From NCBI GenBank assembly GCA_001770775.1, contig MESA01000001.1, positions 22,641 through 86,640 of the forward strand: a stretch of DNA of 64,000 bases, read 5' to 3'. The notes beneath the pieces are model-generated. The model made no database searches and was not told where the DNA came from. It was given only the letters and a program-made list of their open reading frames with translations. The translations under genes were made by a program, and so were the position numbers. Shown here piece after piece: positions 1 to 64,000 of this stretch. The DNA comes from Burkholderiales bacterium RIFCSPHIGHO2_12_FULL_63_20. Lineage in GTDB: Bacteria > Pseudomonadota > Gammaproteobacteria > Burkholderiales > Burkholderiaceae_C. Numbering within the stretch: the stretch's first letter is position 1; each line of letters starts with the position of its first letter.

Positions 1-375
1 GAAGCGGGGCGAGGCCAGCAGGCGGTCCACCAGCTTGTCGTGGGCGTCGGGTAACTTGTCCGCCACGAAGGCCTTGATTTCCTCTGGTGTAGGCAGCAGG
101 CCCCAGGCATCCAAGGTGGCGCGGCGGATGAAGGTCGCGCGGTCCGCGTCCTTGGAGGGCTTCAGCCCCTTGGCCTCCAACGCTGACAGCACGAAGGCGT
201 CGGCCGGCGTGCGCACCCAGCCTTTTTGCCTGACCGCAGGTGTGACCACCTCCTTGACCGGTTGATAGGCCGACCAGGCCTTGGGTGCGGCCGCCGCACT
301 GGCGGGAACGTCTGCAGCCCACACCGAGGTGGTGGCAGCGCCCATGACCAAAGACAGATATATCGCCTTATTCAT
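1..375 (-). CDS. DUF1549 domain protein, N-terminal part (cut by window edge)
   Basis: This reading frame stays open from an ATG at 375 to the window edge, giving 125 residues of a longer protein. An AGAGGA ribosome site lies about 9 bases before the ATG. The first ~20 residues (MNKAIYLSLVMGAATTSVWA) form a signal peptide, so the product is exported. Residues ~60-125 carry the features of DUF1549: a DAFVLSALEAKGL stretch, then FIRRATLDAWGLLPTPEE, then DKLVDRLLASPRF. In that family this block precedes a DUF1553 domain, often in proteins with a cytochrome c-like module, whose function is unknown. The rest of the gene lies outside the window, so domain order beyond this point cannot be seen. It is divergent from the porin gene and has its own promoter side in the 376-828 gap. 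Confidence 0.8.
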   Translation of the reverse strand, partial: MNKAIYLSLVMGAATTSVWAADVPASAAAAPKAWSAYQPVKEVVTPAVRQKGWVRTPADAFVLSALEAKGLKPSKDADRATFIRRATLDAWGLLPTPEEIKAFVADKLPDAHDKLVDRLLASPRF

Positions 376-616
376 ATTCGATGTCCTCTTAGCCTTCATG
401 CGTTTTGCGCATGAACTTGACCGGATTGCACATAAACCTTCTTCGTCGCGAAAGAACAAAGAGAGAAACCCTCCCGAGGCGTTTCACGCTGTGTTCTGTG
501 GCGCGTTCAGGTCGCTTCATTGCAACTATCGAGCCAGATTGATGGACTCAATTGAATTACCTCAACATGACATCTAAGTCATTGTTTTTAATGATTATTT
601 GTAGATTGAATATGGT

Positions 617-658
617 CATGAAGTTCAGTTATGCGGTGCCACCTTGATGGCCTTCATG
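617..658. promoter_or_regulatory. Inverted repeat upstream of the sigma54 promoter (possible activator site)
   Basis: CATGAAG at 617-623 and CTTCATG at 652-658 form a perfect 7-base inverted repeat with a 28-base spacer. The smaller dyad GGTG-C-CACC (635-643) lies inside it. The centre is about 115 bases before the -24 element of the porin promoter, the usual distance for a sigma54 enhancer site. It may bind the SfnR-like activator encoded at 7580-8788, but this is inference. No gene is visible in the rest of the 376-828 gap, which is AT-richer than its surroundings. Confidence 0.3.
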
Positions 659-752
659 TCGCAGGCATGGTGAATACGCAGCACCCCTGTTGAAAAACAA
701 ACACCTCCCATTGATAAATAAGCAGAAACCCTGAAAAAACACCTCAAATAGC

Positions 753-768
753 TGGCATGGCTTATGCA
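753..768 (+). promoter_or_regulatory. Candidate sigma54 (-24/-12) promoter of the porin/ABC operon
   Basis: TGGCATGGCTTATGCA fits the sigma54 consensus TGGCAC-N5-TTGCA. The invariant GG (754-755) and GC (766-767) are separated by exactly 10 bases. Transcription would start near 779, about 50 bases before the porin GTG. A sigma54 activator gene lies at the other end of the same locus, which supports the call. Confidence 0.6.
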
Positions 769-828
769 TTAATGGGCTCAAGTTGATTTCAAACCCATTC
801 AATCTGGCATATACAGGAGTAACTCAAG

Positions 829-2436
829 GTGCATTCGTTCAAAACAACAGCGCTGGCGGGTGCCGTGGTACTGGCGCTCTCCGGCGGGGCCGTCCAGGCG
901 CAGCCGACCAGTGAGATCCGGGCCCTCAAGGGCACCGTAGAAGACCTGCGCAAACAGGTGCAAGAGCTCAAGAAGAGCAGCCCACGCGCTTCGACCAGCT
1001 CCTTGGAGCAGGCGCGCATCGATGAATTGACCAAGCAGGTCAACGAGTTGCGTGCGCTGCTGACGCAGCAACAGGCTGCCGCGCAGGCCACCACGCAAGC
1101 CGCGGTTGCCGCCGGTGGGGAAGAAACCAAGGAAGCCATCGAGGCACGCACGCCGGCGACGCAGGCTGACATCACCGGGCTGCGCGCCGACATCGAGAAC
1201 TACAAGTACGACCAGTCCCGCCTGCAGGAGCGCAACATCCCCAGCGTGACCCGCAACACGCGCATTGGCGGCTCCCTCACGCTGCGGCATGACTTCAGCA
1301 ACCCCGGTGCAGCGAGGTCTGCGTCTTCCAGTGGCAATGGCCCGACCGACATCCGCCAAAGTGGCTTCAATGCGGCCGCCTTCGGCCTGAACTTCTCTGG
1401 CAACCTGTTTCGCGATTACGCCGAAGGCCGCAACCTCACGTATCGCCTGGCGCTGACCAGCCAGAACACCGCCACCAGTTCATCGACGACCGTCAACCTG
1501 ACGGACGCCTACCTGCGCTACAGCTTCCATCCGTCCACCGGCAACCCGGAAGATCCACTGGGGACCCTCACCCTGGGTCAGCAGACCGTCGCCTTCGGCC
1601 TGGACGCGCAGGCCATCGACCCCGAAGTCAAGGCCGTGATCGGCAATGCCGGGTTCGTTTCGGGTCTGGGTCTGGGGACCCGCCAGGTGGGGCTCGTGGT
1701 GGCCGGTGACTATGCGCCATACGTCGACTTCACCAACAACTATCGCGCGCCGCTGTTGTCCTACTCCCTGGGGCTGCTCAACGGCAACGGCCCCAACAAG
1801 GCGGACAACAACGACTACCGCGACATTGCCGCTCGCCTGGTCTACACCTTGCCGGTGGACTACAACAGCTGGTTCCGCCAACTGCAGATCGGGGCGTCTT
1901 ACTACCGTGGCGCCTTGTCCTTGGGGCCTGCCAGCACCACGGGCGTGACCACGGCCACCGCCAAGGGCAGCAATGACATCTATGGCTTCGATGTCAACTG
2001 GACGCACCTGCCGTTCTCCGTCTCCTATGAGTGGGCGTATGGCAAGCAGGAGCTGTACAAGCAGGACACGCTCGTCACCTCCGGCAAGAACGCCGACGGC
2101 TACAAGCGCGGCGTGGGCCAGTACATCAACCTGGGCTACACCTGGGGCGAGCAGTTCCTGGCCAGCTCACGCCAGCAGGGCAAGTTCGACGACTACTGGC
2201 CCAAGTCCTACCAGGCCTTCGTGCGCTTTGACACCTGGGACCCCAACCGCAGCGCCCTGGTCAACGACGACAAGAAGGTCGCCACCACGCTGGGCCTGAA
2301 CGTGTTCTTCGCCGAGACCACCAAGCTCCAGGTGAACTACGTGCGCACCCGCAACCAGCTCAACGGTGCAGCGTCCACCGAGGCCAAGCCCGAAACCCAC
2401 AACCTGTGGCAAGTGCAGCTCAACGCCACGTTCTGA
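829..2436 (+). CDS. Phosphate-selective (OprP/OprO-type) outer-membrane porin
   Basis: A 535-residue porin. GTG is the start, with AGGAG at 815-819 nine bases upstream. Residues 1-24 are a signal peptide ending AVQA. Residues ~28-130 are a heptad-rich coiled coil (IRALKGTVEDLRKQVQELKK) as in porins that trimerise through an N-terminal helix. Residues ~140-535 alternate polar and aromatic residues and end in F, as expected for a beta-barrel of the OprP/OprO family. The barrel has motifs such as RLALTSQN and TLGQQTVAFGLDAQ. It is the first gene before a sulfonate/nitrate-type ABC importer and probably supplies the outer-membrane channel for that substrate; phosphate itself is not implied. A sigma54 promoter is proposed upstream. 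The exact substrate cannot be read from sequence. Confidence 0.8.
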   Translation: MHSFKTTALAGAVVLALSGGAVQAQPTSEIRALKGTVEDLRKQVQELKKSSPRASTSSLEQARIDELTKQVNELRALLTQQQAAAQATTQAAVAAGGEETKEAIEARTPATQADITGLRADIENYKYDQSRLQERNIPSVTRNTRIGGSLTLRHDFSNPGAARSASSSGNGPTDIRQSGFNAAAFGLNFSGNLFRDYAEGRNLTYRLALTSQNTATSSSTTVNLTDAYLRYSFHPSTGNPEDPLGTLTLGQQTVAFGLDAQAIDPEVKAVIGNAGFVSGLGLGTRQVGLVVAGDYAPYVDFTNNYRAPLLSYSLGLLNGNGPNKADNNDYRDIAARLVYTLPVDYNSWFRQLQIGASYYRGALSLGPASTTGVTTATAKGSNDIYGFDVNWTHLPFSVSYEWAYGKQELYKQDTLVTSGKNADGYKRGVGQYINLGYTWGEQFLASSRQQGKFDDYWPKSYQAFVRFDTWDPNRSALVNDDKKVATTLGLNVFFAETTKLQVNYVRTRNQLNGAASTEAKPETHNLWQVQLNATF

Positions 2437-2463
2437 TCCCCATTTGATTCCGGAGAGATACCC

Positions 2464-3555
2464 ATGAAACGTCGTTCCTTCAACTCGGCCGTGGTCGCAG
2501 GCCTCGGTGCCCCCGCCCTGATCGGCCTGAGCAGCCCGGCCCGCAGCCAGGCCCGCAAGCCCACCACCATCCGCATCGCTTTTTCCAACGCGGGCACCGG
2601 CGGCCGCCCCATGTCTGCGGGCACGTATGCGGCCAACGCTGCGCTGCTCGGTGACATCGAGAAGGAGTTCGCTGCCGATGGCATCAAGATCGAATACAAG
2701 TACTTCATCGGCGCCGGCCCGGCCACCAACGAGAACTTCGCCAACGGCCTGATCGACTTTGCCTTCAGTCACGGCGACCTGCCCGTGCTGGTGGGCCGCT
2801 CCACCGGCCTCAAGCACAAGGTGATCCTGTCCGCCTACCGCGGGGGTGACGTCTATCTGGTCGGTCCGGCCAGCTCCACCGCCAAGAGCGTGTCCGACCT
2901 CAAGGGCAAGACCCTGTCGGTTCAGAAGGGGACATCCACGCAGTTGCAGCTGTACCGCGTGCTCAACAAGTTCGGCTCCAGCGAACCGGAGAAGGACTTC
3001 CGCATCATCAGCCAGATCCGCGACGACCAGCGCGCGTCGCTGGCCACAGGCAACATCGCCGGCTGCCTTGACACGCCCTTTGGTCTGGAGGCGCGTGGCG
3101 TGGCCAAGCGCATCGTCGAGGTCTTCGACGACCCGCTGATCACCTCGCCGGGCACCATCTGGGTGGGCGAAGCCTTCGAGCAGGCTTACCCCGACATCGT
3201 GCAGCGCGTCGTCACCGCCCTGGTCAAGCGCGCCCATTGGAGCACGCTGGAGAGCAACCGCGAAACCCAGTACCAGCTGTGGACCCGTTCCGGTCGAGAC
3301 ACCTACATCGACAACAAGCAGAGCTGGGGGCGCGTGAAGGACCTGCGCACCCGCATCAACCCGCTGCTGGACGACTACTACTTGGGCGGGCTGGTCAAGG
3401 CCATTGAAGAGGCCAAGAAGTACCGCCTGCTGCGCCGCGAGGTCAAGCTGGACGGCTGGATCGAGCGCAAGTACCTCAACCACGCCCTCGCCGAGCTGAA
3501 GCTGGAGACCTACTGGCCCACGCAAGACGCCAACGGCAAGTTCATCCGCACGTGA
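2464..3555 (+). CDS. ABC transporter substrate-binding protein, SsuA/TauA/NitT type
   Basis: A 363-residue periplasmic binding protein with an ATG start and GGAG ribosome site. The N-terminus MKRRSFNSAVVAGLGAPALI is a twin-arginine-like signal (RRSF) with a cleavage region near ARSQA. The body has the layout of the NMT1/SsuA family: a beta strand leading into FSNAGTGGRP, LIDFAFSHGDLPVLVG (ligand loop), DLKGKTLSVQKGTSTQ and GCLDTPFGLEARG. It is followed by two permeases and an ATPase on the same strand with 20-60 base gaps, so this is one import operon. The family transports aliphatic sulfonates, taurine, nitrate or similar anions. A SfnR-like sigma54 regulator nearby favours an organosulfur substrate, by inference. 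Confidence 0.82.
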   Translation: MKRRSFNSAVVAGLGAPALIGLSSPARSQARKPTTIRIAFSNAGTGGRPMSAGTYAANAALLGDIEKEFAADGIKIEYKYFIGAGPATNENFANGLIDFAFSHGDLPVLVGRSTGLKHKVILSAYRGGDVYLVGPASSTAKSVSDLKGKTLSVQKGTSTQLQLYRVLNKFGSSEPEKDFRIISQIRDDQRASLATGNIAGCLDTPFGLEARGVAKRIVEVFDDPLITSPGTIWVGEAFEQAYPDIVQRVVTALVKRAHWSTLESNRETQYQLWTRSGRDTYIDNKQSWGRVKDLRTRINPLLDDYYLGGLVKAIEEAKKYRLLRREVKLDGWIERKYLNHALAELKLETYWPTQDANGKFIRT

Positions 3556-3590
3556 TGCGCCGCATCTGACCATTCCCAGGAGATCCCCGC

Positions 3591-4463
3591 ATGAGTGCCT
3601 CCACTGACGACCGTTCGGTCTTTCCCGCCCTGGCGGCGCCGCCGCAGGCCAGCCGGTGGCCCGAGGTCGGCGCTCACCTGAGCGCGGTCTCGGCCCGCGC
3701 AGCCCGTCTGCTGCTGCGCAGTGCGCTGGCACTCGCCCTGCCACTGGCGATCTTCGGGCTGTGGTGGCTGGCGACCGCGCGTCAGTGGCTGCCGGAGCAG
3801 ATCCTGCCGACTCCGGCGTTCGTGTGGGAGTCCTTCGAGATCGTCTGGGACAGTGGGGAGCTGCGGGTCCAGGTGCAGCACAGCGCACGGCGGGTGGCCT
3901 GGAGCCTGCTGCTCGGCGGCGGCAGTGGCCTGGTGCTGGGCTTCGCCCTGGGTCTGTCCGCGACCTTGCGTGCCTACCTCCTGCCCACCTTCCGCGCGCT
4001 CACCCAGATCCCGGTGCTGGGCTGGATTCCGCTGCTGATCATCTTCGTGGGCATCGAAGAGGCGCTCAAGCTGTGGGCCATCTCCCTGGCGGTGCTGCTG
4101 CCGGTCACGCTCACGACGCTGGACAGCATCGCGGCCATCCCCCGCTCGCTCATGGAGGTGGGCCGTGTGTTCGCCTTCTCGCGCTGGCAAACGGTCACGC
4201 GCATCGTGTTGCCGGCCACGGTGCCGGGGCTGTTCAGCGCCGTGCGCCAGGGCGTCATGCAGGCCTGGCTGACCGTGATCTTCGTCGAACTGCTGGCCTC
4301 CAGCGAGGGCCTGGGATTTTTCATGGCCTACAGCCGGGCCCTGGGCCAGATCGACCTGGTCATCGTGTCCATGTTCGTCATTGGCGCCATCGGCCTGGGC
4401 ATCGACGCCGTGCTGCGCCTGATCGAAAGCCGCTTGTTGGGCTGGCGCCGTTCTGCTTACTGA
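3591..4463 (+). CDS. ABC transporter permease (SsuC/TauC type), first of two
   Basis: A 290-residue inner-membrane permease. It starts at ATG 3591 after a CCAGGAG site. About 35 N-terminal residues precede the first membrane helix at ~43-60 (LALPLAIFGLWWLATA). Five more helices follow. The cytoplasmic EAA-type coupling loop is visible as EVGRVFAFSRWQTVTRIVLP at about residues 185-204, where the ATPase would dock. The family (BPD_transp_1) moves sulfonates, taurine, nitrate or hydroxymethylpyrimidine. It pairs with the second, distinct permease at 4499, so the channel is probably a heterodimer, which is unusual since SsuC and TauC normally form homodimers. Confidence 0.85.
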   Translation: MSASTDDRSVFPALAAPPQASRWPEVGAHLSAVSARAARLLLRSALALALPLAIFGLWWLATARQWLPEQILPTPAFVWESFEIVWDSGELRVQVQHSARRVAWSLLLGGGSGLVLGFALGLSATLRAYLLPTFRALTQIPVLGWIPLLIIFVGIEEALKLWAISLAVLLPVTLTTLDSIAAIPRSLMEVGRVFAFSRWQTVTRIVLPATVPGLFSAVRQGVMQAWLTVIFVELLASSEGLGFFMAYSRALGQIDLVIVSMFVIGAIGLGIDAVLRLIESRLLGWRRSAY

Positions 4464-4498
4464 GCCACTGCACCCATCCCCACCCACGGAGCCTTCCC

Positions 4499-5296
4499 AT
4501 GTCGACGTCTTCTGATTCTCTGCAGGTCGCCCGCAAGTGGCCTGACTGGCGCCCCCTGGCCCTGCCTCTGGCCCTCATCGCCCTGTGGGCGCTGGCCACC
4601 TCGCGCGGCTGGGTCGACACCAAGGTGGTCGTGCCACCCGCGCAGGTGCTGGCGACCGCCTGGCAAGAGTTGTTCAACCCCACGTTCTACCAAGGCGTCG
4701 CGCTGAGCCTGTGGCGCGACCTGTCGGGCTTTGCCCTGGGCAGCACAGCCGGGGTCTTGCTCGGGGTGCTGCTGGGCGTCTCCCCCCTGGCCCGCTGGAT
4801 GATCGGGCCCACCTTCCACAGTCTGCGCCAGGTGTCCCTGTTCGCCTGGTTGCCCTTGCTGGCGGCTGTGGCCGGCTCAGGTGACCTGTCCAAGATCGTG
4901 TTCGTGGCCTTCTCGGCGTTCTACCCCATGGTGCTGGCCACCCTTGAAGGGGTTCAGGGCGTGAGCGCCGCGCATGCCGAGGTCGCCCGCGTCTACGGCT
5001 TCAGCGGGCCGCAGCGCCTGTTCCGGCTGATCCTGCCGTCGGCTGCGCCGCAGATTTTGTCGGGCATCCAGCTGGCCCTCATCTACGCCTGGCTGGGCAC
5101 GATTGGCGCGGAGTTTCTGCTCTACGACTTCTCCAATGGCCTGGGCCAGATCGTCATCAAGGGGCGCTCGGCGTTTCGGGTTGACGTGATCCTCTTCGGC
5201 CTCTTCGTCATCGGGCTCATTGGCTACGGCTTTGCCCGCCTGACCGCGCGGCTCGAGCGCCGTCTGCTGCGCTGGCGCCCGCCGGCATTGCACTGA
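4499..5296 (+). CDS. ABC transporter permease (SsuC/TauC type), second of two
   Basis: A 265-residue inner-membrane permease, start ATG 4499 preceded by ACGGAG. It has six predicted helices, the first at residues ~18-34 (PLALPLALIALWALATS). The EAA-type loop reads AEVARVYGFSGPQRLFRLI. It resembles the permease just upstream in layout but is clearly divergent, so the two are paralogous half-channels. It lies in the porin-binding protein-permease-permease-ATPase operon and should act with the ATPase at 5358. Confidence 0.85.
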   Translation: MSTSSDSLQVARKWPDWRPLALPLALIALWALATSRGWVDTKVVVPPAQVLATAWQELFNPTFYQGVALSLWRDLSGFALGSTAGVLLGVLLGVSPLARWMIGPTFHSLRQVSLFAWLPLLAAVAGSGDLSKIVFVAFSAFYPMVLATLEGVQGVSAAHAEVARVYGFSGPQRLFRLILPSAAPQILSGIQLALIYAWLGTIGAEFLLYDFSNGLGQIVIKGRSAFRVDVILFGLFVIGLIGYGFARLTARLERRLLRWRPPALH

Positions 5297-5357
5297 GCCA
5301 CCGCGTCATCCCTTGTTTTTCGTTCACCGCATCTCATCCACAGAAAGGAGCCTTGCC

Positions 5358-6167
5358 ATGTCCCATGCAGGCACCATCGACATCCGTCAACTCCACAAGC
5401 AGTACGACGTCAAAGGCCAGCCCCTGAAGGTGCTGGAAGACATCAACCTGTCCATCCGACCCGGTGAGTTCATCAGCATCGTGGGCTCCAGCGGCTGCGG
5501 CAAGTCCACGCTGTTGCGGCTGATCATCGGCCTCGAAGGGGACTACCAGGGTCAGTTGCTGCTCGACGGCCAGCGCATCCAAGGCACCAGCCTCGACCGC
5601 GGCATCGTGTTCCAGGAGCACCGCCTCTTTCCGTGGCTCACCGTCGATCAGAACGTCGCACTCGGGCTGCTCAACGCCCCCGGCACGCAAGCGTCCAAAG
5701 ACAAGAGCGTGCAGGAGCACATTCACCTGGTGGGCCTCAAGGGCTTCGAGAAGGCCTATCCCTACCAGCTCTCCGGTGGCATGTCCCAGCGTGTGGCGAT
5801 CGCCCGCGCGCTGGTCAATCGCCCGGAAGTCCTGTTGCTGGACGAGCCTTTCGGCGCTCTGGACGCATTGACCCGCAGCCGCCTGCAGCAGGAGCTGCAA
5901 CGCATCTGGCAGGCCGAAGGCATCACCGCCATCCTGGTCACCCACGACGTCGAAGAGGCCGTTTACCTGGGTGACCGCGTGGTTGTCATGCAGCCCCGCC
6001 CCGGTCGCATCAAGCGCATCGTGGACGTGAACCTGCCGCGTCCGCGTGACCGCGTGGCCGCCGATTTCGTCGCCCTCAAAGACGACGTGCTCAGCGAGTT
6101 CAGCCACGAGATCAACCATGCCACCGTGGCCGAGCGTGCGGAGCGGGCCATCCCGCTCGCCGCCTGA
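5358..6167 (+). CDS. ABC transporter ATP-binding protein (SsuB/TauB type)
   Basis: A 269-residue nucleotide-binding subunit that powers the importer. The start at 5358 is chosen because AAAGGAG (5344-5350) sits 7 bases before it; an earlier in-frame ATG at 5313 lacks a site. Walker A is GSSGCGKST at residues 43-51. The signature LSGGMSQR, Walker B LLLDEPFGALD and the switch histidine in LVTHDVEEA all follow in order. No mutation of a key residue is seen. It is the ATPase for the two permeases upstream. Confidence 0.9.
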   Translation: MSHAGTIDIRQLHKQYDVKGQPLKVLEDINLSIRPGEFISIVGSSGCGKSTLLRLIIGLEGDYQGQLLLDGQRIQGTSLDRGIVFQEHRLFPWLTVDQNVALGLLNAPGTQASKDKSVQEHIHLVGLKGFEKAYPYQLSGGMSQRVAIARALVNRPEVLLLDEPFGALDALTRSRLQQELQRIWQAEGITAILVTHDVEEAVYLGDRVVVMQPRPGRIKRIVDVNLPRPRDRVAADFVALKDDVLSEFSHEINHATVAERAERAIPLAA

Positions 6168-6211
6168 CAGTCACCTTCAGCCCTGCCTTCGCACACCGTG
6201 CGCACACCATC

Positions 6212-6676
6212 ATGAAACTGCTCCCGCTCCTTCTGGCCCTGTCGCTTTCCGCAGGCGCTGCCACGGTCTTCGCCCAAGCAGCCGCCACACCCGCCACGCC
6301 CGCCGCCAGCGCCTACGTCCCCAAGCCCTGGGTCTACAAAACCCCCAAGCTCAACAAGGCCCAGGTCGACGCCTTGCTGGCCCAGCCCGAGAAGCTGCTG
6401 ATCCTCGACGTGCGCCGCCCGGACGAGATCGCCAAGTGGGGCGGCTTTCAGGCCTACCTGAACGTGCAACTCGAAGACCTGCCACACGCCGTGGCCTTCA
6501 TCCCCCGCGACCGCCTCATCGTGCCGGTCTCCATCCGCGCCAACCGCGGTGGTGATGCGGGCGACTTCCTCACCGCGCTGGGCTTCAAGGTCGCCGGCGC
6601 CACCGGCACCGAGGACTACCGCGAAGCCGGCGGCACCATCTACAAGCCCCAGCCTCCGGCCCCTGCGGCGAAGTGA
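6212..6676 (+). CDS. Secreted rhodanese-like domain protein lacking the catalytic cysteine
   Basis: A 154-residue exported protein. Residues 1-22 (to VFAQ) are a signal peptide. Residues ~45-145 are a rhodanese-like fold: LLILDVRRPDEIAKWG is the typical first half (CH2A motif), and the loop where rhodaneses carry CxxGxR reads VSIRANRGGDAGDF here. The cysteine position is occupied by serine or valine, so classic sulfurtransferase activity is unlikely and the domain may instead bind sulfur compounds or another protein. It lies 44 bases after the ABC ATPase and before a cytochrome b561, probably in the same operon. This placement suggests an accessory role in periplasmic sulfur handling, which is inference. 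Confidence 0.75.
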   Translation: MKLLPLLLALSLSAGAATVFAQAAATPATPAASAYVPKPWVYKTPKLNKAQVDALLAQPEKLLILDVRRPDEIAKWGGFQAYLNVQLEDLPHAVAFIPRDRLIVPVSIRANRGGDAGDFLTALGFKVAGATGTEDYREAGGTIYKPQPPAPAAK

Positions 6677-6730
6677 GTTTTCACCCCGGGCGCGGCGCCC
6701 CCTCGCCGGGCTTCACCTGACGTCAACATC

Positions 6731-7537
6731 ATGGAACAGACCCACACCCTGCCGTCCAGCGACGCGCCCGCCGACCTGCGCCCGTCCGCTGCCCCCGTTG
6801 CCCGCCAGCGCATCCGCCTGTGGGACCTGCCCCTGCGCGTTTTTCACTGGTCCTTGCTGGCGGCCGTGAGTGCGGCCATCGCCACCGGTCTGGCCGGCGG
6901 CGAATGGATGGCCTTGCACGCACAGGCCGGCCTGGTCATCGTCGGCTTGCTGAGCTTTCGCATCGTTTGGGGGCTGTGGGGCTCGACCTACGCGCGCTTT
7001 CGCACCTTTGTGCCCTCACCGGCCACGGTGCTCGCCTACCTGCAAGGTCGCTGGCAAGGCGCCGGCCACAACCCGCTGGGCGCCTTGTCGGTGCTGGCCT
7101 TGATCGGCGTGCTGACTGCCCAGGTGGCCACCGGTCTGGTGGGCAACGACGAGATCGCCTTCACCGGGCCGCTGGCTTCGCAGGTCGATGAGGCGCTGTC
7201 GCTCAAGCTCACAGGGCTGCACCACCAGCTCGTCAACGTGCTCTACCTCTTGCTGGGCCTGCACATCGTGGCGATTGCGGTCCACGTGCTCATCAAGAAA
7301 GACCCCTTGGTCAAACCGATGGTCACTGGCTGGAAAGAAGTCCCCGCGACGGCACCGCTGCCACGTCGGGCCGGGCCGGTGGCGTTCGTCGTGGCCTTGG
7401 CCGTGGCGCTGGCTGCGGTCTACGGGGCCAGCGGTCAATGGATCGCGTCGGCGCCCGAGCAAAACCCGGTCAGCGAACCGACCGCCGAGGCCCCACAGGG
7501 CGGTTCGGCGAGCCAGCCTCAGGCCCCGGCCTGGTGA
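6731..7537 (+). CDS. Cytochrome b561-family membrane protein
   Basis: A 268-residue inner-membrane diheme b-type cytochrome. After ~28 cytoplasmic residues comes RLWDLPLRVFHWSLL, the typical entry of the bacterial b561/Ni-Fe hydrogenase b-subunit family. Likely heme ligands are H at RVFHW, H at ALHAQAG and histidines in TGLHHQL and LGLHIVAIAVHVL. Four core helices are followed by one more helix (~215-232) and a Pro/Ala-rich tail. Such proteins pass electrons between the quinone pool and a periplasmic partner. It ends the sulfonate operon; its partner is not obvious. Confidence 0.8.
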   Translation: MEQTHTLPSSDAPADLRPSAAPVARQRIRLWDLPLRVFHWSLLAAVSAAIATGLAGGEWMALHAQAGLVIVGLLSFRIVWGLWGSTYARFRTFVPSPATVLAYLQGRWQGAGHNPLGALSVLALIGVLTAQVATGLVGNDEIAFTGPLASQVDEALSLKLTGLHHQLVNVLYLLLGLHIVAIAVHVLIKKDPLVKPMVTGWKEVPATAPLPRRAGPVAFVVALAVALAAVYGASGQWIASAPEQNPVSEPTAEAPQGGSASQPQAPAW

Positions 7538-7579
7538 GCATGTGCAAGCGCGCGGGCCGAGCGACCTGCGTGGGCACCG

Positions 7580-8788
7580 TCAAAACCCGACAGCCTGGGC
7601 CTCGCCCACCTCGGCACCCACATCCTCATCCAGGCTGCCCAGCAGGCCGTGGCGCTTCAATTGCGTTCGCAGCATGTTGCGCGTGATGCCCAGCACCTTG
7701 GCCGAGCGCACCTGGTTCTGGCCCGCAAACGCAAAGGCCGCATGCACCAGGGCCGATTCCACCTTGTTGAACAGGTCGGTCTCGCCTTGCGCCAGCAATG
7801 CCTCCAGCACCTGGGTCAGCCGCGCCTGGTGGGTCTCGGGCGTGGACTCTTCAGGATGGACGCGCGCCGGCACGGTGTCGAGACCGTGTCCGTGCTGCCC
7901 AGGGTGTCCAGGGTGTCCAGGGTGTGGCCTCCCCAGCCCACCCACCACCAAGCGTCCTTCGGGTGCGGTGCCGGCAGGGTACGCGGTCAGCGGGATCAGC
8001 TTGATGTCTTCCGGACGGATGACGTCATCGCGGCAGACGATCAGGGCAAAGTGGATGACGTTTTCCAGCTCGCGGATGTTGCCCGACCAGTGATAACTCA
8101 GCAGAGCAGCCTGCGCGGCCTCACTCAGCTGCGCCTCCGGGCGATTCATGCGCGAGCGGTACACCGTGATGAAGTGGCGCGCCAGCGGCAAGATGTCGGC
8201 GGGGCGCTCGCGCAAAGGCGGCAGACGCACGCTGGCCACACTCAAGCGGTAATACAGGTCGGCCCGGAAATGCTGGGCCTCCACCGCTCGCGCCAGGTCG
8301 ATGTTGGTCGCCGCCACCAGGCGCACATCCAGCGGAATGCCCCGCCGTGAGCCCAGTCGCACCACCTGCCGCTCCTGCAGTACGCGCAACAGCTTGACCT
8401 GCAAGGCCAGCGGCAGGTCCCCGATTTCATCGAGGAACAAGGTGCCGCCATTGGCCGCCTCGAACCAGCCCGCACGCGCCTGCGAGGCCCCGGTGAACGC
8501 GCCGGCCTCGTGACCGAACAGCTCCGCATCGATCAGCGACTCGCTGAACGCCCCGCAGTTCACTGCCACGAACGGGCCCTTGCGGCCGCTCACGTGGTGG
8601 ATGTGGCGCGCAATCAACTCCTTGCCCGTGCCAGTTTCGCCCACCACCAACACGGTGGCCTCGCTGTGGGCAATGCGCTCCACGTCCTGCAACAGGCTCA
8701 GGGACGCCGGGTCATGAAAGACCAGCGCCTTGGCGCGGATCGACAAAGGGGCCGCGGGCGAATCGGGCAAAGTCAGAAGGCGTTCCAT
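7580..8788 (-). CDS. Sigma54-dependent transcriptional activator, SfnR-like
   Basis: A 402-residue enhancer-binding protein without an N-terminal receiver or sensor domain. The AAA+ domain starts almost at once: Walker A GETGTGKE at residues 50-57, the sigma54-contact loop GAFTGA at 96-101, Walker [10 protein letters not shown] near 115-123. A Fis-type helix-turn-helix lies at ~360-385. Between them a linker has three HPG copies from a 9-base tandem repeat. Activators of this short kind include SfnR, which controls sulfone/sulfonate use in Pseudomonas. It is downstream of the XRE-cupin gene (12-base gap) and convergent with the cytochrome b561 gene. The likely target is the -24/-12 promoter at 753. 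Confidence 0.82.
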
Positions 8789-8800
8789 GATGTTTTCTTT

Positions 8801-9523
8801 TCAGCCCACGGGCAGGGTGCGGATCAACACGAAAGCCTGCACCTGGACCTGACCGTGATTGCGCCACACCAGCTCGTGCGCCGCCTCATACTGCAGCGCC
8901 TCACGGGGACGCACCAGGTGTCGTACCTCACCCAGCATCACGTCCAGCACGCCGGTGGCCACCGTCACATTGATGCGCCGGGGCACCTGAGAAATCGGCA
9001 GCCGCAGGCTCGACGCCGGGGCCAGCCGCAACTCATGAAACGCCTCTCCCGCCACATCGCCCAGGTGCTGCAGCGAGCGCAATTCCGCCTCCCCCGTGGG
9101 CAGCGTGAACGGGCTGTCGGCGGGCGGCTGCATCAGCAGCACCGGGGCCTCATGCGAGGCCTCCAGGAACCAAGACACCGACACGCTCAGTGCCTGCGCC
9201 ACCTGCCACAGCGTCTTGATGCTGGGGATGCTTTTGCCCTGCTCGATCTGGCCCAGCATGGCCCGCGACACGCCGCTACGGCCTGCCAGGTCTTCCAGCG
9301 ACAGGCGATGCTGCTTGCGCAGGCGCTTGAGGTTGCCCCCGACCAGCGACAGCACGACGCCCTCATCAACGCCAGGCTTGCCCGTCGGCGGCGGCATCAC
9401 ACGCGTGGACACCTCCCGTCGAGGTGAGGCGACCGGCGCACCCATGCGCAGGAAGGACGCATCCCGCCATGGCGTGCTGGGCTGGCTCTCGGTGGCGTCC
9501 TGGCGATAGATGATGTCCGTCAT
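8801..9523 (-). CDS. XRE-family regulator with C-terminal cupin domain
   Basis: A 240-residue transcription factor, taking ATG 9523 as the start; the frame is open further upstream to 9607 but without a clear ribosome site. Residues ~55-110 are an XRE helix-turn-helix (NLKRLRKQHRLSLEDLAGRS). The C-terminal ~110 residues are beta-rich and fit a cupin sensing domain, ending VQVQAFVLIRT. Proteins of this design often control sulfur or amine metabolism genes. It forms a two-gene operon with the sigma54 activator just downstream and may sense the imported substrate. Confidence 0.75.
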   Translation of the reverse strand: MTDIIYRQDATESQPSTPWRDASFLRMGAPVASPRREVSTRVMPPPTGKPGVDEGVVLSLVGGNLKRLRKQHRLSLEDLAGRSGVSRAMLGQIEQGKSIPSIKTLWQVAQALSVSVSWFLEASHEAPVLLMQPPADSPFTLPTGEAELRSLQHLGDVAGEAFHELRLAPASSLRLPISQVPRRINVTVATGVLDVMLGEVRHLVRPREALQYEAAHELVWRNHGQVQVQAFVLIRTLPVG

Positions 9524-9619
9524 GGACGTGAACGATAGGCACAGCCGTCCGAAAAGAAAACGATCCTTTCTGCATGGCCATGCTCGCTTTGCGCATGAGC
9601 CGGTCAACGTGCGCCCATG

Positions 9620-9644
9620 AAAAAACCCGGCATAAGCCGGGTTT
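9620..9644 (-). terminator. Rho-independent terminator of ahpF
   Basis: Read on the minus strand, AAACCCGGC, loop TTAT, GCCGGG and a run of six T form a strong hairpin just after the ahpF stop codon. The left flank also pairs, so the element may stop transcription from both sides. Confidence 0.85.
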
Positions 9645-9662
9645 CATGAGGGGCGACGCCGA

Positions 9663-11219
9663 TCAGGCGCGGATCAGGTGATCAAAAGCGCTCAGGGCGG
9701 CCGTGGCACCGGCGCCTGCAGCAATCACGATCTGCTTGTACGGCACCGTGGTGCAGTCGCCGGCGGCAAACACGCCCGGCACACTGGTGTGGCCCTTGGC
9801 GTCGATGATGACCTCGCCGAACTTGCTCAGCTCCACCGTGCCACGCAGGAACTCGGTGTTGGGCACCAGGCCGATCTGCACGAACACGCCTTCCAGCTCA
9901 ACCAGCTGCTCGACGCCCGTCGCACGGTCCTTGAACTTCAGGCCGTTGACCTTGCCGTTGACCCCGGTGATTTCGGTGGTCTGGGCGTTGGTGTGGATGG
10001 TCACATTGGGCAGGCTTTGCAGCTTCTTGACCAGCACGGCGTCGGCCTTCAACTGGTCGGCAAACTCCACCACCGTCACGTGGGCCACGATGCCCGCCAA
10101 GTCGATGGCCGCTTCGATACCAGAGTTGCCGCCACCGATCACGGCCGTGCGCTTGCCCTTGAACAGCGGACCATCGCAGTGCGGGCAGTAGGCCACGCCC
10201 TTGTTCTTGTACTCGGCCTCGCCGGGCACGTTGACGTTGCGCCAGCGCGCACCGGTCGACAGGATCACGGTCTTGGACTTGAGCGAGCCGCCATTGGCCA
10301 ACTTCACCTCGATCAGCCCACCGGGCTCGGTGGCCGGGATGATGGCGTCGGCACGCTGCAGGTTCATGATGTCCACGTCGTAAGCCTGAGCGTGGGCTTC
10401 CAGCGCAGCGGCCAGGGCCGGGCCATTGGTCTCCAGCACCGACGGGTAGTTTTCAATGCCCATCGTGTCATTGACCTGACCGCCAAAGCGCTCAGCGGCC
10501 ACACCGGTACGGATGCCCTTGCGGGCGGCGTACACGGCCGCAGCGGCACCTGCGGGGCCACCGCCCACGACCAACACGTCATACGGGGCCTTGGCGCTCA
10601 GCTTGGCGGCATCCTTGGCGGCGGCGTTGGTGTCCAGCTTGGCCACGATCTCGCCCAGCTCCATGCGGCCGGAGCCAAACACCTGGCCATTGAGGAACAC
10701 CATCGGCACGGCCATGATTTCGCGCTCGGTCACTTCCTGCTGGAAGGCGCCGCCTTCGATGACGGTGGTCTTGACCTTGGGGTTGAGGATGGCCATGAGC
10801 GAGAGCGCCTGCACCACGTCCGGGCAGTTGTGGCAGCTCAGGGACATGTAGACCTCGAAGTTGAAGTCACCGTCCAGACCCTTGATCTGGTCGATCAGGT
10901 CTTGCTCTTCCTTGGGCGGGTGGCCACCGGTCCACAGCAGGGCCAGCACCAGCGAGGTGAACTCGTGGCCCAGCGGCAAGCCGGCAAAGCGCAGGCTGTT
11001 CGTGGCACCCACGCGTTGCAGCGTGAACGACGGCTTGCGCGCGTCCTGGCCATCGGTCTTGAGGGTGATCTTGTCAGCGCGCAGGCCTTGGATGGTCTGC
11101 AGCAGGTCCAGCATCTCGCGGGAGTTCTCAGAGTCGCTCAGGGATGCGACGATCTCGAAGGGTTGCTGCACACGCTCCAGGTAAGCGCCGAGTTGTGCCT
11201 TGAGGGTATCGTCCAACAT
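9663..11219 (-). CDS. ahpF: Alkyl hydroperoxide reductase subunit F
   Basis: A 518-residue flavoprotein that takes electrons from NADH and passes them to AhpC. The start at 11219 is preferred over upstream ATGs at 11228 and 11243, because AAGG sits nine bases before it and the length then matches known AhpF (~520). The N-terminal thioredoxin-like part has CHNC (in [10 protein letters not shown]). The thioredoxin-reductase part has the FAD motif [10 protein letters not shown], the redox pair YCPHCDG and the NAD motif [10 protein letters not shown]. All expected residues are present. It lies downstream of ahpC on the same strand with a hairpin between them. Confidence 0.95.
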
Positions 11220-11262
11220 GTCTTTCATCCTTATGTGTTTCAAGCGACTTTGAGAACCGGCC

Positions 11263-11281
11263 CCCCTTGCAAAAGAAGGGG
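11263..11281 (-). other. Hairpin between ahpC and ahpF
   Basis: CCCCTT and AAGGGG form a 6-base stem with a 7-base loop in the ahpC-ahpF gap. No T-run follows. It could lower ahpF expression relative to ahpC or stabilise ahpC mRNA; the role is inferred. Confidence 0.4.
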
Positions 11282-11345
11282 CGACCAGGGAGCACCCCGG
11301 CGAGCCTCATGAGCCCGCAGGGTGTGCATCAAACCGAGGTTTGAT

Positions 11346-11921
11346 TTAGATCTTGCCGACCAGGTCCAGCGAAGGCGTCAGGGCAGCAGCGCCTTCCTTC
11401 CACTTGGCGGGGCAGACTTGGCCAGGGTTGGCGGCGGTGAACTGGGCAGCCTTGAGCTTGCGCAGGGTTTCCGACACGTCGCGGGCGATTTCGTTCGAGT
11501 GAACTTCCATCGTCTTGATGACGCCTTCGGGGTTGATGATGAAGGTGCCGCGCAGTGCCAGGCCTTCTTCAGGGATGTGCACGCCGAAAGCGTTGGTCAG
11601 CTGGTGCGTGGGATCGCCGATCAGGGGGAACTTGGCCTTGCCGACGGCGTCGGAGGTCTCATGCCACACCTTGTGCGAGAAGTGGGTGTCGGTGGTCACG
11701 ATGTAGACCTCGGCACCGGCCTTCTGGAACTCGGCGTAGTTGTTGGCCGCGTCTTCGATTTCGGTGGGGCAGTTGAAGGTGAAGGCAGCCGGCATGAAGA
11801 TCAGCACGGACCACTTGCCCTTCAGGCTCTCTTCGGTGACGGTGATGAATTCACCCTTACCAGCGCGGTTCACGAAGGCTTCGGTCTTGAACGGCTGAAC
11901 TTGCGTGTTGATCAGAGACAT
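11346..11921 (-). CDS. ahpC: Alkyl hydroperoxide reductase subunit C (2-Cys peroxiredoxin)
   Basis: A 191-residue cytoplasmic peroxidase for hydrogen peroxide and organic peroxides. The peroxidatic cysteine is in FTFNCPTE and the resolving cysteine in GQVCPAKW near the C-terminus, both as in AhpC. AGGAACC precedes the ATG at a normal distance. It is transcribed before ahpF, its reductase. On the minus strand a TAAGAT box about 40 bases upstream could be a -10 element; no full OxyR site could be made out by eye. Confidence 0.95.
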   Translation of the reverse strand: MSLINTQVQPFKTEAFVNRAGKGEFITVTEESLKGKWSVLIFMPAAFTFNCPTEIEDAANNYAEFQKAGAEVYIVTTDTHFSHKVWHETSDAVGKAKFPLIGDPTHQLTNAFGVHIPEEGLALRGTFIINPEGVIKTMEVHSNEIARDVSETLRKLKAAQFTAANPGQVCPAKWKEGAAALTPSLDLVGKI

Positions 11922-12032
11922 TGTTTGGTTCCTGTTAGTTAGGGTTGTGAAGACAACGAAGTGAATCTTAGGCGATCCGTTTGCATAAAGCGAATTGATT
12001 GATCGTATTCACCCGATTGCCCCTGGCTATGA

Positions 12033-12050
12033 CGCCGACTGTCATCGGCG
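12033..12050. promoter_or_regulatory. Dyad in the ahpC-flhD divergent gap
   Basis: CGCCGA-CTGTCA-TCGGCG is a perfect 6-base inverted repeat inside the 396-base gap (11922-12317) between ahpC and flhD. Flanking TGAC/GTCA bases extend it imperfectly. It could be an operator for either gene. No small gene is recognised in the rest of the gap. Confidence 0.3.
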
Positions 12051-12317
12051 TGTCAGAAATCGACGCATTCCACCGGGCGCTAGCACGGCTCCGGCGCCCC
12101 GCTACGCCCCGCGTACTGGCAAATGCACCGGCTTTCCCAAGCAATTGTCTGGATGGCTTCTCCGGCTTTATTCCGACGTTCTGTCAGGCAAATTCCTACA
12201 GGGCTTGTAGCCGGGAGCCGACCCGTCTTACAGCCAGTCTCCTATCAAGAAAACTGGCCGTTGTTTGCACAATAAATCCATCGACAACGCGAACGACATC
12301 GCGACAAGGAGACCGAG

Positions 12318-12641
12318 ATGAACAACGAACAGATCCTCGCTGAAATCCGCGAAACCAACCTGTCTTACCTGATGCTGGCGCAGAACCTGATCCGCGCCGA
12401 TCGCGAGCAGGCCCTGTTCCGCCTGGGCATCTCGGAAGAGTCCGCGGACCGCCTGGTCTCGCTGTCCCCCGCTCAAGTGTTGAAAGTCGCCTCGAGCAAC
12501 ACCCTGGTGTGCCGCATGCGTGTTGACGACGATCTGGTCTGGACCCTGCTGACCAACCACGGCAAGGGTGCCGGCAGCGACGGCACCTCCCGCCTGCACG
12601 CCGCCATCCTGATGGCTGGCAAGCACCAGGAAGCTGTCTGA
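12318..12641 (+). CDS. flhD: Flagellar master regulator subunit FlhD
   Basis: A 107-residue protein with a strong AAGGAG site before its ATG. The sequence has the FlhD pattern: NLSYLMLAQNLIRADREQAL followed by LGIS and a C-terminal helix-turn-helix-like segment. FlhD pairs with FlhC (47 bases downstream) as a heteromeric activator of class II flagellar genes. It ends HQEAV with no extension. The pair is far from other flagellar genes here, as is common in betaproteobacteria where flhDC stands alone. Confidence 0.95.
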   Translation: MNNEQILAEIRETNLSYLMLAQNLIRADREQALFRLGISEESADRLVSLSPAQVLKVASSNTLVCRMRVDDDLVWTLLTNHGKGAGSDGTSRLHAAILMAGKHQEAV

Positions 12642-12688
12642 GCTTTCCCTGATCCTGATCTGACAGACCAACACCCCGGAGTCCCACC

Positions 12689-13225
12689 ATGCGTAGCAAG
12701 AGCCTGTTGACCGAAGTCAAGCAAATCGACCGCGCCATCACCCTGATCAACCTGGGTGCCCGCCTGCAGGTGTTGGAGTCCGAGACCGATCTGTCCTACG
12801 AGCGCCTGCTGCGCCTGTACAAGGAAGTGGCCGGCAAGTCGCCGTCCAAGGGCCAGTTGCCCTTCTCGACCGACTGGTTCATGACCTGGCAGCCCAACAT
12901 CCACGCCAGCCTGTTCCTCAACATCCATGAGTACCTGAACAAGGTCTCCGAGATGGACGAGATCGATGCCGTGATCAAGGCCTACCAGCTCTACCTGGAA
13001 CAGACCGAAACCCAGGGCCTGGAGCCGCTGCTGTCGGTGACCCGCGCCTGGCGTCTGGTCAAGTTCATCGACAACGGCATGTTGACGATGACCAAGTGCA
13101 GCAAGTGCAGTGGCCACTTCGTCACCCACCCCCATGAAATCGGTCGCAACTTCGTGTGCGGCCTGTGCAACCCGCCTGCCCGCGCCGGCAAGGGCAAGGC
13201 CGCTGGCGCCCTGCAACTGCACTGA
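12689..13225 (+). CDS. flhC: Flagellar master regulator subunit FlhC
   Basis: A 178-residue DNA-binding partner of FlhD. The zinc site is complete, with CSKC at about residues 133-136 and CGLC near 155-158. The N-terminal part (IDRAITLINLGARLQVLE) and the TRAWRLVKF segment match FlhC. The C-terminus is short and basic (ARAGKGKAAG). It is co-transcribed with flhD and closed by a terminator 59 bases later. Confidence 0.95.
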   Translation: MRSKSLLTEVKQIDRAITLINLGARLQVLESETDLSYERLLRLYKEVAGKSPSKGQLPFSTDWFMTWQPNIHASLFLNIHEYLNKVSEMDEIDAVIKAYQLYLEQTETQGLEPLLSVTRAWRLVKFIDNGMLTMTKCSKCSGHFVTHPHEIGRNFVCGLCNPPARAGKGKAAGALQLH

Positions 13226-13283
13226 TGCGCCGTGAGTCGCTGAACTCACTCTGTCTCTGTCGATTTCTCTTGTTGTCGTGTTG

Positions 13284-13311
13284 AACGGGTCCTGCGGGGC
13301 CCGTTTTTTTT
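13284..13311 (+). terminator. Rho-independent terminator after flhDC
   Basis: AACGGGTCC, loop TGCG and GGGCCCGTT make a 9-pair stem (one G-T pair) followed by T residues to 13311. It lies between flhC and the next, unrelated ABC operon. Confidence 0.9.
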
Positions 13312-13344
13312 CGTGGGGTCGCCGCTTGCCGATATGCTGCGGCC

Positions 13345-13984
<640 letters not shown>

Positions 13985-13995
<11 letters not shown>

Positions 13996-16615
13996 CGCGG
14001 GCGCGCCCCGGCTGTCGTCCCCCGTGGGGCGGCTGCTGCGCACCTTTTCCTGGCAGGAACTGCGCCACCACGGCCTGCGCCACAGCACCGCGGTGCTGGC
14101 GGTGTTGCTGGGCGTGGCCCTGGCTTTTGCCGTGCACCTGATCAATGCCTCGGCGCTGAGCGAGTTCAGCGCGGCGGTGCGCTCGGTCAATGGTCAGGCT
14201 GACCTGAGCCTGCGGGCGGCGCGCGGCCTGCTCGATGAAACGCTGTACCCGCAGGTCGCGCAGCGCCCCGAGGTGGCGATTGCCAACCCGGTGATCGAGC
14301 TGCAGACGCAGGCCAGAGTGGTCCACACCTCCACCGTCTCGGCGTCGTCACCCACCCAGACGGCCCCCATGTCCTTGCGCGTACTGGGTCTGGACCCCTT
14401 GGTGGCCAGCCCGCTCACCCCGTTGCTGGTGCCGCGCCTGGCCACCGAGGTGCCGGGCATCGACCGCCTCAGCCTGTTTGCGCCCGAGAGCATCTCGCTC
14501 AACGCCGCCGCGCAGCGCCAGCTGGGCGTGCAAGCGGGTGACACCATCGCGCTGCAGGCCGGCCTGCGCTGGGTGACGCTGCGGGTGGTGGGCACGGTGA
14601 GCGCAGGCGGCGGCCCCACCGGCGTGATGGACCTGGCCGGCGCACAGGATACCTTTGGCCTGCACGGCCAGCTCAGCCGCCTGGATGTGCAGCTGCAAGG
14701 GGGCGCCCAGCCCGACGCGCTGCTGCGGGCTCTGGCCCTGCCCCCCGGCGTGATCGCCGACTCGGCCGATGCGGCCACGCAGCGCGTCTCCAACGTGTCG
14801 CGCGCCTACCGCGTCAACCTCACGGTACTGGCCCTGGTGGCGCTGTTCACCGGGGCGTTTCTGGTGTTTTCCATCTTGGCGCTGTCGGTGGCCAAGCGCC
14901 AGCAGCAGTTCGCGCTGCTGGGCGTGCTGGGCCTGAGCGGGCGCGAACGGCTGCAACTGGTGTTGTGGGAGTCGGCGGCCATCGGCCTGCTGGGCTCGGT
15001 GCTGGGCTTGGCCGTGGGCACGGGCCTGGCGGCCACCGCGCTCAAGCTGCTGGCCGGTGACTTGGGCGGCGGCTACTTCCCTGGCATCGCCCCGAGTCTG
15101 CAATGGTCGCCCTGGGCCGCGCTGCTCTATGGCGCGCTGGGCGTGATCGCCGCCATCGTGGGCGGGCTGCTGCCGGCGCGCGCTGCGCAGCAACTGGCTC
15201 CGGCGCAGGCCCTCAAGGGCCTGGGCGATGCCCCCTCGGGTCGCACGCAGCAGTGGTTCGGACCGCTGTTGCTGGTCGTCGGTGTGGGGCTGACCCAGTT
15301 GCCCGCGGTGGGCGGTGTGCCGCTGTTTGCCTACCTGGCCGTGATGGCGCTGCTGGTGGGCGGCATCGCCTGCGTGCCCGGGGCGGTGGGGGCGGTGCTC
15401 AGCCTGTGGCCACGCGCGCCACTGGCCCGCCATGCGGCGCTGATGCTGTCGGTGGAGCGCGCCCGGCGCATGCGCCACACGGCCACTGTGGCCATGGCCG
15501 GGGTCGTGGCCAGCCTGAGCCTGTCGGTGGCGCTCACCGTGATGGTGTCGAGCTTCCGGGGCTCGGTCACCCAATGGCTGGACGTGGTGCTGCCCGCCGA
15601 CCTGTACGCGCGCACGGCCAAATCGAGCAGCGGCGCCGAGGCCATGCACCTGGACCACCGCTTCTTGAACGCCATCGCCGCCTTGCCCGGCGTGCAGCGC
15701 GCCACCGGCATCCGCGTCAGCAGCCTGAGCCTGCGCCCTGATCAACCCGCCGTCGCCTTGCTGGCCCGGCCCATCGGTGAAGGCACCGGCGATGACGCCC
15801 CCGGCCGCAGCCTCCCCCTGGTCAGCGATGCCATCCCCGCCCGCCCCGGCCTCGTCAGCATCTACGTGAGCGAGGCCATGGTGGACCTGTACGACGCCCG
15901 CCCTGGCACCACCTTGCAACTGCCCCTGCAAGCCGGCCAGCCCCCGGTGACCGCCTGGGTGCGCGCGGTGTGGCGCGACTACGCGCGCCAGCAAGGCGCC
16001 ATCGTGATCGGGGAGGCCGACTACCAGCGCCTGACCGGCGACACCGGCCTGAACGACCTGGCCCTGCACCTGGCCCCCGAGGCGCGCACCGCCGACCTGC
16101 AAGCGGCCATCCGCGCCACGGCCGCCGCGCAAGGGCTGGACGGCGCGCTGCTGGAATTCGCGGAACCGCGCGAGATCCGCCAGACCACACTGCGCATCTT
16201 CGACCGCAGCTTCGCCGTCACCTACTGGTTGCAGGCTGTGGCCATTGGCATTGGGCTGTTCGGCGTGGCGGCGAGCTTTTCGGCGCAGGTGCTGGCGCGG
16301 CGCAAGGAGTTCGGCCTGCTCGGCCACCTGGGCTTCACGCGGCGGCAGATTTTGGGCATTGTGGCGGGCGAGGGCGCCGCGCTCACCAGCGTGGGCGCCT
16401 TGCTGGGCCTGGCGCTGGGCATCGCGGTCAGCATGGTGCTGGTGCACGTCGTCAACCCGCAGAGTTTCCACTGGACCATGGACCTGCTGCTGCCCTGGCC
16501 GCGCCTGGCCGCCCTGTGCGCCAGCGTGGTGCTGGCCGGCACGCTGACCGCGCTGTTGGCGGGCCGCGCCGCTGTGGGCCGCGATGCCGTGCTGGCCGTG
16601 AAGGAAGACTGGTGA
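13985..16615 (+). CDS. FtsX-family ABC permease (AttF/AttG-like, double module)
   Basis: An 876-residue permease with two FtsX/MacB-type modules in one chain. The first helix is at ~32-52 and is followed by a large periplasmic domain; three helices lie at ~275-420. A second set has a helix at ~500-520, another periplasmic domain and three C-terminal helices (~745-865). In the Att system these modules are described as two proteins, AttF and AttG; here they are fused, as in YbbP-like proteins. It overlaps the ATPase gene upstream, and its TGA shares bases with the ATG of the lipocalin gene (TGATG), so all three are coupled. Confidence 0.82.
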
Positions 16616-17802
16616 TGCCTGTGCCCGACCTTGCGCCCCTGATGACGCTGAGCTCCGCTGCCCGCCGACGCTGGCTGCAACAGGCGGTGGGCCTGCCTTG
16701 GCTGGGTTTGACGCCCGCACTGGTACTGGCTCAAACCGTGAGCCTGAAGCAACCGGTACCCCCCGGTGACCAAAGCGCCCTCGTGCGCCTGGGCAACCCC
16801 TTGCGCTTTCCGCACGACCACGGCGCCCACCCTGGCACGCGCACCGAGTGGTGGTACCTCACCGGCTCGCTGCAAGGCCGCGCTTCGGCCTCATCGCCGG
16901 CGCAGACCTACGGCTTCCAGATCACCTTCTTTCGCTCGCGGGTGGACGTGGCCGCGCACAGCGCCAGCCGCTTCGCCACGCGCCAGCTGATCTTTGCGCA
17001 CGCGGCCGTCACCGATCTGCAGCGCGGGGAGCTGCTGCACGACCAGCGCATCGCCCGCGCGGGCTGGGGCCTGGCCGAGGCCGCCGAGGGGGACACCCAC
17101 CTCACCCTGCGCGACTGGCAGCTACACCGCACCGGCGATGTGAGCCGAAGCGTTTACCGCAGCCGCGTCCCGGCACGCGCCTTCCAGCTCGACCTGCGCT
17201 TCACGCAGACCCAGCCGGTGCTGCTGCAAGGACAATCGGGCTTCTCGCGCAAGGGGCCCGAGCCCAAGCAGGCCAGCCACTACTACTCGCACCCGCATCT
17301 GGCGGTGGACGGCAGCCTGCGCCTACACGGCCAGACGCTGAACGTGCAGGGCAGCGCCTGGTTGGACCACGAGTGGAGCGAATCCCTGATGCATCCCGAG
17401 GCCGTCGGCTGGGACTGGATCGGCATGAACCTGCAGGACGGCCGCGCGCTCACCGCCTTCCGCCTGCGCCGGCGCGACGGCAGCATGCTGTGGAGCGGCG
17501 GCAGCCTGCGCTCGCCCGGCCAGCCGGCCCGCATCTTCACCCACCCTGAGGTGCGCTTCACGCCTGGCCGCACCTGGCAAAGTCCGGCCAGCGGCGCACG
17601 CTACCCGGTCGAATGGACGGTGGACACGCCCGAGGGGCGCTTTCAGGTGCGCGCCCGCCTGGACGCGCAAGAGCTCGACAGCCGCGGCAGCACGGGCAGC
17701 ATCTACTGGGAAGGCCTGAGCGAGCTGCGCGACGCCCAAGGCGCAGTGGTCGGCGGGGGCTATCTGGAAATGACCGGCTATGCCGGCGCCCTGGCGCTGT
17801 GA
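16615..17802 (+). CDS. AttH/CrtC-type lipocalin-like secreted protein
   Basis: A 395-residue protein starting in the TGATG overlap at 16615. The N-terminus has ARRRWLQQAVGLPWLGLTPA, a twin-arginine-like signal. The body matches the AttH (hydroxyneurosporene synthase/CrtC) lipocalin family: HPGTRTEWWYLTGSL near residue 65, FQITFFRS, then DHEWS and GWDWIGMNL in the second barrel. Family members bind hydrophobic ligands, and some hydrate carotenoids. No carotenoid genes are present, so a lipid-handling role with the adjoining ABC permease is more likely. Confidence 0.85.
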   Translation: MPVPDLAPLMTLSSAARRRWLQQAVGLPWLGLTPALVLAQTVSLKQPVPPGDQSALVRLGNPLRFPHDHGAHPGTRTEWWYLTGSLQGRASASSPAQTYGFQITFFRSRVDVAAHSASRFATRQLIFAHAAVTDLQRGELLHDQRIARAGWGLAEAAEGDTHLTLRDWQLHRTGDVSRSVYRSRVPARAFQLDLRFTQTQPVLLQGQSGFSRKGPEPKQASHYYSHPHLAVDGSLRLHGQTLNVQGSAWLDHEWSESLMHPEAVGWDWIGMNLQDGRALTAFRLRRRDGSMLWSGGSLRSPGQPARIFTHPEVRFTPGRTWQSPASGARYPVEWTVDTPEGRFQVRARLDAQELDSRGSTGSIYWEGLSELRDAQGAVVGGGYLEMTGYAGALAL

Positions 17803-17851
17803 GCGAGGGGTCACGGCCGCGCCGCACACCGCCGCTACACTGGCGCGCACC

Positions 17852-19075
17852 ATGAACCTGCCCATTGACCTTCTCCCTGCCGCGTGTGACGTCCTGATCG
17901 TCGGCGCCGGGCCCGCTGGCAGCGCCGCGGCCCTGACCCTGGCCCGCGCCGGCTTCGACGTGGTGCTGATCGACCAGCACAGCTTTCCGCGCGACAAGAT
18001 CTGTGGCGATGGCCTCATCCCTGATGCCCACCAGGCCCTGCGCGAACTGGGGGTGCTGGACGAGGTGATGCAGGCTGCCCAGGCGGTGGGCCATGTGCGC
18101 TGTGTCGGCCCCCGTGGTGGCCAGCTCGATGTCCCCGGCGAGATGGCCGTGTTGCCGCGCCGTCAGCTCGACGACATCGTCTGCCGCGCCGCCGTGGCAG
18201 CCGGTGCCCGCATGCATGCGCCCATGCGCTTTCAAGCCCCGCTGGAGCGCGACGGCCAGGTGGTCGGCGCCCGCGTGCAGCACGGTGACACCCAGCGCAA
18301 CATCCGCGCCACCTGGGTGCTGCTGGCCAGCGGCGCCGTGCCCCAGGCCCTGCTGGCCGCCAGCATGGCCGAACGCCAGACCCCCAGCGGCATCGGCCTG
18401 CGCGGCTACATCCGCCACCCGGGCCTGGCCGACCGCATCCAGGGCCTGGAAATCGTCTGGCACCGCGCCCTCAGCCCGGGCTATGGCTGGATCTTCCCCT
18501 GCGGCGATGGCGTCTTCAACATCGGCGTGGGCCTCACGGACGGCGCTGATGGCCGGCGCGCCAAGGGCAGCCAAAACCTGCGCCAGATCTACCAGCGCTT
18601 CACCGAGGTGCACCCGGTGGCGCGCGAACTGGTGCAGGGCGGCACGCCGCTGGGCGAATTCAAAGGCGCCCCGCTGCGCTTCAGCCTGGAGGGCGCCCGT
18701 TTCAGTCGCCCCGGCCTGCTGGTGTGCGGCGAGGCGGCGGGTAGCACCTACTCGTTCACCGGCGAGGGCATCGGCAAGGCCCTGCAGACCGGCATGCTGG
18801 CTGCGCGGGCCCTCATCGCGGGTCGACAGCAACCATGGGACGACGCCCAGGTGCGCACCCACTACGAAGCCCAGCTGCGCGCCCTGCAGCCGCGCTACCA
18901 GATGTACCGCAAGGCCAACTGGGTCAACCGCCAGCCCTGGCTGGCCGATCTGGTGATCTGGCGTGCCAACCGCAGCGCCGCGATCCGCCGACGCATCGCC
19001 GGCCTGCTCAACGAAACCAGCAACCCCGGTCACCTGCTGACCTTCAAGGGGCTGTACAAGCTGTTCACCGAATAG
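17852..19075 (+). CDS. FAD-dependent oxidoreductase, geranylgeranyl reductase family
   Basis: A 407-residue flavoprotein, start ATG 17852. The dinucleotide-binding motif is VLIVGAGPAGSAAALTLARAG at residues ~12-32. The family motif DKICGDGLIPDA follows, and the FAD-contact stretch GLLVCGEAAGSTYSFTGEGI is in the C-terminal half. Such enzymes reduce isoprenoid double bonds or act as halogenase/hydroxylase-like monooxygenases. No pathway partner adjoins it, and the substrate is unknown. It starts about 50 bases after the AttH-like gene and may be part of that transcript. Confidence 0.82.
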   Translation: MNLPIDLLPAACDVLIVGAGPAGSAAALTLARAGFDVVLIDQHSFPRDKICGDGLIPDAHQALRELGVLDEVMQAAQAVGHVRCVGPRGGQLDVPGEMAVLPRRQLDDIVCRAAVAAGARMHAPMRFQAPLERDGQVVGARVQHGDTQRNIRATWVLLASGAVPQALLAASMAERQTPSGIGLRGYIRHPGLADRIQGLEIVWHRALSPGYGWIFPCGDGVFNIGVGLTDGADGRRAKGSQNLRQIYQRFTEVHPVARELVQGGTPLGEFKGAPLRFSLEGARFSRPGLLVCGEAAGSTYSFTGEGIGKALQTGMLAARALIAGRQQPWDDAQVRTHYEAQLRALQPRYQMYRKANWVNRQPWLADLVIWRANRSAAIRRRIAGLLNETSNPGHLLTFKGLYKLFTE

Positions 19076-19165
19076 GGTCGATACCGACTTGCGTTACACG
19101 CCCATCGGTCATACAAAGACCTTCTGGGTCGCGCTCCTGTGGCCCACGACGGATCAGGAGGCACG

Positions 19166-19378
19166 ATGGACGGCACCCGACCTCACCCCTTGTCGCTGCG
19201 GCAACGCCTGCGCCAGGTCACCACCTTGGCCTGCGCCCTGATGGCGCTGCTGGGCCTGTGGAGCTTGCTCAGCGCGCGGCCGGCACACGGCGTTCTGGCG
19301 CTGGCCGCTTCACTCTTGCTGGTGCAAGGCAGTGTGTGGGGCCGCAAGGCGCGACGCGCCCCGATGCATCGCCCCTGA
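19166..19378 (+). CDS. Small two-helix membrane protein, unknown
   Basis: A 70-residue protein. ATG 19166 is chosen because AGGAGG ends 4 bases before it. After LSLRQRLRQ come two hydrophobic stretches (TTLACALMALLGLWSLL and HGVLALAASLLLVQGSVW), then a basic tail. No family is recognised. It is convergent with the QueD-like gene. Confidence 0.55.
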   Translation: MDGTRPHPLSLRQRLRQVTTLACALMALLGLWSLLSARPAHGVLALAASLLLVQGSVWGRKARRAPMHRP

Positions 19379-19417
19379 GCCAACACAGCGTCAAGCCCCG
19401 CCCCGGCGGCGCCCCCC

Positions 19418-20512
19418 TCAGATCGGCAAGGCTGGCCCTTCGTGGCCGAGCAGCGCGATCGCGCCACTGCCCCGCGTCTCGTACAGGTCCACCCGGTCCA
19501 CCTGAGGCAGCACCTTGCGCGCCTGCGCCAAAATCCAGTGCGACAGCGAGGCGGTATCGCAATCGTCCAGCCCGGGCAGTTCGTGCAGCGGGTGGTGGTC
19601 CAGCGCCTTGAAGATGGGGTTGAAGCGGTCCTTCACATCCCCGAAGTCCACCGTCCAGCCCATCACCGTGTCCAGCGGCGCCGACAGGTGCAGGCGCAGC
19701 GTGTAGGTGTGGCCGTGGATGTGGCTGAGCGAGTCATCGCTGGGCGCGTGGCGCAGGAACAGGGCGCTGTCCAGCGTCATTTCCTTCCAGATGCGGTAAT
19801 CCGTGCCGTTGAAGTTGGCGCCACACGAACCGGTTTCGTACACCGTCACCCACGACAGTTCGGGCAGCACGCCCTTGAGGCGGTCCCACAACCAGCCCGC
19901 GATCACCTCGCTGGTCGGGTTGTCCAGGCCCTCAATGGCGTTGAGGTAGCGCTGGTGCAGCTGGTAGTGAAAGGGTGCCCAGACCTCGTCGAGGTGGTCG
20001 TAGTCGATGCTGATGTCGCGCCCGCCTGCGTCCTGGTTGGCATGCAAGATGACCTCGAAACCATGACCATGCAAGCGCCCGCACTTGTGTCCCAAGGGCA
20101 CGTTGGGCAGCTTGTGGGCCGACTGAAAACGGTAGCGCCGCCAGACATGTGCCTGATCATGGCGGTCCAGGTCCACGCCCTGGTCGGCCGTGCTCTGGAT
20201 GCCCACCTGCTCCAGCCCCGGCACGTCCAGCCGGTCGCGCAACCAGCGCGCCAGGTTCTCGTCGGTCGGCAAGGGCAGCACGTCGTTGAGCAAGCGGTAG
20301 TCCAGCGGCGCGGTGCAGGCCTGCAGTTGCTGACTCAGTGCGCTCACCTCCGCACCCGGAAACGGCGCCCACGCGTCCGGCAAAGCCGCCCGGATGCGGG
20401 CCACGAAACTGTGGCCATGCAGGCGATGACTGGGGTGGTCGTTGGGCAGCACGCCCACCTGGCGGGCCGACTCGAAACCGCAAGATGCGGTGTGCAGGGT
20501 GGTGAGGCTCAT
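19418..20512 (-). CDS. Three-domain 6-carboxytetrahydropterin/6-pyruvoyl-tetrahydropterin synthase-like protein
   Basis: A 364-residue protein with three consecutive QueD/PTPS-type domains; the usual length is 120-150. Domain 1 (1-115) has HRLHGH (29-34), but the first zinc histidine is replaced (SARQ). Domain 2 (122-240) looks complete: SAHKL (His 133), Cys 144, RLHGHGF (His 148 and 150) and YETGSCGANF. Domain 3 (243-364) has SHIHGHTY (HGH 266-268) and YETRGSGA but no cysteine before HGH. Only the middle domain therefore has a full zinc-plus-cysteine site. The product would act in queuosine (preQ0) or pterin synthesis. It stands alone between unrelated genes. Confidence 0.82.
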   Translation of the reverse strand: MSLTTLHTASCGFESARQVGVLPNDHPSHRLHGHSFVARIRAALPDAWAPFPGAEVSALSQQLQACTAPLDYRLLNDVLPLPTDENLARWLRDRLDVPGLEQVGIQSTADQGVDLDRHDQAHVWRRYRFQSAHKLPNVPLGHKCGRLHGHGFEVILHANQDAGGRDISIDYDHLDEVWAPFHYQLHQRYLNAIEGLDNPTSEVIAGWLWDRLKGVLPELSWVTVYETGSCGANFNGTDYRIWKEMTLDSALFLRHAPSDDSLSHIHGHTYTLRLHLSAPLDTVMGWTVDFGDVKDRFNPIFKALDHHPLHELPGLDDCDTASLSHWILAQARKVLPQVDRVDLYETRGSGAIALLGHEGPALPI

Positions 20513-20540
20513 GGGCTCTATTGGATCACCAACGCGCCCC

Positions 20541-21887
20541 TCAGTCAGCCCGCGCCTGCAGGCCGTGCTTGTCCATCAAGCGGTACAGCGTCATGCGCGA
20601 GACACCCAATTCGCGTGCCGCGCGGGTCACGTTGTGCGCCATCCGCCCCAGGGTCAGGGCGATGGCCTCCCGCTCGGCCTGCAAGCGCGCGGCATCCAGC
20701 CCCACGGCCGCCGGGGCGCACGGCGTGTCCAACCCAAGGTCAGCGGGCGAAATCAGACGCTGCTCGCTCATCACCACAGCGCGTTGCACCCGGTTGGCCA
20801 GCTCGCGCACATTGCCCGGCCAGGTGTGCGCCAGCAGGGCCGCGCGGGCCTCGACGCTGAAGCCGGCGACCCGCCGTGAGTGCCCCTGCTGCAGGCATTG
20901 GTGCAAAAAATGCTGCGCCAAGATGGGGATGTCGGCGGTGCGCTCGCGCAGACTCGGCACGACGATCGGCAAGACGTTGAGCCGATAGAACAGGTCTTCC
21001 CGAAAACGGCCCGCCGCCACGGCCTGTGAGAGGTCCACGTGCGAGGCCGCGATCACGCGCACATCCACACCCAAGCAGCGCGTCGCCCCCACACGCTGGA
21101 TGGTGTGCTCCTGCAAAAAGCGCAGCAAGTTGGTCTGCAACTCCAGGGGCAGGTCGGCGATTTCATCCAAGAAGACGGTTCCCCCGTTGGCCGCCTCGAT
21201 CAGGCCTTGACGGGCCGCCGTCGCCCCGGTGAAGGCGCCACGCTCGTGGCCGAACAGCTCTGACTGGATCAAGGTGGGCGCAATCGCTCCACAGTTGACC
21301 GCCACAAAAGGTTGTTCCGCGCGCCGCGAGCTCTGGTGGATGGCCTGGGCCGTCAGCTCCTTGCCGCTGCCGCTCTCCCCGCCGATGAGCACCGGTGCAT
21401 CGGTCGCCGCCACCTTGCGGATCTGCTGACGCAAGCGGTTCATGGCCGGGCTATGCCCAGCCATGCCCATGCCCGTGCGCTTGACATCGCACTGAAGGTG
21501 CGCGGCCCGCCTGCGCAACTCCGCGCGGCACAGGGCATGTCGCAGCGTCACGCTCAAACCCTGCCAGTCCACCGGGTGCGTGTGGTGGTCAAACACATGG
21601 TCCAACAGCAAGCGACACAGGTCGGGCGAGGTCAGCGCCTCTGCCGGCACCAGGCCCACCCACTCCAGTGGCAGCTCGCGCAGACACTGCTCGACCCGGT
21701 CGAGCTCCAGCGGGGCGCACTCCCACAGACACAAAAGCCCGACCAGGACATGCTCTTTCGACAAGGTGCGCTGAGCTTCACCCAGGTCATCTGCGGACAG
21801 GACCAGCCAGTCCTGCGCCCGCAACTGCTCCGCGAGCGCCGCCACACTGGCCCCGCGGCTGAGGCACAGAACTTTTTGCGGCGTCAT
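20541..21887 (-). CDS. Sigma54-dependent activator, VpsR-like
   Basis: A 448-residue enhancer-binding protein. Residues 1-125 are a VpsR-type N-terminal domain without the phosphoacceptor pattern of a normal receiver. The AAA+ domain has Walker A GGESGSGKE at 169-177, GAFTGA at 217-222 and TVFLDEIADL as Walker B. A Fis-type helix-turn-helix closes the protein (NVTRAARELGVSRMTLYRLM). VpsR in Vibrio activates biofilm matrix genes and responds to c-di-GMP. Here it follows the beta-barrel gene by 9 bases and faces a Fap-like amyloid operon with a sigma54 promoter, so matrix control is a reasonable inference. Confidence 0.82.
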   Translation of the reverse strand: MTPQKVLCLSRGASVAALAEQLRAQDWLVLSADDLGEAQRTLSKEHVLVGLLCLWECAPLELDRVEQCLRELPLEWVGLVPAEALTSPDLCRLLLDHVFDHHTHPVDWQGLSVTLRHALCRAELRRRAAHLQCDVKRTGMGMAGHSPAMNRLRQQIRKVAATDAPVLIGGESGSGKELTAQAIHQSSRRAEQPFVAVNCGAIAPTLIQSELFGHERGAFTGATAARQGLIEAANGGTVFLDEIADLPLELQTNLLRFLQEHTIQRVGATRCLGVDVRVIAASHVDLSQAVAAGRFREDLFYRLNVLPIVVPSLRERTADIPILAQHFLHQCLQQGHSRRVAGFSVEARAALLAHTWPGNVRELANRVQRAVVMSEQRLISPADLGLDTPCAPAAVGLDAARLQAEREAIALTLGRMAHNVTRAARELGVSRMTLYRLMDKHGLQARAD

Positions 21888-21896
21888 GCTGAACCC

Positions 21897-23180
21897 TCAA
21901 AAGGAGCGCGGCATCCTGAAATTGATGCTGAGATCCGGGGTGTCACGCGTCAGGCCTGCGCCCACCGACACGTTGAACGACGTCTTGTCGTTGTAGCGGT
22001 ACGAGTAACCCATCAACAGGCTGGCCAGTTGCGTGCGCACGGAGCCGGCCACCACCTGGCCGTTCTGCTTGGTACGGCCCACCGAGTTCAGCTCCACGCC
22101 CATGCTGAAAGACGCGCGCTCGTTGAGCGCCAGGCCCATGCCGAAGTTCAGGCCGATCACCCCACCCGGCTCGACCGTGCCGATGAACTCCCGCTGTCCC
22201 GCCCGCACCAGGCGGCTGATGTTGCTGCGCTTGAAATTGTGCGTGTAGCTGATGCCCCCGAAGAACACCGCCGGGTCGGACGGCAACAACCACGTCAGCG
22301 AGGGCTGCAAGGAGTAAAAGCCCGAGCCCGTGGGCAAGCTCAGAGGCAGACCCGTGCCCGCATCGGGCCCGTCGCAGCGCGTGATGCAGTCCGTCTCCAC
22401 ATCGAACGGATCCTTGCCCGTGCGGGCCTTGAACCGCAGGCCCCCAATGAGGTAGGGGCGCGTGTCCGAGCCATCGGTGAGCTGGTAGCGGGCCGCCATC
22501 TCGATGTCGCCCAGTGCCTTGCCGTGGGCACCGAACACCTTGTCTGACGCCGCGCCCAGGGCGTACTCCCGGCTTATGGTCGAGTCACTGCGGTAGACAT
22601 AGGGCACCTTGCCCTCGACCTCGAAGCGGCTGGTCAGGCCATAGCGTGCCGTCACGGCCCCGGTGAGCGTGTTGCGCTTGATTTCCCGCACGTCAATCAG
22701 GCCGATCAACAAGGCCGGGATGATGGTGTAGCCCACCAGGGCCACGCGGTTGCTCGACGAGTACGCGTACTGAACAGAGGGCTCCAGCACCAGCTGATTG
22801 CGTGGCGTCAGGATGCCAGGCTGCTCGAACAGGTTGGCCATGGCGGGCGGCTGAGGCTCGACACTGGGGGCCACGCCCACCCGGACCGGTCGTGACTCGC
22901 TTTCGGCCACCGTGCCCTGGGCCGGCGCCACCTCCTGGCCCAGGGCACGCTGCAAGGTCTGGCGCAAGGCTCGCTGACGCGCTTCTTGCTCGGCCACGGC
23001 TTGCTTGAGACGCTGAATCTCCCGGTCCTGCGCGTCGAGCTGCTGTTGCAGCACCCGTGGGCTCGCCAGCGTGGGCTCGTTCGCAACGGCAGCATTCTGC
23101 GCGTGAGCGCCCAGCGTCGGCATGGCCAGCAGAGCGCCGGCAAGCACCGTACGCCCCCCTGGGCGGGCTTTCTGGTTCAT
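21897..23180 (-). CDS. Outer-membrane beta-barrel with N-terminal coiled coil, FapF-like
   Basis: A 427-residue outer-membrane protein. ATG 23180 is preferred, with AGGG nine bases upstream; an ATG at 23189 also exists. Residues 1-28 are a signal peptide (to AHAQ). Residues ~42-85 form a coiled coil (LQQQLDAQDREIQRLKQAVA). A Pro-rich linker precedes a barrel from ~120 to the terminal F, with aromatic/polar alternation. This signal/coiled-coil/linker/barrel layout is that of FapF, the trimeric exporter of Fap amyloid subunits. A disulfide-like pair occurs in a loop (DCITRCDG). It lies upstream of the VpsR-like gene in one operon, divergent from the amyloid-like genes. Homology to FapF is inferred from layout and context. 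Confidence 0.65.
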   Translation of the reverse strand: MNQKARPGGRTVLAGALLAMPTLGAHAQNAAVANEPTLASPRVLQQQLDAQDREIQRLKQAVAEQEARQRALRQTLQRALGQEVAPAQGTVAESESRPVRVGVAPSVEPQPPAMANLFEQPGILTPRNQLVLEPSVQYAYSSSNRVALVGYTIIPALLIGLIDVREIKRNTLTGAVTARYGLTSRFEVEGKVPYVYRSDSTISREYALGAASDKVFGAHGKALGDIEMAARYQLTDGSDTRPYLIGGLRFKARTGKDPFDVETDCITRCDGPDAGTGLPLSLPTGSGFYSLQPSLTWLLPSDPAVFFGGISYTHNFKRSNISRLVRAGQREFIGTVEPGGVIGLNFGMGLALNERASFSMGVELNSVGRTKQNGQVVAGSVRTQLASLLMGYSYRYNDKTSFNVSVGAGLTRDTPDLSINFRMPRSF

Positions 23181-23487
23181 GGCTGACATCCCTGTGTAGG
23201 CGTGGTCGTACTGCCATGACCATCGATTAATGCACCGCAGCATAGGCAAGGCGCGCCACGACAGGCAAGTGAAAAAATGTAAGCGCGCGCAACAAATCGT
23301 GCCGGGGATGTCCGAATGTCTCAAGCCTGAGACGCGCTCCACCGGCCGTTCAGAGGCGTGCGCACCGCTCTTCCCCCACCGGGGGGAAAGCGGCTGTCAC
23401 ACCTCTGAGGCAGGTGACAACCCGCGCGTCGTGGCAGATGGCAGAGGGCGAGCACGGCCTGTCGTCACCAACTGTCGCCCCAGGCCA

Positions 23488-23503
23488 GTCACATGGATGT
23501 GAC
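23488..23503. promoter_or_regulatory. Palindrome GTCACAT-GG-ATGTGAC, candidate activator site
   Basis: A perfect 7-base inverted repeat with a 2-base centre, 111 bases before the -24 element of the amyloid promoter. Related half-sites occur nearby: TGTCAC (23395) with GTGACA (23414), and GTCACAT near 23676. A separate TTCCCCC/GGGGGAA dyad lies at 23371-23388. This arrangement suits the enhancer site of the VpsR-like activator. Confidence 0.45.
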
Positions 23504-23613
23504 AGTTTGACCGGGCGGGGCGGCCGCGGCACGACCTGCAAGGACGAGGCGCCACTGTGCGCACCCACCCCGCGCTGCGGGCCGGACCGATCTGGTTGCG
23601 TTCGTGAACCAGT

Positions 23614-23629
23614 TGGCACGTTGCGTGCA
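23614..23629 (+). promoter_or_regulatory. Sigma54 (-24/-12) promoter of the amyloid-like operon
   Basis: TGGCACGTTGCGTGCA: the -24 block TGGCACG is a full match, and the GG (23615-23616) and GC (23627-23628) are 10 bases apart. The predicted start near 23640 leaves a leader of about 69 bases before the ATG. A sigma54 activator is encoded on the other side of the locus. Confidence 0.75.
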
Positions 23630-23708
23630 GTGGGGTTGCCTCGGTGCGGTCACGCACTTCACGTGAAGTCTGTTTGTCACATCAACGCAATCAACTTTCG
23701 GAGGCTCT

Positions 23709-25151
23709 ATGAAAAAGACACTTCTGGCTTCGGCCATCACGCTGATGCTGAGCGGCGCCGCGCTTGCCGCCAGCGGCGACATTGGCCAGACCACGGGCGA
23801 CGGCGATGGCACCGCCAACACCAGCACGGTGACCGACAGCAGCACCAAGAGCGTGACCAGCAAGTCCAACAACACCGACAGCAGCACAACCACCAGAACC
23901 GTGACACGCGACTCCAACAACACGAACACCACCACCAACACCGACAACAGCGCACGCACGCGGACCGTCACCCGGGACTCCAACAACACGGACAACAGCG
24001 CGCGCACCCGCACGGTCACGCGAGACTCCAACAATACCGATACCAACACCACCACCGACACGCGGACCATCACCCGAGATTCCAACAACACCGACAACAG
24101 TGCACGCACCCGAACGGTGACGCGAGACTCCAACAACACCGACACCCGGACCGTCACACGAGACTCCAACAATTCCGACAGCAGCACCAACAAGCACTCG
24201 GGTGCGGCACGTGCCACGGGCGAGCGCTCAGCCGCCCTCAACAACGGCTCCACCGGCACGTTTGACAATGCCTTCAACGTGACCACCATCACCGCCCACA
24301 GCACCCTCAGGGGCACCGTCACCGGCAACACCATCTCCGGCCTGGGCAACAGCGCGATGAACCACGGCTCGGCTGCAGGTGGCAATGCACGCAGTGGCAA
24401 CGCCGGCGACGGGGGTGACGCCTGGGCCAGAGGCCGAGGCGTCGGCGGCGAGGGCGAGGCTGGCGATGGCGCCTCTGGCGGCAACGGAGGTGACGCCTCC
24501 AACGGCAACGTTCGCAGTGGCAGCGCCCGCAACGGGGCCGTCGACGGCGGCAACGGTGGCCGTGGCCGAGGTGGCGACGCCAACAGCAGCGACACCGGCA
24601 GCAGCGCCACCGCTGACACCGGACGCGGCGGCCGCACGGGCAGCGCCAATGCCGACAGCACCGCTCCCAACGACAGCGGCACCGCCACGTCCTATGGCGG
24701 CACCACGGGTGCTGGCGGAGCGGGTGGCGCAGGCGGTGCACAGACCGGTACGGGGGCCAGCGGCACGCACACGGCCGGGGCCGGTGCGGGCGGCGCAGGC
24801 GGCTCAGCCGCCAACGGCAATGCCTCCACGACAGGTGGCAGCAATGGCAACAACACCGGCGGTGCCGGTGGGACTGGCGGCAATGGCTCGGGTGGCACCG
24901 GCGGTGCGGGCAATGGCGGCACCAACACGGCCAACGCCGGCACCGGGGGCAACGCCACGGGAGGCACAGCGGGCGCAGGCGGCACCAACACGGTCAATGC
25001 GGGCACATTCAGCCTGGCCAACACCATGACCAGTGTGGGCCAATCGGCCGCCGGCATCATGATCGCCAGCCAGAACAGCGGACTGTCGTCCCTGGTCCAG
25101 CAAAGCGTGAACGTGCAGGCCAACCTGGGCGTGGGTCGCTCGACACCGTGA
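23709..25151 (+). CDS. Secreted repeat-rich protein, putative amyloid/matrix subunit (FapC-like)
   Basis: A 480-residue exported protein with a signal peptide of ~20 residues (to ALAA). Residues 63-157 hold six copies of RT(V/I)TRDSNN(T/S), starting at 63, 85, 101, 119, 135 and 147, separated by Ser/Thr/Asp/Asn-rich spacers. Residues ~195-425 are almost wholly Gly, Ala, Asn, Ser and Thr. The C-terminus reads SQNSGLSSLVQQSVNVQANL, an Asn/Gln pattern like Fap amyloid repeats. There are no cysteines. The ATG follows CGGAGG. It is the first gene behind a sigma54 promoter and is followed by small secreted proteins and a C39-like peptidase. Assignment as the major fibre subunit is inference from composition and context. 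Confidence 0.65.
   Translation: MKKTLLASAITLMLSGAALAASGDIGQTTGDGDGTANTSTVTDSSTKSVTSKSNNTDSSTTTRTVTRDSNNTNTTTNTDNSARTRTVTRDSNNTDNSARTRTVTRDSNNTDTNTTTDTRTITRDSNNTDNSARTRTVTRDSNNTDTRTVTRDSNNSDSSTNKHSGAARATGERSAALNNGSTGTFDNAFNVTTITAHSTLRGTVTGNTISGLGNSAMNHGSAAGGNARSGNAGDGGDAWARGRGVGGEGEAGDGASGGNGGDASNGNVRSGSARNGAVDGGNGGRGRGGDANSSDTGSSATADTGRGGRTGSANADSTAPNDSGTATSYGGTTGAGGAGGAGGAQTGTGASGTHTAGAGAGGAGGSAANGNASTTGGSNGNNTGGAGGTGGNGSGGTGGAGNGGTNTANAGTGGNATGGTAGAGGTNTVNAGTFSLANTMTSVGQSAAGIMIASQNSGLSSLVQQSVNVQANLGVGRSTP
23895..24179 (+). repeat. Coding repeats for RT(V/I)TRDSNN(T/S)
   Basis: Six related 30-base units, with spacing of 22, 16, 18, 16 and 12 codons between starts, lie inside the amyloid-like gene. 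At DNA level GACTCCAACAA recurs. The units are coding and in frame, so this is not a CRISPR array. Copy number may vary between strains. Confidence 0.85.
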
Positions 25152-25248
25152 TAGCCCTGTGAGCTCGGCATCGACCTGGGGCCACTGCGGCTCCATCGGT
25201 TCGATGCCGACGGTGCATCACCATCACACAAAAAATTTGGGAGTCACG

Positions 25249-25614
25249 ATGAAGCCGATTCACATCCGCAGGCTGGCGCGTCTGGCGTTGCTCACCTCGT
25301 TGCTGCCTGCACACGCACTGGCTCAAACCGCGAGCCTTCCCATCCCGGACGCCGGGGCAGCACGCAGCACGTTCGCCCAGCCGGTGGCCACGCAAGCCCT
25401 GGCTGGCATGCGCGGCGGCAGCGAGTGGGTGAGCAGCAACATCAAGCTGCTCGGCACCACCGCGGGCAACACGGCCGACCACGTGGTCACCGGCAGCAAT
25501 GCCATCAGTGCGGGCTCGTTTGCCAACCTGAACGGCATCCCGCTCGTGATCCAGAACACCGGGGCCAATGTGCTCATTCAGAACGCCGTGATCGTGCAAC
25601 TGCAAATGAACTGA
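25249..25614 (+). CDS. Small secreted protein with RGG site and amyloid-like C-terminal motif
   Basis: A 121-residue exported protein. ATG 25249 follows GGGAG. Residues 1-26 (to LAQT) are a signal peptide. LAGMRGGSEW near residues 50-59 resembles a double-glycine processing site. The C-terminus IQNTGANVLIQNAVIVQLQM parallels the C-terminus of the large subunit (QNSGLSSLVQQSVNVQANL). It may be a minor fibre subunit or nucleator (FapB-like role). It lies in the same operon, 12 bases before the C39-like peptidase gene. No named family is recognised with certainty. Confidence 0.6.
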   Translation: MKPIHIRRLARLALLTSLLPAHALAQTASLPIPDAGAARSTFAQPVATQALAGMRGGSEWVSSNIKLLGTTAGNTADHVVTGSNAISAGSFANLNGIPLVIQNTGANVLIQNAVIVQLQMN

Positions 25615-25626
25615 GCGGAGCCCGCC

Positions 25627-26316
25627 ATGCGCACGTTGCTGATCCCGCTGTCGCTGGCCCTGATGCTGAGCAGCCCAGCCTGGGGCCAGGCACCCCGGGC
25701 CTACCTGCCCTCGCTGGGACAGGGTGACGTGAACCTGCCCTTGACCAGCCTCAAACAGTCCCGCATGGCGGGCACGCTGCGACAGCAGTACGACTTCAGT
25801 TGCGGCTCTGCGGCGCTGGCCACCTTGCTGACCCACCACTATGGCCACCCGGTCACCGAGAGCGAGGTGTTCATGCAGATGTACCAGGCGGGCGATCAGG
25901 CCAAGATCCAGCGTGAAGGATTTTCGCTGCTCGACATGAAGCAATTCCTGCAATCACGCGGCTTCGTGGCCGACGGCTTCGAGTTGCCGCTGGACAAGTT
26001 GCTGGAGGCCCGCACCCCGGCCATCGTGCTGATCAACGAAAACGGCTACATGCACTTTGTGGTGATCAAGGGCCTGCGGGGCGATCGCGTGCTGATCGGC
26101 GATCCGGCCAACGGCACACGCAGCCTGTCACGCGAGGCCTTCGAGGCGCATTGGCCCAACCGCCTGCTGTTCGTCATCCACAGCCACATGCGCACCGCCC
26201 GGTTCAACCAGCGCAGCGACTGGGCTGCGGTCCCGACCGCACCGCTGACGGCTGGCGTCAGCCGCGATGGGCTGATGGGCATCACGCTGCCCAAGCATGG
26301 CCCGGGAGACTTCTGA
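25627..26316 (+). CDS. Secreted C39-family cysteine peptidase, FapD-like
   Basis: A 229-residue exported protein with a signal peptide (to AWGQ). The C39 catalytic set is visible: Gln and Cys in RQQYDFSCGSAALATLL, His in YMHFVVIKG and Asp in IGDPANG. C39 peptidases cleave after double glycine and are normally fused to ABC exporters; this one is free, like FapD of the Pseudomonas Fap amyloid operon. The neighbouring small secreted proteins carry RGG motifs that could be its substrates. Its stop overlaps the next start (TGATG). Confidence 0.82.
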   Translation: MRTLLIPLSLALMLSSPAWGQAPRAYLPSLGQGDVNLPLTSLKQSRMAGTLRQQYDFSCGSAALATLLTHHYGHPVTESEVFMQMYQAGDQAKIQREGFSLLDMKQFLQSRGFVADGFELPLDKLLEARTPAIVLINENGYMHFVVIKGLRGDRVLIGDPANGTRSLSREAFEAHWPNRLLFVIHSHMRTARFNQRSDWAAVPTAPLTAGVSRDGLMGITLPKHGPGDF

Positions 26317-26867
26317 TGAGGACGCCCCCTCACGCCACCGGCATCCGGACAGGCTGGTGCGGTGTCCTGCTCAGCCTGGGCAGCCTGTGGATCGGCGGTC
26401 TGAGCCAGGCTCAGGAGACCTCAAACCCACTGGCGGACCCGCGCCCCATCTGGTGGGCCGTGGGCGATCAGAAGCTGTCGAAACTGCGCGGCGGCTTCGA
26501 CCTGGGCTCCGGGCTGTTCGTCTCCTTCGGCATCAGCCGGGCCGTCTACATCAACGACCAGCTGGTGACCACCACCTCGTTCCAGACCAACGGCCTGGAC
26601 AAACTGGCCCAGGTGCAGTTCGCGGAGCTGGCCCGGCAGCTGAGCGCGCAGCAAAAGGTGGTGCAAAACGGCCCGGGCAACACCGTGGACACCGGCGCCC
26701 TGACCCTGCCGCTGGCCACCTACATTCAAAACACCCTCAACAACCAGACCATCCGCACGGAGACCGTGATCCAGGCCACCACCAACGGTGCCGCCCTGCT
26801 GCGCAACATGAACCTGCAGTCCACGATCAACGATGCCGTGAACCAGTCGATCGGTGGGCCGCGCTAG
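26316..26867 (+). CDS. Secreted protein with LRGGF motif, Fap accessory-like
   Basis: A 183-residue protein coupled to the peptidase gene by a TGATG overlap. Residues ~13-34 form a signal peptide (to SQAQ). KLSKLRGGFDLGSGLFVSFG follows at about 55-74 and contains a double-glycine site; ISRAVYINDQLV continues it. The second half is Asn/Thr/Gln-rich with IQNTLNNQTIRTETVIQAT and NMNLQSTINDAVNQ. It looks like a small fibre-associated protein, in the place FapE takes in Pseudomonas. Function is inferred from position and composition. Confidence 0.6.
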   Translation: MRTPPHATGIRTGWCGVLLSLGSLWIGGLSQAQETSNPLADPRPIWWAVGDQKLSKLRGGFDLGSGLFVSFGISRAVYINDQLVTTTSFQTNGLDKLAQVQFAELARQLSAQQKVVQNGPGNTVDTGALTLPLATYIQNTLNNQTIRTETVIQATTNGAALLRNMNLQSTINDAVNQSIGGPR

Positions 26868-26958
26868 GCTGGCCATGACGTTTTTCACACTGTGGCAGTG
26901 CCAACGGTTCACCATGGGTATTCCCTACATGGAACCGCGATCCGAGCACTTGCATCCA

Positions 26959-26976
26959 CATACCCACCAGGGTATG
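26959..26976. promoter_or_regulatory. CATACCC-ACCA-GGGTATG palindrome before tsdA
   Basis: A perfect 7-base inverted repeat with a 4-base centre, 38 bases before the tsdA start. Another GGGTAT half-site lies at 26916-26921. TACCC...GGGTA dyads are typical operators of CsoR/CstR/FrmR-type repressors, some of which sense persulfides. No such regulator is in the window. Confidence 0.45.
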
Positions 26977-27014
26977 CTGAAGGTAGCTCGTTTGCTCTTT
27001 CCGTTGGAGACGCC

Positions 27015-28025
27015 ATGACATCTCGATTGCTCCCCTGGGTTTTGCTCGCTGCCGCCGGTGGCCTGCACGCCCAACCCGTCGCCCCGGCCAACAAGCCGTC
27101 CGCCCCGACCACCTTCCGCATCGGCCCCGCCGAGGCCTATGACGTCTCGCGCCTGCCGGACGACGCCTATGGTCAGGCCGTGCGATATGGCAAAGAGCTG
27201 ACCGACCGTACTTTTGCGTACATCGGCCCGGAAGTCAAAAACCCGAAAATGCGCTATGCCGGCAACAACCTGGCCTGCGCGTCGTGCCATGAGGCCTCAG
27301 GCACCAAGAAGTTCGCGATTCCCTGGGTCGGCGCACACGCCACCTTCCCGCAATACCGTGGCCGTGAAGACGGCATCAGCACGCTGGAAGAGCGGGTGAA
27401 CGGCTGCATGGAGCGCAGCATGTCCGGCAAGGCGCTGCCGTTCGACAGCAAGGAGATGAAGGCCTTTGTGACCTACATGCACTTCCTGTCCAAAGATGTG
27501 CCGGTGGGCGCCAAGGTCGAAGGGCAGGGCCTGCCCCCGTTCAAGGCGCCCAACCGCCGTGCAGACACGGTGGCCGGGGGCCAGACCTATCAAGCCAAGT
27601 GTTCGGCCTGCCACGGGGTCAACGGCGCCGGCATCCGTGCGGGCGCACCCGGCAGTGCCACGGGCTACACCTTCCCGCCGCTGTGGGGCAAGGACACCTT
27701 CAACCACGGCGCCGGCATGAACCGTCTGCTGACCGCTTCGGCCTTCATCAAGGCCAACATGCCGCTGGGCACCACCCACGACCAGCCCCAGTTGAGCGAT
27801 GACGAGGCCTATGACGTGGCCGCCTTCGTGCTGAGCCACGCCCGCCCCCTCAAGGCCCACACCGAGCGCGACTTCCCGGCGCGCTGGAACAAACCGGTGG
27901 ACGCCGCCTTCCCGCCCTATGTGGACGGCGCCTCGGCCGACCAGCACCGCTATGGTCCTTATCCGCCGCTGCAGGAAAAGATGAAGCAGCTCAAGGACAG
28001 CCTGATGAAGACCTCGGCCAAGTAA
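27015..28025 (+). CDS. tsdA: Thiosulfate dehydrogenase, diheme cytochrome c (TsdA)
   Basis: A 336-residue periplasmic enzyme that joins two thiosulfates into tetrathionate. ATG 27015 gives a clean signal peptide (to LHAQ). Heme 1 binds CASCH and heme 2 CSACH. NGCMERSMSGKAL carries the cysteine that ligates heme 1 in TsdA. PPLWGKDTFNHGAGMN and KANMPLG follow as in the family. The C-terminal ~40 residues are an extra tail. It meets the oxygenase gene head-on with one base between stops. A CsoR/CstR-like palindrome sits upstream. Confidence 0.85.
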   Translation: MTSRLLPWVLLAAAGGLHAQPVAPANKPSAPTTFRIGPAEAYDVSRLPDDAYGQAVRYGKELTDRTFAYIGPEVKNPKMRYAGNNLACASCHEASGTKKFAIPWVGAHATFPQYRGREDGISTLEERVNGCMERSMSGKALPFDSKEMKAFVTYMHFLSKDVPVGAKVEGQGLPPFKAPNRRADTVAGGQTYQAKCSACHGVNGAGIRAGAPGSATGYTFPPLWGKDTFNHGAGMNRLLTASAFIKANMPLGTTHDQPQLSDDEAYDVAAFVLSHARPLKAHTERDFPARWNKPVDAAFPPYVDGASADQHRYGPYPPLQEKMKQLKDSLMKTSAK

Positions 28026-28026
28026 G

Positions 28027-29001
28027 TCAGCGCCAGGCGTGCGGGCAGCGGCCGGCCGGCGCCACCGCAGACTCGGCGTCGCCGGGTGTGCCGCAGGGGG
28101 CCTCGCCCTCCACCCGCTGCAGGTGCACCGGCTTGAGCTGCTCGATGGTGTAGCGGTTGCCGGGGTAGCTGCGGTTGGGCGTGTCAGCCAGGCGCAGCGG
28201 GTAGGCGCCCAGGCGGGTGCCGCGGCGCAGCCAGCCATGCGTGCGCAGGCCCCCACGCACCAGGGCGGCGAACCAGCGGGGTGGCTTGCGCGCACCCACG
28301 GCGGCCAAGAACAGCGCGTCATCGTCAAACAGGCTGTAGACCACGGGCGCCACCAGGCCCTTGAGTGGCCAGGGCAACCAGGCCTGTCCCACTCGCAGGG
28401 TGTCCTGCGCCACCTGGGCGCTCGCTTCGCACGGTTTGAAATGACGCTGCTTGTAGCCCTCGATGAAGGCATCGAAGGCGGCCCGGGTCGGCGGGATGTC
28501 GCTCAGGCCCATGCGCCGCCCGATCTCCACCCAGAAGTTGAAGCCCGCCTCGCGCTCATGCGCGGTCATGGGCCGGCGGGCGTACACCTTGCTCCAGCGC
28601 AGCGGAAACTCGATGAAGGTCCACAGCACGAAGAGATAGTCTTCGTTGGGGATGCGGTAGTGCGCGTGCGTGCGGTTGATGCGATCCAGCGCCTGCGCGC
28701 CCGCCTCGCTGTCCCAGCCTGCCTCCAGAAAGTGCCCGATCAGCAAGCGGGTGTCGTCGTAGCGCTTTTGGCCATGTTCGCGAAATTCCCCCGTGCGGTT
28801 CAGCAGGGTGGAGACGCTGTCGCTGCCATAGGTGTAGAACAGCGCCAGCTCCAGCGCACGCTGCATGTCCCAGGCCATGTCGTACTGGCCCATCAGGCGC
28901 ACGATGCGTTGGCAATCCTGGCGTGCGTCCAGCGCGGCAATGGTGCGGGCCACCCCGGGGTTGGGAAACAGCCCCCAGCGCTTGCGAAACGGTTCAGACA
29001 T
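28027..29001 (-). CDS. Oxygenase of the MpaB/DUF2236 family
   Basis: A 324-residue protein; ATG 29001 (MSEPFRKRW) is chosen over an upstream in-frame start because the extra residues look non-coding. Family features include ALELALFYTYGS near residue 50, RYDDTRLLIGHFLEAG with acidic and histidine residues, NEDYLFVLWTFIEFPLRW and a conserved arginine/histidine-rich C-terminal half (RQ.HF). The family includes rubber oxygenase Lcp and MpaB, with heme or other cofactors. The substrate is unknown. It is convergent with tsdA. Confidence 0.75.
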   Translation of the reverse strand: MSEPFRKRWGLFPNPGVARTIAALDARQDCQRIVRLMGQYDMAWDMQRALELALFYTYGSDSVSTLLNRTGEFREHGQKRYDDTRLLIGHFLEAGWDSEAGAQALDRINRTHAHYRIPNEDYLFVLWTFIEFPLRWSKVYARRPMTAHEREAGFNFWVEIGRRMGLSDIPPTRAAFDAFIEGYKQRHFKPCEASAQVAQDTLRVGQAWLPWPLKGLVAPVVYSLFDDDALFLAAVGARKPPRWFAALVRGGLRTHGWLRRGTRLGAYPLRLADTPNRSYPGNRYTIEQLKPVHLQRVEGEAPCGTPGDAESAVAPAGRCPHAWR

Positions 29002-29282
29002 CGTGTGCGGCTCCCTGTGTGGCTGGCAGTGTCGCCGCCCACAACCTCCTGCGGCCACCCGCCGCCCTCACAGGGTCCGCTTGGGGGTCAAAACACGCCA
29101 ATCTGCACCCCTGGCGGCGGGCAGGCATACTGTCGACCTGACTGCGACTTGCCCGTCCCACGAATCTTGCGACGGCGCAAAATCCAATCCTTCCAACGTA
29201 CTACAGTCGAGCTCGCCCTGTGCCGCCGCGCCCTTTCGCGCCCGCATACCGGGGCTCGTTCAACCTCTCTCATTTGTCTGCC

Positions 29283-31793
29283 ATGACCCACACCACCGAT
29301 CTCGCGCTCCCGCCTCAAGAGGCCTCCATCGACGTCCTGCTGGAGAAGTACGCCGAGCCCGGTGAAACCTCGATCGACGACGTGCGCCGCCGCGTGGCCC
29401 AGGGCCTGTCGACCATCGAAAAGACCCCCGAAGCCCAGCAACAATGGGCCGAAACCTTCTACACCGCCCAGCGTGACCTGGGCGTGGTGATGGGTGGACG
29501 CATCAACGCCGCCGCCGGCCTGGCCGACACCGCCGCCACCCTGATCAACTGCTTCGTGCAGCCCGTGGGCGACGCCATGATCGGCTCCGACGGCCAGATC
29601 GGCATCATGGACGCCGCCTCGCAGGCCGCCGAAACCATGCGCCGTGGCGGAGGCGTCGGTTACAACTTCAGCGCCATCCGTCCCAAGGGCGGTTGGGTGA
29701 AGAAGACCAACTCGCGCGCCTCGGGCCCGGTGAGCTTCATGAAGGTGTTCGACCAGGTCTGCCAGACGGTCGAGTCGGCCGGTGCCCGCCGTGGCGCCCA
29801 GATGGGCGTGCTCAACGTCTCGCACCCCGACATCGAGGACTTCATCGTCGCCAAGCGCACGCCCGGCACCTTGAACAACTTCAACGTGTCGGTGGGCATC
29901 GTCGCGGGCTTCATGGAGGCGCTGGCCGCCGACGCCGACTGGGAGTTGGTGCACACCGCCCAACCCCACCCCGAAGTCCCCAACACCTACCAGCGTGACG
30001 ACGGCCTGTGGGTCTACAAGGTGGTCAAGGCCAGCCACCTGTGGGACACCATCATGAAGTCGACCTACGACTTCGCCGAACCGGGCGTGCTGTTCCTGGA
30101 CCGCATCAACGAGGAAAACAACCTCGCCTACTGCGAAACCATCGAAGCGACCAACCCTTGCGGTGAGCAGGCGCTGCCCGCCTACGGCTGCTGCGACCTG
30201 GGCTCGATCAACCTGGTCAGCCACGTCCGCAACCCCTTCCAACCCGACGCCCGCTTCGACTTCGCCAGCTTTGAGCAGGGCATTGCCGTGGCCGTGCGCA
30301 TGCTCGACAACGTGCTGGACGCCACCGTGTGGCCGCTGAAAGAGCAGGGCACCGAATCGGCCGCCAAGCGCCGCATCGGCTTGGGCTTCCTGGGTCTAGG
30401 CGACGCCCTGGTGATGCTGGGCCTGCGCTATGACAGCCCCGAGGGCCGTGAGATGGCCTCGAAGATTTCGGCGGTGTTGCGCGATGCCTCCTACAGCGCC
30501 TCGGTCGAGCTGGCCAAGGAACGCGGCCCCTTCCCGCTGTTCAACGCCGACCAGTACCTCAACACCGGCCTGTTCGCCAAGCGCCTGCCCGAGAAGCTGC
30601 GCAAGGAGATCCGCAAGCACGGCCTGCGCAACTCGCACCTGCTGTCGATCGCGCCCACCGGCACCATCACGCTGGCCTTTGCCGACAACGCCACCAACGG
30701 CATCGAGCCCGCGTTCTCGTGGACCTACAACCGCAAGAAGCGCATGCCTGACGGCACCAGCCGCATCTATGCCGTGGAAGACCACGCCTACCGCGTCTAC
30801 CTGAGCATGGGCGGCAAGGCCGATGCCCTGCCGGAAGCCTTCGTGTCGGCGCAGAGCATGTCGGCCATCTCCCACGTGGAAATGGTGGCGGCCGTGGCCC
30901 CCTTCATCGACGCGGCCATCTCCAAGACCATCAACGTCCCGGCTGACTACCCCTTCGCCGACTTTGCCGACCTGTACCTGCAGGCCTACCGCATGGGCCT
31001 GAAGGGCATCACCACCTACCGCCCCAACGCCACCCTGGGCGCCGTGCTGTCGGTGGACACACCCGCAGCCGCACCGGCCGCCAGCACCGCCCCGAGCGGC
31101 ACCGGCCGCAACGACGACGATCCGCTGCGCAAGCAGTTCGACTCGCGCCCGATGGGCGACCTGGAAGGCATCACCTCCAAGGTCGAGTACATGACGTTCG
31201 AGGGCAAGCAGGCCGTCTACGTCACCGTCAACTTCCTGCGCGTGCAGGGCACGATCGACGGCAAGGACGTCACCATCGAGCGCCCGATCGAGTTCTTCAT
31301 CCCCGGCGGCCAGACGTCTGACGGCCAGCAATGGATCACGTCGAGCATGCGCCTGTTGTCGATGGTGGGCCAGTCTGGTGGTTCGGTCGCCAAGGCCGTG
31401 GCCTCGATGCGCAAGGTGGTGTGGGACAAGGGCCCCGTGCGCTTTGGCATGATCGAGCGCGCCGACGGCACCGTGGCGCCGCGTTTCCATGACTCCGACG
31501 TGGCCGCCATCGGCTTTGCGCTGCAGCAGATCCTGGCCAAGCGTGGCTTCCTGGACGCCGAGGGCAACCAGGTCCCGGCCCTGCAATTGGCCACCCGCCT
31601 GGCGCGCCGCGATGAAGAACTGGGCCACCACCTGCAGCCCACCGACTACAGCGCCCCAGCCCCAGGCGCCAGCAATGGCAACGCCGTGCCCAACTCGGGC
31701 AAGAAGTGCCCCGAGTGCGGCGCGCACGAAATGCACAAGGTGGACGGCTGCATGAAGTGCGCCAACTGCGGCGCCATCGGCAGCTGCGGCTAA
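29283..31793 (+). CDS. nrdJ: Adenosylcobalamin-dependent (class II) ribonucleotide reductase
   Basis: An 836-residue enzyme making deoxyribonucleotides without oxygen dependence. ATG 29283 gives the expected N-terminus. The active-site set is present: the first redox cysteine in INCFVQP, and [20 protein letters not shown] with the radical cysteine and catalytic residues. [14 protein letters not shown] is the substrate-phosphate loop. After a linker (~600-620) comes a domain ending in a zinc ribbon, [21 protein letters not shown]. No cobalamin riboswitch or NrdR box was found upstream. A strong terminator follows. Confidence 0.92.
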
Positions 31794-31815
31794 GCGCCCA
31801 GGCGTGATGCACACA

Positions 31816-31839
31816 GGGGCGCTACGGCGCCCCTTTTTT
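31816..31839 (+). terminator. Rho-independent terminator of nrdJ
   Basis: GGGGCGC, loop TACG, GCGCCCC and six T residues, 22 bases after the nrdJ stop. Confidence 0.92.
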
Positions 31840-31844
31840 GCGCC

Positions 31845-33071
31845 TCAGCGCCAGGCTTGCGCCACCCGCGCGTGGGTGGGGCGACGGTCCAGCCAGGTCA
31901 CCATGGCGACACAGCCCAGCGCCGACAGCACCGTGCCAATACCAAAAGCCCAGACATAGCCCCACGCATCGCCCACCACCCCGCCGGCGATGGCGCCCAG
32001 GCTGCCCACCCCCACCACCACGCTGGCCAGCAAGGTGAAGTCCGTGCCCGCATGGCCGGGGTCGGAGGCGTCCATCATCAGCGCGAACAGCGCCACCGTC
32101 GCCATCGTGCCGACCACGCCTTCGGCCACGGTGGCCCACCACAGCAGCGGCATGCCGCCCCAGCCCAGCGCGGCGGCAATGTACAGCCCGAAAGTCAGCG
32201 ACTGGCCCAGGCCCGTACAGAGCATGGCCGTGCGACGGCTCACGCGCACCATCAAGGCCCCGCCGAGCAGCGCGCCCAACAGGCTGGCGCCCGAACCCAC
32301 CGCCCCCTTCATCAGCGCAATGGTCTCCTTGCTGGCGCCCTGGTCGCTCACAAAGGGCGTGATCAGGCTGCTGACCATCTGGTCGCCAAAGCGAAAGCAA
32401 AACACCAGCGCGGCAAAGGTCAACATCCCCGGGGCCAAGGCCCGGTGCCACCACCCCAGTGCCAGCTGACCCGGGGTCGGACGCGGGCGACTGGCGCTGT
32501 CGTCATCGCCCGCCCCACGCGTCGGCTCGCGCATCTGCCACACGGGCCAGGTGCTCAGCGCCAGCAAGGCCGCCATCACGGCAAAGACCGTGCTGCCATT
32601 GGTGCGCGCCCACAGCCACAGCAAGCCGCCCCCGCCCAGGATCATCCCCAGGCGATACGCCCCCACCTGGATGGCATTGGCCAGCCCGCGCTCACGGGCC
32701 GCCAACACGCGCACCGCCAGGCCATCGGTCACGATGTCCTGCGTGGCGGCCAGCAGGTTGAACACCAGCACCGCCAGCAACAGCCCACGGCTCGCGCTGC
32801 CCAGGTCCAGCCAGGCCAGCGTCAGCGCCGCCACCACCGAACCGCCCTGCAGCCCCAGCAACCAGGTGCGACGCGCGCCATGGTGGTCCACCCAAGGCGC
32901 CCACAGGAACTTCAGCAGCCAGGGCAAGGCCAGCAACTGCAGCAGGCCGATGGCCGTCAGCGACCAGCCCGCCTCACGCATCAGCACCGGCAGCGCCAGC
33001 GTGAAAAAACCGAAGGGCAGGCCCTGGGCGGCGTAGAGGCTGGACAACAGGGCGAGGGGGTGGCGGTGCAT
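31845..33071 (-). CDS. MFS transporter, AmpG-like
   Basis: A 408-residue inner-membrane protein with about 12 helices. ATG 33071 is taken as the start because MHRHPLALLSSLYAAQGLPFGFF is the normal beginning of AmpG-like members; the long upstream open frame is a shadow of the opposite gene. ATQDIVTDGLAVRVL is the family motif around helix 4. AmpG imports muropeptides, but related proteins carry other solutes, so the substrate is open. It is convergent with nrdJ and nearly touches the hypothetical gene at 33247 on the other side. Confidence 0.8.
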   Translation of the reverse strand: MHRHPLALLSSLYAAQGLPFGFFTLALPVLMREAGWSLTAIGLLQLLALPWLLKFLWAPWVDHHGARRTWLLGLQGGSVVAALTLAWLDLGSASRGLLLAVLVFNLLAATQDIVTDGLAVRVLAARERGLANAIQVGAYRLGMILGGGGLLWLWARTNGSTVFAVMAALLALSTWPVWQMREPTRGAGDDDSASRPRPTPGQLALGWWHRALAPGMLTFAALVFCFRFGDQMVSSLITPFVSDQGASKETIALMKGAVGSGASLLGALLGGALMVRVSRRTAMLCTGLGQSLTFGLYIAAALGWGGMPLLWWATVAEGVVGTMATVALFALMMDASDPGHAGTDFTLLASVVVGVGSLGAIAGGVVGDAWGYVWAFGIGTVLSALGCVAMVTWLDRRPTHARVAQAWR

Positions 33072-33246
33072 GAAGCCGAAAAGAAGTGCGAAACCCGCAT
33101 GTTGGCAGATCCTGCGTGACACCACGCTTTCAGAAATAGCGCCACGATTTCGCAGTTTCCGCCACAAGGGGGGCTTGTGCGAGCGCGGGCCGCAATGGCA
33201 AGCTGAGGGCAACGCATCCGGGTGCGATGCGTATGCAGGAGGTGCC

Positions 33247-33828
33247 ATGCCGCGTCCTTCCCCACTCCGCCGCCGCAGCTGGGCTCTGGCCCTGCTCGCG
33301 TGTCTGGGCAGCGCCCATGCCGCCTGGATGCCCGATGGGCCCGATGCGGACGCACCCTCGTCATCCACACACCGGGTGTTTGAGGCCTTCGTGCAGGCCG
33401 CCCCTCCTTGCAGTGGTGCCACGCTGAGCGAAGCGGTGCAACTCATCTATGAACAAGATGCGCCGGCGCAGGCGCTCGCCTTGGCACAGCAATGTGTGCG
33501 CGAAGCCCACAGCCAGGGCAACGCCGTCAAACGTCTGATCGCCGTGCGCATTCAGGCCCTGCTGGCCATGCGCTTTCGCGACCTGGACACCCTGCACCAG
33601 GCCGGCCAAGCCCTGATCCAGCAACGCGTGCTGCCCGAGTACGTGCCCGACGGCCACATGTGCCTGGCCTTCACCTGCCTGGCCCAGGGCGACACGCAGT
33701 GCGCCCGACGACACCTCACCGAGGCCCGCGCGCAGTTCACCGCCTTGCGGATTGACCATGCGCTCGATCAGCTCGCACCGCTGGAGCAGGCCCTGTTGCA
33801 CATGGAATCGCAAGACGCCGCCCGCTGA
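33247..33828 (+). CDS. Exported helical (TPR-like) hypothetical protein
   Basis: A 193-residue protein; ATG 33247 has AGGAGGT 3 bases upstream. Residues 1-25 are a signal peptide (to AHAA). The rest is helical and Ala/Gln-rich with four cysteines. The segments QALALAQQCVREAHSQGNAV and FTCLAQGDTQCARRHLTEA resemble TPR units. No family is recognised. It probably acts as a periplasmic binding scaffold. Confidence 0.6.
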   Translation: MPRPSPLRRRSWALALLACLGSAHAAWMPDGPDADAPSSSTHRVFEAFVQAAPPCSGATLSEAVQLIYEQDAPAQALALAQQCVREAHSQGNAVKRLIAVRIQALLAMRFRDLDTLHQAGQALIQQRVLPEYVPDGHMCLAFTCLAQGDTQCARRHLTEARAQFTALRIDHALDQLAPLEQALLHMESQDAAR

Positions 33829-33851
33829 GACGACGGCTAGAGGGCGGTCAG

Positions 33852-33863
33852 CCCCCCCCCCCC
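33852..33863 (+). repeat. Poly-C tract (12 bases)
   Basis: A run of 12 C lies in the gap between the TPR-like gene and xdhC, 119 bases before the xdhC start. Such runs slip in replication, but no promoter -10/-35 pair is obvious around it. It may equally be hard-to-sequence DNA of uncertain length. Confidence 0.8.
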
Positions 33864-33981
33864 ACGACAGCGACCGCCTGCATATCCCTGATATCGACAG
33901 GGTTTAGCGCCCCCCAGTGGTGCCTCCTGCGCCAAGCCGTTAGGGTTCCAACCTTGTGCGCAAACGGGAGGCCGTCACACC

Positions 33982-35025
33982 ATGGACGACATCGATTGGC
34001 GGGTTCTCAAGACCAGTCTGGCGTGGTTGGACCAGGGCCGACAGCCGGTGCTGGTCACCGTGGCGCGCACCTGGGGCTCCTCCCCGCGCCCACCCGGCGC
34101 GATGATGGTCATCGACAGCGGGGGGCGCACCGTCGGCTCCGTGTCGGGCGGCTGCATCGAGGACGACCTCATCGCCCACCTGCGCCAGGGCGGCCCCACC
34201 GCCCTCTGCCCGGACGGGCGGCCCACTGTGCTGCGCTACGGCATCGACGCCGACACGGCCCACCGCTTCGGCCTGCCCTGTGGCGGCACCATCGAGCTCG
34301 TGCTGGAGCCGCTGGGCCCGGTCAGCCGCCTCGACGAGCTGCTCACCGCACTGCAAGCACGGCAGGTCACCGAACGCGTGCTGGATCTCGCCAATGGCGC
34401 GGTGACCCTGCAGCCCGCCCCGCAAGATGCCCTGCCCACCCTCGACGCGCAACAGCTGCGCACCATCGTGGGCCCGCGCTATCGCCTGCTGGTCATCGGT
34501 GCGGGTGACCTGTCGCAGTACCTGTGCGCCACCGCCCTGGGCCTGGGCTTTGACATCACGGTGTGCGACCCCCGCCCCGAGCAGCGCGAGACCTGGCAGC
34601 TAGATGGCGTGCGTTTTGTGACCGACATGCCCGATGACGCCGTGCAGGCCCTGCGTCCCGATGCCCGCACCGCCGTGGTTGCGCTGACCCACGACCCCAA
34701 GCTCGACGACCTCGCGCTGATGGACGCACTGCAGACCTCGGCCTTCTATGTGGGGGCCCTTGGCTCGCGCCTGAACAACCAGCGTCGCCGCGAACGCCTG
34801 CAGGCCCATTTCGGCCTCAGCGCCGAAGAAACCGCGCGCCTGCGCGGCCCGGCGGGCCTCTACATCGGCAGCAAGACGCCGGCCGAGATCGCCCTGTCCA
34901 TCCTGGCCGAAATCGTGGCCGCCAAGAACGGCATCACGCTGCCCGCCCAGCTGCAGGTGGCCGCCGCCAAAGATGCCCTGGCCGATGCGGCCCCACCCCA
35001 GGCCGTCGTGTGCGGCCTGAGCTGA
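33982..35025 (+). CDS. XdhC-family molybdenum cofactor insertion/maturation protein
   Basis: A 347-residue cytoplasmic protein. The N-terminal XdhC/CoxI domain has VTVARTWGSSPRPPGAMM and GSVSGGCIEDDL. The C-terminal Rossmann-type domain has LLVIGAGDLSQYL, DPRPEQRE, ALTHDPKLDDLAL and YVGALGSRLNNQRRRERL. XdhC binds molybdopterin, promotes sulfuration and delivers it to xanthine-dehydrogenase-type enzymes. It is the first gene of the set xdhC, small subunit, large subunit, mocA, so it should serve the hydroxylase just downstream. Confidence 0.88.
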   Translation: MDDIDWRVLKTSLAWLDQGRQPVLVTVARTWGSSPRPPGAMMVIDSGGRTVGSVSGGCIEDDLIAHLRQGGPTALCPDGRPTVLRYGIDADTAHRFGLPCGGTIELVLEPLGPVSRLDELLTALQARQVTERVLDLANGAVTLQPAPQDALPTLDAQQLRTIVGPRYRLLVIGAGDLSQYLCATALGLGFDITVCDPRPEQRETWQLDGVRFVTDMPDDAVQALRPDARTAVVALTHDPKLDDLALMDALQTSAFYVGALGSRLNNQRRRERLQAHFGLSAEETARLRGPAGLYIGSKTPAEIALSILAEIVAAKNGITLPAQLQVAAAKDALADAAPPQAVVCGLS

Positions 35026-35057
35026 ACCTTTTCTGACCTTCAACCCCCACGCCCATC

Positions 35058-35525
35058 ATGACCACCCTTCATATCAACGGCCGTCCGCAGCAGGTCTCCC
35101 TGCCCGACGAAACCCCCTTGCTGTGGGCCCTGCGCGATGAGCTGGGCCACACCGGCACCAAGTTCGGCTGCGGCATGGCCCTGTGTGGCTCATGCACCGT
35201 GCACATCGATGGGCAACCCACACGGGCCTGCACCCTCCCGATTGGCACGGCCAAGAACCACCAGATCACCACCATCGAAGGCATGGAGAACGACCGGGTC
35301 GGTCGCGTCGTGCAAGCGGCCTGGACCGAACTGGGCGTGGCGCAATGCGGCTACTGCCAGGCCGGGCAGATCATGTCGGCCGTGGCCTTGCTGAAACAGA
35401 ACACCCGCCCCACCGACAAGCAGATCGACACCGCCATGAACGGCAACATCTGCCGCTGCGGCACCTACCCGCGCATCCGCGCCGCCATCCAACTGGCCGC
35501 CCGCCGCCTGCAAGGAGCCGCATGA
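35058..35525 (+). CDS. [2Fe-2S] small subunit of a molybdenum hydroxylase (IorA-like)
   Basis: A 155-residue electron-transfer subunit. The plant-type cluster is bound by CGMALCGSC and a following C (TRAC). The second cluster uses CGYCQAGQI and NICRCGTY. The layout matches isoquinoline 1-oxidoreductase alpha subunits and related aldehyde dehydrogenases. It overlaps the large-subunit gene by 4 bases (ATGA). It has no signal of its own, so it probably rides through the Tat system with the large subunit. Confidence 0.9.
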
Positions 35526-37804
35526 TGAACGAGACCTTGCACACCACCCGCCGCACCTTCCTGCAAGGCAGCCTGTCGGGCCTGCTGCTGTCGGTCGGCT
35601 TCAACGGCTTGGTTCGTGCCGAAGACGCCCGCAAGTACGGCGCCGACTCGATGCCGGGCGGCACCGTGGACAACCCGCACGTCTTCATCTCGATCGAACC
35701 CGATGGCCGCACCACGATCATCGCCCACCGGGTGGAGATGGGCACCGGCGTGCGCACCAGCCTGCCCATGGTGATCGCCGATGAGCTGGAGGCCGACTGG
35801 GCCCGCGTCACCGTCGTGCAGGCCGATGCCAACGAGGCCCGCTACGGCAACCAGAACGTGGACGGCTCGCGCAGCGTGCGCCACTTCCTGCTCCCCATGC
35901 GCCGCGCCGGCGCCGCCGCCCGCCAAATGCTCGAAGCCGCTGCCGCCGCGCGCTGGGGCGTGCCCGCGAGCGAAGTGCAGGCCCGCCAGCACACCCTGCT
36001 GCACGTGCCCACCGGCCGCCGCCTGGGCTTTGGCGACGTGGCCGCCGACGCCGCGCGCCTGCCTCTGCCGGCCCCCGACCAGCTCAAGCTGAAAGACCCG
36101 TCCCAGTTCCGCTACATCGGCCAGGGCAAGGTGCGCGCGGTGGACAGCGAGGCCATCGCCCACGGCCAGGCGCAGTACGGCATGGACATGCGCCTGCCCG
36201 GCATGGTCTATGCCGTGGTGGCACGCCCCCCGGTGCTCGGCGGCAAGCTGCGCAGCGTCGACAGCACTGAAGCCCTGAAGGTGGCCGGCGTGCTGCGCGT
36301 GATCGAGCTGCCCGGCTTCACCGGTGCCCCCATGTTCAAACCCCTGGGCGGCGTGGCCGTGGTGGCCACCAACACCTGGGCCGCCATGCAGGGCCGCAAG
36401 GCCTTGAAGTTCACGTGGGACGACGGCCCCCACGCCACCTACAACTCGGCCACCTACCGCGCCGAGCTGGAAGCCGCCGCGCGCCGCCCCGCCAAGGTGC
36501 TGCGCGACCAGGGCGACGTGATGCAAACGCTGGCGCAGGCCAAGCCGGCCGACAAGATTGCGGCCGAGTACTACCTGCCCCACTTGGCCCACGCCACGAT
36601 GGAGCCGCCCGTGGCCACCGCCTTGGTCAAGGACGGTCGCTGCGAGATCTGGACCTCGGTGCAGAACCCGCAGGCCGCGCTCGACGGCGTCGCCGCCCAA
36701 CTGGGCCTCAAGCCCGAGGCCGTGCAGGTCCACCCCCTGCTGATCGGCGGCGGTTTCGGTCGCAAGTCCAAGCCCGACTACGTGACCGAGGCCGCCCTGG
36801 TGGCCAAACAGATGGAAGGCACGCCCGTCAAACTGGTCTGGAGCCGCGAAGACGACCTCCAGCACGACTACCTGCACACGGTGTCCGTCGAGCGCCTGGA
36901 AGCCGTGGTCAACGCGCAAGGGCGCCCCACCACCTGGCTGCACCGCACCGCCGCGCCCTCCATCCTCTCGCTGTTCGTGGAAGGCGGCAAAGGCCAGATG
37001 GACCTGGAAGCGGGCATGACGGCCATCAACGTGCCCTACGACATCCCCAACCTGCGGCTGGAAGGCGCCGAGGTCGAAGCCCACGCCCGCATCGGCTGGT
37101 TCCGCTCGGTCTCCAACATCCCGCACGCCTTCGCGGTGCAGTGCTTCGTGGCCGAGCTGGCGCACCACGCCGGGCGTGATCACAAGCAGTACCTGCTCGA
37201 CCTCATCGGCCCGCCGCGCAAGCTGGACCCGCGCACGCTGGCGGACAACTGGAACTACAGCGAGTCGCCCGAGCGCTACCCGATCGACACCGGCCGCATG
37301 CGCGATGTGATCGAAGCCGCAGCCAAGGGCGCCCGCTGGGGCCGCAAGCTGCCCAAGGGACACGGCCTGGGCCTGGCGGTGGCCTACAGCTTCATGAGCT
37401 ACACCGCCACCGTGGTCGAGGTGGCCGTGGACGCCAAGGGCGAGCTGAAGGTGGTGGCCGTGGACATGGCCATCGACTGCGGACCTCAGATCAACCCCGA
37501 ACGCATCCGCGCCCAGATGGAAGGCGGTGCGGTGATGGGCCTGAGCCTGGCCCTGAGCGGCGAGATCAGCTTCGACCAGGGCCGCGTGGTGCAGAGCAAC
37601 TTCTTCGATTTCACGGTGCTGCGCCACGCCGAAAGCCCGCGCACCATCCGCACCCACCTGGTCAACAACAACCACGAGGTGCCGCCCGGTGGTGTGGGTG
37701 AACCGCCGGTGCCTCCGGTGGCGCCGGCGCTGTTCAACGCCATCTTCGCGGCCACCGGCAAGCGCATCCGGCAACTGCCGCTGCGCGACCAGCTGCAGGC
37801 ATGA
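35522..37804 (+). CDS. Molybdopterin-binding large subunit, isoquinoline 1-oxidoreductase (IorB)-like
   Basis: A 760-residue catalytic subunit. The N-terminus has a textbook twin-arginine signal, [16 protein letters not shown], so the folded enzyme is exported. The body has [14 protein letters not shown] (cofactor pocket), [20 protein letters not shown] and, near the C-terminus, [15 protein letters not shown] with the catalytic glutamate. The family hydroxylates N-heterocycles or oxidises aldehydes. Its xdhC and mocA neighbours supply a modified molybdenum cofactor. The substrate is not shown by sequence. Confidence 0.88.
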
Positions 37805-38490
37805 GCCCGACGCCCGCCTGGGGCGCCGTGATCCTGACGGCCGGCGAAGGCCGGCGGATGGGCGGCCGAGCCAAGGGTGCCTTGTGCCTGGATGGCGTGC
37901 CGGTCCTGCGCCGTCAGGTGCGGGCCTTGCAGGCCTGCGGGGTGGGCCGCGTCGTCGTCGTGCTGGGCCGCCATGCCGCTGCGCTGGCCCCGTTGGTGGC
38001 CGACCTGGGGGTGCAAACCGTGGCGTTGCCCACCACCACGTCGGACCTGATCGCTTCCCAGCGCGCCGGGCTGGCGCAGCTGCCACCCAGCGTGGACACG
38101 GCCATGCTCTTGCTGGCCGACCAGGTCTTGCTGAACGAGGCGGACCTGCGCGAGGTTCAGACCGCCTGGGCGGGCCGGGATCCCGCGGTGCACAGCCTCT
38201 ACCCCGTGGTGGCAGGTCAGCGCGGCCACCCCGTGCTGCTGTCGCGCAGCGCCGTGGCCGCCGTGTGCGCGCAAGCTGAAGGGCAGGGCGTACGCCACTG
38301 GCAGCAGCAGGCCGGGCCGATGGCCGTGCAGGCCTGGGCCTCGGGCAACACCCATTTCGTCACCGACGTGGACACGCCGGACGACGTGCGTCGGCTGGAT
38401 GCGGAACTGGGCGGCGGGCGGCTGTGCTGGCCCGAAGACGGCGAAGCGATGCCCGCTCAGAGCGGCTCGTCGCTGTCGGGCATGGGGTAA
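37801..38490 (+). CDS. Molybdenum cofactor cytidylyltransferase-like protein (MocA)
   Basis: A 229-residue nucleotidyltransferase. The nucleotide-binding loop is AVILTAGEGRRMGGRAKG, followed by VVVLGRHA and LLLADQVLL (metal site), then RGHPVLLSR and VTDVDTPDDVRRL. MocA joins CMP to molybdopterin, making the cofactor used by xanthine-dehydrogenase-family enzymes. It overlaps the large-subunit gene by 4 bases and completes the operon. Its 3' end overlaps the convergent small membrane-protein gene by 34 bases. Confidence 0.85.
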   Translation: MSPTPAWGAVILTAGEGRRMGGRAKGALCLDGVPVLRRQVRALQACGVGRVVVVLGRHAAALAPLVADLGVQTVALPTTTSDLIASQRAGLAQLPPSVDTAMLLLADQVLLNEADLREVQTAWAGRDPAVHSLYPVVAGQRGHPVLLSRSAVAAVCAQAEGQGVRHWQQQAGPMAVQAWASGNTHFVTDVDTPDDVRRLDAELGGGRLCWPEDGEAMPAQSGSSLSGMG

Positions 38491-38786
38491 GAGTCGGCCT
38501 TGTAGTTCGGCCCCTTCATCAGCATGACGATGGCGCAGCCAATGGCCACCGTCAGCACCAGCGTCCAGTGCAGGATCACCAAGCCGATCATCACGAACTC
38601 GAACCGCATGATGGCCGGATCGCGGGCACCATCGGGCTGCTCAGGCGAGAAAAACCAGGTGGCGCCGGCCAGCAGCAAAGGCACCACGGTGCCCACCAGA
38701 AAGATCAGCGGGAGCTTCTTCCAGATACGCCATTCCAGGCCCGCAGGCGAGCGAATGGAGTTCGGGTCTTTTTTCAGCCAAGACAT
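38457..38786 (-). CDS. Small two-helix membrane protein, unknown
   Basis: A 109-residue protein. ATG 38786 (MSWLKKDPNS) is preferred over a TTG at 38804. Two membrane helices are visible (LPLIFLVGTVVPLLLAGATW and FVMIGLVILHWTLVLTVAIG), then a short polar tail. It recurs in Burkholderiales as an uncharacterised membrane protein, to my knowledge. It is divergent from the phytase-like gene and shares the possible Pho box region. Confidence 0.6.
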   Translation of the reverse strand: MSWLKKDPNSIRSPAGLEWRIWKKLPLIFLVGTVVPLLLAGATWFFSPEQPDGARDPAIMRFEFVMIGLVILHWTLVLTVAIGCAIVMLMKGPNYKADSYPMPDSDEPL

Positions 38787-38839
38787 CGTCAGATTGGGCC
38801 ACAAGGCGCCAGGCCCGTCTTCATTTGTTCAAAAAACAG

Positions 38840-38868
38840 TCACGACATTTTCACGACACGTTTGTAAC
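38840..38868. promoter_or_regulatory. Three direct repeats with an 11-base period, possible Pho box
   Basis: TCACGAC (38840-38846), TCACGAC (38851-38857) and TTGTAAC (38862-38868) are 7-base units separated by 4 bases. This is the geometry of PhoB boxes. The exact bases differ from the E. coli consensus. The downstream gene encodes a phytase-like lipoprotein, which fits control by phosphate starvation. Confidence 0.4.
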
Positions 38869-38902
38869 TTCGCCCGATCCGCTCAACTTTGTGATCGCCG
38901 TC

Positions 38903-41239
38903 GTGAAAAAAACCGCTTCCGCCCTTGCCGCCAGCCTCGCGCTGTCTACCCTTTTGGTCGCCTGTGGGGGCGGCAGTGATGACACGCCATCCGTCCCCCG
39001 CCTGGCCGCCTCCGTCAGCGACAACACCCAGTTCTTCAACCGCGTGGCCACCTTTGCCGTGTGCGAACAAATCGGCTCCTCCTGCGAAGCCCGTGTGGCC
39101 ACCGCCGCCGAAATCGTCGCGGCCAGCACGGATGGCATGACGCTGATCTACACCAACAGCCCGAAGGACGAAGTGGGCTTTGTCGACATCACCGACCCGT
39201 CCGCGCCCGTGGCGCTGGGCGCCCTGGCCATGGGTGGCGAGCCCACCTCCATCACGGTGCAAGGCAACCACGCCCTGATCGCGGTCAACACCTCGCCCAG
39301 CTTCACCGCGCCAGACGGCAAGCTGGTGGTCGTGGACATCGCCACCCGCGCGGTCGTGCACGAGATCGCGCTGGGCGGCCAGCCCGACTCCATCGCCATC
39401 AGCAAGGATGGCAAGTACGTGGCCATCGCGATCGAAAACGAGCGCGATGAGGCCGCCGGCGACGGCCGCCCCGCCCAGTTGCCCGGCGGCAAGCTGACGA
39501 TCATCGATTCGGTCGGCGCCCCCAGCACCTGGAAGACCCGTGACGTGGCCCTCACCAATCTGGCCATGCTGTACCCGACCGACCCCGAGCCCGAGTACGT
39601 CTCCATCAACGACAACAACGTCGCGGTGGTGACCCTGCAAGAGAACAACCACATCGTGCAGGTGGACCTGGCCACCGGCAAGGTCACCCGCGATTTCACG
39701 GCAGGCAAGGTCTCGCTGACACAGATCGACCTGACCGACGCCCCACGCCCCAATCAGGTCAACCTGACCGAAAGCCAGCCTGATCGCCTGCGCGAGCCCG
39801 ACGGCGTCACCTGGGTGTCCACCAGCCAGTTCGTCACCGCCAACGAAGGCGACCTGGACGGTGGCAGCCGTGGCTTCACGCTGTTCAACACCGACGGCAG
39901 CGTGGCCCACGACGCAGGCAACACGATGGAGCACCTGATGGCGCGCATCGGGCACACCAACGACAAGCGCTCTGACGCCAAGGGCAACGAGCCCGAGAAC
40001 GTCGCCGCGGGCCGCTTTGGCAGCACCGACTACCTGTTCGTGGCCTCCGAGCGCTCCAGCGTCCTCGCTGTGTACGACCTGAGCAAGGCCAACGCACCGG
40101 CTTTCAAGCAGGTGCTGCCCTCGGCCCAGGCCCCCGAAGGCGTGCTGACCATCCCGTCGCGCAACCTGGTGATCACGGCCAGCGAAGAGACCAACCCGGT
40201 CGTGGGTGGCCCTGCCGTGTTCGCCGCCCTCAACATCTACCAGTACCAAAAGGCGGCGCCCAAGTACCCGACCATCGAATCGGTCAACCGGACCGATGGC
40301 ACGCCAATCCCCTGGTCGGCCCTGTCCGGTCTGGCCGCGGCCCCCACGGGCTCGCTCGTCTACGCAATCGACGACTCCTTCTTCAAGGGCAACCGCATCT
40401 TCGAGATCGACACCAGCACCAAGCCCGCCAAGCTGCAGCGCGAAATCCGCATCACCGATCCGAACGGCCTGATCGCCAAACTGGCCGACGTGCTGCCTGA
40501 CACCGCCAGCGGCACCACCTTTGACGACGCCGATCTGCCTGCCCTGGTCAACGCTGACAAGAGCGTCAACATCGACCCCGAGGGCATCGCCGTTGCATCG
40601 GGCGGCGGATTCTGGGTGGCATCGGAAGGGGCAGGCGGTGTCGCAGCGAACAACGTCAAGAGCGCCAACCTGATCTTCAAGGTCTCGGCCACCGGCGTCA
40701 TCGAAGACATCGTCCAACTGCCGGTCGACGTGAACGCCAAACAGACCAGCAATGGCTATGAGGGCATCGCCGAATCCGATGGCAAGCTGGTGGTCGCCTT
40801 CCAGCGCACCTGGACGGGTGACACCCATCCCCGTATCGGCGTGTACGACCTCGTCGCCAAGACCTGGTCCTTCCTGTTCTATCCGCTGGACCTGGTGACC
40901 TCGGCCAATGGTGGCTGGGTCGGCCTGTCCGACATCACCGCGCTGGGCAACAACCGCTTCGCGGTGATCGAGCGTGACAACCAGTCAGGCCCCGACGCCA
41001 CTGTCAAGAAGATCTACCGCATTGACCTGACCGGCAAGGCCGACGGCAGCGTCCTGACCAAGACCCTGGTGCGCGACGTCCTGCCTGACCTGCGCGCCAC
41101 CAAGGGCCACGTGCTGGAGAAGATCGAAGGCCTGACCCGACTGGCCAACGGCGACGTCTACCTGGTCAACGACAACGACGGCGTGGACCTGGGCAGCGGT
41201 GAAACCCAGCTGATCAACCTGGGCAAGATCCTGAACTGA
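38903..41239 (+). CDS. Phytase-like esterase lipoprotein (beta-propeller)
   Basis: A 778-residue outer-membrane or periplasmic lipoprotein. GTG 38903 is chosen because it puts the signal peptide directly in place, with lipobox LLVACGGG and the lipid cysteine at residue 21; an ATG at 38825 would add 26 unlikely residues. The first half is a beta-propeller with repeated units (GEPTSITVQGNHALIAVN, GQPDSIAISKDGKYVAIAIE) and DGVTWVSTSQFVTANEGD. The second half (from ~430) matches the esterase-like activity of phytase family: LSGLAAAPTGSLVYAIDDSF, IDPEGIAVASGGGFWVASEG, NGYEGIAESDG and KIEGLTRLANGDVYLVND. It probably hydrolyses phosphoesters outside the cell. Confidence 0.8.
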   Translation: MKKTASALAASLALSTLLVACGGGSDDTPSVPRLAASVSDNTQFFNRVATFAVCEQIGSSCEARVATAAEIVAASTDGMTLIYTNSPKDEVGFVDITDPSAPVALGALAMGGEPTSITVQGNHALIAVNTSPSFTAPDGKLVVVDIATRAVVHEIALGGQPDSIAISKDGKYVAIAIENERDEAAGDGRPAQLPGGKLTIIDSVGAPSTWKTRDVALTNLAMLYPTDPEPEYVSINDNNVAVVTLQENNHIVQVDLATGKVTRDFTAGKVSLTQIDLTDAPRPNQVNLTESQPDRLREPDGVTWVSTSQFVTANEGDLDGGSRGFTLFNTDGSVAHDAGNTMEHLMARIGHTNDKRSDAKGNEPENVAAGRFGSTDYLFVASERSSVLAVYDLSKANAPAFKQVLPSAQAPEGVLTIPSRNLVITASEETNPVVGGPAVFAALNIYQYQKAAPKYPTIESVNRTDGTPIPWSALSGLAAAPTGSLVYAIDDSFFKGNRIFEIDTSTKPAKLQREIRITDPNGLIAKLADVLPDTASGTTFDDADLPALVNADKSVNIDPEGIAVASGGGFWVASEGAGGVAANNVKSANLIFKVSATGVIEDIVQLPVDVNAKQTSNGYEGIAESDGKLVVAFQRTWTGDTHPRIGVYDLVAKTWSFLFYPLDLVTSANGGWVGLSDITALGNNRFAVIERDNQSGPDATVKKIYRIDLTGKADGSVLTKTLVRDVLPDLRATKGHVLEKIEGLTRLANGDVYLVNDNDGVDLGSGETQLINLGKILN

Positions 41240-41262
41240 TCTCCCGCACCGATCCCCCCCAC

Positions 41263-41288
41263 AGCGCCCGGCCCGTCCGGGCGCTTTT
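41263..41288 (+). terminator. Rho-independent terminator of the phytase-like gene
   Basis: AGCGCCCGG, loop CCCGT, CCGGGCGCT and TTTT, 23 bases after the stop. The stem is perfect over nine pairs. Confidence 0.9.
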
Positions 41289-41426
41289 CATTGGCGAGCC
41301 GGAAACCAAACACCACCAACGAGAATACTTCGGTGCAGCATTCATATTATTCAAATAAATTCTGATTTTCTCGATGTATTGAAATCCGTATTCTGAGGAC
41401 TCTGCGTTTCACCCAAGGAGTCTTCC

Positions 41427-41894
41427 ATGCGCAACTACCGTCGTAACAGCCCCGAGTCTGCGGCCCGCATCGTGAGCATGGTGCTGCTGGCTGACTGCCA
41501 CGTCAGCCGCGACGAAATGCATGCCCTGCAGCGCCACGACATCCCGCACCGCCTTGACCTGAGCCACGCGCACTTCATGTCGGTCATGCACCAGTTGTGC
41601 GACGACCTGCGCACCTACGCCGAGTCCCCATGGCAAGGCGCGCAGGCCCTGCCCACCTCAGGTTGGCACGCCATGCTCGACGAGATCGACGACACCGGCC
41701 TGCGCCTGATCCTGCTCGACTTGTCCGCCACCCTGGTCGAATCCGATCACCACCTCGCGCCCGACGAGCAGACCCTGGTCCACAGCATGGCCGACCACTG
41801 GCACCTGCCACGTCCGGTCTGGCGCCGCCTGATGCGCCCTGAGCAGCACCGCACACGACACGCTGTACCTCTGGTGGCTGGGGTGAGCGGGTGA
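41427..41894 (+). CDS. TerB-like helical protein
   Basis: A 155-residue protein with AAGGAG six bases before its ATG. AARIVSMVLLADCHVSRDEM near the start and ATLVESDHHLAPDEQTLVHS later give the paired acidic helices of TerB-like (tellurite resistance/DUF533) domains. Their role is unclear, perhaps metal or stress sensing at the membrane. The upstream 130 bases are strongly AT-rich and contain an AGAATAC/GTATTCT inverted repeat that could be a promoter operator. It stands alone. Confidence 0.6.
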   Translation: MRNYRRNSPESAARIVSMVLLADCHVSRDEMHALQRHDIPHRLDLSHAHFMSVMHQLCDDLRTYAESPWQGAQALPTSGWHAMLDEIDDTGLRLILLDLSATLVESDHHLAPDEQTLVHSMADHWHLPRPVWRRLMRPEQHRTRHAVPLVAGVSG

Positions 41895-42018
41895 TCCGGT
41901 CATCGATCGCCCCGAGCGCACGTCGGCTAGCACATCGTCCTTTGTCCCGGCTCGCGCGTGGCCAATGAGGCTGTGTTAAACCTGAGGCACACGCACATCA
42001 CACCCTGGAGACACGACC

Positions 42019-43437
42019 TTGAGCACCCCTGTCACCGCCACCAGCCTGGCCGCCACCGTTGCCGCCATGAAGCGCGCCCACCTTCAAGACGGCCCCGCCA
42101 GCGCCGAGCTTCGCCAGGACCGCCTCAGCCGCGCCATGACGCTGCTGAGCACCCACCACCGTGAGCTGGTCGCCGCCGTCAACGCCGACTTCGGCCGCCG
42201 CGCCGCCTACCAGACGCTGGCCGCCGACATCATGTCCTCCCTGGGCGCGCTGCGCCACGCCCGCGAGCACCTCGTGCAGTGGATGCAGCCCGAAGAGCAG
42301 CACGCCCCGGCGCCCGGCATGCAGGCCCGCATCCAGTACCAGCCCCTGGGTGTGGTGGGCATCATCAGCCCCTGGAACTTCCCCATCAACCTGGCCTTCA
42401 GCCCGCTGGCTGGGGTGCTGGCCGCCGGCAACCGCGCGCTCATCAAGCCCTCCGAGCTCACCCCGCGCACCGCCGAGCTGCTGGGCGAACTCATCGCCCG
42501 CTACTTCGACCCGATGGAAATCGGCACCGTGCTGGGCGATGCCAGCGTGGGCGCCGCCTTCAGCGGCCAGGCCTTTGACCACCTCATCTTCACCGGCGGC
42601 ACCAACGTGGGGCGCCAGGTCATGCGCGCCGCCGCCGAAAACCTCGTCCCGGTCACGCTGGAGCTGGGCGGCAAGTCCCCTGTGCTGGTCGACACCGATG
42701 CCGACCTGCAGACCGCCGCCGAGCGCGTGCTCACCGTCAAGACCTTCAATGCCGGCCAGATCTGCATCGCGCCCGACTACGTGCTGCTGCCCGCCAGCGC
42801 GCAAGACGCGTTCGTGACCCACGCTCGCGCCTTCGTGTCGCGCGTGTTCCCCACGCTGCACACCAACCCCGACTACACCGCCATCATCAGCGAGCGTCAC
42901 TTCCAGCGTCTGCAAGCCCTGCTGGACGACGCCCGCGCCCAAGGCGCCACCGTGGTCGAGCTGCAGCCCGCCGGCGAGCCCTTGGCCGATGCCACCACCC
43001 GCAAAATGGCCCCGACCCTGGTGCTGGGCGCCACCGACGCCATGCGCGTGATGCAGGAAGAGATCTTCGGCCCCATCCTGCCGATCAAGACCTACGCCCA
43101 GCCCGACGACGCCCTGGCTTACATCAACGACCACCCGCGCCCGCTGGCCGCCTACTACTTCGGCCCCGACGCCGCGCGCCAGCAGCGCTTCGCCGACCTC
43201 ACCACCTCTGGCGCCCTGGTGGTCAACGACGTCATGACCCACGCCTCCATCGAAAGCGTGCCCTTTGGCGGCGTCGGCCCCTCCGGCACCGGCGCGTACC
43301 ATGGCCTCCACGGCTTCCGGCGCTTCAGCCACGCCAAGGCGGTGGTGGTGCAAAGCCCGGGCGGCGAGTACAACCTGCGCCTGCGCGCCCCCTATGCCGG
43401 TGCCCAGGCCCACATCGAAAAAATGCTGGGTGGGTGA
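42019..43437 (+). CDS. calB: Coniferyl aldehyde dehydrogenase
   Basis: A 472-residue NAD(P)-dependent enzyme. Translation starts at TTG 42019, with GGAG eight bases upstream. Family features are SPWNFPINLAFSPLAGVLAAG, FTGGTNVGRQVM, catalytic Glu in LELGGKSPVLV and catalytic Cys in FNAGQICIAPDY. PDYVL after the cysteine and the absence of the C-terminal extension place it with coniferyl aldehyde dehydrogenases rather than betaine or succinate-semialdehyde types. It would oxidise aromatic or medium-chain aldehydes to acids. No other lignin-degradation gene lies close. Confidence 0.85.
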   Translation: MSTPVTATSLAATVAAMKRAHLQDGPASAELRQDRLSRAMTLLSTHHRELVAAVNADFGRRAAYQTLAADIMSSLGALRHAREHLVQWMQPEEQHAPAPGMQARIQYQPLGVVGIISPWNFPINLAFSPLAGVLAAGNRALIKPSELTPRTAELLGELIARYFDPMEIGTVLGDASVGAAFSGQAFDHLIFTGGTNVGRQVMRAAAENLVPVTLELGGKSPVLVDTDADLQTAAERVLTVKTFNAGQICIAPDYVLLPASAQDAFVTHARAFVSRVFPTLHTNPDYTAIISERHFQRLQALLDDARAQGATVVELQPAGEPLADATTRKMAPTLVLGATDAMRVMQEEIFGPILPIKTYAQPDDALAYINDHPRPLAAYYFGPDAARQQRFADLTTSGALVVNDVMTHASIESVPFGGVGPSGTGAYHGLHGFRRFSHAKAVVVQSPGGEYNLRLRAPYAGAQAHIEKMLGG

Positions 43438-43540
43438 GATAACTCACACCCTTGTCACACGCATCCGCCCAAACTGGCCCAATTTCTGCATGATGTAAGC
43501 AGCAGCCTGAAACCTCAGGTGCTCTCAAGGAGGATGACGC

Positions 43541-44047
43541 ATGAACCACCATTTCGGCAACATCTCTTCAGACAGCGATCAGTGGGTCGCTCCGGCCCGG
43601 CTGTATGTGGGCCACTGGCGCCACCCCATGCACGCGCACGGCGAGCCGGTGCTCTGCCAGGTCGTGATCGACGCGGCCGAGCCCCGCCTGGTGGCCGCGC
43701 AAGTGGCCGAACACGGCGTGGCCCGCGAGGCCGACCGCCGCATGCTCCACACCCTCGACAAGGTGCTGCGTGCGCAGGACGTGTACGACCAACCCAGCGC
43801 CTGGGGCTTCACGCCCTGCACCGTGCTGCCCGCCTGGGTGCGCCCCACCTTCAGCGAAAGCCAGATTGAAGAGCTCGAACGCATCCAGGGCTACCTCATC
43901 GAGGCCCCGGAGCACAAGGTGGACACCGTGCTGGAAGTGCGCGACGCCTTCCTGCAAAACATCGGCGTGACCGACCGGCACATGTGCCGTGCGGTGCGTG
44001 AAGGCGGCCGCTACCTGCCCAAGAACGGGCGCTCGACGGTCAACTGA
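43541..44047 (+). CDS. Conserved-looking hypothetical protein
   Basis: A 168-residue soluble protein with a strong AAGGAGG site. It has no signal peptide or membrane helix. Noticeable features are a His-rich start (MNHHFGN), VGHWRHPMHAHGEPVLCQVV, and a helical C-terminal half (SESQIEELERIQGYLIEAPE). No domain is recognised. Codon use is like its neighbours, so it is likely real. Confidence 0.55.
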   Translation: MNHHFGNISSDSDQWVAPARLYVGHWRHPMHAHGEPVLCQVVIDAAEPRLVAAQVAEHGVAREADRRMLHTLDKVLRAQDVYDQPSAWGFTPCTVLPAWVRPTFSESQIEELERIQGYLIEAPEHKVDTVLEVRDAFLQNIGVTDRHMCRAVREGGRYLPKNGRSTVN

Positions 44048-44571
44048 GCGCGGGGGCCGACTTGTTCGGCCGCGCGGCTCAGCGGGCCAGCTTGATGTGG
44101 GCGAAGCGCGAAAGGGGCGGGCGGAGCTTTTGCGCCAACACCGCCACGCTCTGCCCAGTTGACAACGCAGTCGAGCTTGCAACGGCCCTCAGCAAAGCTT
44201 GCGGATTGAGTGGGCAAGGGCGCGTCTGTGCGGACTTGGTCAGGGCAACGTCCAAGCCGTTAATTCACGCTGCCTGTACAGCACGCGACGGCGGAGGTCT
44301 TCAAAGTATGACGCCGCTGCGGGCTCAGCCGGCTCCGAAGCAGCGCCCGCCAACAGCATGCCGCGCAGCTGCTGCCGACCGCCGTTTGTGCCGACCCAAT
44401 CACATCGCAGGCGGATTGGTTCGTTCTCGTCGGACGACAGGGGGTCAATCAAAGAGCTGCTCATGATCTATGCAGCGTAGATGGCCTGGCAAATTTTGGC
44501 AAGATCCGCTTGCGGCGAATCGCCCGCACAATCACCGCAAAAAATGCGGTGAATGCAATCGCCCCCCCCTC
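44048..44571 (+). other. 524-base gap without a recognisable gene
   Basis: The stretch has short open frames on both strands but none with a good ribosome site, family resemblance or a consistent codon bias. A small GGCCGA/TCGGCC hairpin lies at its start without a T-run. It separates the core-like region from the accessory region that follows and may hold decayed sequence. Confidence 0.5.
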
Positions 44572-46008
44572 ATGTCCACCCCTCACACCTCCGTCGCCCG
44601 CCAACTGAAGCAAACCCTGCACCTGTGGGTGCTCTCCGTGCGCGACATGCTGGCCTCGGCTGGCCCCGTGCTGCTGCTGGCCATCGGGCTGCTGGGCGCC
44701 GCCTACTGGTGGCTCGACCCCCAGCCCCCGCGCACCGTCACGCTCGCCACCGGCCCCGCGGGCAGTGCCTACGCCGACTTCGGGCAGCGCTACGCCCAGG
44801 CCCTCGCGCGTGACGGCATCCGCGTCCAACTGCTCGCCACCGACGGCCCCGTCGCCAACCTGCAGGCCCTGCGCGAAGGCCGTGCCGACGTGGCCTTCGT
44901 GCGCGGCGGCAGCGACGACATGAGCCGCGACGCCAGCGCCGGCATCATGTCACTGGGCGCGCTGTTCTACGAGCCGCTGTGGCTCTTCTACCGCCCCGAC
45001 GTGTTCCAGACGCCCACCAAGGGAGCCACCCCCGACACCCGCCTGACCCCGCTGACCTCGCTGACCCAACTGCGCGGCCTGCGCGTCAATATCGACCAGG
45101 CGGGCAGTGGCGCACCCGTTCTGATCCAGCGCCTGCTGGAGGCCAACGACCTCACCCTGGGTGACATCACCGCCAGCCACCTGCCCCCGCCCGATGCCGC
45201 CCACGCCCTGCTAACCGGCCAGCTCGACGTCATCGTGCTGGTGACCGCACCCGAATCCCCCGTGGTGCAAGGCCTGCTGCAGCAACCCGGCATTGCCCTG
45301 GCCGACCTGCCGCAAGCCGACGCCCTGGCCCGACGCTTCCCCTTCCTGCAAACCGTGTCGCTGCCACGCGGCATGGTCGATCTGGCCCGCGACCTGCCCC
45401 CCGACGACATCGGCCTGCTGGCCGCCACCACGGCCCTGCTCACCCACGAAGACACCCACCCCGCCTTGCGCCAACTCTTCGCCCAAGCCGCCCAGCAAAT
45501 CCACGGCGGGTCAGGGTGGTTCAACGGTGCGCGCGACTTCCCCAACACCCGCACCAGCGAGCTGCCCGTCAGCCCCGAAGGCGACCGCGCCATCAACGGC
45601 ACGCCCCCGTTCTGGCAGCGCTACCTGCCGTTCTGGGCCAGCAACCTGCTCGAACGCATGTGGCTGGTCATCGGCGGTTTGATCGTCTTGCTGCTGCCCC
45701 TGTCACGCGTGGTGCCCCCGCTCTACACCTACCGGGTGCGCCAACGCGTGTTCCGCTGGTACGCGCGCCTGCAGGCCGTGGAAGCCCGCATGAACGAGGA
45801 CGACGCCGATCCCAGCGAACTGCTCAAAGAGCTGGACGAACTCGACCGCGTGGCCAGCCAGATCACCGTGCCGCTGGCCCATGCCGATGAGCTGTATGCG
45901 CTGCGCAGCAACATTGAGAAGACGCGCAGGCGGTTGTTGGCGCGGCAGGGGCCCCGTCCACAACGGACGAACAGCGATGACGAACAACAAGCACCTGACA
46001 AGACGTGA
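44572..46008 (+). CDS. TAXI-family solute-binding protein with membrane anchors
   Basis: A 478-residue protein; ATG 44572 (MSTPHTSVARQ) is preferred to the earlier ATG at 44470. A helix at ~27-48 (GPVLLLAIGLLGAAYWW) is followed by a periplasmic TAXI/NMT1-type domain starting TVTLATGPAGSAYADFGQRY, with ADVAFVRGG, GLRVNIDQAGSGAPVLIQRL and LLTGQLDVIVLV. A second helix lies at ~363-383, then a cytoplasmic helical tail rich in Asp/Glu/Arg. Such anchored forms may sense rather than transport. The TGA stop shares bases with a relic of a parD gene, so the natural C-terminus may have been replaced. Confidence 0.78.
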   Translation: MSTPHTSVARQLKQTLHLWVLSVRDMLASAGPVLLLAIGLLGAAYWWLDPQPPRTVTLATGPAGSAYADFGQRYAQALARDGIRVQLLATDGPVANLQALREGRADVAFVRGGSDDMSRDASAGIMSLGALFYEPLWLFYRPDVFQTPTKGATPDTRLTPLTSLTQLRGLRVNIDQAGSGAPVLIQRLLEANDLTLGDITASHLPPPDAAHALLTGQLDVIVLVTAPESPVVQGLLQQPGIALADLPQADALARRFPFLQTVSLPRGMVDLARDLPPDDIGLLAATTALLTHEDTHPALRQLFAQAAQQIHGGSGWFNGARDFPNTRTSELPVSPEGDRAINGTPPFWQRYLPFWASNLLERMWLVIGGLIVLLLPLSRVVPPLYTYRVRQRVFRWYARLQAVEARMNEDDADPSELLKELDELDRVASQITVPLAHADELYALRSNIEKTRRRLLARQGPRPQRTNSDDEQQAPDKT

Positions 46009-46041
46009 GTTGCGCGCGATCGCATGCGGCGAACGTGCCTG
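46007..46041 (+). repeat. Relic of a parD 3' end; left copy of a 35-base direct repeat
   Basis: GAGTTGCGCGC...GAACGTGCCTG matches 33 of 35 bases of 48918-48952, the last codons of the parD gene (ELRAIARGERA). Here the same frame reads ELRAIACGERA within a short open frame from 45977. No similarity extends upstream or downstream. It sits exactly at the TAXI stop codon. Confidence 0.85.
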
Positions 46042-46098
46042 GGGTGAGCATCAAGATATCCTCAGGGCGGTGGACTCCAATCTTTCCTCAGGCCAGGC

Positions 46099-47442
46099 AT
46101 GACCGAACGCGACCCTCTTGAAATCACGTCTACTGCGGCAGGGTTCACCTTCCGCTCGGCCACACCTGCCGAGGCTGCGCGCCCCGCGCGGCTCAACTCC
46201 GGGCATCACACGCTGATCCGGTGGCTGTTGCTGGCCTGCTTGTCCCTGTCGTCTACGGCCGCCATGGCAATGCAGATCTTCGTCAGGACCTTGACAGGCA
46301 AAAACATCACGCTGGAGGTCGAGCCGAGCGATTCGATCGACAACGTCAAGCAGAAGATCCAGGACAAAGAAGGTATCCCGCCCGATCAGCAGCGGTTGAC
46401 CTTTGGGGGCCAGACACTCGAAGATGGGCGCACCCTGCAGGACTACAACATCCAGAAGGAAGCCACCCTGTCTCTGGTGCCCCTGAGCGTGCCACGTGAG
46501 CCCTTGGCCGACAACGTGTCGATCGGCCAGCTGCTGGCCGCGCAGGTCCAGGTCAGCCATCGCTTCACGATGACGCAGCTCAGCCATGTGTGGGAGCGGC
46601 TGGAGGCCACGCCAGATGGCACAGGCAGCTGGGTGGCCGGCAGCGTCGAGCACGGCCGCACGCGTGCGGACGCGCGTGATCCGGGGTTTCACACGCAGGG
46701 CCTGACCTGGGGACTGGACCGCCCTGTGAGCGCCTGGGGCCGGCCGTGGCGCGTGGGTCTGGCCCTGGGCCATGGGCGTGACCGCACAGACACCGATGCG
46801 CAGGGCTCGCAGCTCCGGGCCCGCCAGACCACAGTCATGGCCTATGTGCGCCATGGCGAACCCGGTCGGTGGCAGCTTGACGCACTGGTGGGCCATGGCG
46901 AGATGGCGTTCAAGAGCCAGCGGATGTCCGATGTGATGCTGACAGCACGTCGATCGGGCCAGGTCAACGTGGCAGCCATTCAGCTCAGCCAGACCCTCCA
47001 GTGGGGTGCGCTGGGGTGGCAGCCGCATGTGCAGGCTTCGGCCAGCGAGACCACGCTGGGCGCCAGCACCGAGACCGGCTCGGCGCTGGCGGTGGCGTAT
47101 GAGCGCAGCCGCTTCAGCAGCCGGTCGGCATCGCTGGGCATGAAGCTGTTCACCGATCTGCCCGTGGCCAGCGGCATACTGAGGCCGTCTGTGGACCTGC
47201 AGTACGGTCGCCACCACCAAGGTGATTTGAAGCAGACCGTGCACTACGCCGATGCGACAGATGACCCCATGGATGCGACCCTGGCGATACAGGGCGTGCC
47301 CCGTGAGCAGTGGTCGGCCACCGTGGGCCTGCGCTTCCACGCCGGGTCGGCCGTGATGGCGCAGCTACAGTATGTGCATGTTCATGGTTCTGAACGTTAC
47401 CGATCACAGGCCCTGCGCGCGGGTGTGTCCGTGGCCTTCTGA
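46099..47442 (+). CDS. Ubiquitin-autotransporter fusion protein
   Basis: A 447-residue type V secretion protein. Residues 1-57 are an extended signal peptide, with a hydrophobic core [17 protein letters not shown] and a cleavage site AMA before residue 58. Residues 58-127 are ubiquitin: [19 protein letters not shown] to KEATLSLV, 58 of 70 residues identical to human ubiquitin. Changes are K6R, T12N, T22S, E24D, A28Q, I44T, A46G, K48Q, Q49T, S57Q, S65A and H68S. The C-terminal LRLRGG is missing (PLSVPREP), so it cannot be conjugated in the normal way. Residues ~168-447 form an autotransporter beta-barrel ([28 protein letters not shown]) ending in F. A SET-like gene follows after 9 bases. Confidence 0.9.
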
Positions 47443-47451
47443 GCGCGCGGC

Positions 47452-48450
47452 ATGAGCGCGGTCGAGCTGCTGAGCCAGTATCGAGCCTTGGGGGGCATGG
47501 CCGACAACGTGCAACTGCGCCAGGGGCCCCACGGGTGGGGCCTGTTCGTGGTCGATCCAGACCAACCCGTGCGGGTGTTCACGCCCGCCCACCTGCTGAT
47601 CGCCCCACAGGATCTGCGCCTGACCCGCCAGGGGCACGTGCAGGTGAGGCCGCAGGCCGGGCTGAGCCCCGATCTGGTGTGTTTTCATGAAGCCTACCAG
47701 CGCGAACTGGGCTGGGGCGCAGCTGGTCTGGCGCGCAGCGTGCGCCAGCACCGGCAATGGCAAGCCTTGCCCGAAGCCCTGCAGCCCTTTTTGTCACTGC
47801 TGGGGGGCCGTGCGGCCTCGGCCCAGGCCCCCACACCGGAGCAGGCTTTTGAGACCCATTGCATCAGCCGGCAGATCGGGGTCAATGGCCACTCACGACT
47901 CATGCCCGTGCTGGAGCTCATCAACCATGCCCCTGACGGGGCGCCTTATGTGGTGGCCCAAGGCATCGGCCTGACGGGCCGCTTCACCGACGAAGTCTGG
48001 GCCTGCTACCGGCGTCGGATGGATGGGTTTCACTTCTTCTTCAACTACCACTTTGCCAGCCCATGTCGCGTGGTGCTGTCGTGTGCCGTCACCATCGAGC
48101 TGCCGGGCCTGGGGGTGCTGCGCATTGGCCGGGACGACGGGCAGGTCGAGCACCGGCAGGGGGCCTCATGGCCCCGCGTCACCACCCACCCTGGCGAGAT
48201 CCACCTGTCTTTTGTGGCGCTGGCCAACCAGGATGCGCCCACCCAGCCACGCGAGGTGTTTGTGCGCCTGATGGCCGAGCATGGCTTGCCCACAGCCCGT
48301 GGACATGAACTGTTCGATGGATTGATCGCGCACCATCGGCAGGTGTTGCAGGCCTTTATCCAGGCGTGTGAGGTGGATGCCCGCGCCGATGTCGGGCTGG
48401 CACACCAGCTTCAGCAGGTGGCCCAAGACCAACTGGCACTCACGGCCTGA
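47452..48450 (+). CDS. SET-domain-like protein (putative lysine methyltransferase)
   Basis: A 332-residue protein without signal peptide, starting 9 bases after the ubiquitin gene stop. It shows the SET order of the SETD/Rubisco-methyltransferase type. GPHGWGLF (25-32) stands for the SET-N glycine motif and VFTPAHLLI follows. RLMPVLELINHAPDG (149-163) gives the NH motif that binds S-adenosylmethionine. EVWACYRRRMDGFHFFFNYH (181-200) gives the catalytic tyrosine and the YGF-like end, here NYHF. The middle ~110 residues would be the variable insert. No zinc-binding cysteines follow. Such enzymes methylate protein lysines. Assignment rests on motifs only. Confidence 0.65.
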   Translation: MSAVELLSQYRALGGMADNVQLRQGPHGWGLFVVDPDQPVRVFTPAHLLIAPQDLRLTRQGHVQVRPQAGLSPDLVCFHEAYQRELGWGAAGLARSVRQHRQWQALPEALQPFLSLLGGRAASAQAPTPEQAFETHCISRQIGVNGHSRLMPVLELINHAPDGAPYVVAQGIGLTGRFTDEVWACYRRRMDGFHFFFNYHFASPCRVVLSCAVTIELPGLGVLRIGRDDGQVEHRQGASWPRVTTHPGEIHLSFVALANQDAPTQPREVFVRLMAEHGLPTARGHELFDGLIAHHRQVLQAFIQACEVDARADVGLAHQLQQVAQDQLALTA

Positions 48451-48716
48451 TCTTGATCCAACAGAAACTTTCGGACGTCGGGCCCCGGGCCCGCGATGGC
48501 TCTGTGATCGAAAGACCTGTTCCTGGCCCGGTGCATCAGCGCTTGTTGGACCTGCGGCGCGTTCCTGCGTGACGTGCAGGCCAAGCCAAAAATATTCTTG
48601 ATCGGGGAAGAACGTGACCTTGCAGAACTTGCTGGGGATGAGCCTTGACGCCATCGCGCCATCGCCTTGACAACAGTTATGACACCCGACAACATCCCCT
48701 CATAAGCAGAAACACC

Positions 48717-48953
48717 ATGAGCTTTGCCCTGCCTGAAAACATGCGGCACGACATCGACGCGCGTGTGGCGTCCGGGCACTATGGCAACACCAGCGAATAC
48801 ATCCGCGACCTGATCCGCAAGGATCAAGAGCAGCAAGCGATGCAGCGCCTGCGTGGCCTGATCGAAGAAGGGCTGGCATCCGGCCTCGCCGAGGCCCGCA
48901 CGGACGATGACCTCAATGAGTTGCGCGCCATCGCACGCGGCGAACGTGCCTGA
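48717..48953 (+). CDS. parD: ParD-type antitoxin
   Basis: A 78-residue protein with an N-terminal ribbon-helix-helix (MSFALPENMRHDIDARVASG, then GNTSEYIRDLIRKDQ), which binds its own promoter. The flexible C-terminal half ends ELRAIARGERA and would wrap the toxin. ATG 48717 is preferred over the frame opening at 48645. The stop is directly followed by the parE ATG. Its last 35 bases are repeated at 46007. Confidence 0.88.
   Translation: MSFALPENMRHDIDARVASGHYGNTSEYIRDLIRKDQEQQAMQRLRGLIEEGLASGLAEARTDDDLNELRAIARGERA
48918..48952 (+). repeat. Right copy of the 35-base direct repeat (parD 3' end)
   Basis: Matches 46007-46041 at 33 of 35 bases. The two copies are 2,911 bases apart and bracket the ubiquitin-autotransporter and SET-like genes plus most of parD. 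Confidence 0.85.
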
Positions 48954-49310
48954 ATGAAACCTGCACGGCTGCGCCCCCTAGCCAGGCGCGACCGCCTGGA
49001 TGAGATCAGGCACGACCGAAACGTGGCGGGCACCCGCGTTGCGGAAACATTGTTGGTGGCCACTGACCACGCCCTGGACCTGCTGGAGTGCCAACCCAGC
49101 ATGGGCTCACCAACCCTGGGCAAGCGGATCGGCGTGTCAACCCTGCGCTCATGGCGCGTGACGGGTTTCCCACTGATGTGGTTCTACATCGAACGCGATG
49201 ACCACCTCGACATCCTTCGCCTGCTGGGTGAGCGACAAGATGTCCTGGCGATTCTGGACAACGAAGGGCCACTGTCCTCGCACGAACCTGCAGCCCCGTA
49301 TCGCACATGA
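48954..49310 (+). CDS. parE: ParE/RelE-family toxin
   Basis: A 118-residue protein starting at the base after the parD stop. The fold pattern fits ParE: LARRDRLDEIRHDRN, a long helix (AETLLVATDHALDLLECQPS), GSPTLGKRIGVSTLRSWRV, PLMWFYIERDDHLDILRLLG and ERQDVLAIL. ParE toxins poison DNA gyrase and are neutralised by ParD. The C-terminal ~18 residues (EGPLSSHEPAAPYRT) are an extension. The stop overlaps the next gene by 4 bases (ATGA). Confidence 0.8.
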   Translation: MKPARLRPLARRDRLDEIRHDRNVAGTRVAETLLVATDHALDLLECQPSMGSPTLGKRIGVSTLRSWRVTGFPLMWFYIERDDHLDILRLLGERQDVLAILDNEGPLSSHEPAAPYRT

Positions 49311-49819
49311 ACCACCCTAGCCCCTTCTACGACGAGCACGTCGGCACCCAAAAGTTCACGCTGATCTATCCCGGCAACTCTGAGCATTGGGGGCCGTACT
49401 GGAACGACGCCGGTGAGTTGACCCGCTTCGAAGGCGTCCATGAGGACGAAGAGGAAGAGATCGAGGCCGTGCCCCTTGGCGACAATCGCTACCGCCTCAC
49501 CGAGAAGTCCTTTGGACCCCTATCATTCCTGCAGCTCGAATGGGGCGATGAATTCCTTGCCGAGCAGGTCGATACGCAGGTGCTCAAGCTGACCCAGGTG
49601 ATCCTGCCCCGGCGCTACACCCACTTCCGATTCATAGGTTCGCCCGGCTTCTCCAATGACAACCCCTTCGCCGTCATCGTCCACGAACTGGGTGGTGGCT
49701 GGGAGACTTGCATGGGCGGGTTCATCACACTGACGGTGCCCATCTCCAGATTGCAGGAGTTTCAACAACGCGCATCAGCAACAGGCCAACTGCCGGGCGT
49801 GCTGCAGTTGAAAGTTTGA
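49307..49819 (+). CDS. Hypothetical acidic protein coupled to parDE
   Basis: A 170-residue protein overlapping parE by 4 bases. It starts MNHPSPFYDEHVGTQKFTLI and has a very acidic loop (HEDEEEEIEAV). Aromatic-rich strands (HWGPYWNDAGEL, THFRFIGSPGF) follow. No signal peptide, helix or known domain is seen. Coupling suggests a third component of the toxin-antitoxin unit or a passenger. It ends base-to-base with the DUF1176 gene stop. Confidence 0.55.
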   Translation: MNHPSPFYDEHVGTQKFTLIYPGNSEHWGPYWNDAGELTRFEGVHEDEEEEIEAVPLGDNRYRLTEKSFGPLSFLQLEWGDEFLAEQVDTQVLKLTQVILPRRYTHFRFIGSPGFSNDNPFAVIVHELGGGWETCMGGFITLTVPISRLQEFQQRASATGQLPGVLQLKV

Positions 49820-50920
49820 TCAAGGCTGCACCACCCTCGTCACCAAGGTCGGCAAATCCCACGCACCACCGGGCGTGACGAGCTTGCACTGGCCCGTGCT
49901 GCTTTGGCTGGTGTGCACGAACGCATGACCATCCCAAGTCCACTCGTCGTGACTCCAGCAATCCCCCAGGCCACGCCCTTTGTGGCTGGCCGAGATCATG
50001 CCGTTGCCGAACTCACTGGCCGAGTCGGTCACCAACTCCGGCCGATGCGGTGGGCGCTCGTTCATCACCCAGACACACGAGCCCCTGTTGTAGGCACCGC
50101 TCCAGCACAGCGTCCCCACCAGCCACTTGCCGCCACCCAGCGGCTCGAAACTCAGCTGGCCTTCTTCGCTCTCCGGCGACAAAGCTTCGGCGTCCTCCAC
50201 GTCCTTCAGCAATGCTTCCCGCAGAGCAGCCTGGGCCTTTGGGCTCAGGCCCAGCACCTGCTCAGCCGTTCGGCCCTTGGGCTGTTCAGGCACCCTGGCG
50301 GCCTTCACCACAGGCATGAGCACAGGGGGAAAGGCTAGGTCTTCGGACCGGTTACCGGGGCGTGCCAGCGCGCCAGGCGTGCCGATACGGCCCTGAAACT
50401 CGTCCATCTTCAACAACACCGCAGCCGCCCCCCGGTCAGACAAGCGCCACACATTGTGACCATGGCTGAACTCAATGCGCGCGTTGGGACGCGGCAAGGC
50501 ATGGAGCACCGCCTGCATCTGCGCCCGGTTGAAACTGAAGCTGTCTTGTGCGTCTAGCCAGGTCATGGCACCCAGCCCTTTGCCGTTGACACGTAGCTTG
50601 AGGCGACCCGCACCACGCGCCGGGGCCGACACTGCCTCCGCCTCGTCGCCGTAGCTGCCCAGAGCGACGCGGGCCTGCACTGGCGTGCCCGGCCCGGCTG
50701 CGCGCGTGAGCAGCAGCGAAACCGGCAGCTCCTCTGCATCAACCTGGTATCCGGCGGCTCGGCAAGTACGGGTGTTATCGCAAGCCAAGTCCCAGTCCTG
50801 GTGTGTGAAGGCGACACCTTCCAGGCGCGACGCTGGATGCTCGGCAGTGGTGGCAGCTTGGGCCGCGAGTACGCCGCCCCATACAAGCATCGAGCAGGCG
50901 CGGGCAAGAAGTGAGTCCAT
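49820..50920 (-). CDS. DUF1176 exported protein
   Basis: A 366-residue protein with a signal peptide (to AAQAA). The DUF1176 hallmark HQDWDLACDNTRTCRAAGYQ follows at about 39-58. Further features are SFNRAQMQAVLHALPRPNARIEFS and a cysteine-bearing C-terminal half with WLVGTLCWSGAYNRGSCVWV and GLGDCWSHDEWTW. The function of the family is unknown; the paired cysteines suggest disulfides in the periplasm. It is convergent with the parDE unit. Confidence 0.8.
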   Translation of the reverse strand: MDSLLARACSMLVWGGVLAAQAATTAEHPASRLEGVAFTHQDWDLACDNTRTCRAAGYQVDAEELPVSLLLTRAAGPGTPVQARVALGSYGDEAEAVSAPARGAGRLKLRVNGKGLGAMTWLDAQDSFSFNRAQMQAVLHALPRPNARIEFSHGHNVWRLSDRGAAAVLLKMDEFQGRIGTPGALARPGNRSEDLAFPPVLMPVVKAARVPEQPKGRTAEQVLGLSPKAQAALREALLKDVEDAEALSPESEEGQLSFEPLGGGKWLVGTLCWSGAYNRGSCVWVMNERPPHRPELVTDSASEFGNGMISASHKGRGLGDCWSHDEWTWDGHAFVHTSQSSTGQCKLVTPGGAWDLPTLVTRVVQP

Positions 50921-51139
50921 GTCTCAGATGTATTGAATCGCGTGGTGGATTAACTCGGCCGACCAACGACCTGTGGCCCTGTCCGCCTGACCTTGCACAC
51001 AGGACCCAGCCAGCTCATTCAAGCCATCCGTCTTGTGATCATCAGCTACGGGTCTGGGCATCTCAACTCCGGGCAAGTGCTCTGGAACTGTCAATGATAG
51101 GGCCCTGACCACCGCGCCACCGAGGCCTGCAGACAGCAC

Positions 51140-52441
51140 TCAGCGTCTGTTGGACCTGCGGCGCCCTCGGGCCTGCTTCGCAGCTTCCACGGCCATGGCC
51201 ATGGCCAAGTCATCTGGCCTGGACGCGATCTCAGATGCCAGCCCAAACGACCATCGCACCGATTCGACCACCTCATCGTGCACACCCGGCAGCGGCGCCA
51301 GCGCCTCGCGCATGAGTGGCTCCCATTGGCTCGCTACGGTTTGCGCGGCCGATGACAACCAGGCTGCCGCCACCTCCACATCGAGCCCGAAGTGAGCCGC
51401 CACGCCTAGAAAGCGGCCGAGCCCTGCCTCCCCGTTGCCATCCAGCCCTGTTGCCATGGAAAGACTGGGCCGATCACCATTGCGCACGGTGAACATTGGC
51501 GTGATGTCGAAGGCAGGTGACAAGCGCCACCCATGTCCATCATGAAGCAAGCCATGGTTGCGGGGGTGATCGTCCATGTTGCCAACCAATGCATTGAAGA
51601 CCATGCGCTTCCAAAGCTCTTGCGTCTCCAACGCCCCCCAACGCCTCATCGCATCGGCCAAGTGCAGATACGAGCGCCGCGGGTCACCGCGAACGGCCGA
51701 TGGCTCCAGTTGCAGCACGGCATGCGCGCTAGCAAAGAGCCGGCGTTGTGGGCAGGCGGGATCGCCAGTCCGGTCAAAGCGCTCGATCATGAACACCTGG
51801 TGGGCACCGTGCGTGCGCAACGCGATCTCCGGCACTGTGAGCCCGACCCTGCGCGCCAGGGACATGGCCACAAACTCACGTGCTGGCATACACGGCAAAT
51901 CGCCGCGGTCTTGCATCTTCACCAGCCACAACTTGCCCTCGTGCTCAAACGTGGCCTTGGGGCGCTCCCCCCCCGCACTCGTCCCAGCATCACCGTTGAC
52001 ACGACGGATGGCGCGCGAAGAAGGTGAACCCTCTTCCAGTCGGTCCAACTCGCTGGCAAGCGCCGATACCGGCTTCGGACGCCATGCGATTTTGTGCTCA
52101 ATCTGCTCGCACACCTCCATGGCGCCCACCGTATCGGGTGGCCCCACCTCCAGCAGCTCGATGGCAGACAGGTCTCTGCCGGCGTTGGCGCACAGACGGT
52201 CTTGCCCATACCCGGCGGGCTTGGCGTCCTGGATCACGAACGGCAGGCCTGCGATCTTGGGAATGGGGACGTTGCCCTTCTTCAAGCGCAGCTGCACCGG
52301 ATCCAGCGCCACCGCCTGCTGCTGGGACAAGTACTCAGGCAGGTAACGGAACCCTGCTGGATGCTCGTGCACCAGCTCACCGGCCTGAACGGGCACGCTG
52401 CGGCCAGGGAGCCAAATCCAGACCGGAACAGCGTGGCCCAT
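51140..52441 (-). CDS. hipA: HipA-like serine/threonine kinase toxin
   Basis: A 433-residue kinase toxin. The N-terminal subdomain (1-110) includes LPEYLSQQQAVALDP. The kinase part has KATFEHEGKLWLVKM, the catalytic loop NMDDHPRNHGLLHDG and the metal-binding LSPAFDITPMF. HipA phosphorylates glutamyl-tRNA synthetase or related targets and causes dormancy. It lies downstream of hipB with 3 bases between, as in hipBA operons, but here the antitoxin gene precedes the toxin. All catalytic residues appear intact. Confidence 0.87.
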   Translation of the reverse strand: MGHAVPVWIWLPGRSVPVQAGELVHEHPAGFRYLPEYLSQQQAVALDPVQLRLKKGNVPIPKIAGLPFVIQDAKPAGYGQDRLCANAGRDLSAIELLEVGPPDTVGAMEVCEQIEHKIAWRPKPVSALASELDRLEEGSPSSRAIRRVNGDAGTSAGGERPKATFEHEGKLWLVKMQDRGDLPCMPAREFVAMSLARRVGLTVPEIALRTHGAHQVFMIERFDRTGDPACPQRRLFASAHAVLQLEPSAVRGDPRRSYLHLADAMRRWGALETQELWKRMVFNALVGNMDDHPRNHGLLHDGHGWRLSPAFDITPMFTVRNGDRPSLSMATGLDGNGEAGLGRFLGVAAHFGLDVEVAAAWLSSAAQTVASQWEPLMREALAPLPGVHDEVVESVRWSFGLASEIASRPDDLAMAMAVEAAKQARGRRRSNRR

Positions 52442-52444
52442 GCG

Positions 52445-52756
52445 TCAGTCCTTGACGCCTGCCAGCTCGCTGCGGGCGTAGGCTGCGATCTCGGGGTCGC
52501 TCTGGAGTGAGAACAGCTCGTCCGCCTGCGCGAGCAAACCCATGGCGTCGAGCACCTTCAGGACATTGCCAAAGGCAATGCCATCGAAGCCCCCCTCAAT
52601 GGATGCCACCGTGCTGATGCCAACGCATGCCAACTGAGCCAACTCGGCCTGGGTCATCTGCCTCGCCTTGCGGGCCACCTTCACGCGCTCACCCAAGCGC
52701 AACAGCGCATGCTGGATGAGCACCGGAACCGGCTGTTTGCGTAGCATCGTTGCCAT
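52445..52756 (-). CDS. hipB: HipB-like XRE antitoxin
   Basis: A 103-residue DNA-binding protein. The helix-turn-helix is LGERVKVARKARQMTQAELAQ then VGISTVASIEGG. The C-terminal tail is acidic. ATG 52756 or 52747 could start it; the first lies within its own operator. It neutralises HipA and represses the operon. Confidence 0.85.
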   Translation of the reverse strand: MATMLRKQPVPVLIQHALLRLGERVKVARKARQMTQAELAQLACVGISTVASIEGGFDGIAFGNVLKVLDAMGLLAQADELFSLQSDPEIAAYARSELAGVKD

Positions 52757-52797
52757 GGGAATGAATAGTACGTAAAAATCATTCCTTTGGCAATGAT
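52746..52797. promoter_or_regulatory. hipBA operator: 19-base imperfect inverted repeat over the hipB start
   Basis: ATCGTTGCCATGGGAATGA (52746-52764) and TCATTCCTTTGGCAATGAT (52779-52797) pair at 16 of 19 positions across a 14-base AT-rich centre. The left arm covers the hipB start codon, so bound HipB would block transcription. The AT-rich centre may hold the -10 box. Confidence 0.7.
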
Positions 52798-52826
52798 CTA
52801 ACGGGCGCGACTCAGCGCATCGCTCC

Positions 52827-54296
52827 CTATGCCAGCGTCACCCACACCATCGAAACGTCGACTCGGGAAACCCGCCTCTCCAACTCCACCACCACCCGCC
52901 GCAGCGCCTCATAGCGATGGCGTTTGTTGCCCCCATACGTGGCCAGCCAGTTCGAGCCCACGCCCACGGCCAGCCCCAGCCACCAGGTGTTGGTCGCCAC
53001 CAGCACGGTCTTGGCCGCTGCGCCCGTCACGCCCAGCTTGGCGGCGCGTCCGCCGAACTCGGCGCCGCGCTGTTCCATCGTCAGGCTCTTGTCCATGAAC
53101 GACGACAAGGCCACCACCGCCAGGCCCACCGCCGAGGGCACCAGGTCCGACACGCCCACCGCTTGGTCAGCCTGCCCCATGTGCCCGATGTGCCCCGCGC
53201 TCACCGCCGCCTCCACCTGCTGCTGCAACACCGCCTCGCTGATGCCGCTGTCCGCCACACGGTCGGCCGCGCCCAAGGCCACCAGCTGCGCATGCACCTC
53301 GGTCGTCGTCGTCACGTCGATGTCGGGGTAGCGCTGCAAAGCCTCCTGCACATACGCCACCGACTCGGTCGCCTTGGCCTGCAGCAGCTCCACCACCTGC
53401 CCGTTCGCGTCCACGATCTCGATGTCGTGCCCCGGCTGCGTGGCCGAACCCGCCAACTGCGCCTGCACCCCATCGGGCAGGTTGCCATCGTTGAGATGCG
53501 TCACCAGCTCCATCTCGAACAGCTTGCCCTTGACGCCATGCACCAGGCCGACCACCTCGTCGGCCGACATGCGCTGCACCGCGCCGGTGAAGGTCTCGCC
53601 ACTGGCGGCCAGACCTGGATACGCCAGCTCGAACGCGCGCGCCACCTCGGGCGGCACCGCAGCCGGGTCGCGCACCAGAGCGGCCAGCGACACCCCGCCC
53701 ACCACCAGCAGGTCCAGCAAGTCCTTCTTGCGGCGCTCATGCTGCGCCAGCTCGATGGCCGCCAGGCGCCGCTGCGACCGCGCCCGCACCTCGGTGCTCG
53801 CTTGCTGCAAGCGCTGGCGCAACACCTCAAAATCGCGCTCGGTGATGGCCACCGTGTCCACCGCGCCCGACACCGTGCCCAGCACGCCACTCACCGCGCT
53901 GGCCGTGGCGCTGCCCACAGCCGGGGCCGCCTTCTGCGTCGACGATCCGATGCTGCCCGCCGCCCGGCCGACCATGCCCACCGCATCGGCGGTGTAGCCC
54001 GCCACATGGCCGGCCACCTTGCCCAATGCCCCGCCAGACTGCGCACCCGCCTGATGCGCGCGCGCCGCCACCGAACCCGCGCCAGCCGCCAGAGCCTGCC
54101 CGGAGGCCTGCAGCGCACGCCCGCTCAAGGCCACCGCCGCCTTCGCGACCGAGCCGATCTCATGCTCATGCGCCTTCACGATCTGGGAGGTGCCGTGCAA
54201 GGCATCGCCCGACAGCTTCACGGCCTGGGCGCCGAGCTGGCCTGTGAGCTTGGCGGCACTGCCCAGGATCTTTCCGGTTTTCTTGAATAAGGTCAC
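52827..54296 (-). CDS. Ala-rich protein with PD-(D/E)XK-like nuclease core
   Basis: A 489-residue protein. GTG 54296 is taken as the start because GGAG lies 6 bases upstream; the open frame begins at 54338. Residues ~10-150 are Ala/Gly-rich amphipathic repeats (GSVAKAAVALSGRALQASG) that could coat a membrane. Residues ~255-330 contain GKLFEMELVTHLND, then GHDIEIVD and LLQAKATESV, matching the Asp and QxK of PD-(D/E)XK nucleases. A hydrophobic C-terminal segment (TWWLGLAVGVGSNWLATY) follows. Its place between hipBA and a nuclease operon suggests a defence or toxin role, but no named family was recognised. Confidence 0.6.
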   Translation of the reverse strand: MTLFKKTGKILGSAAKLTGQLGAQAVKLSGDALHGTSQIVKAHEHEIGSVAKAAVALSGRALQASGQALAAGAGSVAARAHQAGAQSGGALGKVAGHVAGYTADAVGMVGRAAGSIGSSTQKAAPAVGSATASAVSGVLGTVSGAVDTVAITERDFEVLRQRLQQASTEVRARSQRRLAAIELAQHERRKKDLLDLLVVGGVSLAALVRDPAAVPPEVARAFELAYPGLAASGETFTGAVQRMSADEVVGLVHGVKGKLFEMELVTHLNDGNLPDGVQAQLAGSATQPGHDIEIVDANGQVVELLQAKATESVAYVQEALQRYPDIDVTTTTEVHAQLVALGAADRVADSGISEAVLQQQVEAAVSAGHIGHMGQADQAVGVSDLVPSAVGLAVVALSSFMDKSLTMEQRGAEFGGRAAKLGVTGAAAKTVLVATNTWWLGLAVGVGSNWLATYGGNKRHRYEALRRVVVELERRVSRVDVSMVWVTLA

Positions 54297-54517
54297 GATC
54301 GCTCCATGCCTGTAATACCCCGGTGAACCGTACACCAATCCGAATAGCGCCGTACCCTTCAGCGCAGCTGTGATTCCCCGCCCCTAGTGCCGGGGTTTTC
54401 AGACATCCACTTCAGTTGATGCCAGTTATCGCCCGTTGCTGCCCCCGGCAGCCATCCAAACTTCACAGCACCAAACTAAACTGACCTCCAACAAACATAT
54501 TCAGCAGGGGGTAGAAG

Positions 54518-55489
54518 TTGATCATCAAGCACGCAGACGACAAAACCAAACGGCTGAACCTGCTGGCAGAACTCACTCAGTCTGACCGGCTCGATGCCCG
54601 TCAACGTCAATGGTGCGATGACGAAATCATGCGCCTCAAGCGTGGCATCCAAGGTGAGCGCGACGCCGCGTTTTACATCGACAGCTATTTCAAAGACGGC
54701 AAGAACCACGCCGTGCTGCATGACCTGCGCATTGAGGTGGACGGCGATGTGGCGCAGATTGATCACCTGGTGATCAATCGCATGAACTACGTTTTCCTGT
54801 TCGAAACCAAGTGCTTCAACGGCAACCTCAAAATCAATGAGCATGGTGAGTTCACCATGAGCTATGCCGGCGGCAAGCAGTTTGGCATTCCTTCGCCGCT
54901 GGAGCAAAGTCGCAGGCACGAGCGCATCCTGAAGAAACTGCTCGACACCTTGGAAATCACGGGCCGCACGGCCAAGCCCACGTTTGTGCATGCGGTGCTG
55001 TTGCACCCCAAGGCCATCATCACGCGTCCATCACCGAAGACTTTCAACACCGACAACGTGATCAAGGCCGATGCCATCGAAACCTGGCATCAAAAATGGG
55101 TCGATAAAGACGTGGGGGTAACGGCGACGCTCAACGCCTTTCTCAACATCCGCAGCCAGGACACCGTGCGCGAATGGGGCGACAAACTCGCTCGCCAGCA
55201 CCGACCCACCGATTTGTTGGCCTTGCCCGAATTCATCCGTCCGCGCGAGGCATCAGTGCCGCGCGCCAAAACACCTGTGCCCGCAGCCAAACCTGCCCCC
55301 ACTGCCGCACCTGTCACCCCATCGAAGCAAGATGCCACCGCTGGCCCAGATGAAGCCCTCAAGCGCAAACTGATCTGCGTGACCTGCGGCGACAAAATCA
55401 CCTTTCCAGAAGGCAAGTTCTGCTGGGCCAACGACAAGCGCTTCGGCGGATTTCAATATTGCCGGGAACATCAAGCTCAGTTTCAATGA
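54518..55489 (+). CDS. NERD-domain nuclease with C-terminal zinc ribbon
   Basis: A 323-residue protein with a TTG start (54518) after CAGGGGG. The NERD domain (residues ~40-160) has RGIQGERDAAFYIDSYF, VAQIDHLVI and YVFLFETKCFNGNL, the GE, D and ExK positions of this PD-(D/E)XK relative. A Pro/Ala-rich linker (~245-275) leads to a zinc ribbon: CVTCGDKI, then C and C in KFCWANDKRFGGFQYCREH. NERD proteins are linked to DNA processing and phage defence. The stop overlaps the methyltransferase start (ATGA). Confidence 0.82.
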   Translation: MIIKHADDKTKRLNLLAELTQSDRLDARQRQWCDDEIMRLKRGIQGERDAAFYIDSYFKDGKNHAVLHDLRIEVDGDVAQIDHLVINRMNYVFLFETKCFNGNLKINEHGEFTMSYAGGKQFGIPSPLEQSRRHERILKKLLDTLEITGRTAKPTFVHAVLLHPKAIITRPSPKTFNTDNVIKADAIETWHQKWVDKDVGVTATLNAFLNIRSQDTVREWGDKLARQHRPTDLLALPEFIRPREASVPRAKTPVPAAKPAPTAAPVTPSKQDATAGPDEALKRKLICVTCGDKITFPEGKFCWANDKRFGGFQYCREHQAQFQ

Positions 55490-56079
55490 CCCTCGGCTAC
55501 TACACCCAGCACGCCGAAGCCTACGCCCACACCACCCGCACGGTGGACATGGCCCCGCTGTACGCACGCTTCCTGCCGCATGTACCCGTAGGCGGCCTCG
55601 TTCTGGACGCGGGCAGTGGCTCAGGACGTGATGCGCTGGCCTTCCTGCAACAGGGCTACGCGGTCGAAGCCTTTGATGCCAGCCCTGAACTCGCGCAACT
55701 GGCGTCGCTGCACGCCGGCATCCCCGTCAAGGTGATGCGCTTTCAGGACCTGGACGACACCGGCCGCTTCGATGCCATCTGGGCCTGCGCCAGCCTCTTG
55801 CATGTGCCCGAGCGCGAGCAGCCCGAAGCCTGGCGCAGACTGTGGCGTGCGCTCAAGCCAGGTGGCGTGGTGTACGCCAGCTACAAGCTGGGGCAAGCCG
55901 AGCGCGTGGATGAAGCGGGCAGGGCATTCACTGACGCCGATGAAGCGCGCCTGTCCGAATGGCTGAACCCACTGCGAGGTATCGCGCGTGTGGAGACCTG
56001 GTTGACCACCGACCAGCGCCCCGGCCAGAAGCAAACGTGGTTGAATGCCTTGGTATACCGACAAACCGCCCCGCGATGA
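55486..56079 (+). CDS. SAM-dependent methyltransferase (TehB-like class I)
   Basis: A 197-residue enzyme with motif I GGLVLDAGSGSGRDALAF at ~30-47, an acidic loop end VEAFDASPELAQLA, and FDAIWACASLLHVPERE as motif IV. There is no DNA target-recognition domain or NPPY/DPPY motif, so DNA modification is unlikely. The beginning LGYYTQHAEAYAHTT resembles small-molecule methyltransferases. It overlaps genes on both sides by 4 bases, so it is an integral part of the nuclease operon. Confidence 0.8.
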   Translation: MTLGYYTQHAEAYAHTTRTVDMAPLYARFLPHVPVGGLVLDAGSGSGRDALAFLQQGYAVEAFDASPELAQLASLHAGIPVKVMRFQDLDDTGRFDAIWACASLLHVPEREQPEAWRRLWRALKPGGVVYASYKLGQAERVDEAGRAFTDADEARLSEWLNPLRGIARVETWLTTDQRPGQKQTWLNALVYRQTAPR

Positions 56080-57005
56080 CCCTCACCAGCCAGGACGTCC
56101 TGAAAGCCTTTGAACGCATCCGCGTGTTTCAGCGTGGAGAACAACGTGCCGTTCACAAGCCGCTTTTGATCCTGCTGGCCCTGGCCCGCATCGCTCAGGA
56201 CGCCCCGCGCATGGTCACCTTCGAAGACATCGAAGGCAGCTTCAAAAACCTGCTGGCCGAGTTCGGCCCCAGCAGCGCGCCAAACTCCCGGCACTATCCT
56301 TTCTGGCACCTCGCCACCGATGGCGTCTGGCAACTCGATGGCCCGGCCGACTTTCTCAACCGGCCCGCGGGCGCCACACCCAACCTCAGCGAGCTGCGCA
56401 ATCTGCACATCGCCGGAGGCTTTTCGCCCGAGGTGGACGCCGCCCTGCGACGCGACCCCGCTCTGCGCGCCCAACTCGCCCACCAACTGCTGGATGCCCA
56501 CTTTCCCGAAACCCTGCACGGCGACATCCTGTCGGCCATTGGGCTGGACCTGAGCACGCCACGCACCGGAGAGTCCACCGACAGCGATCGCCAGGCGGCA
56601 CCACGCCGTGATCCGAAGTTCCGCGAACGCGTGCTGCGCGCCTATGAGTACCGTTGCTGTGTGTGCGGCTTCGACCTGCGCATCGGCAACATCACGGCGG
56701 GCCTGGAAGCCGCGCACATCAAGTGGTTCCAGGCCAAGGGGCCAGACATCGAAGCCAACGGACTGGCGCTCTGCGCCCTGCATCACAAGGTGTTCGACCT
56801 GGGCGCCTTCACCATCCTGCCCGACACGTACAGCATGGTGTTCAGCCAGCATGCCGTGTCCGGCGAAGCCTCACGCAAGATGCTGCTGGGCTTTCACGGT
56901 GCCGGCATCATCCTGCCGCAAAGCAAGGACTACTTCCCGAGGGCGGAGTTCTTGCACTGGCATGAGAAGGAAGTGTTCAAGAAGCCGGGACGGCCACAGG
57001 CCTGA
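56076..57005 (+). CDS. Phosphorothioate-DNA-sensing HNH endonuclease (SBD-HNH, type IV restriction)
   Basis: A 309-residue nuclease. Residues ~1-150 match the sulfur-binding domain of ScoMcrA-type enzymes: RIRVFQRGEQRAVHKPLLIL, LAEFGPSSA and HYPFWHLATDGVW, in the usual order. Residues ~190-250 are the HNH part: CCVCGFDLRIGN, LEAAHIKWF, NGLALCALHHKVFDLGAFTI. These enzymes cut DNA carrying Dnd-type phosphorothioate. No dnd genes are in the window, as expected for a restriction system against foreign modified DNA. It is coupled upstream to the methyltransferase. Confidence 0.85.
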   Translation: MTLTSQDVLKAFERIRVFQRGEQRAVHKPLLILLALARIAQDAPRMVTFEDIEGSFKNLLAEFGPSSAPNSRHYPFWHLATDGVWQLDGPADFLNRPAGATPNLSELRNLHIAGGFSPEVDAALRRDPALRAQLAHQLLDAHFPETLHGDILSAIGLDLSTPRTGESTDSDRQAAPRRDPKFRERVLRAYEYRCCVCGFDLRIGNITAGLEAAHIKWFQAKGPDIEANGLALCALHHKVFDLGAFTILPDTYSMVFSQHAVSGEASRKMLLGFHGAGIILPQSKDYFPRAEFLHWHEKEVFKKPGRPQA

Positions 57006-57052
57006 TGGAGCCGGCTAGCGTGACAAGAACAAGCAAAAAAGCAGGAGCGACG

Positions 57053-59062
57053 ATGTCCCAGACTCTCGATAGCACTCGCGCGATCCGACGCTGGATGTAC
57101 AGCGCACAGTTGGGCGACTTCCTTGCACAGGACATCGATGCCATTTTGGGGGCGTTGCTGCGGACGTCTGAGGGCGATGTTGAGCTTACTCAACGCAACG
57201 CCTGGGGTGCACAAGTTCAGATACTGAAGTCTTTGGCACTCCCACCAGAACTGATTGCCGACAGCCGCATCTACTTTGAGCTGACGGTCCCACGCCTTGG
57301 TCGCCGAGCAGATGTCGTGCTGCTGACAGGCCCTCTCATGATCATTTTGGAGTTCAAGGTCGGGGAGTCCCACTTTGATCGCTCTGCCATCAATCAAGTC
57401 TGGGATTACGCTCTCGACTTCAAGTATTTCCATGAGTCAAGTCACCACATCCATGTCTTGCCGGTGTTGATCGCAACCGAGGCATCACCTCGCGAGTACA
57501 CCCTTCAGCAAACCAGCCATAACGATGGTCTGTACATGCCCGTATGCGCGGCCACCAGCCAAGTGTCCTCGCTGCTGAGCCATGCCATCGCATCCACGAC
57601 AGCCGCACAGATTGATGTGCAGCAATGGGAGCGGGGCCGCTACATGCCGACCCCAACCATTGTCGAAGCTGCCCGTGCACTCTATGCTGGACACAGAGTT
57701 GAAGATGTCTCACGCAATGATGCTGGCGCAAGAAACCTGTCGGAGACCACGCACGCCATTGACCAGATCATCGATGAGGCACGGCAACTTGGACAGAAAT
57801 GCATTTGCTTTGTCACGGGCGTACCGGGTGCGGGCAAGACATTGGTCGGCTTGAATGTCGCGAATCGTCATCTGGATCACGACAGCGATACATACAGCGT
57901 GTTCTTGTCAGGTAATGGCCCGCTGGTGGCGGTGTTGCGAGAGGCATTGACTCGCGATCGGGTCGAGCGCGCTGCGAGTGAAGGAACCCGCATGCGCAAG
58001 GGCGAAGCCAAAAAGGAGGTTGAGGCCTTCATTCAGAACGTACACCACTTCCGCGACGAGTACCTCCGCGATCAGGGCACGCCACCCGAGCATGTTGTGC
58101 TGTTTGATGAGGCGCAACGTGCCTGGAATCTCGCGCAGACCAGCGCCTTCATGGAACGCAAGAAGGGGCAAGCAGGCTTTAACCAGTCAGAGCCCGAGTT
58201 CTTGATTTCCTGTCTGGACCGGCATCAAAACTGGGCCGTGATTGTGTGCCTCGTTGGCAGCGGTCAAGAGATCAACACGGGTGAAGGTGGCATCGATGAA
58301 TGGCTCAACGCGATGTTGCGTCGCTTTCCATCTTGGAAGGTGCATTTGTCACCACAACTTGTCGATGAGCAACCCAGCGACGCCTTGCGTGACATCCTTG
58401 CCAGAGCTGACACTGTGCAGAACACATCACTGCACCTCGCCACGTCCATGCGGTCATTCCGCGCAGAATCGTTGAGTCGCTTCGTCAAAGAGGTGCTGAG
58501 TTTCGAAGTCGAATCTGCCAAGCAGACTCTCTCGGGTCTCCAACATAGATACCCGATTTTGCTGACACGTGACCTGCATCGGGCAAAGAGATGGCTGAAG
58601 CAACAGGCGCGTGGCACGGAACGATATGGCATCGTTGTGTCGTCACAAGCCGAGAGATTGAAGCCCCATGCAATTGATGTGCGCGTGAAGACTGATCCCG
58701 TGAAGTGGTTCCTGGATGGCAGTGATGACACCCGGTCGTCTTTCTACTTAGAGGATGTCGCCACCGAGTTCCAGGTCCAAGGGCTAGAGCTCGACTGGGC
58801 TTGTGTGGTGTGGGATGGGGATTTGCGCGTTCACGGCGACGGGTGGGCGCATCACCAATTCCGTGGGTCACGATGGAATCGAATCAACAAGATTGAGCGC
58901 AAGCGTTATCTTGAGAACGCATATCGGGTCCTCTTGACCCGCGCCCGACAAGGCATGGTTCTGGTGGTTCCAGAGGGCGATGCGGAGGATCCAACACGGT
59001 CGGAGAGTTTCTATGACCCGACCTATTCGTATCTGCGTTCGCTGGGCATTCAAGAACTCTGA
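57053..59062 (+). CDS. DUF2075 helicase/ATPase with N-terminal PD-(D/E)XK-like nuclease
   Basis: A 669-residue protein. ATG 57053 has AGGAG at a good distance; an ATG at 57005 overlapping the HNH stop is also possible. Residues ~65-110 carry RRADVVLLTGPLMIILEFKVG, the D and ExK of a PD-(D/E)XK site. The superfamily I-type motor follows: Walker A CFVTGVPGAGKTLVG, Walker B HVVLFDEAQRAW and the C-terminal YRVLLTRARQGMVLVV. Codon choice and base content are visibly less GC-rich than in neighbouring genes, indicating recent transfer. It closes the four-gene nuclease operon. Confidence 0.83.
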   Translation: MSQTLDSTRAIRRWMYSAQLGDFLAQDIDAILGALLRTSEGDVELTQRNAWGAQVQILKSLALPPELIADSRIYFELTVPRLGRRADVVLLTGPLMIILEFKVGESHFDRSAINQVWDYALDFKYFHESSHHIHVLPVLIATEASPREYTLQQTSHNDGLYMPVCAATSQVSSLLSHAIASTTAAQIDVQQWERGRYMPTPTIVEAARALYAGHRVEDVSRNDAGARNLSETTHAIDQIIDEARQLGQKCICFVTGVPGAGKTLVGLNVANRHLDHDSDTYSVFLSGNGPLVAVLREALTRDRVERAASEGTRMRKGEAKKEVEAFIQNVHHFRDEYLRDQGTPPEHVVLFDEAQRAWNLAQTSAFMERKKGQAGFNQSEPEFLISCLDRHQNWAVIVCLVGSGQEINTGEGGIDEWLNAMLRRFPSWKVHLSPQLVDEQPSDALRDILARADTVQNTSLHLATSMRSFRAESLSRFVKEVLSFEVESAKQTLSGLQHRYPILLTRDLHRAKRWLKQQARGTERYGIVVSSQAERLKPHAIDVRVKTDPVKWFLDGSDDTRSSFYLEDVATEFQVQGLELDWACVVWDGDLRVHGDGWAHHQFRGSRWNRINKIERKRYLENAYRVLLTRARQGMVLVVPEGDAEDPTRSESFYDPTYSYLRSLGIQEL

Positions 59063-59083
59063 GCGCTGACGGGATGCGCCCGC

Positions 59084-59311
59084 TCACAGGCCGGTCTTCA
59101 CCATCCTGACCGCATCAAACGGGCACACCACCACGCACTGCACGCACACCGTGCAGCCGCTCTCGTCGTGCAGCACCGCGCGCTTGCGTCCCCAGCCGTT
59201 CGGCCCATCGGTTTCCAGCCACAGCACCTTGGGCTCGCACGCGGCCACGCAGCGGCCGCAGCCGGTGCAGCGGTCGGGGTCAATGTGGGGCAGGGCTTTG
59301 GGGCGGGGCAT
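59084..59311 (-). CDS. Two-cluster 4Fe-4S ferredoxin
   Basis: A 75-residue electron carrier. The cluster motifs are CTGCGRCVAACEP near residue 15 and CTVCVQCVVVCPF near residue 53. A tryptophan/arginine-rich loop (WLETDGPNGWGRKRAVLH) separates them. ATG 59311 gives MPRPKALPHIDPDR. It is convergent with the DUF2075 gene. A broken copy lies at 62221-62302. Confidence 0.85.
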   Translation of the reverse strand: MPRPKALPHIDPDRCTGCGRCVAACEPKVLWLETDGPNGWGRKRAVLHDESGCTVCVQCVVVCPFDAVRMVKTGL

Positions 59312-59478
59312 GGTGCAAACGTGAAATATTGGCGGGAAAGAGCCCGTGAGGGCATCATCAGCTAATGTGTGAACCTTCATCCGCCCGTCACACTGTTGAT
59401 GAGGGTTTTTGACGCGGAAGACTGATCGGCGGCAATGCTCCCCCGAACTGCCAGCCCCTACTTTGGAGCGCCCCATCG

Positions 59479-62160
59479 TTGACTGACAAGCGTCTTCACA
59501 CCAAGGCTCCAGACAGCCGAATCCAACGCCGTAACAGAGACGATCCGGCGCGGAGCGAGCCGGCAGCTTCATGGCACCCGGACAACACCAAGGGTGGCCA
59601 CGCGGATCCCGCCACGCCGACGCCCTTCCTCCAATCGGCGTCCCGCACACAGGGGCAGGGCGCACCGGGCACCTTGGAGGACGTGGTGCGGCGCGGTCAC
59701 CGCTGGCTTCGTTTTCCGGCGGCTCTGGAGGCTCAATTCCAGGCGGACACGCTCGCGCCTCGCCGCAGGTTGCTGATCATTTGTGGATTGCTTGGCATCT
59801 TGTCCATCTACCTGGGCACGCTCAACATTGCCGAGTTGAACCCGGACATTGCCCAAACCGCCATGCGCGTGGCCCAGTGGAACCTGCTCGCGTGCGTCTT
59901 GGGCATGGCGGTCCTGTTCATCATCCCCAAGCGCTGGCACCGTACCTGGCAGGCCGAGTCCATCACCGCACTCATCGCTGTGGGCACCTGCGCCGGGGTC
60001 ATCAATGGGTGCGTGCTCAGCCGCTCAGACACCACTTTCACGCATTCGGCGGTCATCGTGAGTGTGGTGATGTACACCTGCATCGCCGCACGACAGCGCT
60101 TTCGCTGGTCGCTGGCCTGCGCGGCCTTGTCTTTCCTGGGATACGTGACGCTGGTCCAGGGTCACACGCCGCAACAAGAGCTCATTGTGACCGCCAACAT
60201 CAAGCTGATGGCGCTGAGCTTTGTGTTTGCGCTGGTGGCGAACTACACCTTCGAACACCGCGAGCGACGCAACTGGCTGCTGCACAAGCTGGAGGCGCAA
60301 CGACGCAGCGCGTTGCTCGAAGCCTCCGAGCGCCTGCACCGTTTGTCGACGCAAGACCCCCTCACACGCCTGCTCAACCGCCGTCAGTTCGATGCGGACC
60401 TGGCGCAGGCCTGGTCCAAGGCTGCGATGACCCAAGAGCCCCTGGCCATGCTGATGCTTGATGTCGACTTTTTCAAACGCTACAACGACACCTATGGTCA
60501 TCCAGCGGGTGACGCCTGCCTGATCCGCGTCAGCCATGAATTGACCAAGGTGGCTCAGGCGCATGGCGGCATCGCCAGTCGCTTGGGCGGGGAAGAGTTT
60601 GGCCTGCTGATGCCGGGTCGCACGCTGGCCCAAGCCATGGAGGCGGGTGCGGCCCTGTGCGCTGGCTTGCGCGCCGCAGGCATCGAGCATCGCGCATCGT
60701 CGGCCGCCCCGCATGTCACGGTCAGCGTCGGTGCGGCACAAGTTTGGCCTACCCCAGACGGCATGCCGCAATGGCTCGTGCAACGGGCCGACCAGGCACT
60801 CTACGAGGCCAAGCAAAGTGGACGCGACCGCGTGTGTGCGGCCAGTGAGCAGGGCGGTGCCGAGCAAGCCGTGGCGCCAACGCCGCCCGCCAGCGTGGCG
60901 AGGGAGAACATGCTGCCTGCGACCGATGACCCCACGGTCGCAGACACCACGCTGCCCCGGTCGGAGGCTCAGGAAGCGGCGTATGTCGAGACTTTGGAGG
61001 GCAAATTCCGCTGGCTGCGCTTCCCGGCCGCGCTAGAACACAGCTACCGCAACCATGATGCGGCCGAGCGCCGCACGCATCTGCTGGTCATGACCATGCT
61101 GGGGCTGGTGATCTACAACATCTACGTGCTCACCAGCAGCGCCATGTTCTCGGACGTCCCTGCCAGCGCCATGACGGCCCTGAAAGCAGTCAGCGCCGTC
61201 TTGATGACATTTGGCATTGCAGCCTACATCCCAGTGACGATGCGGCCTTTGTGGCGCGAAATCGGATTCAGTCTCGGCATTTCTGCCACGGCGCTGGTCA
61301 CCATCTGGGCTTTGTCGCAAAGCCAGCAGCTCACGACGCTGAGCTTTGCTGTGTGTCTGGCGCTGATCCCGATGTTCTCGGGTGTGGGCGCACGTCAGCC
61401 TTTTTGGTTCACCTGCGTGCCCGCCGTGATCACCTGCCTGGCAGCCGCCCTGATGTTAAGACCCGTGGGGGCGATGCAAACGCTCGTTTACAACGACAGC
61501 ATCCTGATGATCGTCAACAACACGGTCTTCACCCTGATTCTGGCCTACATGCTCGAACAGGGTGCGCGCAAGGAATGGCTGCTCTCTCACATCGCAAGCT
61601 TGCAGCACCAGTCACTGATGACGGCAACACGACGCCTGCATGAACTGTCCACCCTGGATCCCCTCACGGGCATCTGCAACCTCCGCCAGTTCGAGGACGA
61701 TTTCCAGCGCATCTGGGATGAGGGCCTGCAAGATTCATCGCCGCTTGCCATGCTGATCATCGATGTCGACTTTTTCAAACTCTACAACGATGGATACGGT
61801 CACCCTGCTGGTGACCGCTGCCTCAAGCAGGTCGCCACCGTGCTGAGCCAGACAGCCCAGGCCTGCAAGGGACTCGCCGCACGGATAGGTGGCGAGGAGT
61901 TCTGCATCTTGCTTCCCAAGAGCAGTCTAGGCTCTGCCACCCAAGCCGGCGAGCGCGTGTGCGAGGCCATCCGCATGGCGGAGATCGAGCACCGCTTCTC
62001 CAAGGTCGCCAACCGCGTGACGGTCAGCGTGGGGGTTGCCATCCTGCAACCCGCTCAAGACATGAATCGCAAGCTGCTGTTGGCCATCGCAGACGATGCG
62101 CTCTACCAAGCCAAGTTGGCGGGCCGCAATCGCGTGGCCAGTGTTCCGACGCCAAACTGA
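59479..62160 (+). CDS. Membrane diguanylate cyclase with two tandem membrane-GGDEF modules
   Basis: An 893-residue protein, apparently an internal duplication. Unit 1 (~65-455) and unit 2 (~500-893) each begin RWLRFPAALE, have about six membrane helices and end in a GGDEF domain. The signature GGEEF is at 370-374 and 804-808. Both LDVDFFKRYND and IDVDFFKLYND metal sites are intact. The inhibitory RxxD site is absent before both. It would make c-di-GMP with both catalytic halves in one chain. TTG 59479 is the annotated start, but GTG near 59682 after TTGGAGG is an alternative, so the first ~65 residues are uncertain. Confidence 0.85.
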   Translation: MTDKRLHTKAPDSRIQRRNRDDPARSEPAASWHPDNTKGGHADPATPTPFLQSASRTQGQGAPGTLEDVVRRGHRWLRFPAALEAQFQADTLAPRRRLLIICGLLGILSIYLGTLNIAELNPDIAQTAMRVAQWNLLACVLGMAVLFIIPKRWHRTWQAESITALIAVGTCAGVINGCVLSRSDTTFTHSAVIVSVVMYTCIAARQRFRWSLACAALSFLGYVTLVQGHTPQQELIVTANIKLMALSFVFALVANYTFEHRERRNWLLHKLEAQRRSALLEASERLHRLSTQDPLTRLLNRRQFDADLAQAWSKAAMTQEPLAMLMLDVDFFKRYNDTYGHPAGDACLIRVSHELTKVAQAHGGIASRLGGEEFGLLMPGRTLAQAMEAGAALCAGLRAAGIEHRASSAAPHVTVSVGAAQVWPTPDGMPQWLVQRADQALYEAKQSGRDRVCAASEQGGAEQAVAPTPPASVARENMLPATDDPTVADTTLPRSEAQEAAYVETLEGKFRWLRFPAALEHSYRNHDAAERRTHLLVMTMLGLVIYNIYVLTSSAMFSDVPASAMTALKAVSAVLMTFGIAAYIPVTMRPLWREIGFSLGISATALVTIWALSQSQQLTTLSFAVCLALIPMFSGVGARQPFWFTCVPAVITCLAAALMLRPVGAMQTLVYNDSILMIVNNTVFTLILAYMLEQGARKEWLLSHIASLQHQSLMTATRRLHELSTLDPLTGICNLRQFEDDFQRIWDEGLQDSSPLAMLIIDVDFFKLYNDGYGHPAGDRCLKQVATVLSQTAQACKGLAARIGGEEFCILLPKSSLGSATQAGERVCEAIRMAEIEHRFSKVANRVTVSVGVAILQPAQDMNRKLLLAIADDALYQAKLAGRNRVASVPTPN

Positions 62161-62220
62161 GCTTGCCCTTGAATTCGGAGCGCTGAGCAGCCTGCCGTCG
62201 TTGCTCGTACTGCATGGGAG

Positions 62221-62302
62221 GGAGGTAAGCGCACTGCACACACACCGTGTAGCCGGTTCAGCGGTCGGGGTCAATGTGGGGCAGGGCGTTGGGGCGCGAC
62301 AT
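62221..62302 (-). pseudogene. Broken copy of the ferredoxin gene
   Basis: Minus-strand translation reads MSRPNALPHIDPDR, then a stop where the intact gene has its first cysteine (TGC to TGA), then YTVCVQC after a deletion of the middle. Bases 62250-62302 match 59259-59311 at about nine of ten positions. The start region is overlapped by the 3' end of the MazG-like gene. Confidence 0.8.
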
Positions 62303-62615
62303 CGGGGGCCGGATACTTGCGCGCATTGATCACCATCTTGCGCTGCGCCGCATCCACCAGGTCCACGTTCAGCGCGTTGGCCAGTTGCACCAGGTACAGC
62401 AGCACGTCGGCCATTTCCAGGGCCACGGCTTCTTTCGTCTCAGGCGGCAGCTCGCGGCTTTGCGCTTCGGTCAGCCACTGAAAGGGCTCCAGCAACTCGC
62501 CCGCTTCCACCACCAGGGCCGAGGCGAGGTTCTTGGGCGCATGAAACTGGCCCCAGTCCCGCTCGTCGGCAAAGCGTTGCAGGGCCTGGGCCAGTTGCGC
62601 AAGGCTGTCGCTCAT
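62271..62615 (-). CDS. MazG-like nucleotide pyrophosphohydrolase
   Basis: A 114-residue enzyme of the all-alpha NTP pyrophosphatase group (dCTPase/RS21-C6 type). ATG 62615 is chosen by fit to the family start. The metal-binding motif is split: LVVEAGELLEPFQW and LEMADVLLYLVQLAN hold the acidic residues. It would hydrolyse non-canonical or excess dNTPs. The last ~11 residues (PDVAPQRPAPH) are encoded by the ferredoxin relic in another frame, so the native C-terminus was probably changed. Confidence 0.85.
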   Translation of the reverse strand: MSDSLAQLAQALQRFADERDWGQFHAPKNLASALVVEAGELLEPFQWLTEAQSRELPPETKEAVALEMADVLLYLVQLANALNVDLVDAAQRKMVINARKYPAPDVAPQRPAPH

Positions 62616-62623
62616 GGTCTGCC

Positions 62624-62764
62624 TCAGCCCAACAGCTTGGCCAGCCCCCAGATGGCGCAGGCGCCCGACACCGCAGCGGTGATGGTGCGCAGCCCACGGT
62701 GGGTGGAGAACAAACCCAGCGCGCTGCTGGCCAGAATGATGCCGAAAAGGTAGGTGAACTTCAT
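62624..62764 (-). CDS. Tiny two-helix membrane protein
   Basis: A 46-residue open frame, MKFTYLFGIILASSALGLFS then a short THRGLRT turn and a second hydrophobic stretch (ITAAVSGACAIWGLAKLLG). ATG 62773 would add three residues. It lies 8 bases upstream of the MazG-like gene on the same strand, likely co-transcribed. No function is known. Confidence 0.55.
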   Translation of the reverse strand: MKFTYLFGIILASSALGLFSTHRGLRTITAAVSGACAIWGLAKLLG

Positions 62765-62796
62765 GGCCCACATCTTAGTGGAGCCCATGACAGGCC

Positions 62797-63591
62797 TCAC
62801 ACGCCCGCGTAGTCAATGAAGCCCTTGTTGATGCTGGCCAGCTTGCGCTGCAGCCGGTACACGCCGCCGCCTTCGCGGCCTTGCGAGGCATCGGTGTTGC
62901 CTTCAATGGTGTGGATGTAGCCGCCCTCAATGCGCTCCACAAAGCCGGTGTGGCCCAGCCCACCGCCAAAGTCCATGATGAAAATGGCGCCGGGTGGCAC
63001 CGCCGAGGGGTCGGCCACGGCATCGCGGGCCAGCAGGCGGCGGGCGCCCTGGCGCTGCGCGTTCTGCCAGTGGTTGAGGCAGCCGGCGGTCTTGAACATC
63101 GGGTTGATGCGGCCCGCCTGCTGCGCGGCCTCGTCAAAGCACCAGTAGGTGAAGGCGCAGCACCAGGCCAGCCCGGGGTGCACGCCGGCGCGGCGCAGGT
63201 AGGCGTCCACCTCGGGGCCCCGGTTGCTGTTGCGCGGTTGCTCGCGCACGGCGGCATCGGCCTGGGCGCCGGCCACCGCCAGCACCGCGCCCAGGAAGGG
63301 GTCGAGTGCTTCGCTGTGTTGCGGCACATCGGCGGTGCCAAACAGCGCGGCCCAGGTCAGCGAGCCCACTTCGCCATCGGTCTTGAGTGGTTGGCCCTGA
63401 TCGTCCAGGTGGCGGGCCTGGAACAGCTGCACGGCCTGCTTCATGGTCGGCCCGAAGCGGGGGTTGTCGGGGTCGAGCGCGAGGGCCGCGTTGCCGCGCA
63501 GCACCAGCGCCTTGTTGAGCGCGGTCTTGAGGGCCTTGACGATGCGGGCGTCGCTCTCGCCCATTTTGATGACGCGACCGGGGTACATCAT
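62797..63591 (-). CDS. Peptidoglycan-binding/CHAP-type amidase-like protein
   Basis: A 264-residue protein, ATG 63591 with AAGGAG six bases before. Residues ~10-95 resemble a peptidoglycan-binding domain (FGPTMKQAVQLFQARHL, DGEVGSLTWAALFG). Residues ~125-260 fit a CHAP/NlpC-like hydrolase: WCCAFTYWCFDEAA with the nucleophile cysteine, GAIFIMDFGGGLGHTGFVE with the histidine and HTIEGNTD with the polar third residue. No signal peptide is seen, as in phage endolysins and some secreted effectors. It pairs with the gene upstream (63623). Confidence 0.75.
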   Translation of the reverse strand: MMYPGRVIKMGESDARIVKALKTALNKALVLRGNAALALDPDNPRFGPTMKQAVQLFQARHLDDQGQPLKTDGEVGSLTWAALFGTADVPQHSEALDPFLGAVLAVAGAQADAAVREQPRNSNRGPEVDAYLRRAGVHPGLAWCCAFTYWCFDEAAQQAGRINPMFKTAGCLNHWQNAQRQGARRLLARDAVADPSAVPPGAIFIMDFGGGLGHTGFVERIEGGYIHTIEGNTDASQGREGGGVYRLQRKLASINKGFIDYAGV

Positions 63592-63622
63592 GGTGGCTCC
63601 TTCAGGTGGTTTCCGGGGGATG

Positions 63623-64000
63623 TCAGTCGGCCAGCCTCTCCACGCGGACCTTGGGCTGGCCCACCGGGTCGACGATGTAGCCCAGGGCCTTGCCGACAAT
63701 GTCGATGGCGTTGTCAAAGCAGCCGTGCGAGGCCGACTCGGTGCCCGCGCCGTTGGCCACGCGGCGCGCGGTCAGCACATCCAGGTTGGTGGCGCCCACG
63801 CCCAGGTCGTCCCAGAAGCGCTGCCACTGCGCCACCTCCTTGCGGTGCTCGCGCGCCCACATGTCGTCGGCGGCGTCCGGTGCCACCGTGGCGGGGTCGA
63901 AGTTGCGCTGCATGCCCAGAATCGGCATCTTGTGGGCGTCTTCGAACGAGCGGCTCACCAGGTAGAGCAGGGACTTGCGGTAAGGCCCCACAGCATCGTC
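63623..64000 (-). CDS. Unknown protein, C-terminal part (cut by window edge)
   Basis: The frame is open from the window edge to the stop at 63623, giving 125 residues of a longer protein. Visible features are YRKSLLYLVSRSFEDAHKMP, ILGMQRNFDPATVAP, WQRFWDDLGVG and SHGCFDNAIDIVGKALGYIV. The last contains a possible nucleophile, but no family can be assigned. It lies 31 bases upstream of the CHAP-like gene on the same strand, so the two probably work together. Confidence 0.7.
   Translation of the reverse strand, partial: DDAVGPYRKSLLYLVSRSFEDAHKMPILGMQRNFDPATVAPDAADDMWAREHRKEVAQWQRFWDDLGVGATNLDVLTARRVANGAGTESASHGCFDNAIDIVGKALGYIVDPVGQPKVRVERLAD

What the first reader, a model, noticed from the sequence alone, without database searches (positions are those of the whole stretch)
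46099..47442. Near-eukaryotic ubiquitin displayed on a bacterial autotransporter
Residues 58-127 match human ubiquitin at 58 of 70 positions and are directly fused to an autotransporter barrel (seen). Bacterial ubiquitin this close to the eukaryotic sequence is rare; the known case, Bacteroides fragilis Ubb, is a small secreted protein without a barrel (established). A ubiquitin head exposed on the cell surface by type V secretion suggests mimicry or blocking of a eukaryotic host's or predator's ubiquitin system (inference).
Basis: partly seen in the sequence, partly recalled or inferred. Interest (0 to 1): 0.96.

Follow-up and report, generated by a model that had tools for sequence, protein, structure and literature searches.

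The report
Ubiquitin displayed on bacterial surface
A bacterium carries a gene that appears to hang a near-copy of the eukaryotic protein ubiquitin on the outside of its cell, beside a second gene that keeps company with such ubiquitins in some relatives; what the pair does is not yet known.

Summary
Confirmed: window 46099-47442 encodes signal peptide + ubiquitin (residues 58-127, 58 of 70 identical to human) + helix + 12-strand autotransporter barrel. It is no assembly chimera: codon composition is uniform, a congener has the same protein, and a close relative shows the empty site.
New here: (1) It is one of a scattered class. A named-genome scan gave at least 420 places encoding relatives; of the best 80, 62 have a signal peptide ending just before ubiquitin Met1, with very different tails: barrel, IPTL/PEP-CTERM, T9SS tail, S-layer, dockerin. 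59 of 66 such copies lack Gly76. (2) The next gene (47452-48450, unknown family) sits beside a signal-peptide ubiquitin in 11 loci, in three gene orders; a search with it alone recovered three of these. Partner-linked precursors share a cytosolic leader before the signal peptide. Best reading: surface-displayed, non-conjugable ubiquitin whose precursor is handled by a cytosolic partner; target unknown.

The parts
46099..46269 (+). N-terminal extension and signal peptide (residues 1-57), cleavage predicted at AMA|MQ, directly before ubiquitin Met1
   Evidence: sequence; hydrophobic stretch and AxA rule of my own; low confidence in the model
46111..46176 (+). leader motif (residues 5-26, [22 protein letters not shown]) resembling that of partner-linked relatives, lying before the signal peptide's hydrophobic core
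   Evidence: the window copy was not recovered in leave-one-out
46270..46479 (+). ubiquitin domain (residues 58-127); against human K6R T12N T22S E24D A28Q I44T A46G K48Q Q49T S57Q S65A H68S
46516..46608 (+). helix 140-170 leading into the barrel
46624..47439 (+). 12-stranded autotransporter barrel
   Evidence: PF03797; model and Foldseek
47452..48450 (+). partner gene, 332 aa, no signal peptide by inspection, no Pfam, NCBIfam or PDB match; possibly SET-like
45940..48654 (.). segment absent from relative G022 (L106): both genes are a recent gain or loss
46006..46041 (+). 36-base near-copy of the end of the parD-like gene (other copy 48917-48952, 94% identical), near the upstream edge of that segment

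Best explanation
The gene is a minimal type Va display device whose only passenger is ubiquitin. Steps: (1) the precursor is made with a cytosolic leader and a signal peptide; (2) the cytosolic partner from the neighbouring gene acts on the leader-ubiquitin part before export, either as a modifying enzyme (a SET-type lysine methyltransferase is my guess) or as an export chaperone that keeps fast-folding ubiquitin open; (3) Sec export, with cleavage at AMA|M so that ubiquitin begins at Met1; (4) the barrel inserts in the outer membrane and ubiquitin is presented outside, still attached; (5) lacking Gly75-Gly76 it cannot be activated or conjugated and works as a non-covalent ligand or decoy for a ubiquitin-recognising protein of another organism, most likely a protist grazer or other eukaryote. 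Architecture, empty site and genetic linkage of the partner are shown by computation; export, surface exposure, the action of the partner and the target are inferred.
For: Domains and fold. Signal peptide ending just before Met1 in 62 of the best 80 loci, with five kinds of anchoring or sorting tail, so what is kept is export plus a free ubiquitin N-terminus. Gly76 absent in 59 of 66 signal-peptide copies and in 19 of 19 barrel-type copies (18 with PF03797, and L090). Ubiquitin has at most 0.61 of the dN of the rest in 12 of 16 comparable pairs, three of them with saturated synonymous sites (pairs overlap). Partner: adjacent in 8 of 80 loci examined (75 named, 4 unnamed regions, window), found in 7 of 20 genomes behind signal-peptide loci, one copy each, the adjacent one, and in 1 of 399 order genomes, the own one. 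All 6 full-length partners in a family of 187 genomes stand beside a signal-peptide ubiquitin, three of them found by the partner alone. The leader profile gives one strong match per genome in 11 of 11 partner genomes (E 5.5e-7 or better, next best 0.14 or worse) and nothing better than 0.124 in 5 genomes with secreted ubiquitin but no partner (the profile was built from these leaders). The partner follows leader plus ubiquitin, not the barrel: L024 and L028 have it with tails that give no barrel match.
Against: No expression or surface data. Congener G040 has the ubiquitin-autotransporter without partner or clear leader, so the partner is not needed for display in general. The window ubiquitin has lost much of the Ile44 face; in the family/order set Ile44 is kept in only 8 of 14. 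Between the two congeners ubiquitin is hardly more constrained than the rest (dN ratio 0.79), and three other pairs show ratios above 1. The best-80 set was chosen by similarity to the query, so its high ubiquitin conservation is partly built in. Leave-one-out leader profiles missed the window and L044 and found L024 only at E 0.17. Six of the seven named partner loci are in MAGs by title; only Neptunomonas L044 is not. Profile similarity of the partner to SET is not significant (E 0.0075 and 0.0081, probability 5%; 1 of 100 column-shuffled controls did as well) and there is no Pfam SET match.
Confidence: 0.45

Rival explanations
1. Contact-dependent interbacterial antagonism: the displayed ubiquitin is a toxin against related bacteria, as secreted BfUbb is, but tethered.
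For: BfUbb is the tested precedent: secreted, mature protein starting at Met1, no terminal Gly, apparently no immunity gene, strain-variable, at a site that in other strains holds a toxin-antitoxin pair (PMC5705921, results part 1 and discussion read). Here too: patchy (whole protein in 2 of 42 genomes of the genus, own included), empty site in a close relative beside a parDE-like pair, no Gly76, face residues drifting in this copy. Pedobacter L094 has four neighbouring, diverged signal-peptide ubiquitins.
Against: Retention of the eukaryote-like surface in most barrel-type copies is not what an arms race predicts; bovine ubiquitin was inactive against a BfUbb-sensitive strain (PMC5705921). 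No target known here.
Confidence: 0.3
2. Structural cap: ubiquitin is used only as a very stable, protease-resistant N-terminal module that helps folding or protects the exported protein; no partner is recognised.
For: N-terminal in the mature protein and fused to many tails; in the window lineage ubiquitin is hardly more constrained than the barrel.
Against: Low dN/dS and retention of surface residues in the best-80 signal-peptide copies (L8 64/66, I44 59/66, G47 66/66, K27 and K29 66/66) exceed what a fold alone should need, though that set was chosen by similarity; a dedicated partner and leader would be unexplained.
Confidence: 0.17
3. Recent acquisitions from eukaryotes, kept neutrally and decaying, without a function of their own.
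For: The window copy has 12 changes in 70; presence is patchy.
Against: dN/dS 0.28 between window and G040, and 0 to 0.18 in 14 of the 15 other pairs with unsaturated synonymous sites (0.33 in L007/L008); intact frames with fitting signal peptides; T22S and A28Q shared by 49 and 42 of 96 copies suggest long spread among bacteria, though I did not check how common these are in eukaryotes.
Confidence: 0.06

Closest known systems
Bacteroides fragilis BfUbb (PMC3352274, PMC5705921)
   Same: Signal peptide directly before ubiquitin Met1; near-eukaryotic ubiquitin; no terminal diglycine; present in some strains only.
   Different: BfUbb is a free secreted protein of 76 residues ending in Cys; no barrel, leader or partner is described in the parts I read. 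Here ubiquitin is fused to an outer-membrane barrel and linked to a partner gene.
Type Va autotransporters EstA, AaaA, NalP
   Same: C-terminal 12-strand barrel with a helix leading into it.
   Different: The passenger is a single ubiquitin domain (passengers of those proteins recalled: esterase, peptidase, protease).
Lysine methylation of autotransporter passengers: Rickettsia OmpB by PKMT1/2, Acinetobacter AtaA by KmtA (PMC11784438, abstract and passages seen)
   Same: A dedicated enzyme that modifies an exported autotransporter would be the same kind of arrangement, if the partner is a methyltransferase.
   Different: No sequence comparison made; those enzymes are not of SET type (recalled); the partner's activity here is a guess.
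Secreted ubiquitin effectors of plant-parasitic nematodes (mentioned in the discussion of PMC5705921)
   Same: Signal peptide in front of ubiquitin.
   Different: Eukaryotic; no membrane anchor mentioned.

Membership tests
Type Va autotransporter | Sec signal peptide | tested here: met
   hydrophobic stretch and AMA|M site by simple rules; no trained predictor was run
Type Va autotransporter | C-terminal 12-strand barrel, PF03797 above cut-off | tested here: met
   protein ends in Phe
Type Va autotransporter | passenger on the cell surface | not testable with these tools
   needs an experiment
Ubiquitin family | beta-grasp fold, PF00240 above cut-off | tested here: met
Ubiquitin family | C-terminal LRLRGG for conjugation | tested here: not met
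   window reads PLSVPR at 71-76
Ubiquitin family | own conjugation machinery (E2, PF00179) | tested here: inconclusive
   0 of 12 genomes, but none of the 14 control genomes rang either
BfUbb-like secreted ubiquitin | signal peptide directly before Met1 and no diglycine | tested here: met
BfUbb-like secreted ubiquitin | small free secreted protein | tested here: not met
   fused to a barrel
BfUbb-like secreted ubiquitin | antagonism of relatives | not testable with these tools
   needs an experiment
SET lysine methyltransferase (partner gene) | Pfam or PDB sequence match to SET | tested here: not met
   no SET match for the window protein or the 8 aligned members at E up to 10
SET lysine methyltransferase (partner gene) | GxG, NH and Tyr motifs in order | tested here: inconclusive
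   GxG, NH and Tyr columns invariant in 8 members (motif roles recalled); hhalign to 25 bacterial SET frames E 0.0075 and 0.0081 against 0.43 and 0.32 for two unrelated alignments, 1 of 100 shuffles as good
SET lysine methyltransferase (partner gene) | SET fold | not tested
   model made (pLDDT 84.5, pTM 0.78), but no fold comparison of it was accepted

The most novel reading that the evidence does not exclude
A two-gene bacterial system in which a cytosolic enzyme recognises a leader peptide on a ubiquitin precursor, modifies the ubiquitin, and the modified, non-conjugable ubiquitin is then hung on the cell surface by whichever anchor the lineage uses; it belongs to a cross-phylum class of surface ubiquitins aimed at ubiquitin-reading proteins of other organisms.
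Probability: 0.25. Interest if true: 0.95.

Novelty: new variant of a known kind. Interest (0 to 1): 0.85.

Why it matters
Ubiquitin is usually regarded as eukaryotic, and BfUbb is the bacterial exception that the papers I saw discuss. If surface-displayed, non-conjugable ubiquitin is a recurrent bacterial module, in some lineages with its own dedicated partner, it opens a testable question: what, outside the cell, reads it? Records not labelled as MAGs carry related genes (for example Neptunomonas antarctica S3-22 with barrel and partner; Loktanella sp. 5RATIMAR09, Rhodobacter amnigenus and Paradonghicola geojensis without partner seen beside the gene), so grazing, competition and binding assays can be done.

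Tried and rejected
Assembly chimera or eukaryotic contamination of the window: rejected. Phages: no match to the ubiquitin domain. Plasmids: 11 records match, none over 80% of the query; a 74.6% ubiquitin in Ruminococcus albus 7 and weaker ones in two Pseudoalteromonas records; partner: no match. Operon with the upstream NMT1-like gene: rejected, because a close copy of that gene (76% or more) is in 26 of 42 genomes of the genus (any match: 35 of 42) while the ubiquitin gene is in two and is inverted beside it in G040. Promoter and terminator scan of 45800-48700: nothing. Family identity of the partner: no Pfam or NCBIfam hit for the window protein, only weak unrelated ones (E 0.026 or worse) for single members and weak unrelated PDB hits (E 0.092 or worse) for the profile. 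Prior reports: the hits listed showed no paper on a ubiquitin-autotransporter, the partner or a class of anchored ubiquitins; several lists were capped (for example 15 of 878, 20 of 93), and subscription papers and preprints are mostly not held. The Nature Microbiology BfUbb paper (10.1038/s41564-023-01541-5) was seen only as a reference. Of PMC4378268, PMC11354881, PMC6332867 and PMC12853789 I saw passages only; none bears on this gene.

Rows dropped before counts: L042, L047, L048, L068, L088 (judged likely eukaryotic contamination: no signal peptide, and diglycine ends or polyubiquitin); L014 (diverged) from the tallies. The five stay in the denominator of 80. One search used 75 of the 80 named loci, 4 unnamed regions and the window. 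In one search SET frames were picked by an NH motif: 25 of 30 loci.

Full report
The observation. ORF 46099-47442 on the + strand is 447 aa. Residues 58-127 match human ubiquitin at 58 of 70 positions and residues 178-425 match the autotransporter beta-domain, both far above Pfam's cut-offs. The AlphaFold2 model (20-sequence alignment, mean pLDDT 82.6, pTM 0.68) shows a beta-grasp head, a helix at 140-170 and 12 strands of 12 or more residues up to residue 446; residues 1-54 are under pLDDT 50. Foldseek finds EstA, AaaA and NalP for the barrel and ubiquitin at about 0.5 A for the head. The signal peptide ends ...TAAMA, so the predicted mature protein starts with ubiquitin Met1 (simple rules, no trained predictor).

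It is native. GC at third codon positions is 0.77 (signal peptide), 0.81 (ubiquitin), 0.80 (barrel) and 0.86 and 0.79 in the two neighbours. Of 42 genomes of the genus, two carry the whole protein (own and G040, 68% identical over 38-447); a third, G027, matches in the barrel only, at 29%. In relative G022 (L106; aligned pieces on either side 94-97% identical) window 45940-48654 is missing and the NMT1-like gene is followed directly by the parD-like gene; a 36-base near-copy of the end of parD lies near the upstream edge of the extra segment. In G040 the ubiquitin gene lies beside the same NMT1-like gene but inverted. So the segment is accessory.

A class, not a freak. PF00240 is found in 11 of 399 genomes of the family (all over the cut-off) and 7 of 399 of the order (4 over the cut-off, three weak matches inside very large frames); the own genome is in both. 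By my rules 62 of 80 have a hydrophobic signal peptide and an AxA-type site just before ubiquitin Met1. Of the 18 others, five look like eukaryotic contamination, nine are an actinobacterial kind without a visible signal peptide, L085 has a stop 12 residues before ubiquitin close to a contig end, and L041, L077 and L099 fail the rules. Pfam on 57 of the named loci plus L085 gives an autotransporter barrel in 18 of 58; IPTL-CTERM in L024, L032, L053; PEP-CTERM in L070; the T9SS tail in L043, L082, L096; S-layer domains in L059, L080; dockerin in L081, L092, L099; others have Ig-like, GLUG, other or no known domains. Thirteen of the 62 are records of single organisms not labelled as MAGs: L021, L032, L044, L050, L055, L057, L065, L079, L086, L087, L090, L094, L098. 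Taxonomy here is from record titles only.

Constraint. Among barrel-type pairs, the parts after ubiquitin are often only 23-45% identical while ubiquitin is 79-97% identical. In 12 of 16 comparable pairs ubiquitin has at most 0.61 of the dN of the rest, three of them with saturated synonymous sites; the window-G040 pair has 0.79 (dN/dS 0.28 against 0.31) and L007/L008 and two actinobacterial pairs lie above 1. Because the 80 were chosen by ubiquitin similarity, the high identity is partly built in; and saturated synonymous sites would also be seen if ubiquitin had been taken separately from different eukaryotes. Against separate acquisitions: similar signal peptides and leaders in part of the set, and shared substitutions such as T22S (49 of 96 copies) and A28Q (42 of 96), whose frequency in eukaryotes I did not check. 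In the family/order set (14 copies, window and L003 included, L014 dropped) Ile44 is kept in 8 of 14; in the best-80 signal-peptide copies in 59 of 66. Gly76 is kept in 7 of 66 and in none of 19 barrel-type copies. The window copy has 12 changes from human, 6 of them on a set of 11 Ile44-face positions that I listed from memory (hypergeometric P 0.002); G040 keeps that face but for Q49V.

The partner gene. The ORF starting 9 bases after the ubiquitin gene (47452-48450) has no significant Pfam, NCBIfam or PDB relative. Its homologues lie beside signal-peptide ubiquitins in seven other loci: L049 (54% identical, downstream, also 9 bases away), L024 (upstream, same strand, ubiquitin with an IPTL-CTERM tail), and L034, L035, L084, L044, L028 (divergent; L028 has no barrel match). 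L034 and L035 are near relatives, and six of the seven are MAGs by title. It occurs in 1 of 399 order genomes (own), 1 of 15 ubiquitin-bearing genomes of family and order (own; G040 lacks it) and 7 of 20 genomes behind signal-peptide loci, one copy each, the adjacent one. A search of the 187 genomes of G822's family with the partner profile found seven: three already known, three new (G883, G952, G956), and G1019 with two diverged pieces. All three new ones stand divergently beside a signal-peptide-ubiquitin-autotransporter gene, two of them on contigs of 2.0 and 2.6 Mb; G952 and G956 are nearly identical there, so this is two independent confirmations. G1019 shows no ubiquitin in the 8000 of 8912 bases read.

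The leader. Partner-linked ubiquitin precursors, L024 and L028 with other tails included, carry a motif like xLxVVSxxxGIxFTSSAxx before the signal peptide; five barrel-type precursors without a partner beside them (L003, L040, L046, L051, L064) show no clear copy. A 22-column profile gives one strong match per partner genome (11 of 11, E 3.7e-10 to 5.5e-7), in the ubiquitin frame, and nothing better than 0.124 in five comparison genomes. The profile was built from ten of these leaders and the eleventh is nearly identical to one of them. Leave-one-out recovered five of eight at E under 0.05 and L024 at 0.17, missing the window and L044; L138 and L139 were not in the set searched. The window's leader rests on its 50% identity to that of L049. 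L023 has a weak leader (E 0.0095) and no partner in its genome.

Mechanism. The leader precedes the signal peptide and the partner has no visible signal peptide, so the two should meet in the cytosol, before export (inference). The link is to leader plus ubiquitin, not to the barrel. The partner's conserved GxG, NH and Tyr columns, and a model with strands, a helical insert, more strands and a helical C-terminus, remind me of SETD3/LSMT-type methyltransferases (recalled), but profile comparison is inconclusive and no fold search of it could be run. An export chaperone is as plausible. Without Gly76 the displayed domain cannot enter a conjugation cascade (established knowledge), so it should act by binding. 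The target could be a eukaryotic grazer or host, or another bacterium as for BfUbb.

What is known. BfUbb (PMC3352274: abstract, results part 1 of 2 and discussion read; PMC5705921: abstract, results part 1 of 2 and discussion read) shares the signal peptide ending at Met1 and the loss of the diglycine; it inhibited human ubiquitination in vitro and inhibits growth of sensitive B. fragilis strains. Nine paper searches on the topic listed nothing on ubiquitin-autotransporters, on the partner, or on the wider class; the lists were capped and this is no proof of absence. I therefore file it as a new variant of secreted bacterial ubiquitin, with a possible new two-gene system.

Noticed in passing
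window 48645-49310 and 51140-52441: parD/parE-like pair (ParE match just under Pfam's cut-off) and a HipA-like gene downstream of the extra segment; at the B. fragilis ubb site other strains hold a toxin-antitoxin pair (PMC5705921).
   Followed up: partly
L022, L027, L033, L061, L062, L066, L089, L091, L097: Actinobacterial (mostly acidimicrobial) ubiquitin-fusion proteins without visible signal peptide, several ending in ...FTG, two copies near each other in L022, L062 and L091; L062 and L091 are in records titled Bifidobacterium breve.
   Followed up: no
L094 4258-5585: Pedobacter cryoconitis: four neighbouring, diverged signal-peptide ubiquitins ending at or just after Arg72.
   Followed up: no
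L050 5001-5228: Dyella sp. OK004: signal peptide plus ubiquitin 69 of 70 identical to human over residues 1-70, ending exactly in LRLRGG; L065 (Dyella acidiphila) is a relative ending at LRL.
   Followed up: no
L076 5001-5918: Signal-peptide ubiquitin fused to a cyclophilin-like domain (PF18050).
   Followed up: no
L081, L092, L099: Ubiquitin-dockerin proteins in ruminococcal or clostridial records: ubiquitin possibly plugged into cellulosome scaffolds.
   Followed up: no
L035: Contig titled uncultured cyanobacterium carries a locus 94% identical, in the part after ubiquitin, to Methylophilaceae L034: probably misbinned.
   Followed up: no
L014; plasmids NZ_CP077771.1, CP076682.1: Diverged ubiquitin domains inside large repeat or Ig-like proteins (window family; Pseudoalteromonas plasmids).
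   Followed up: no
L141 (G1019) 744-1765: Diverged partner homologue in two pieces with no ubiquitin seen nearby.
   Followed up: partly
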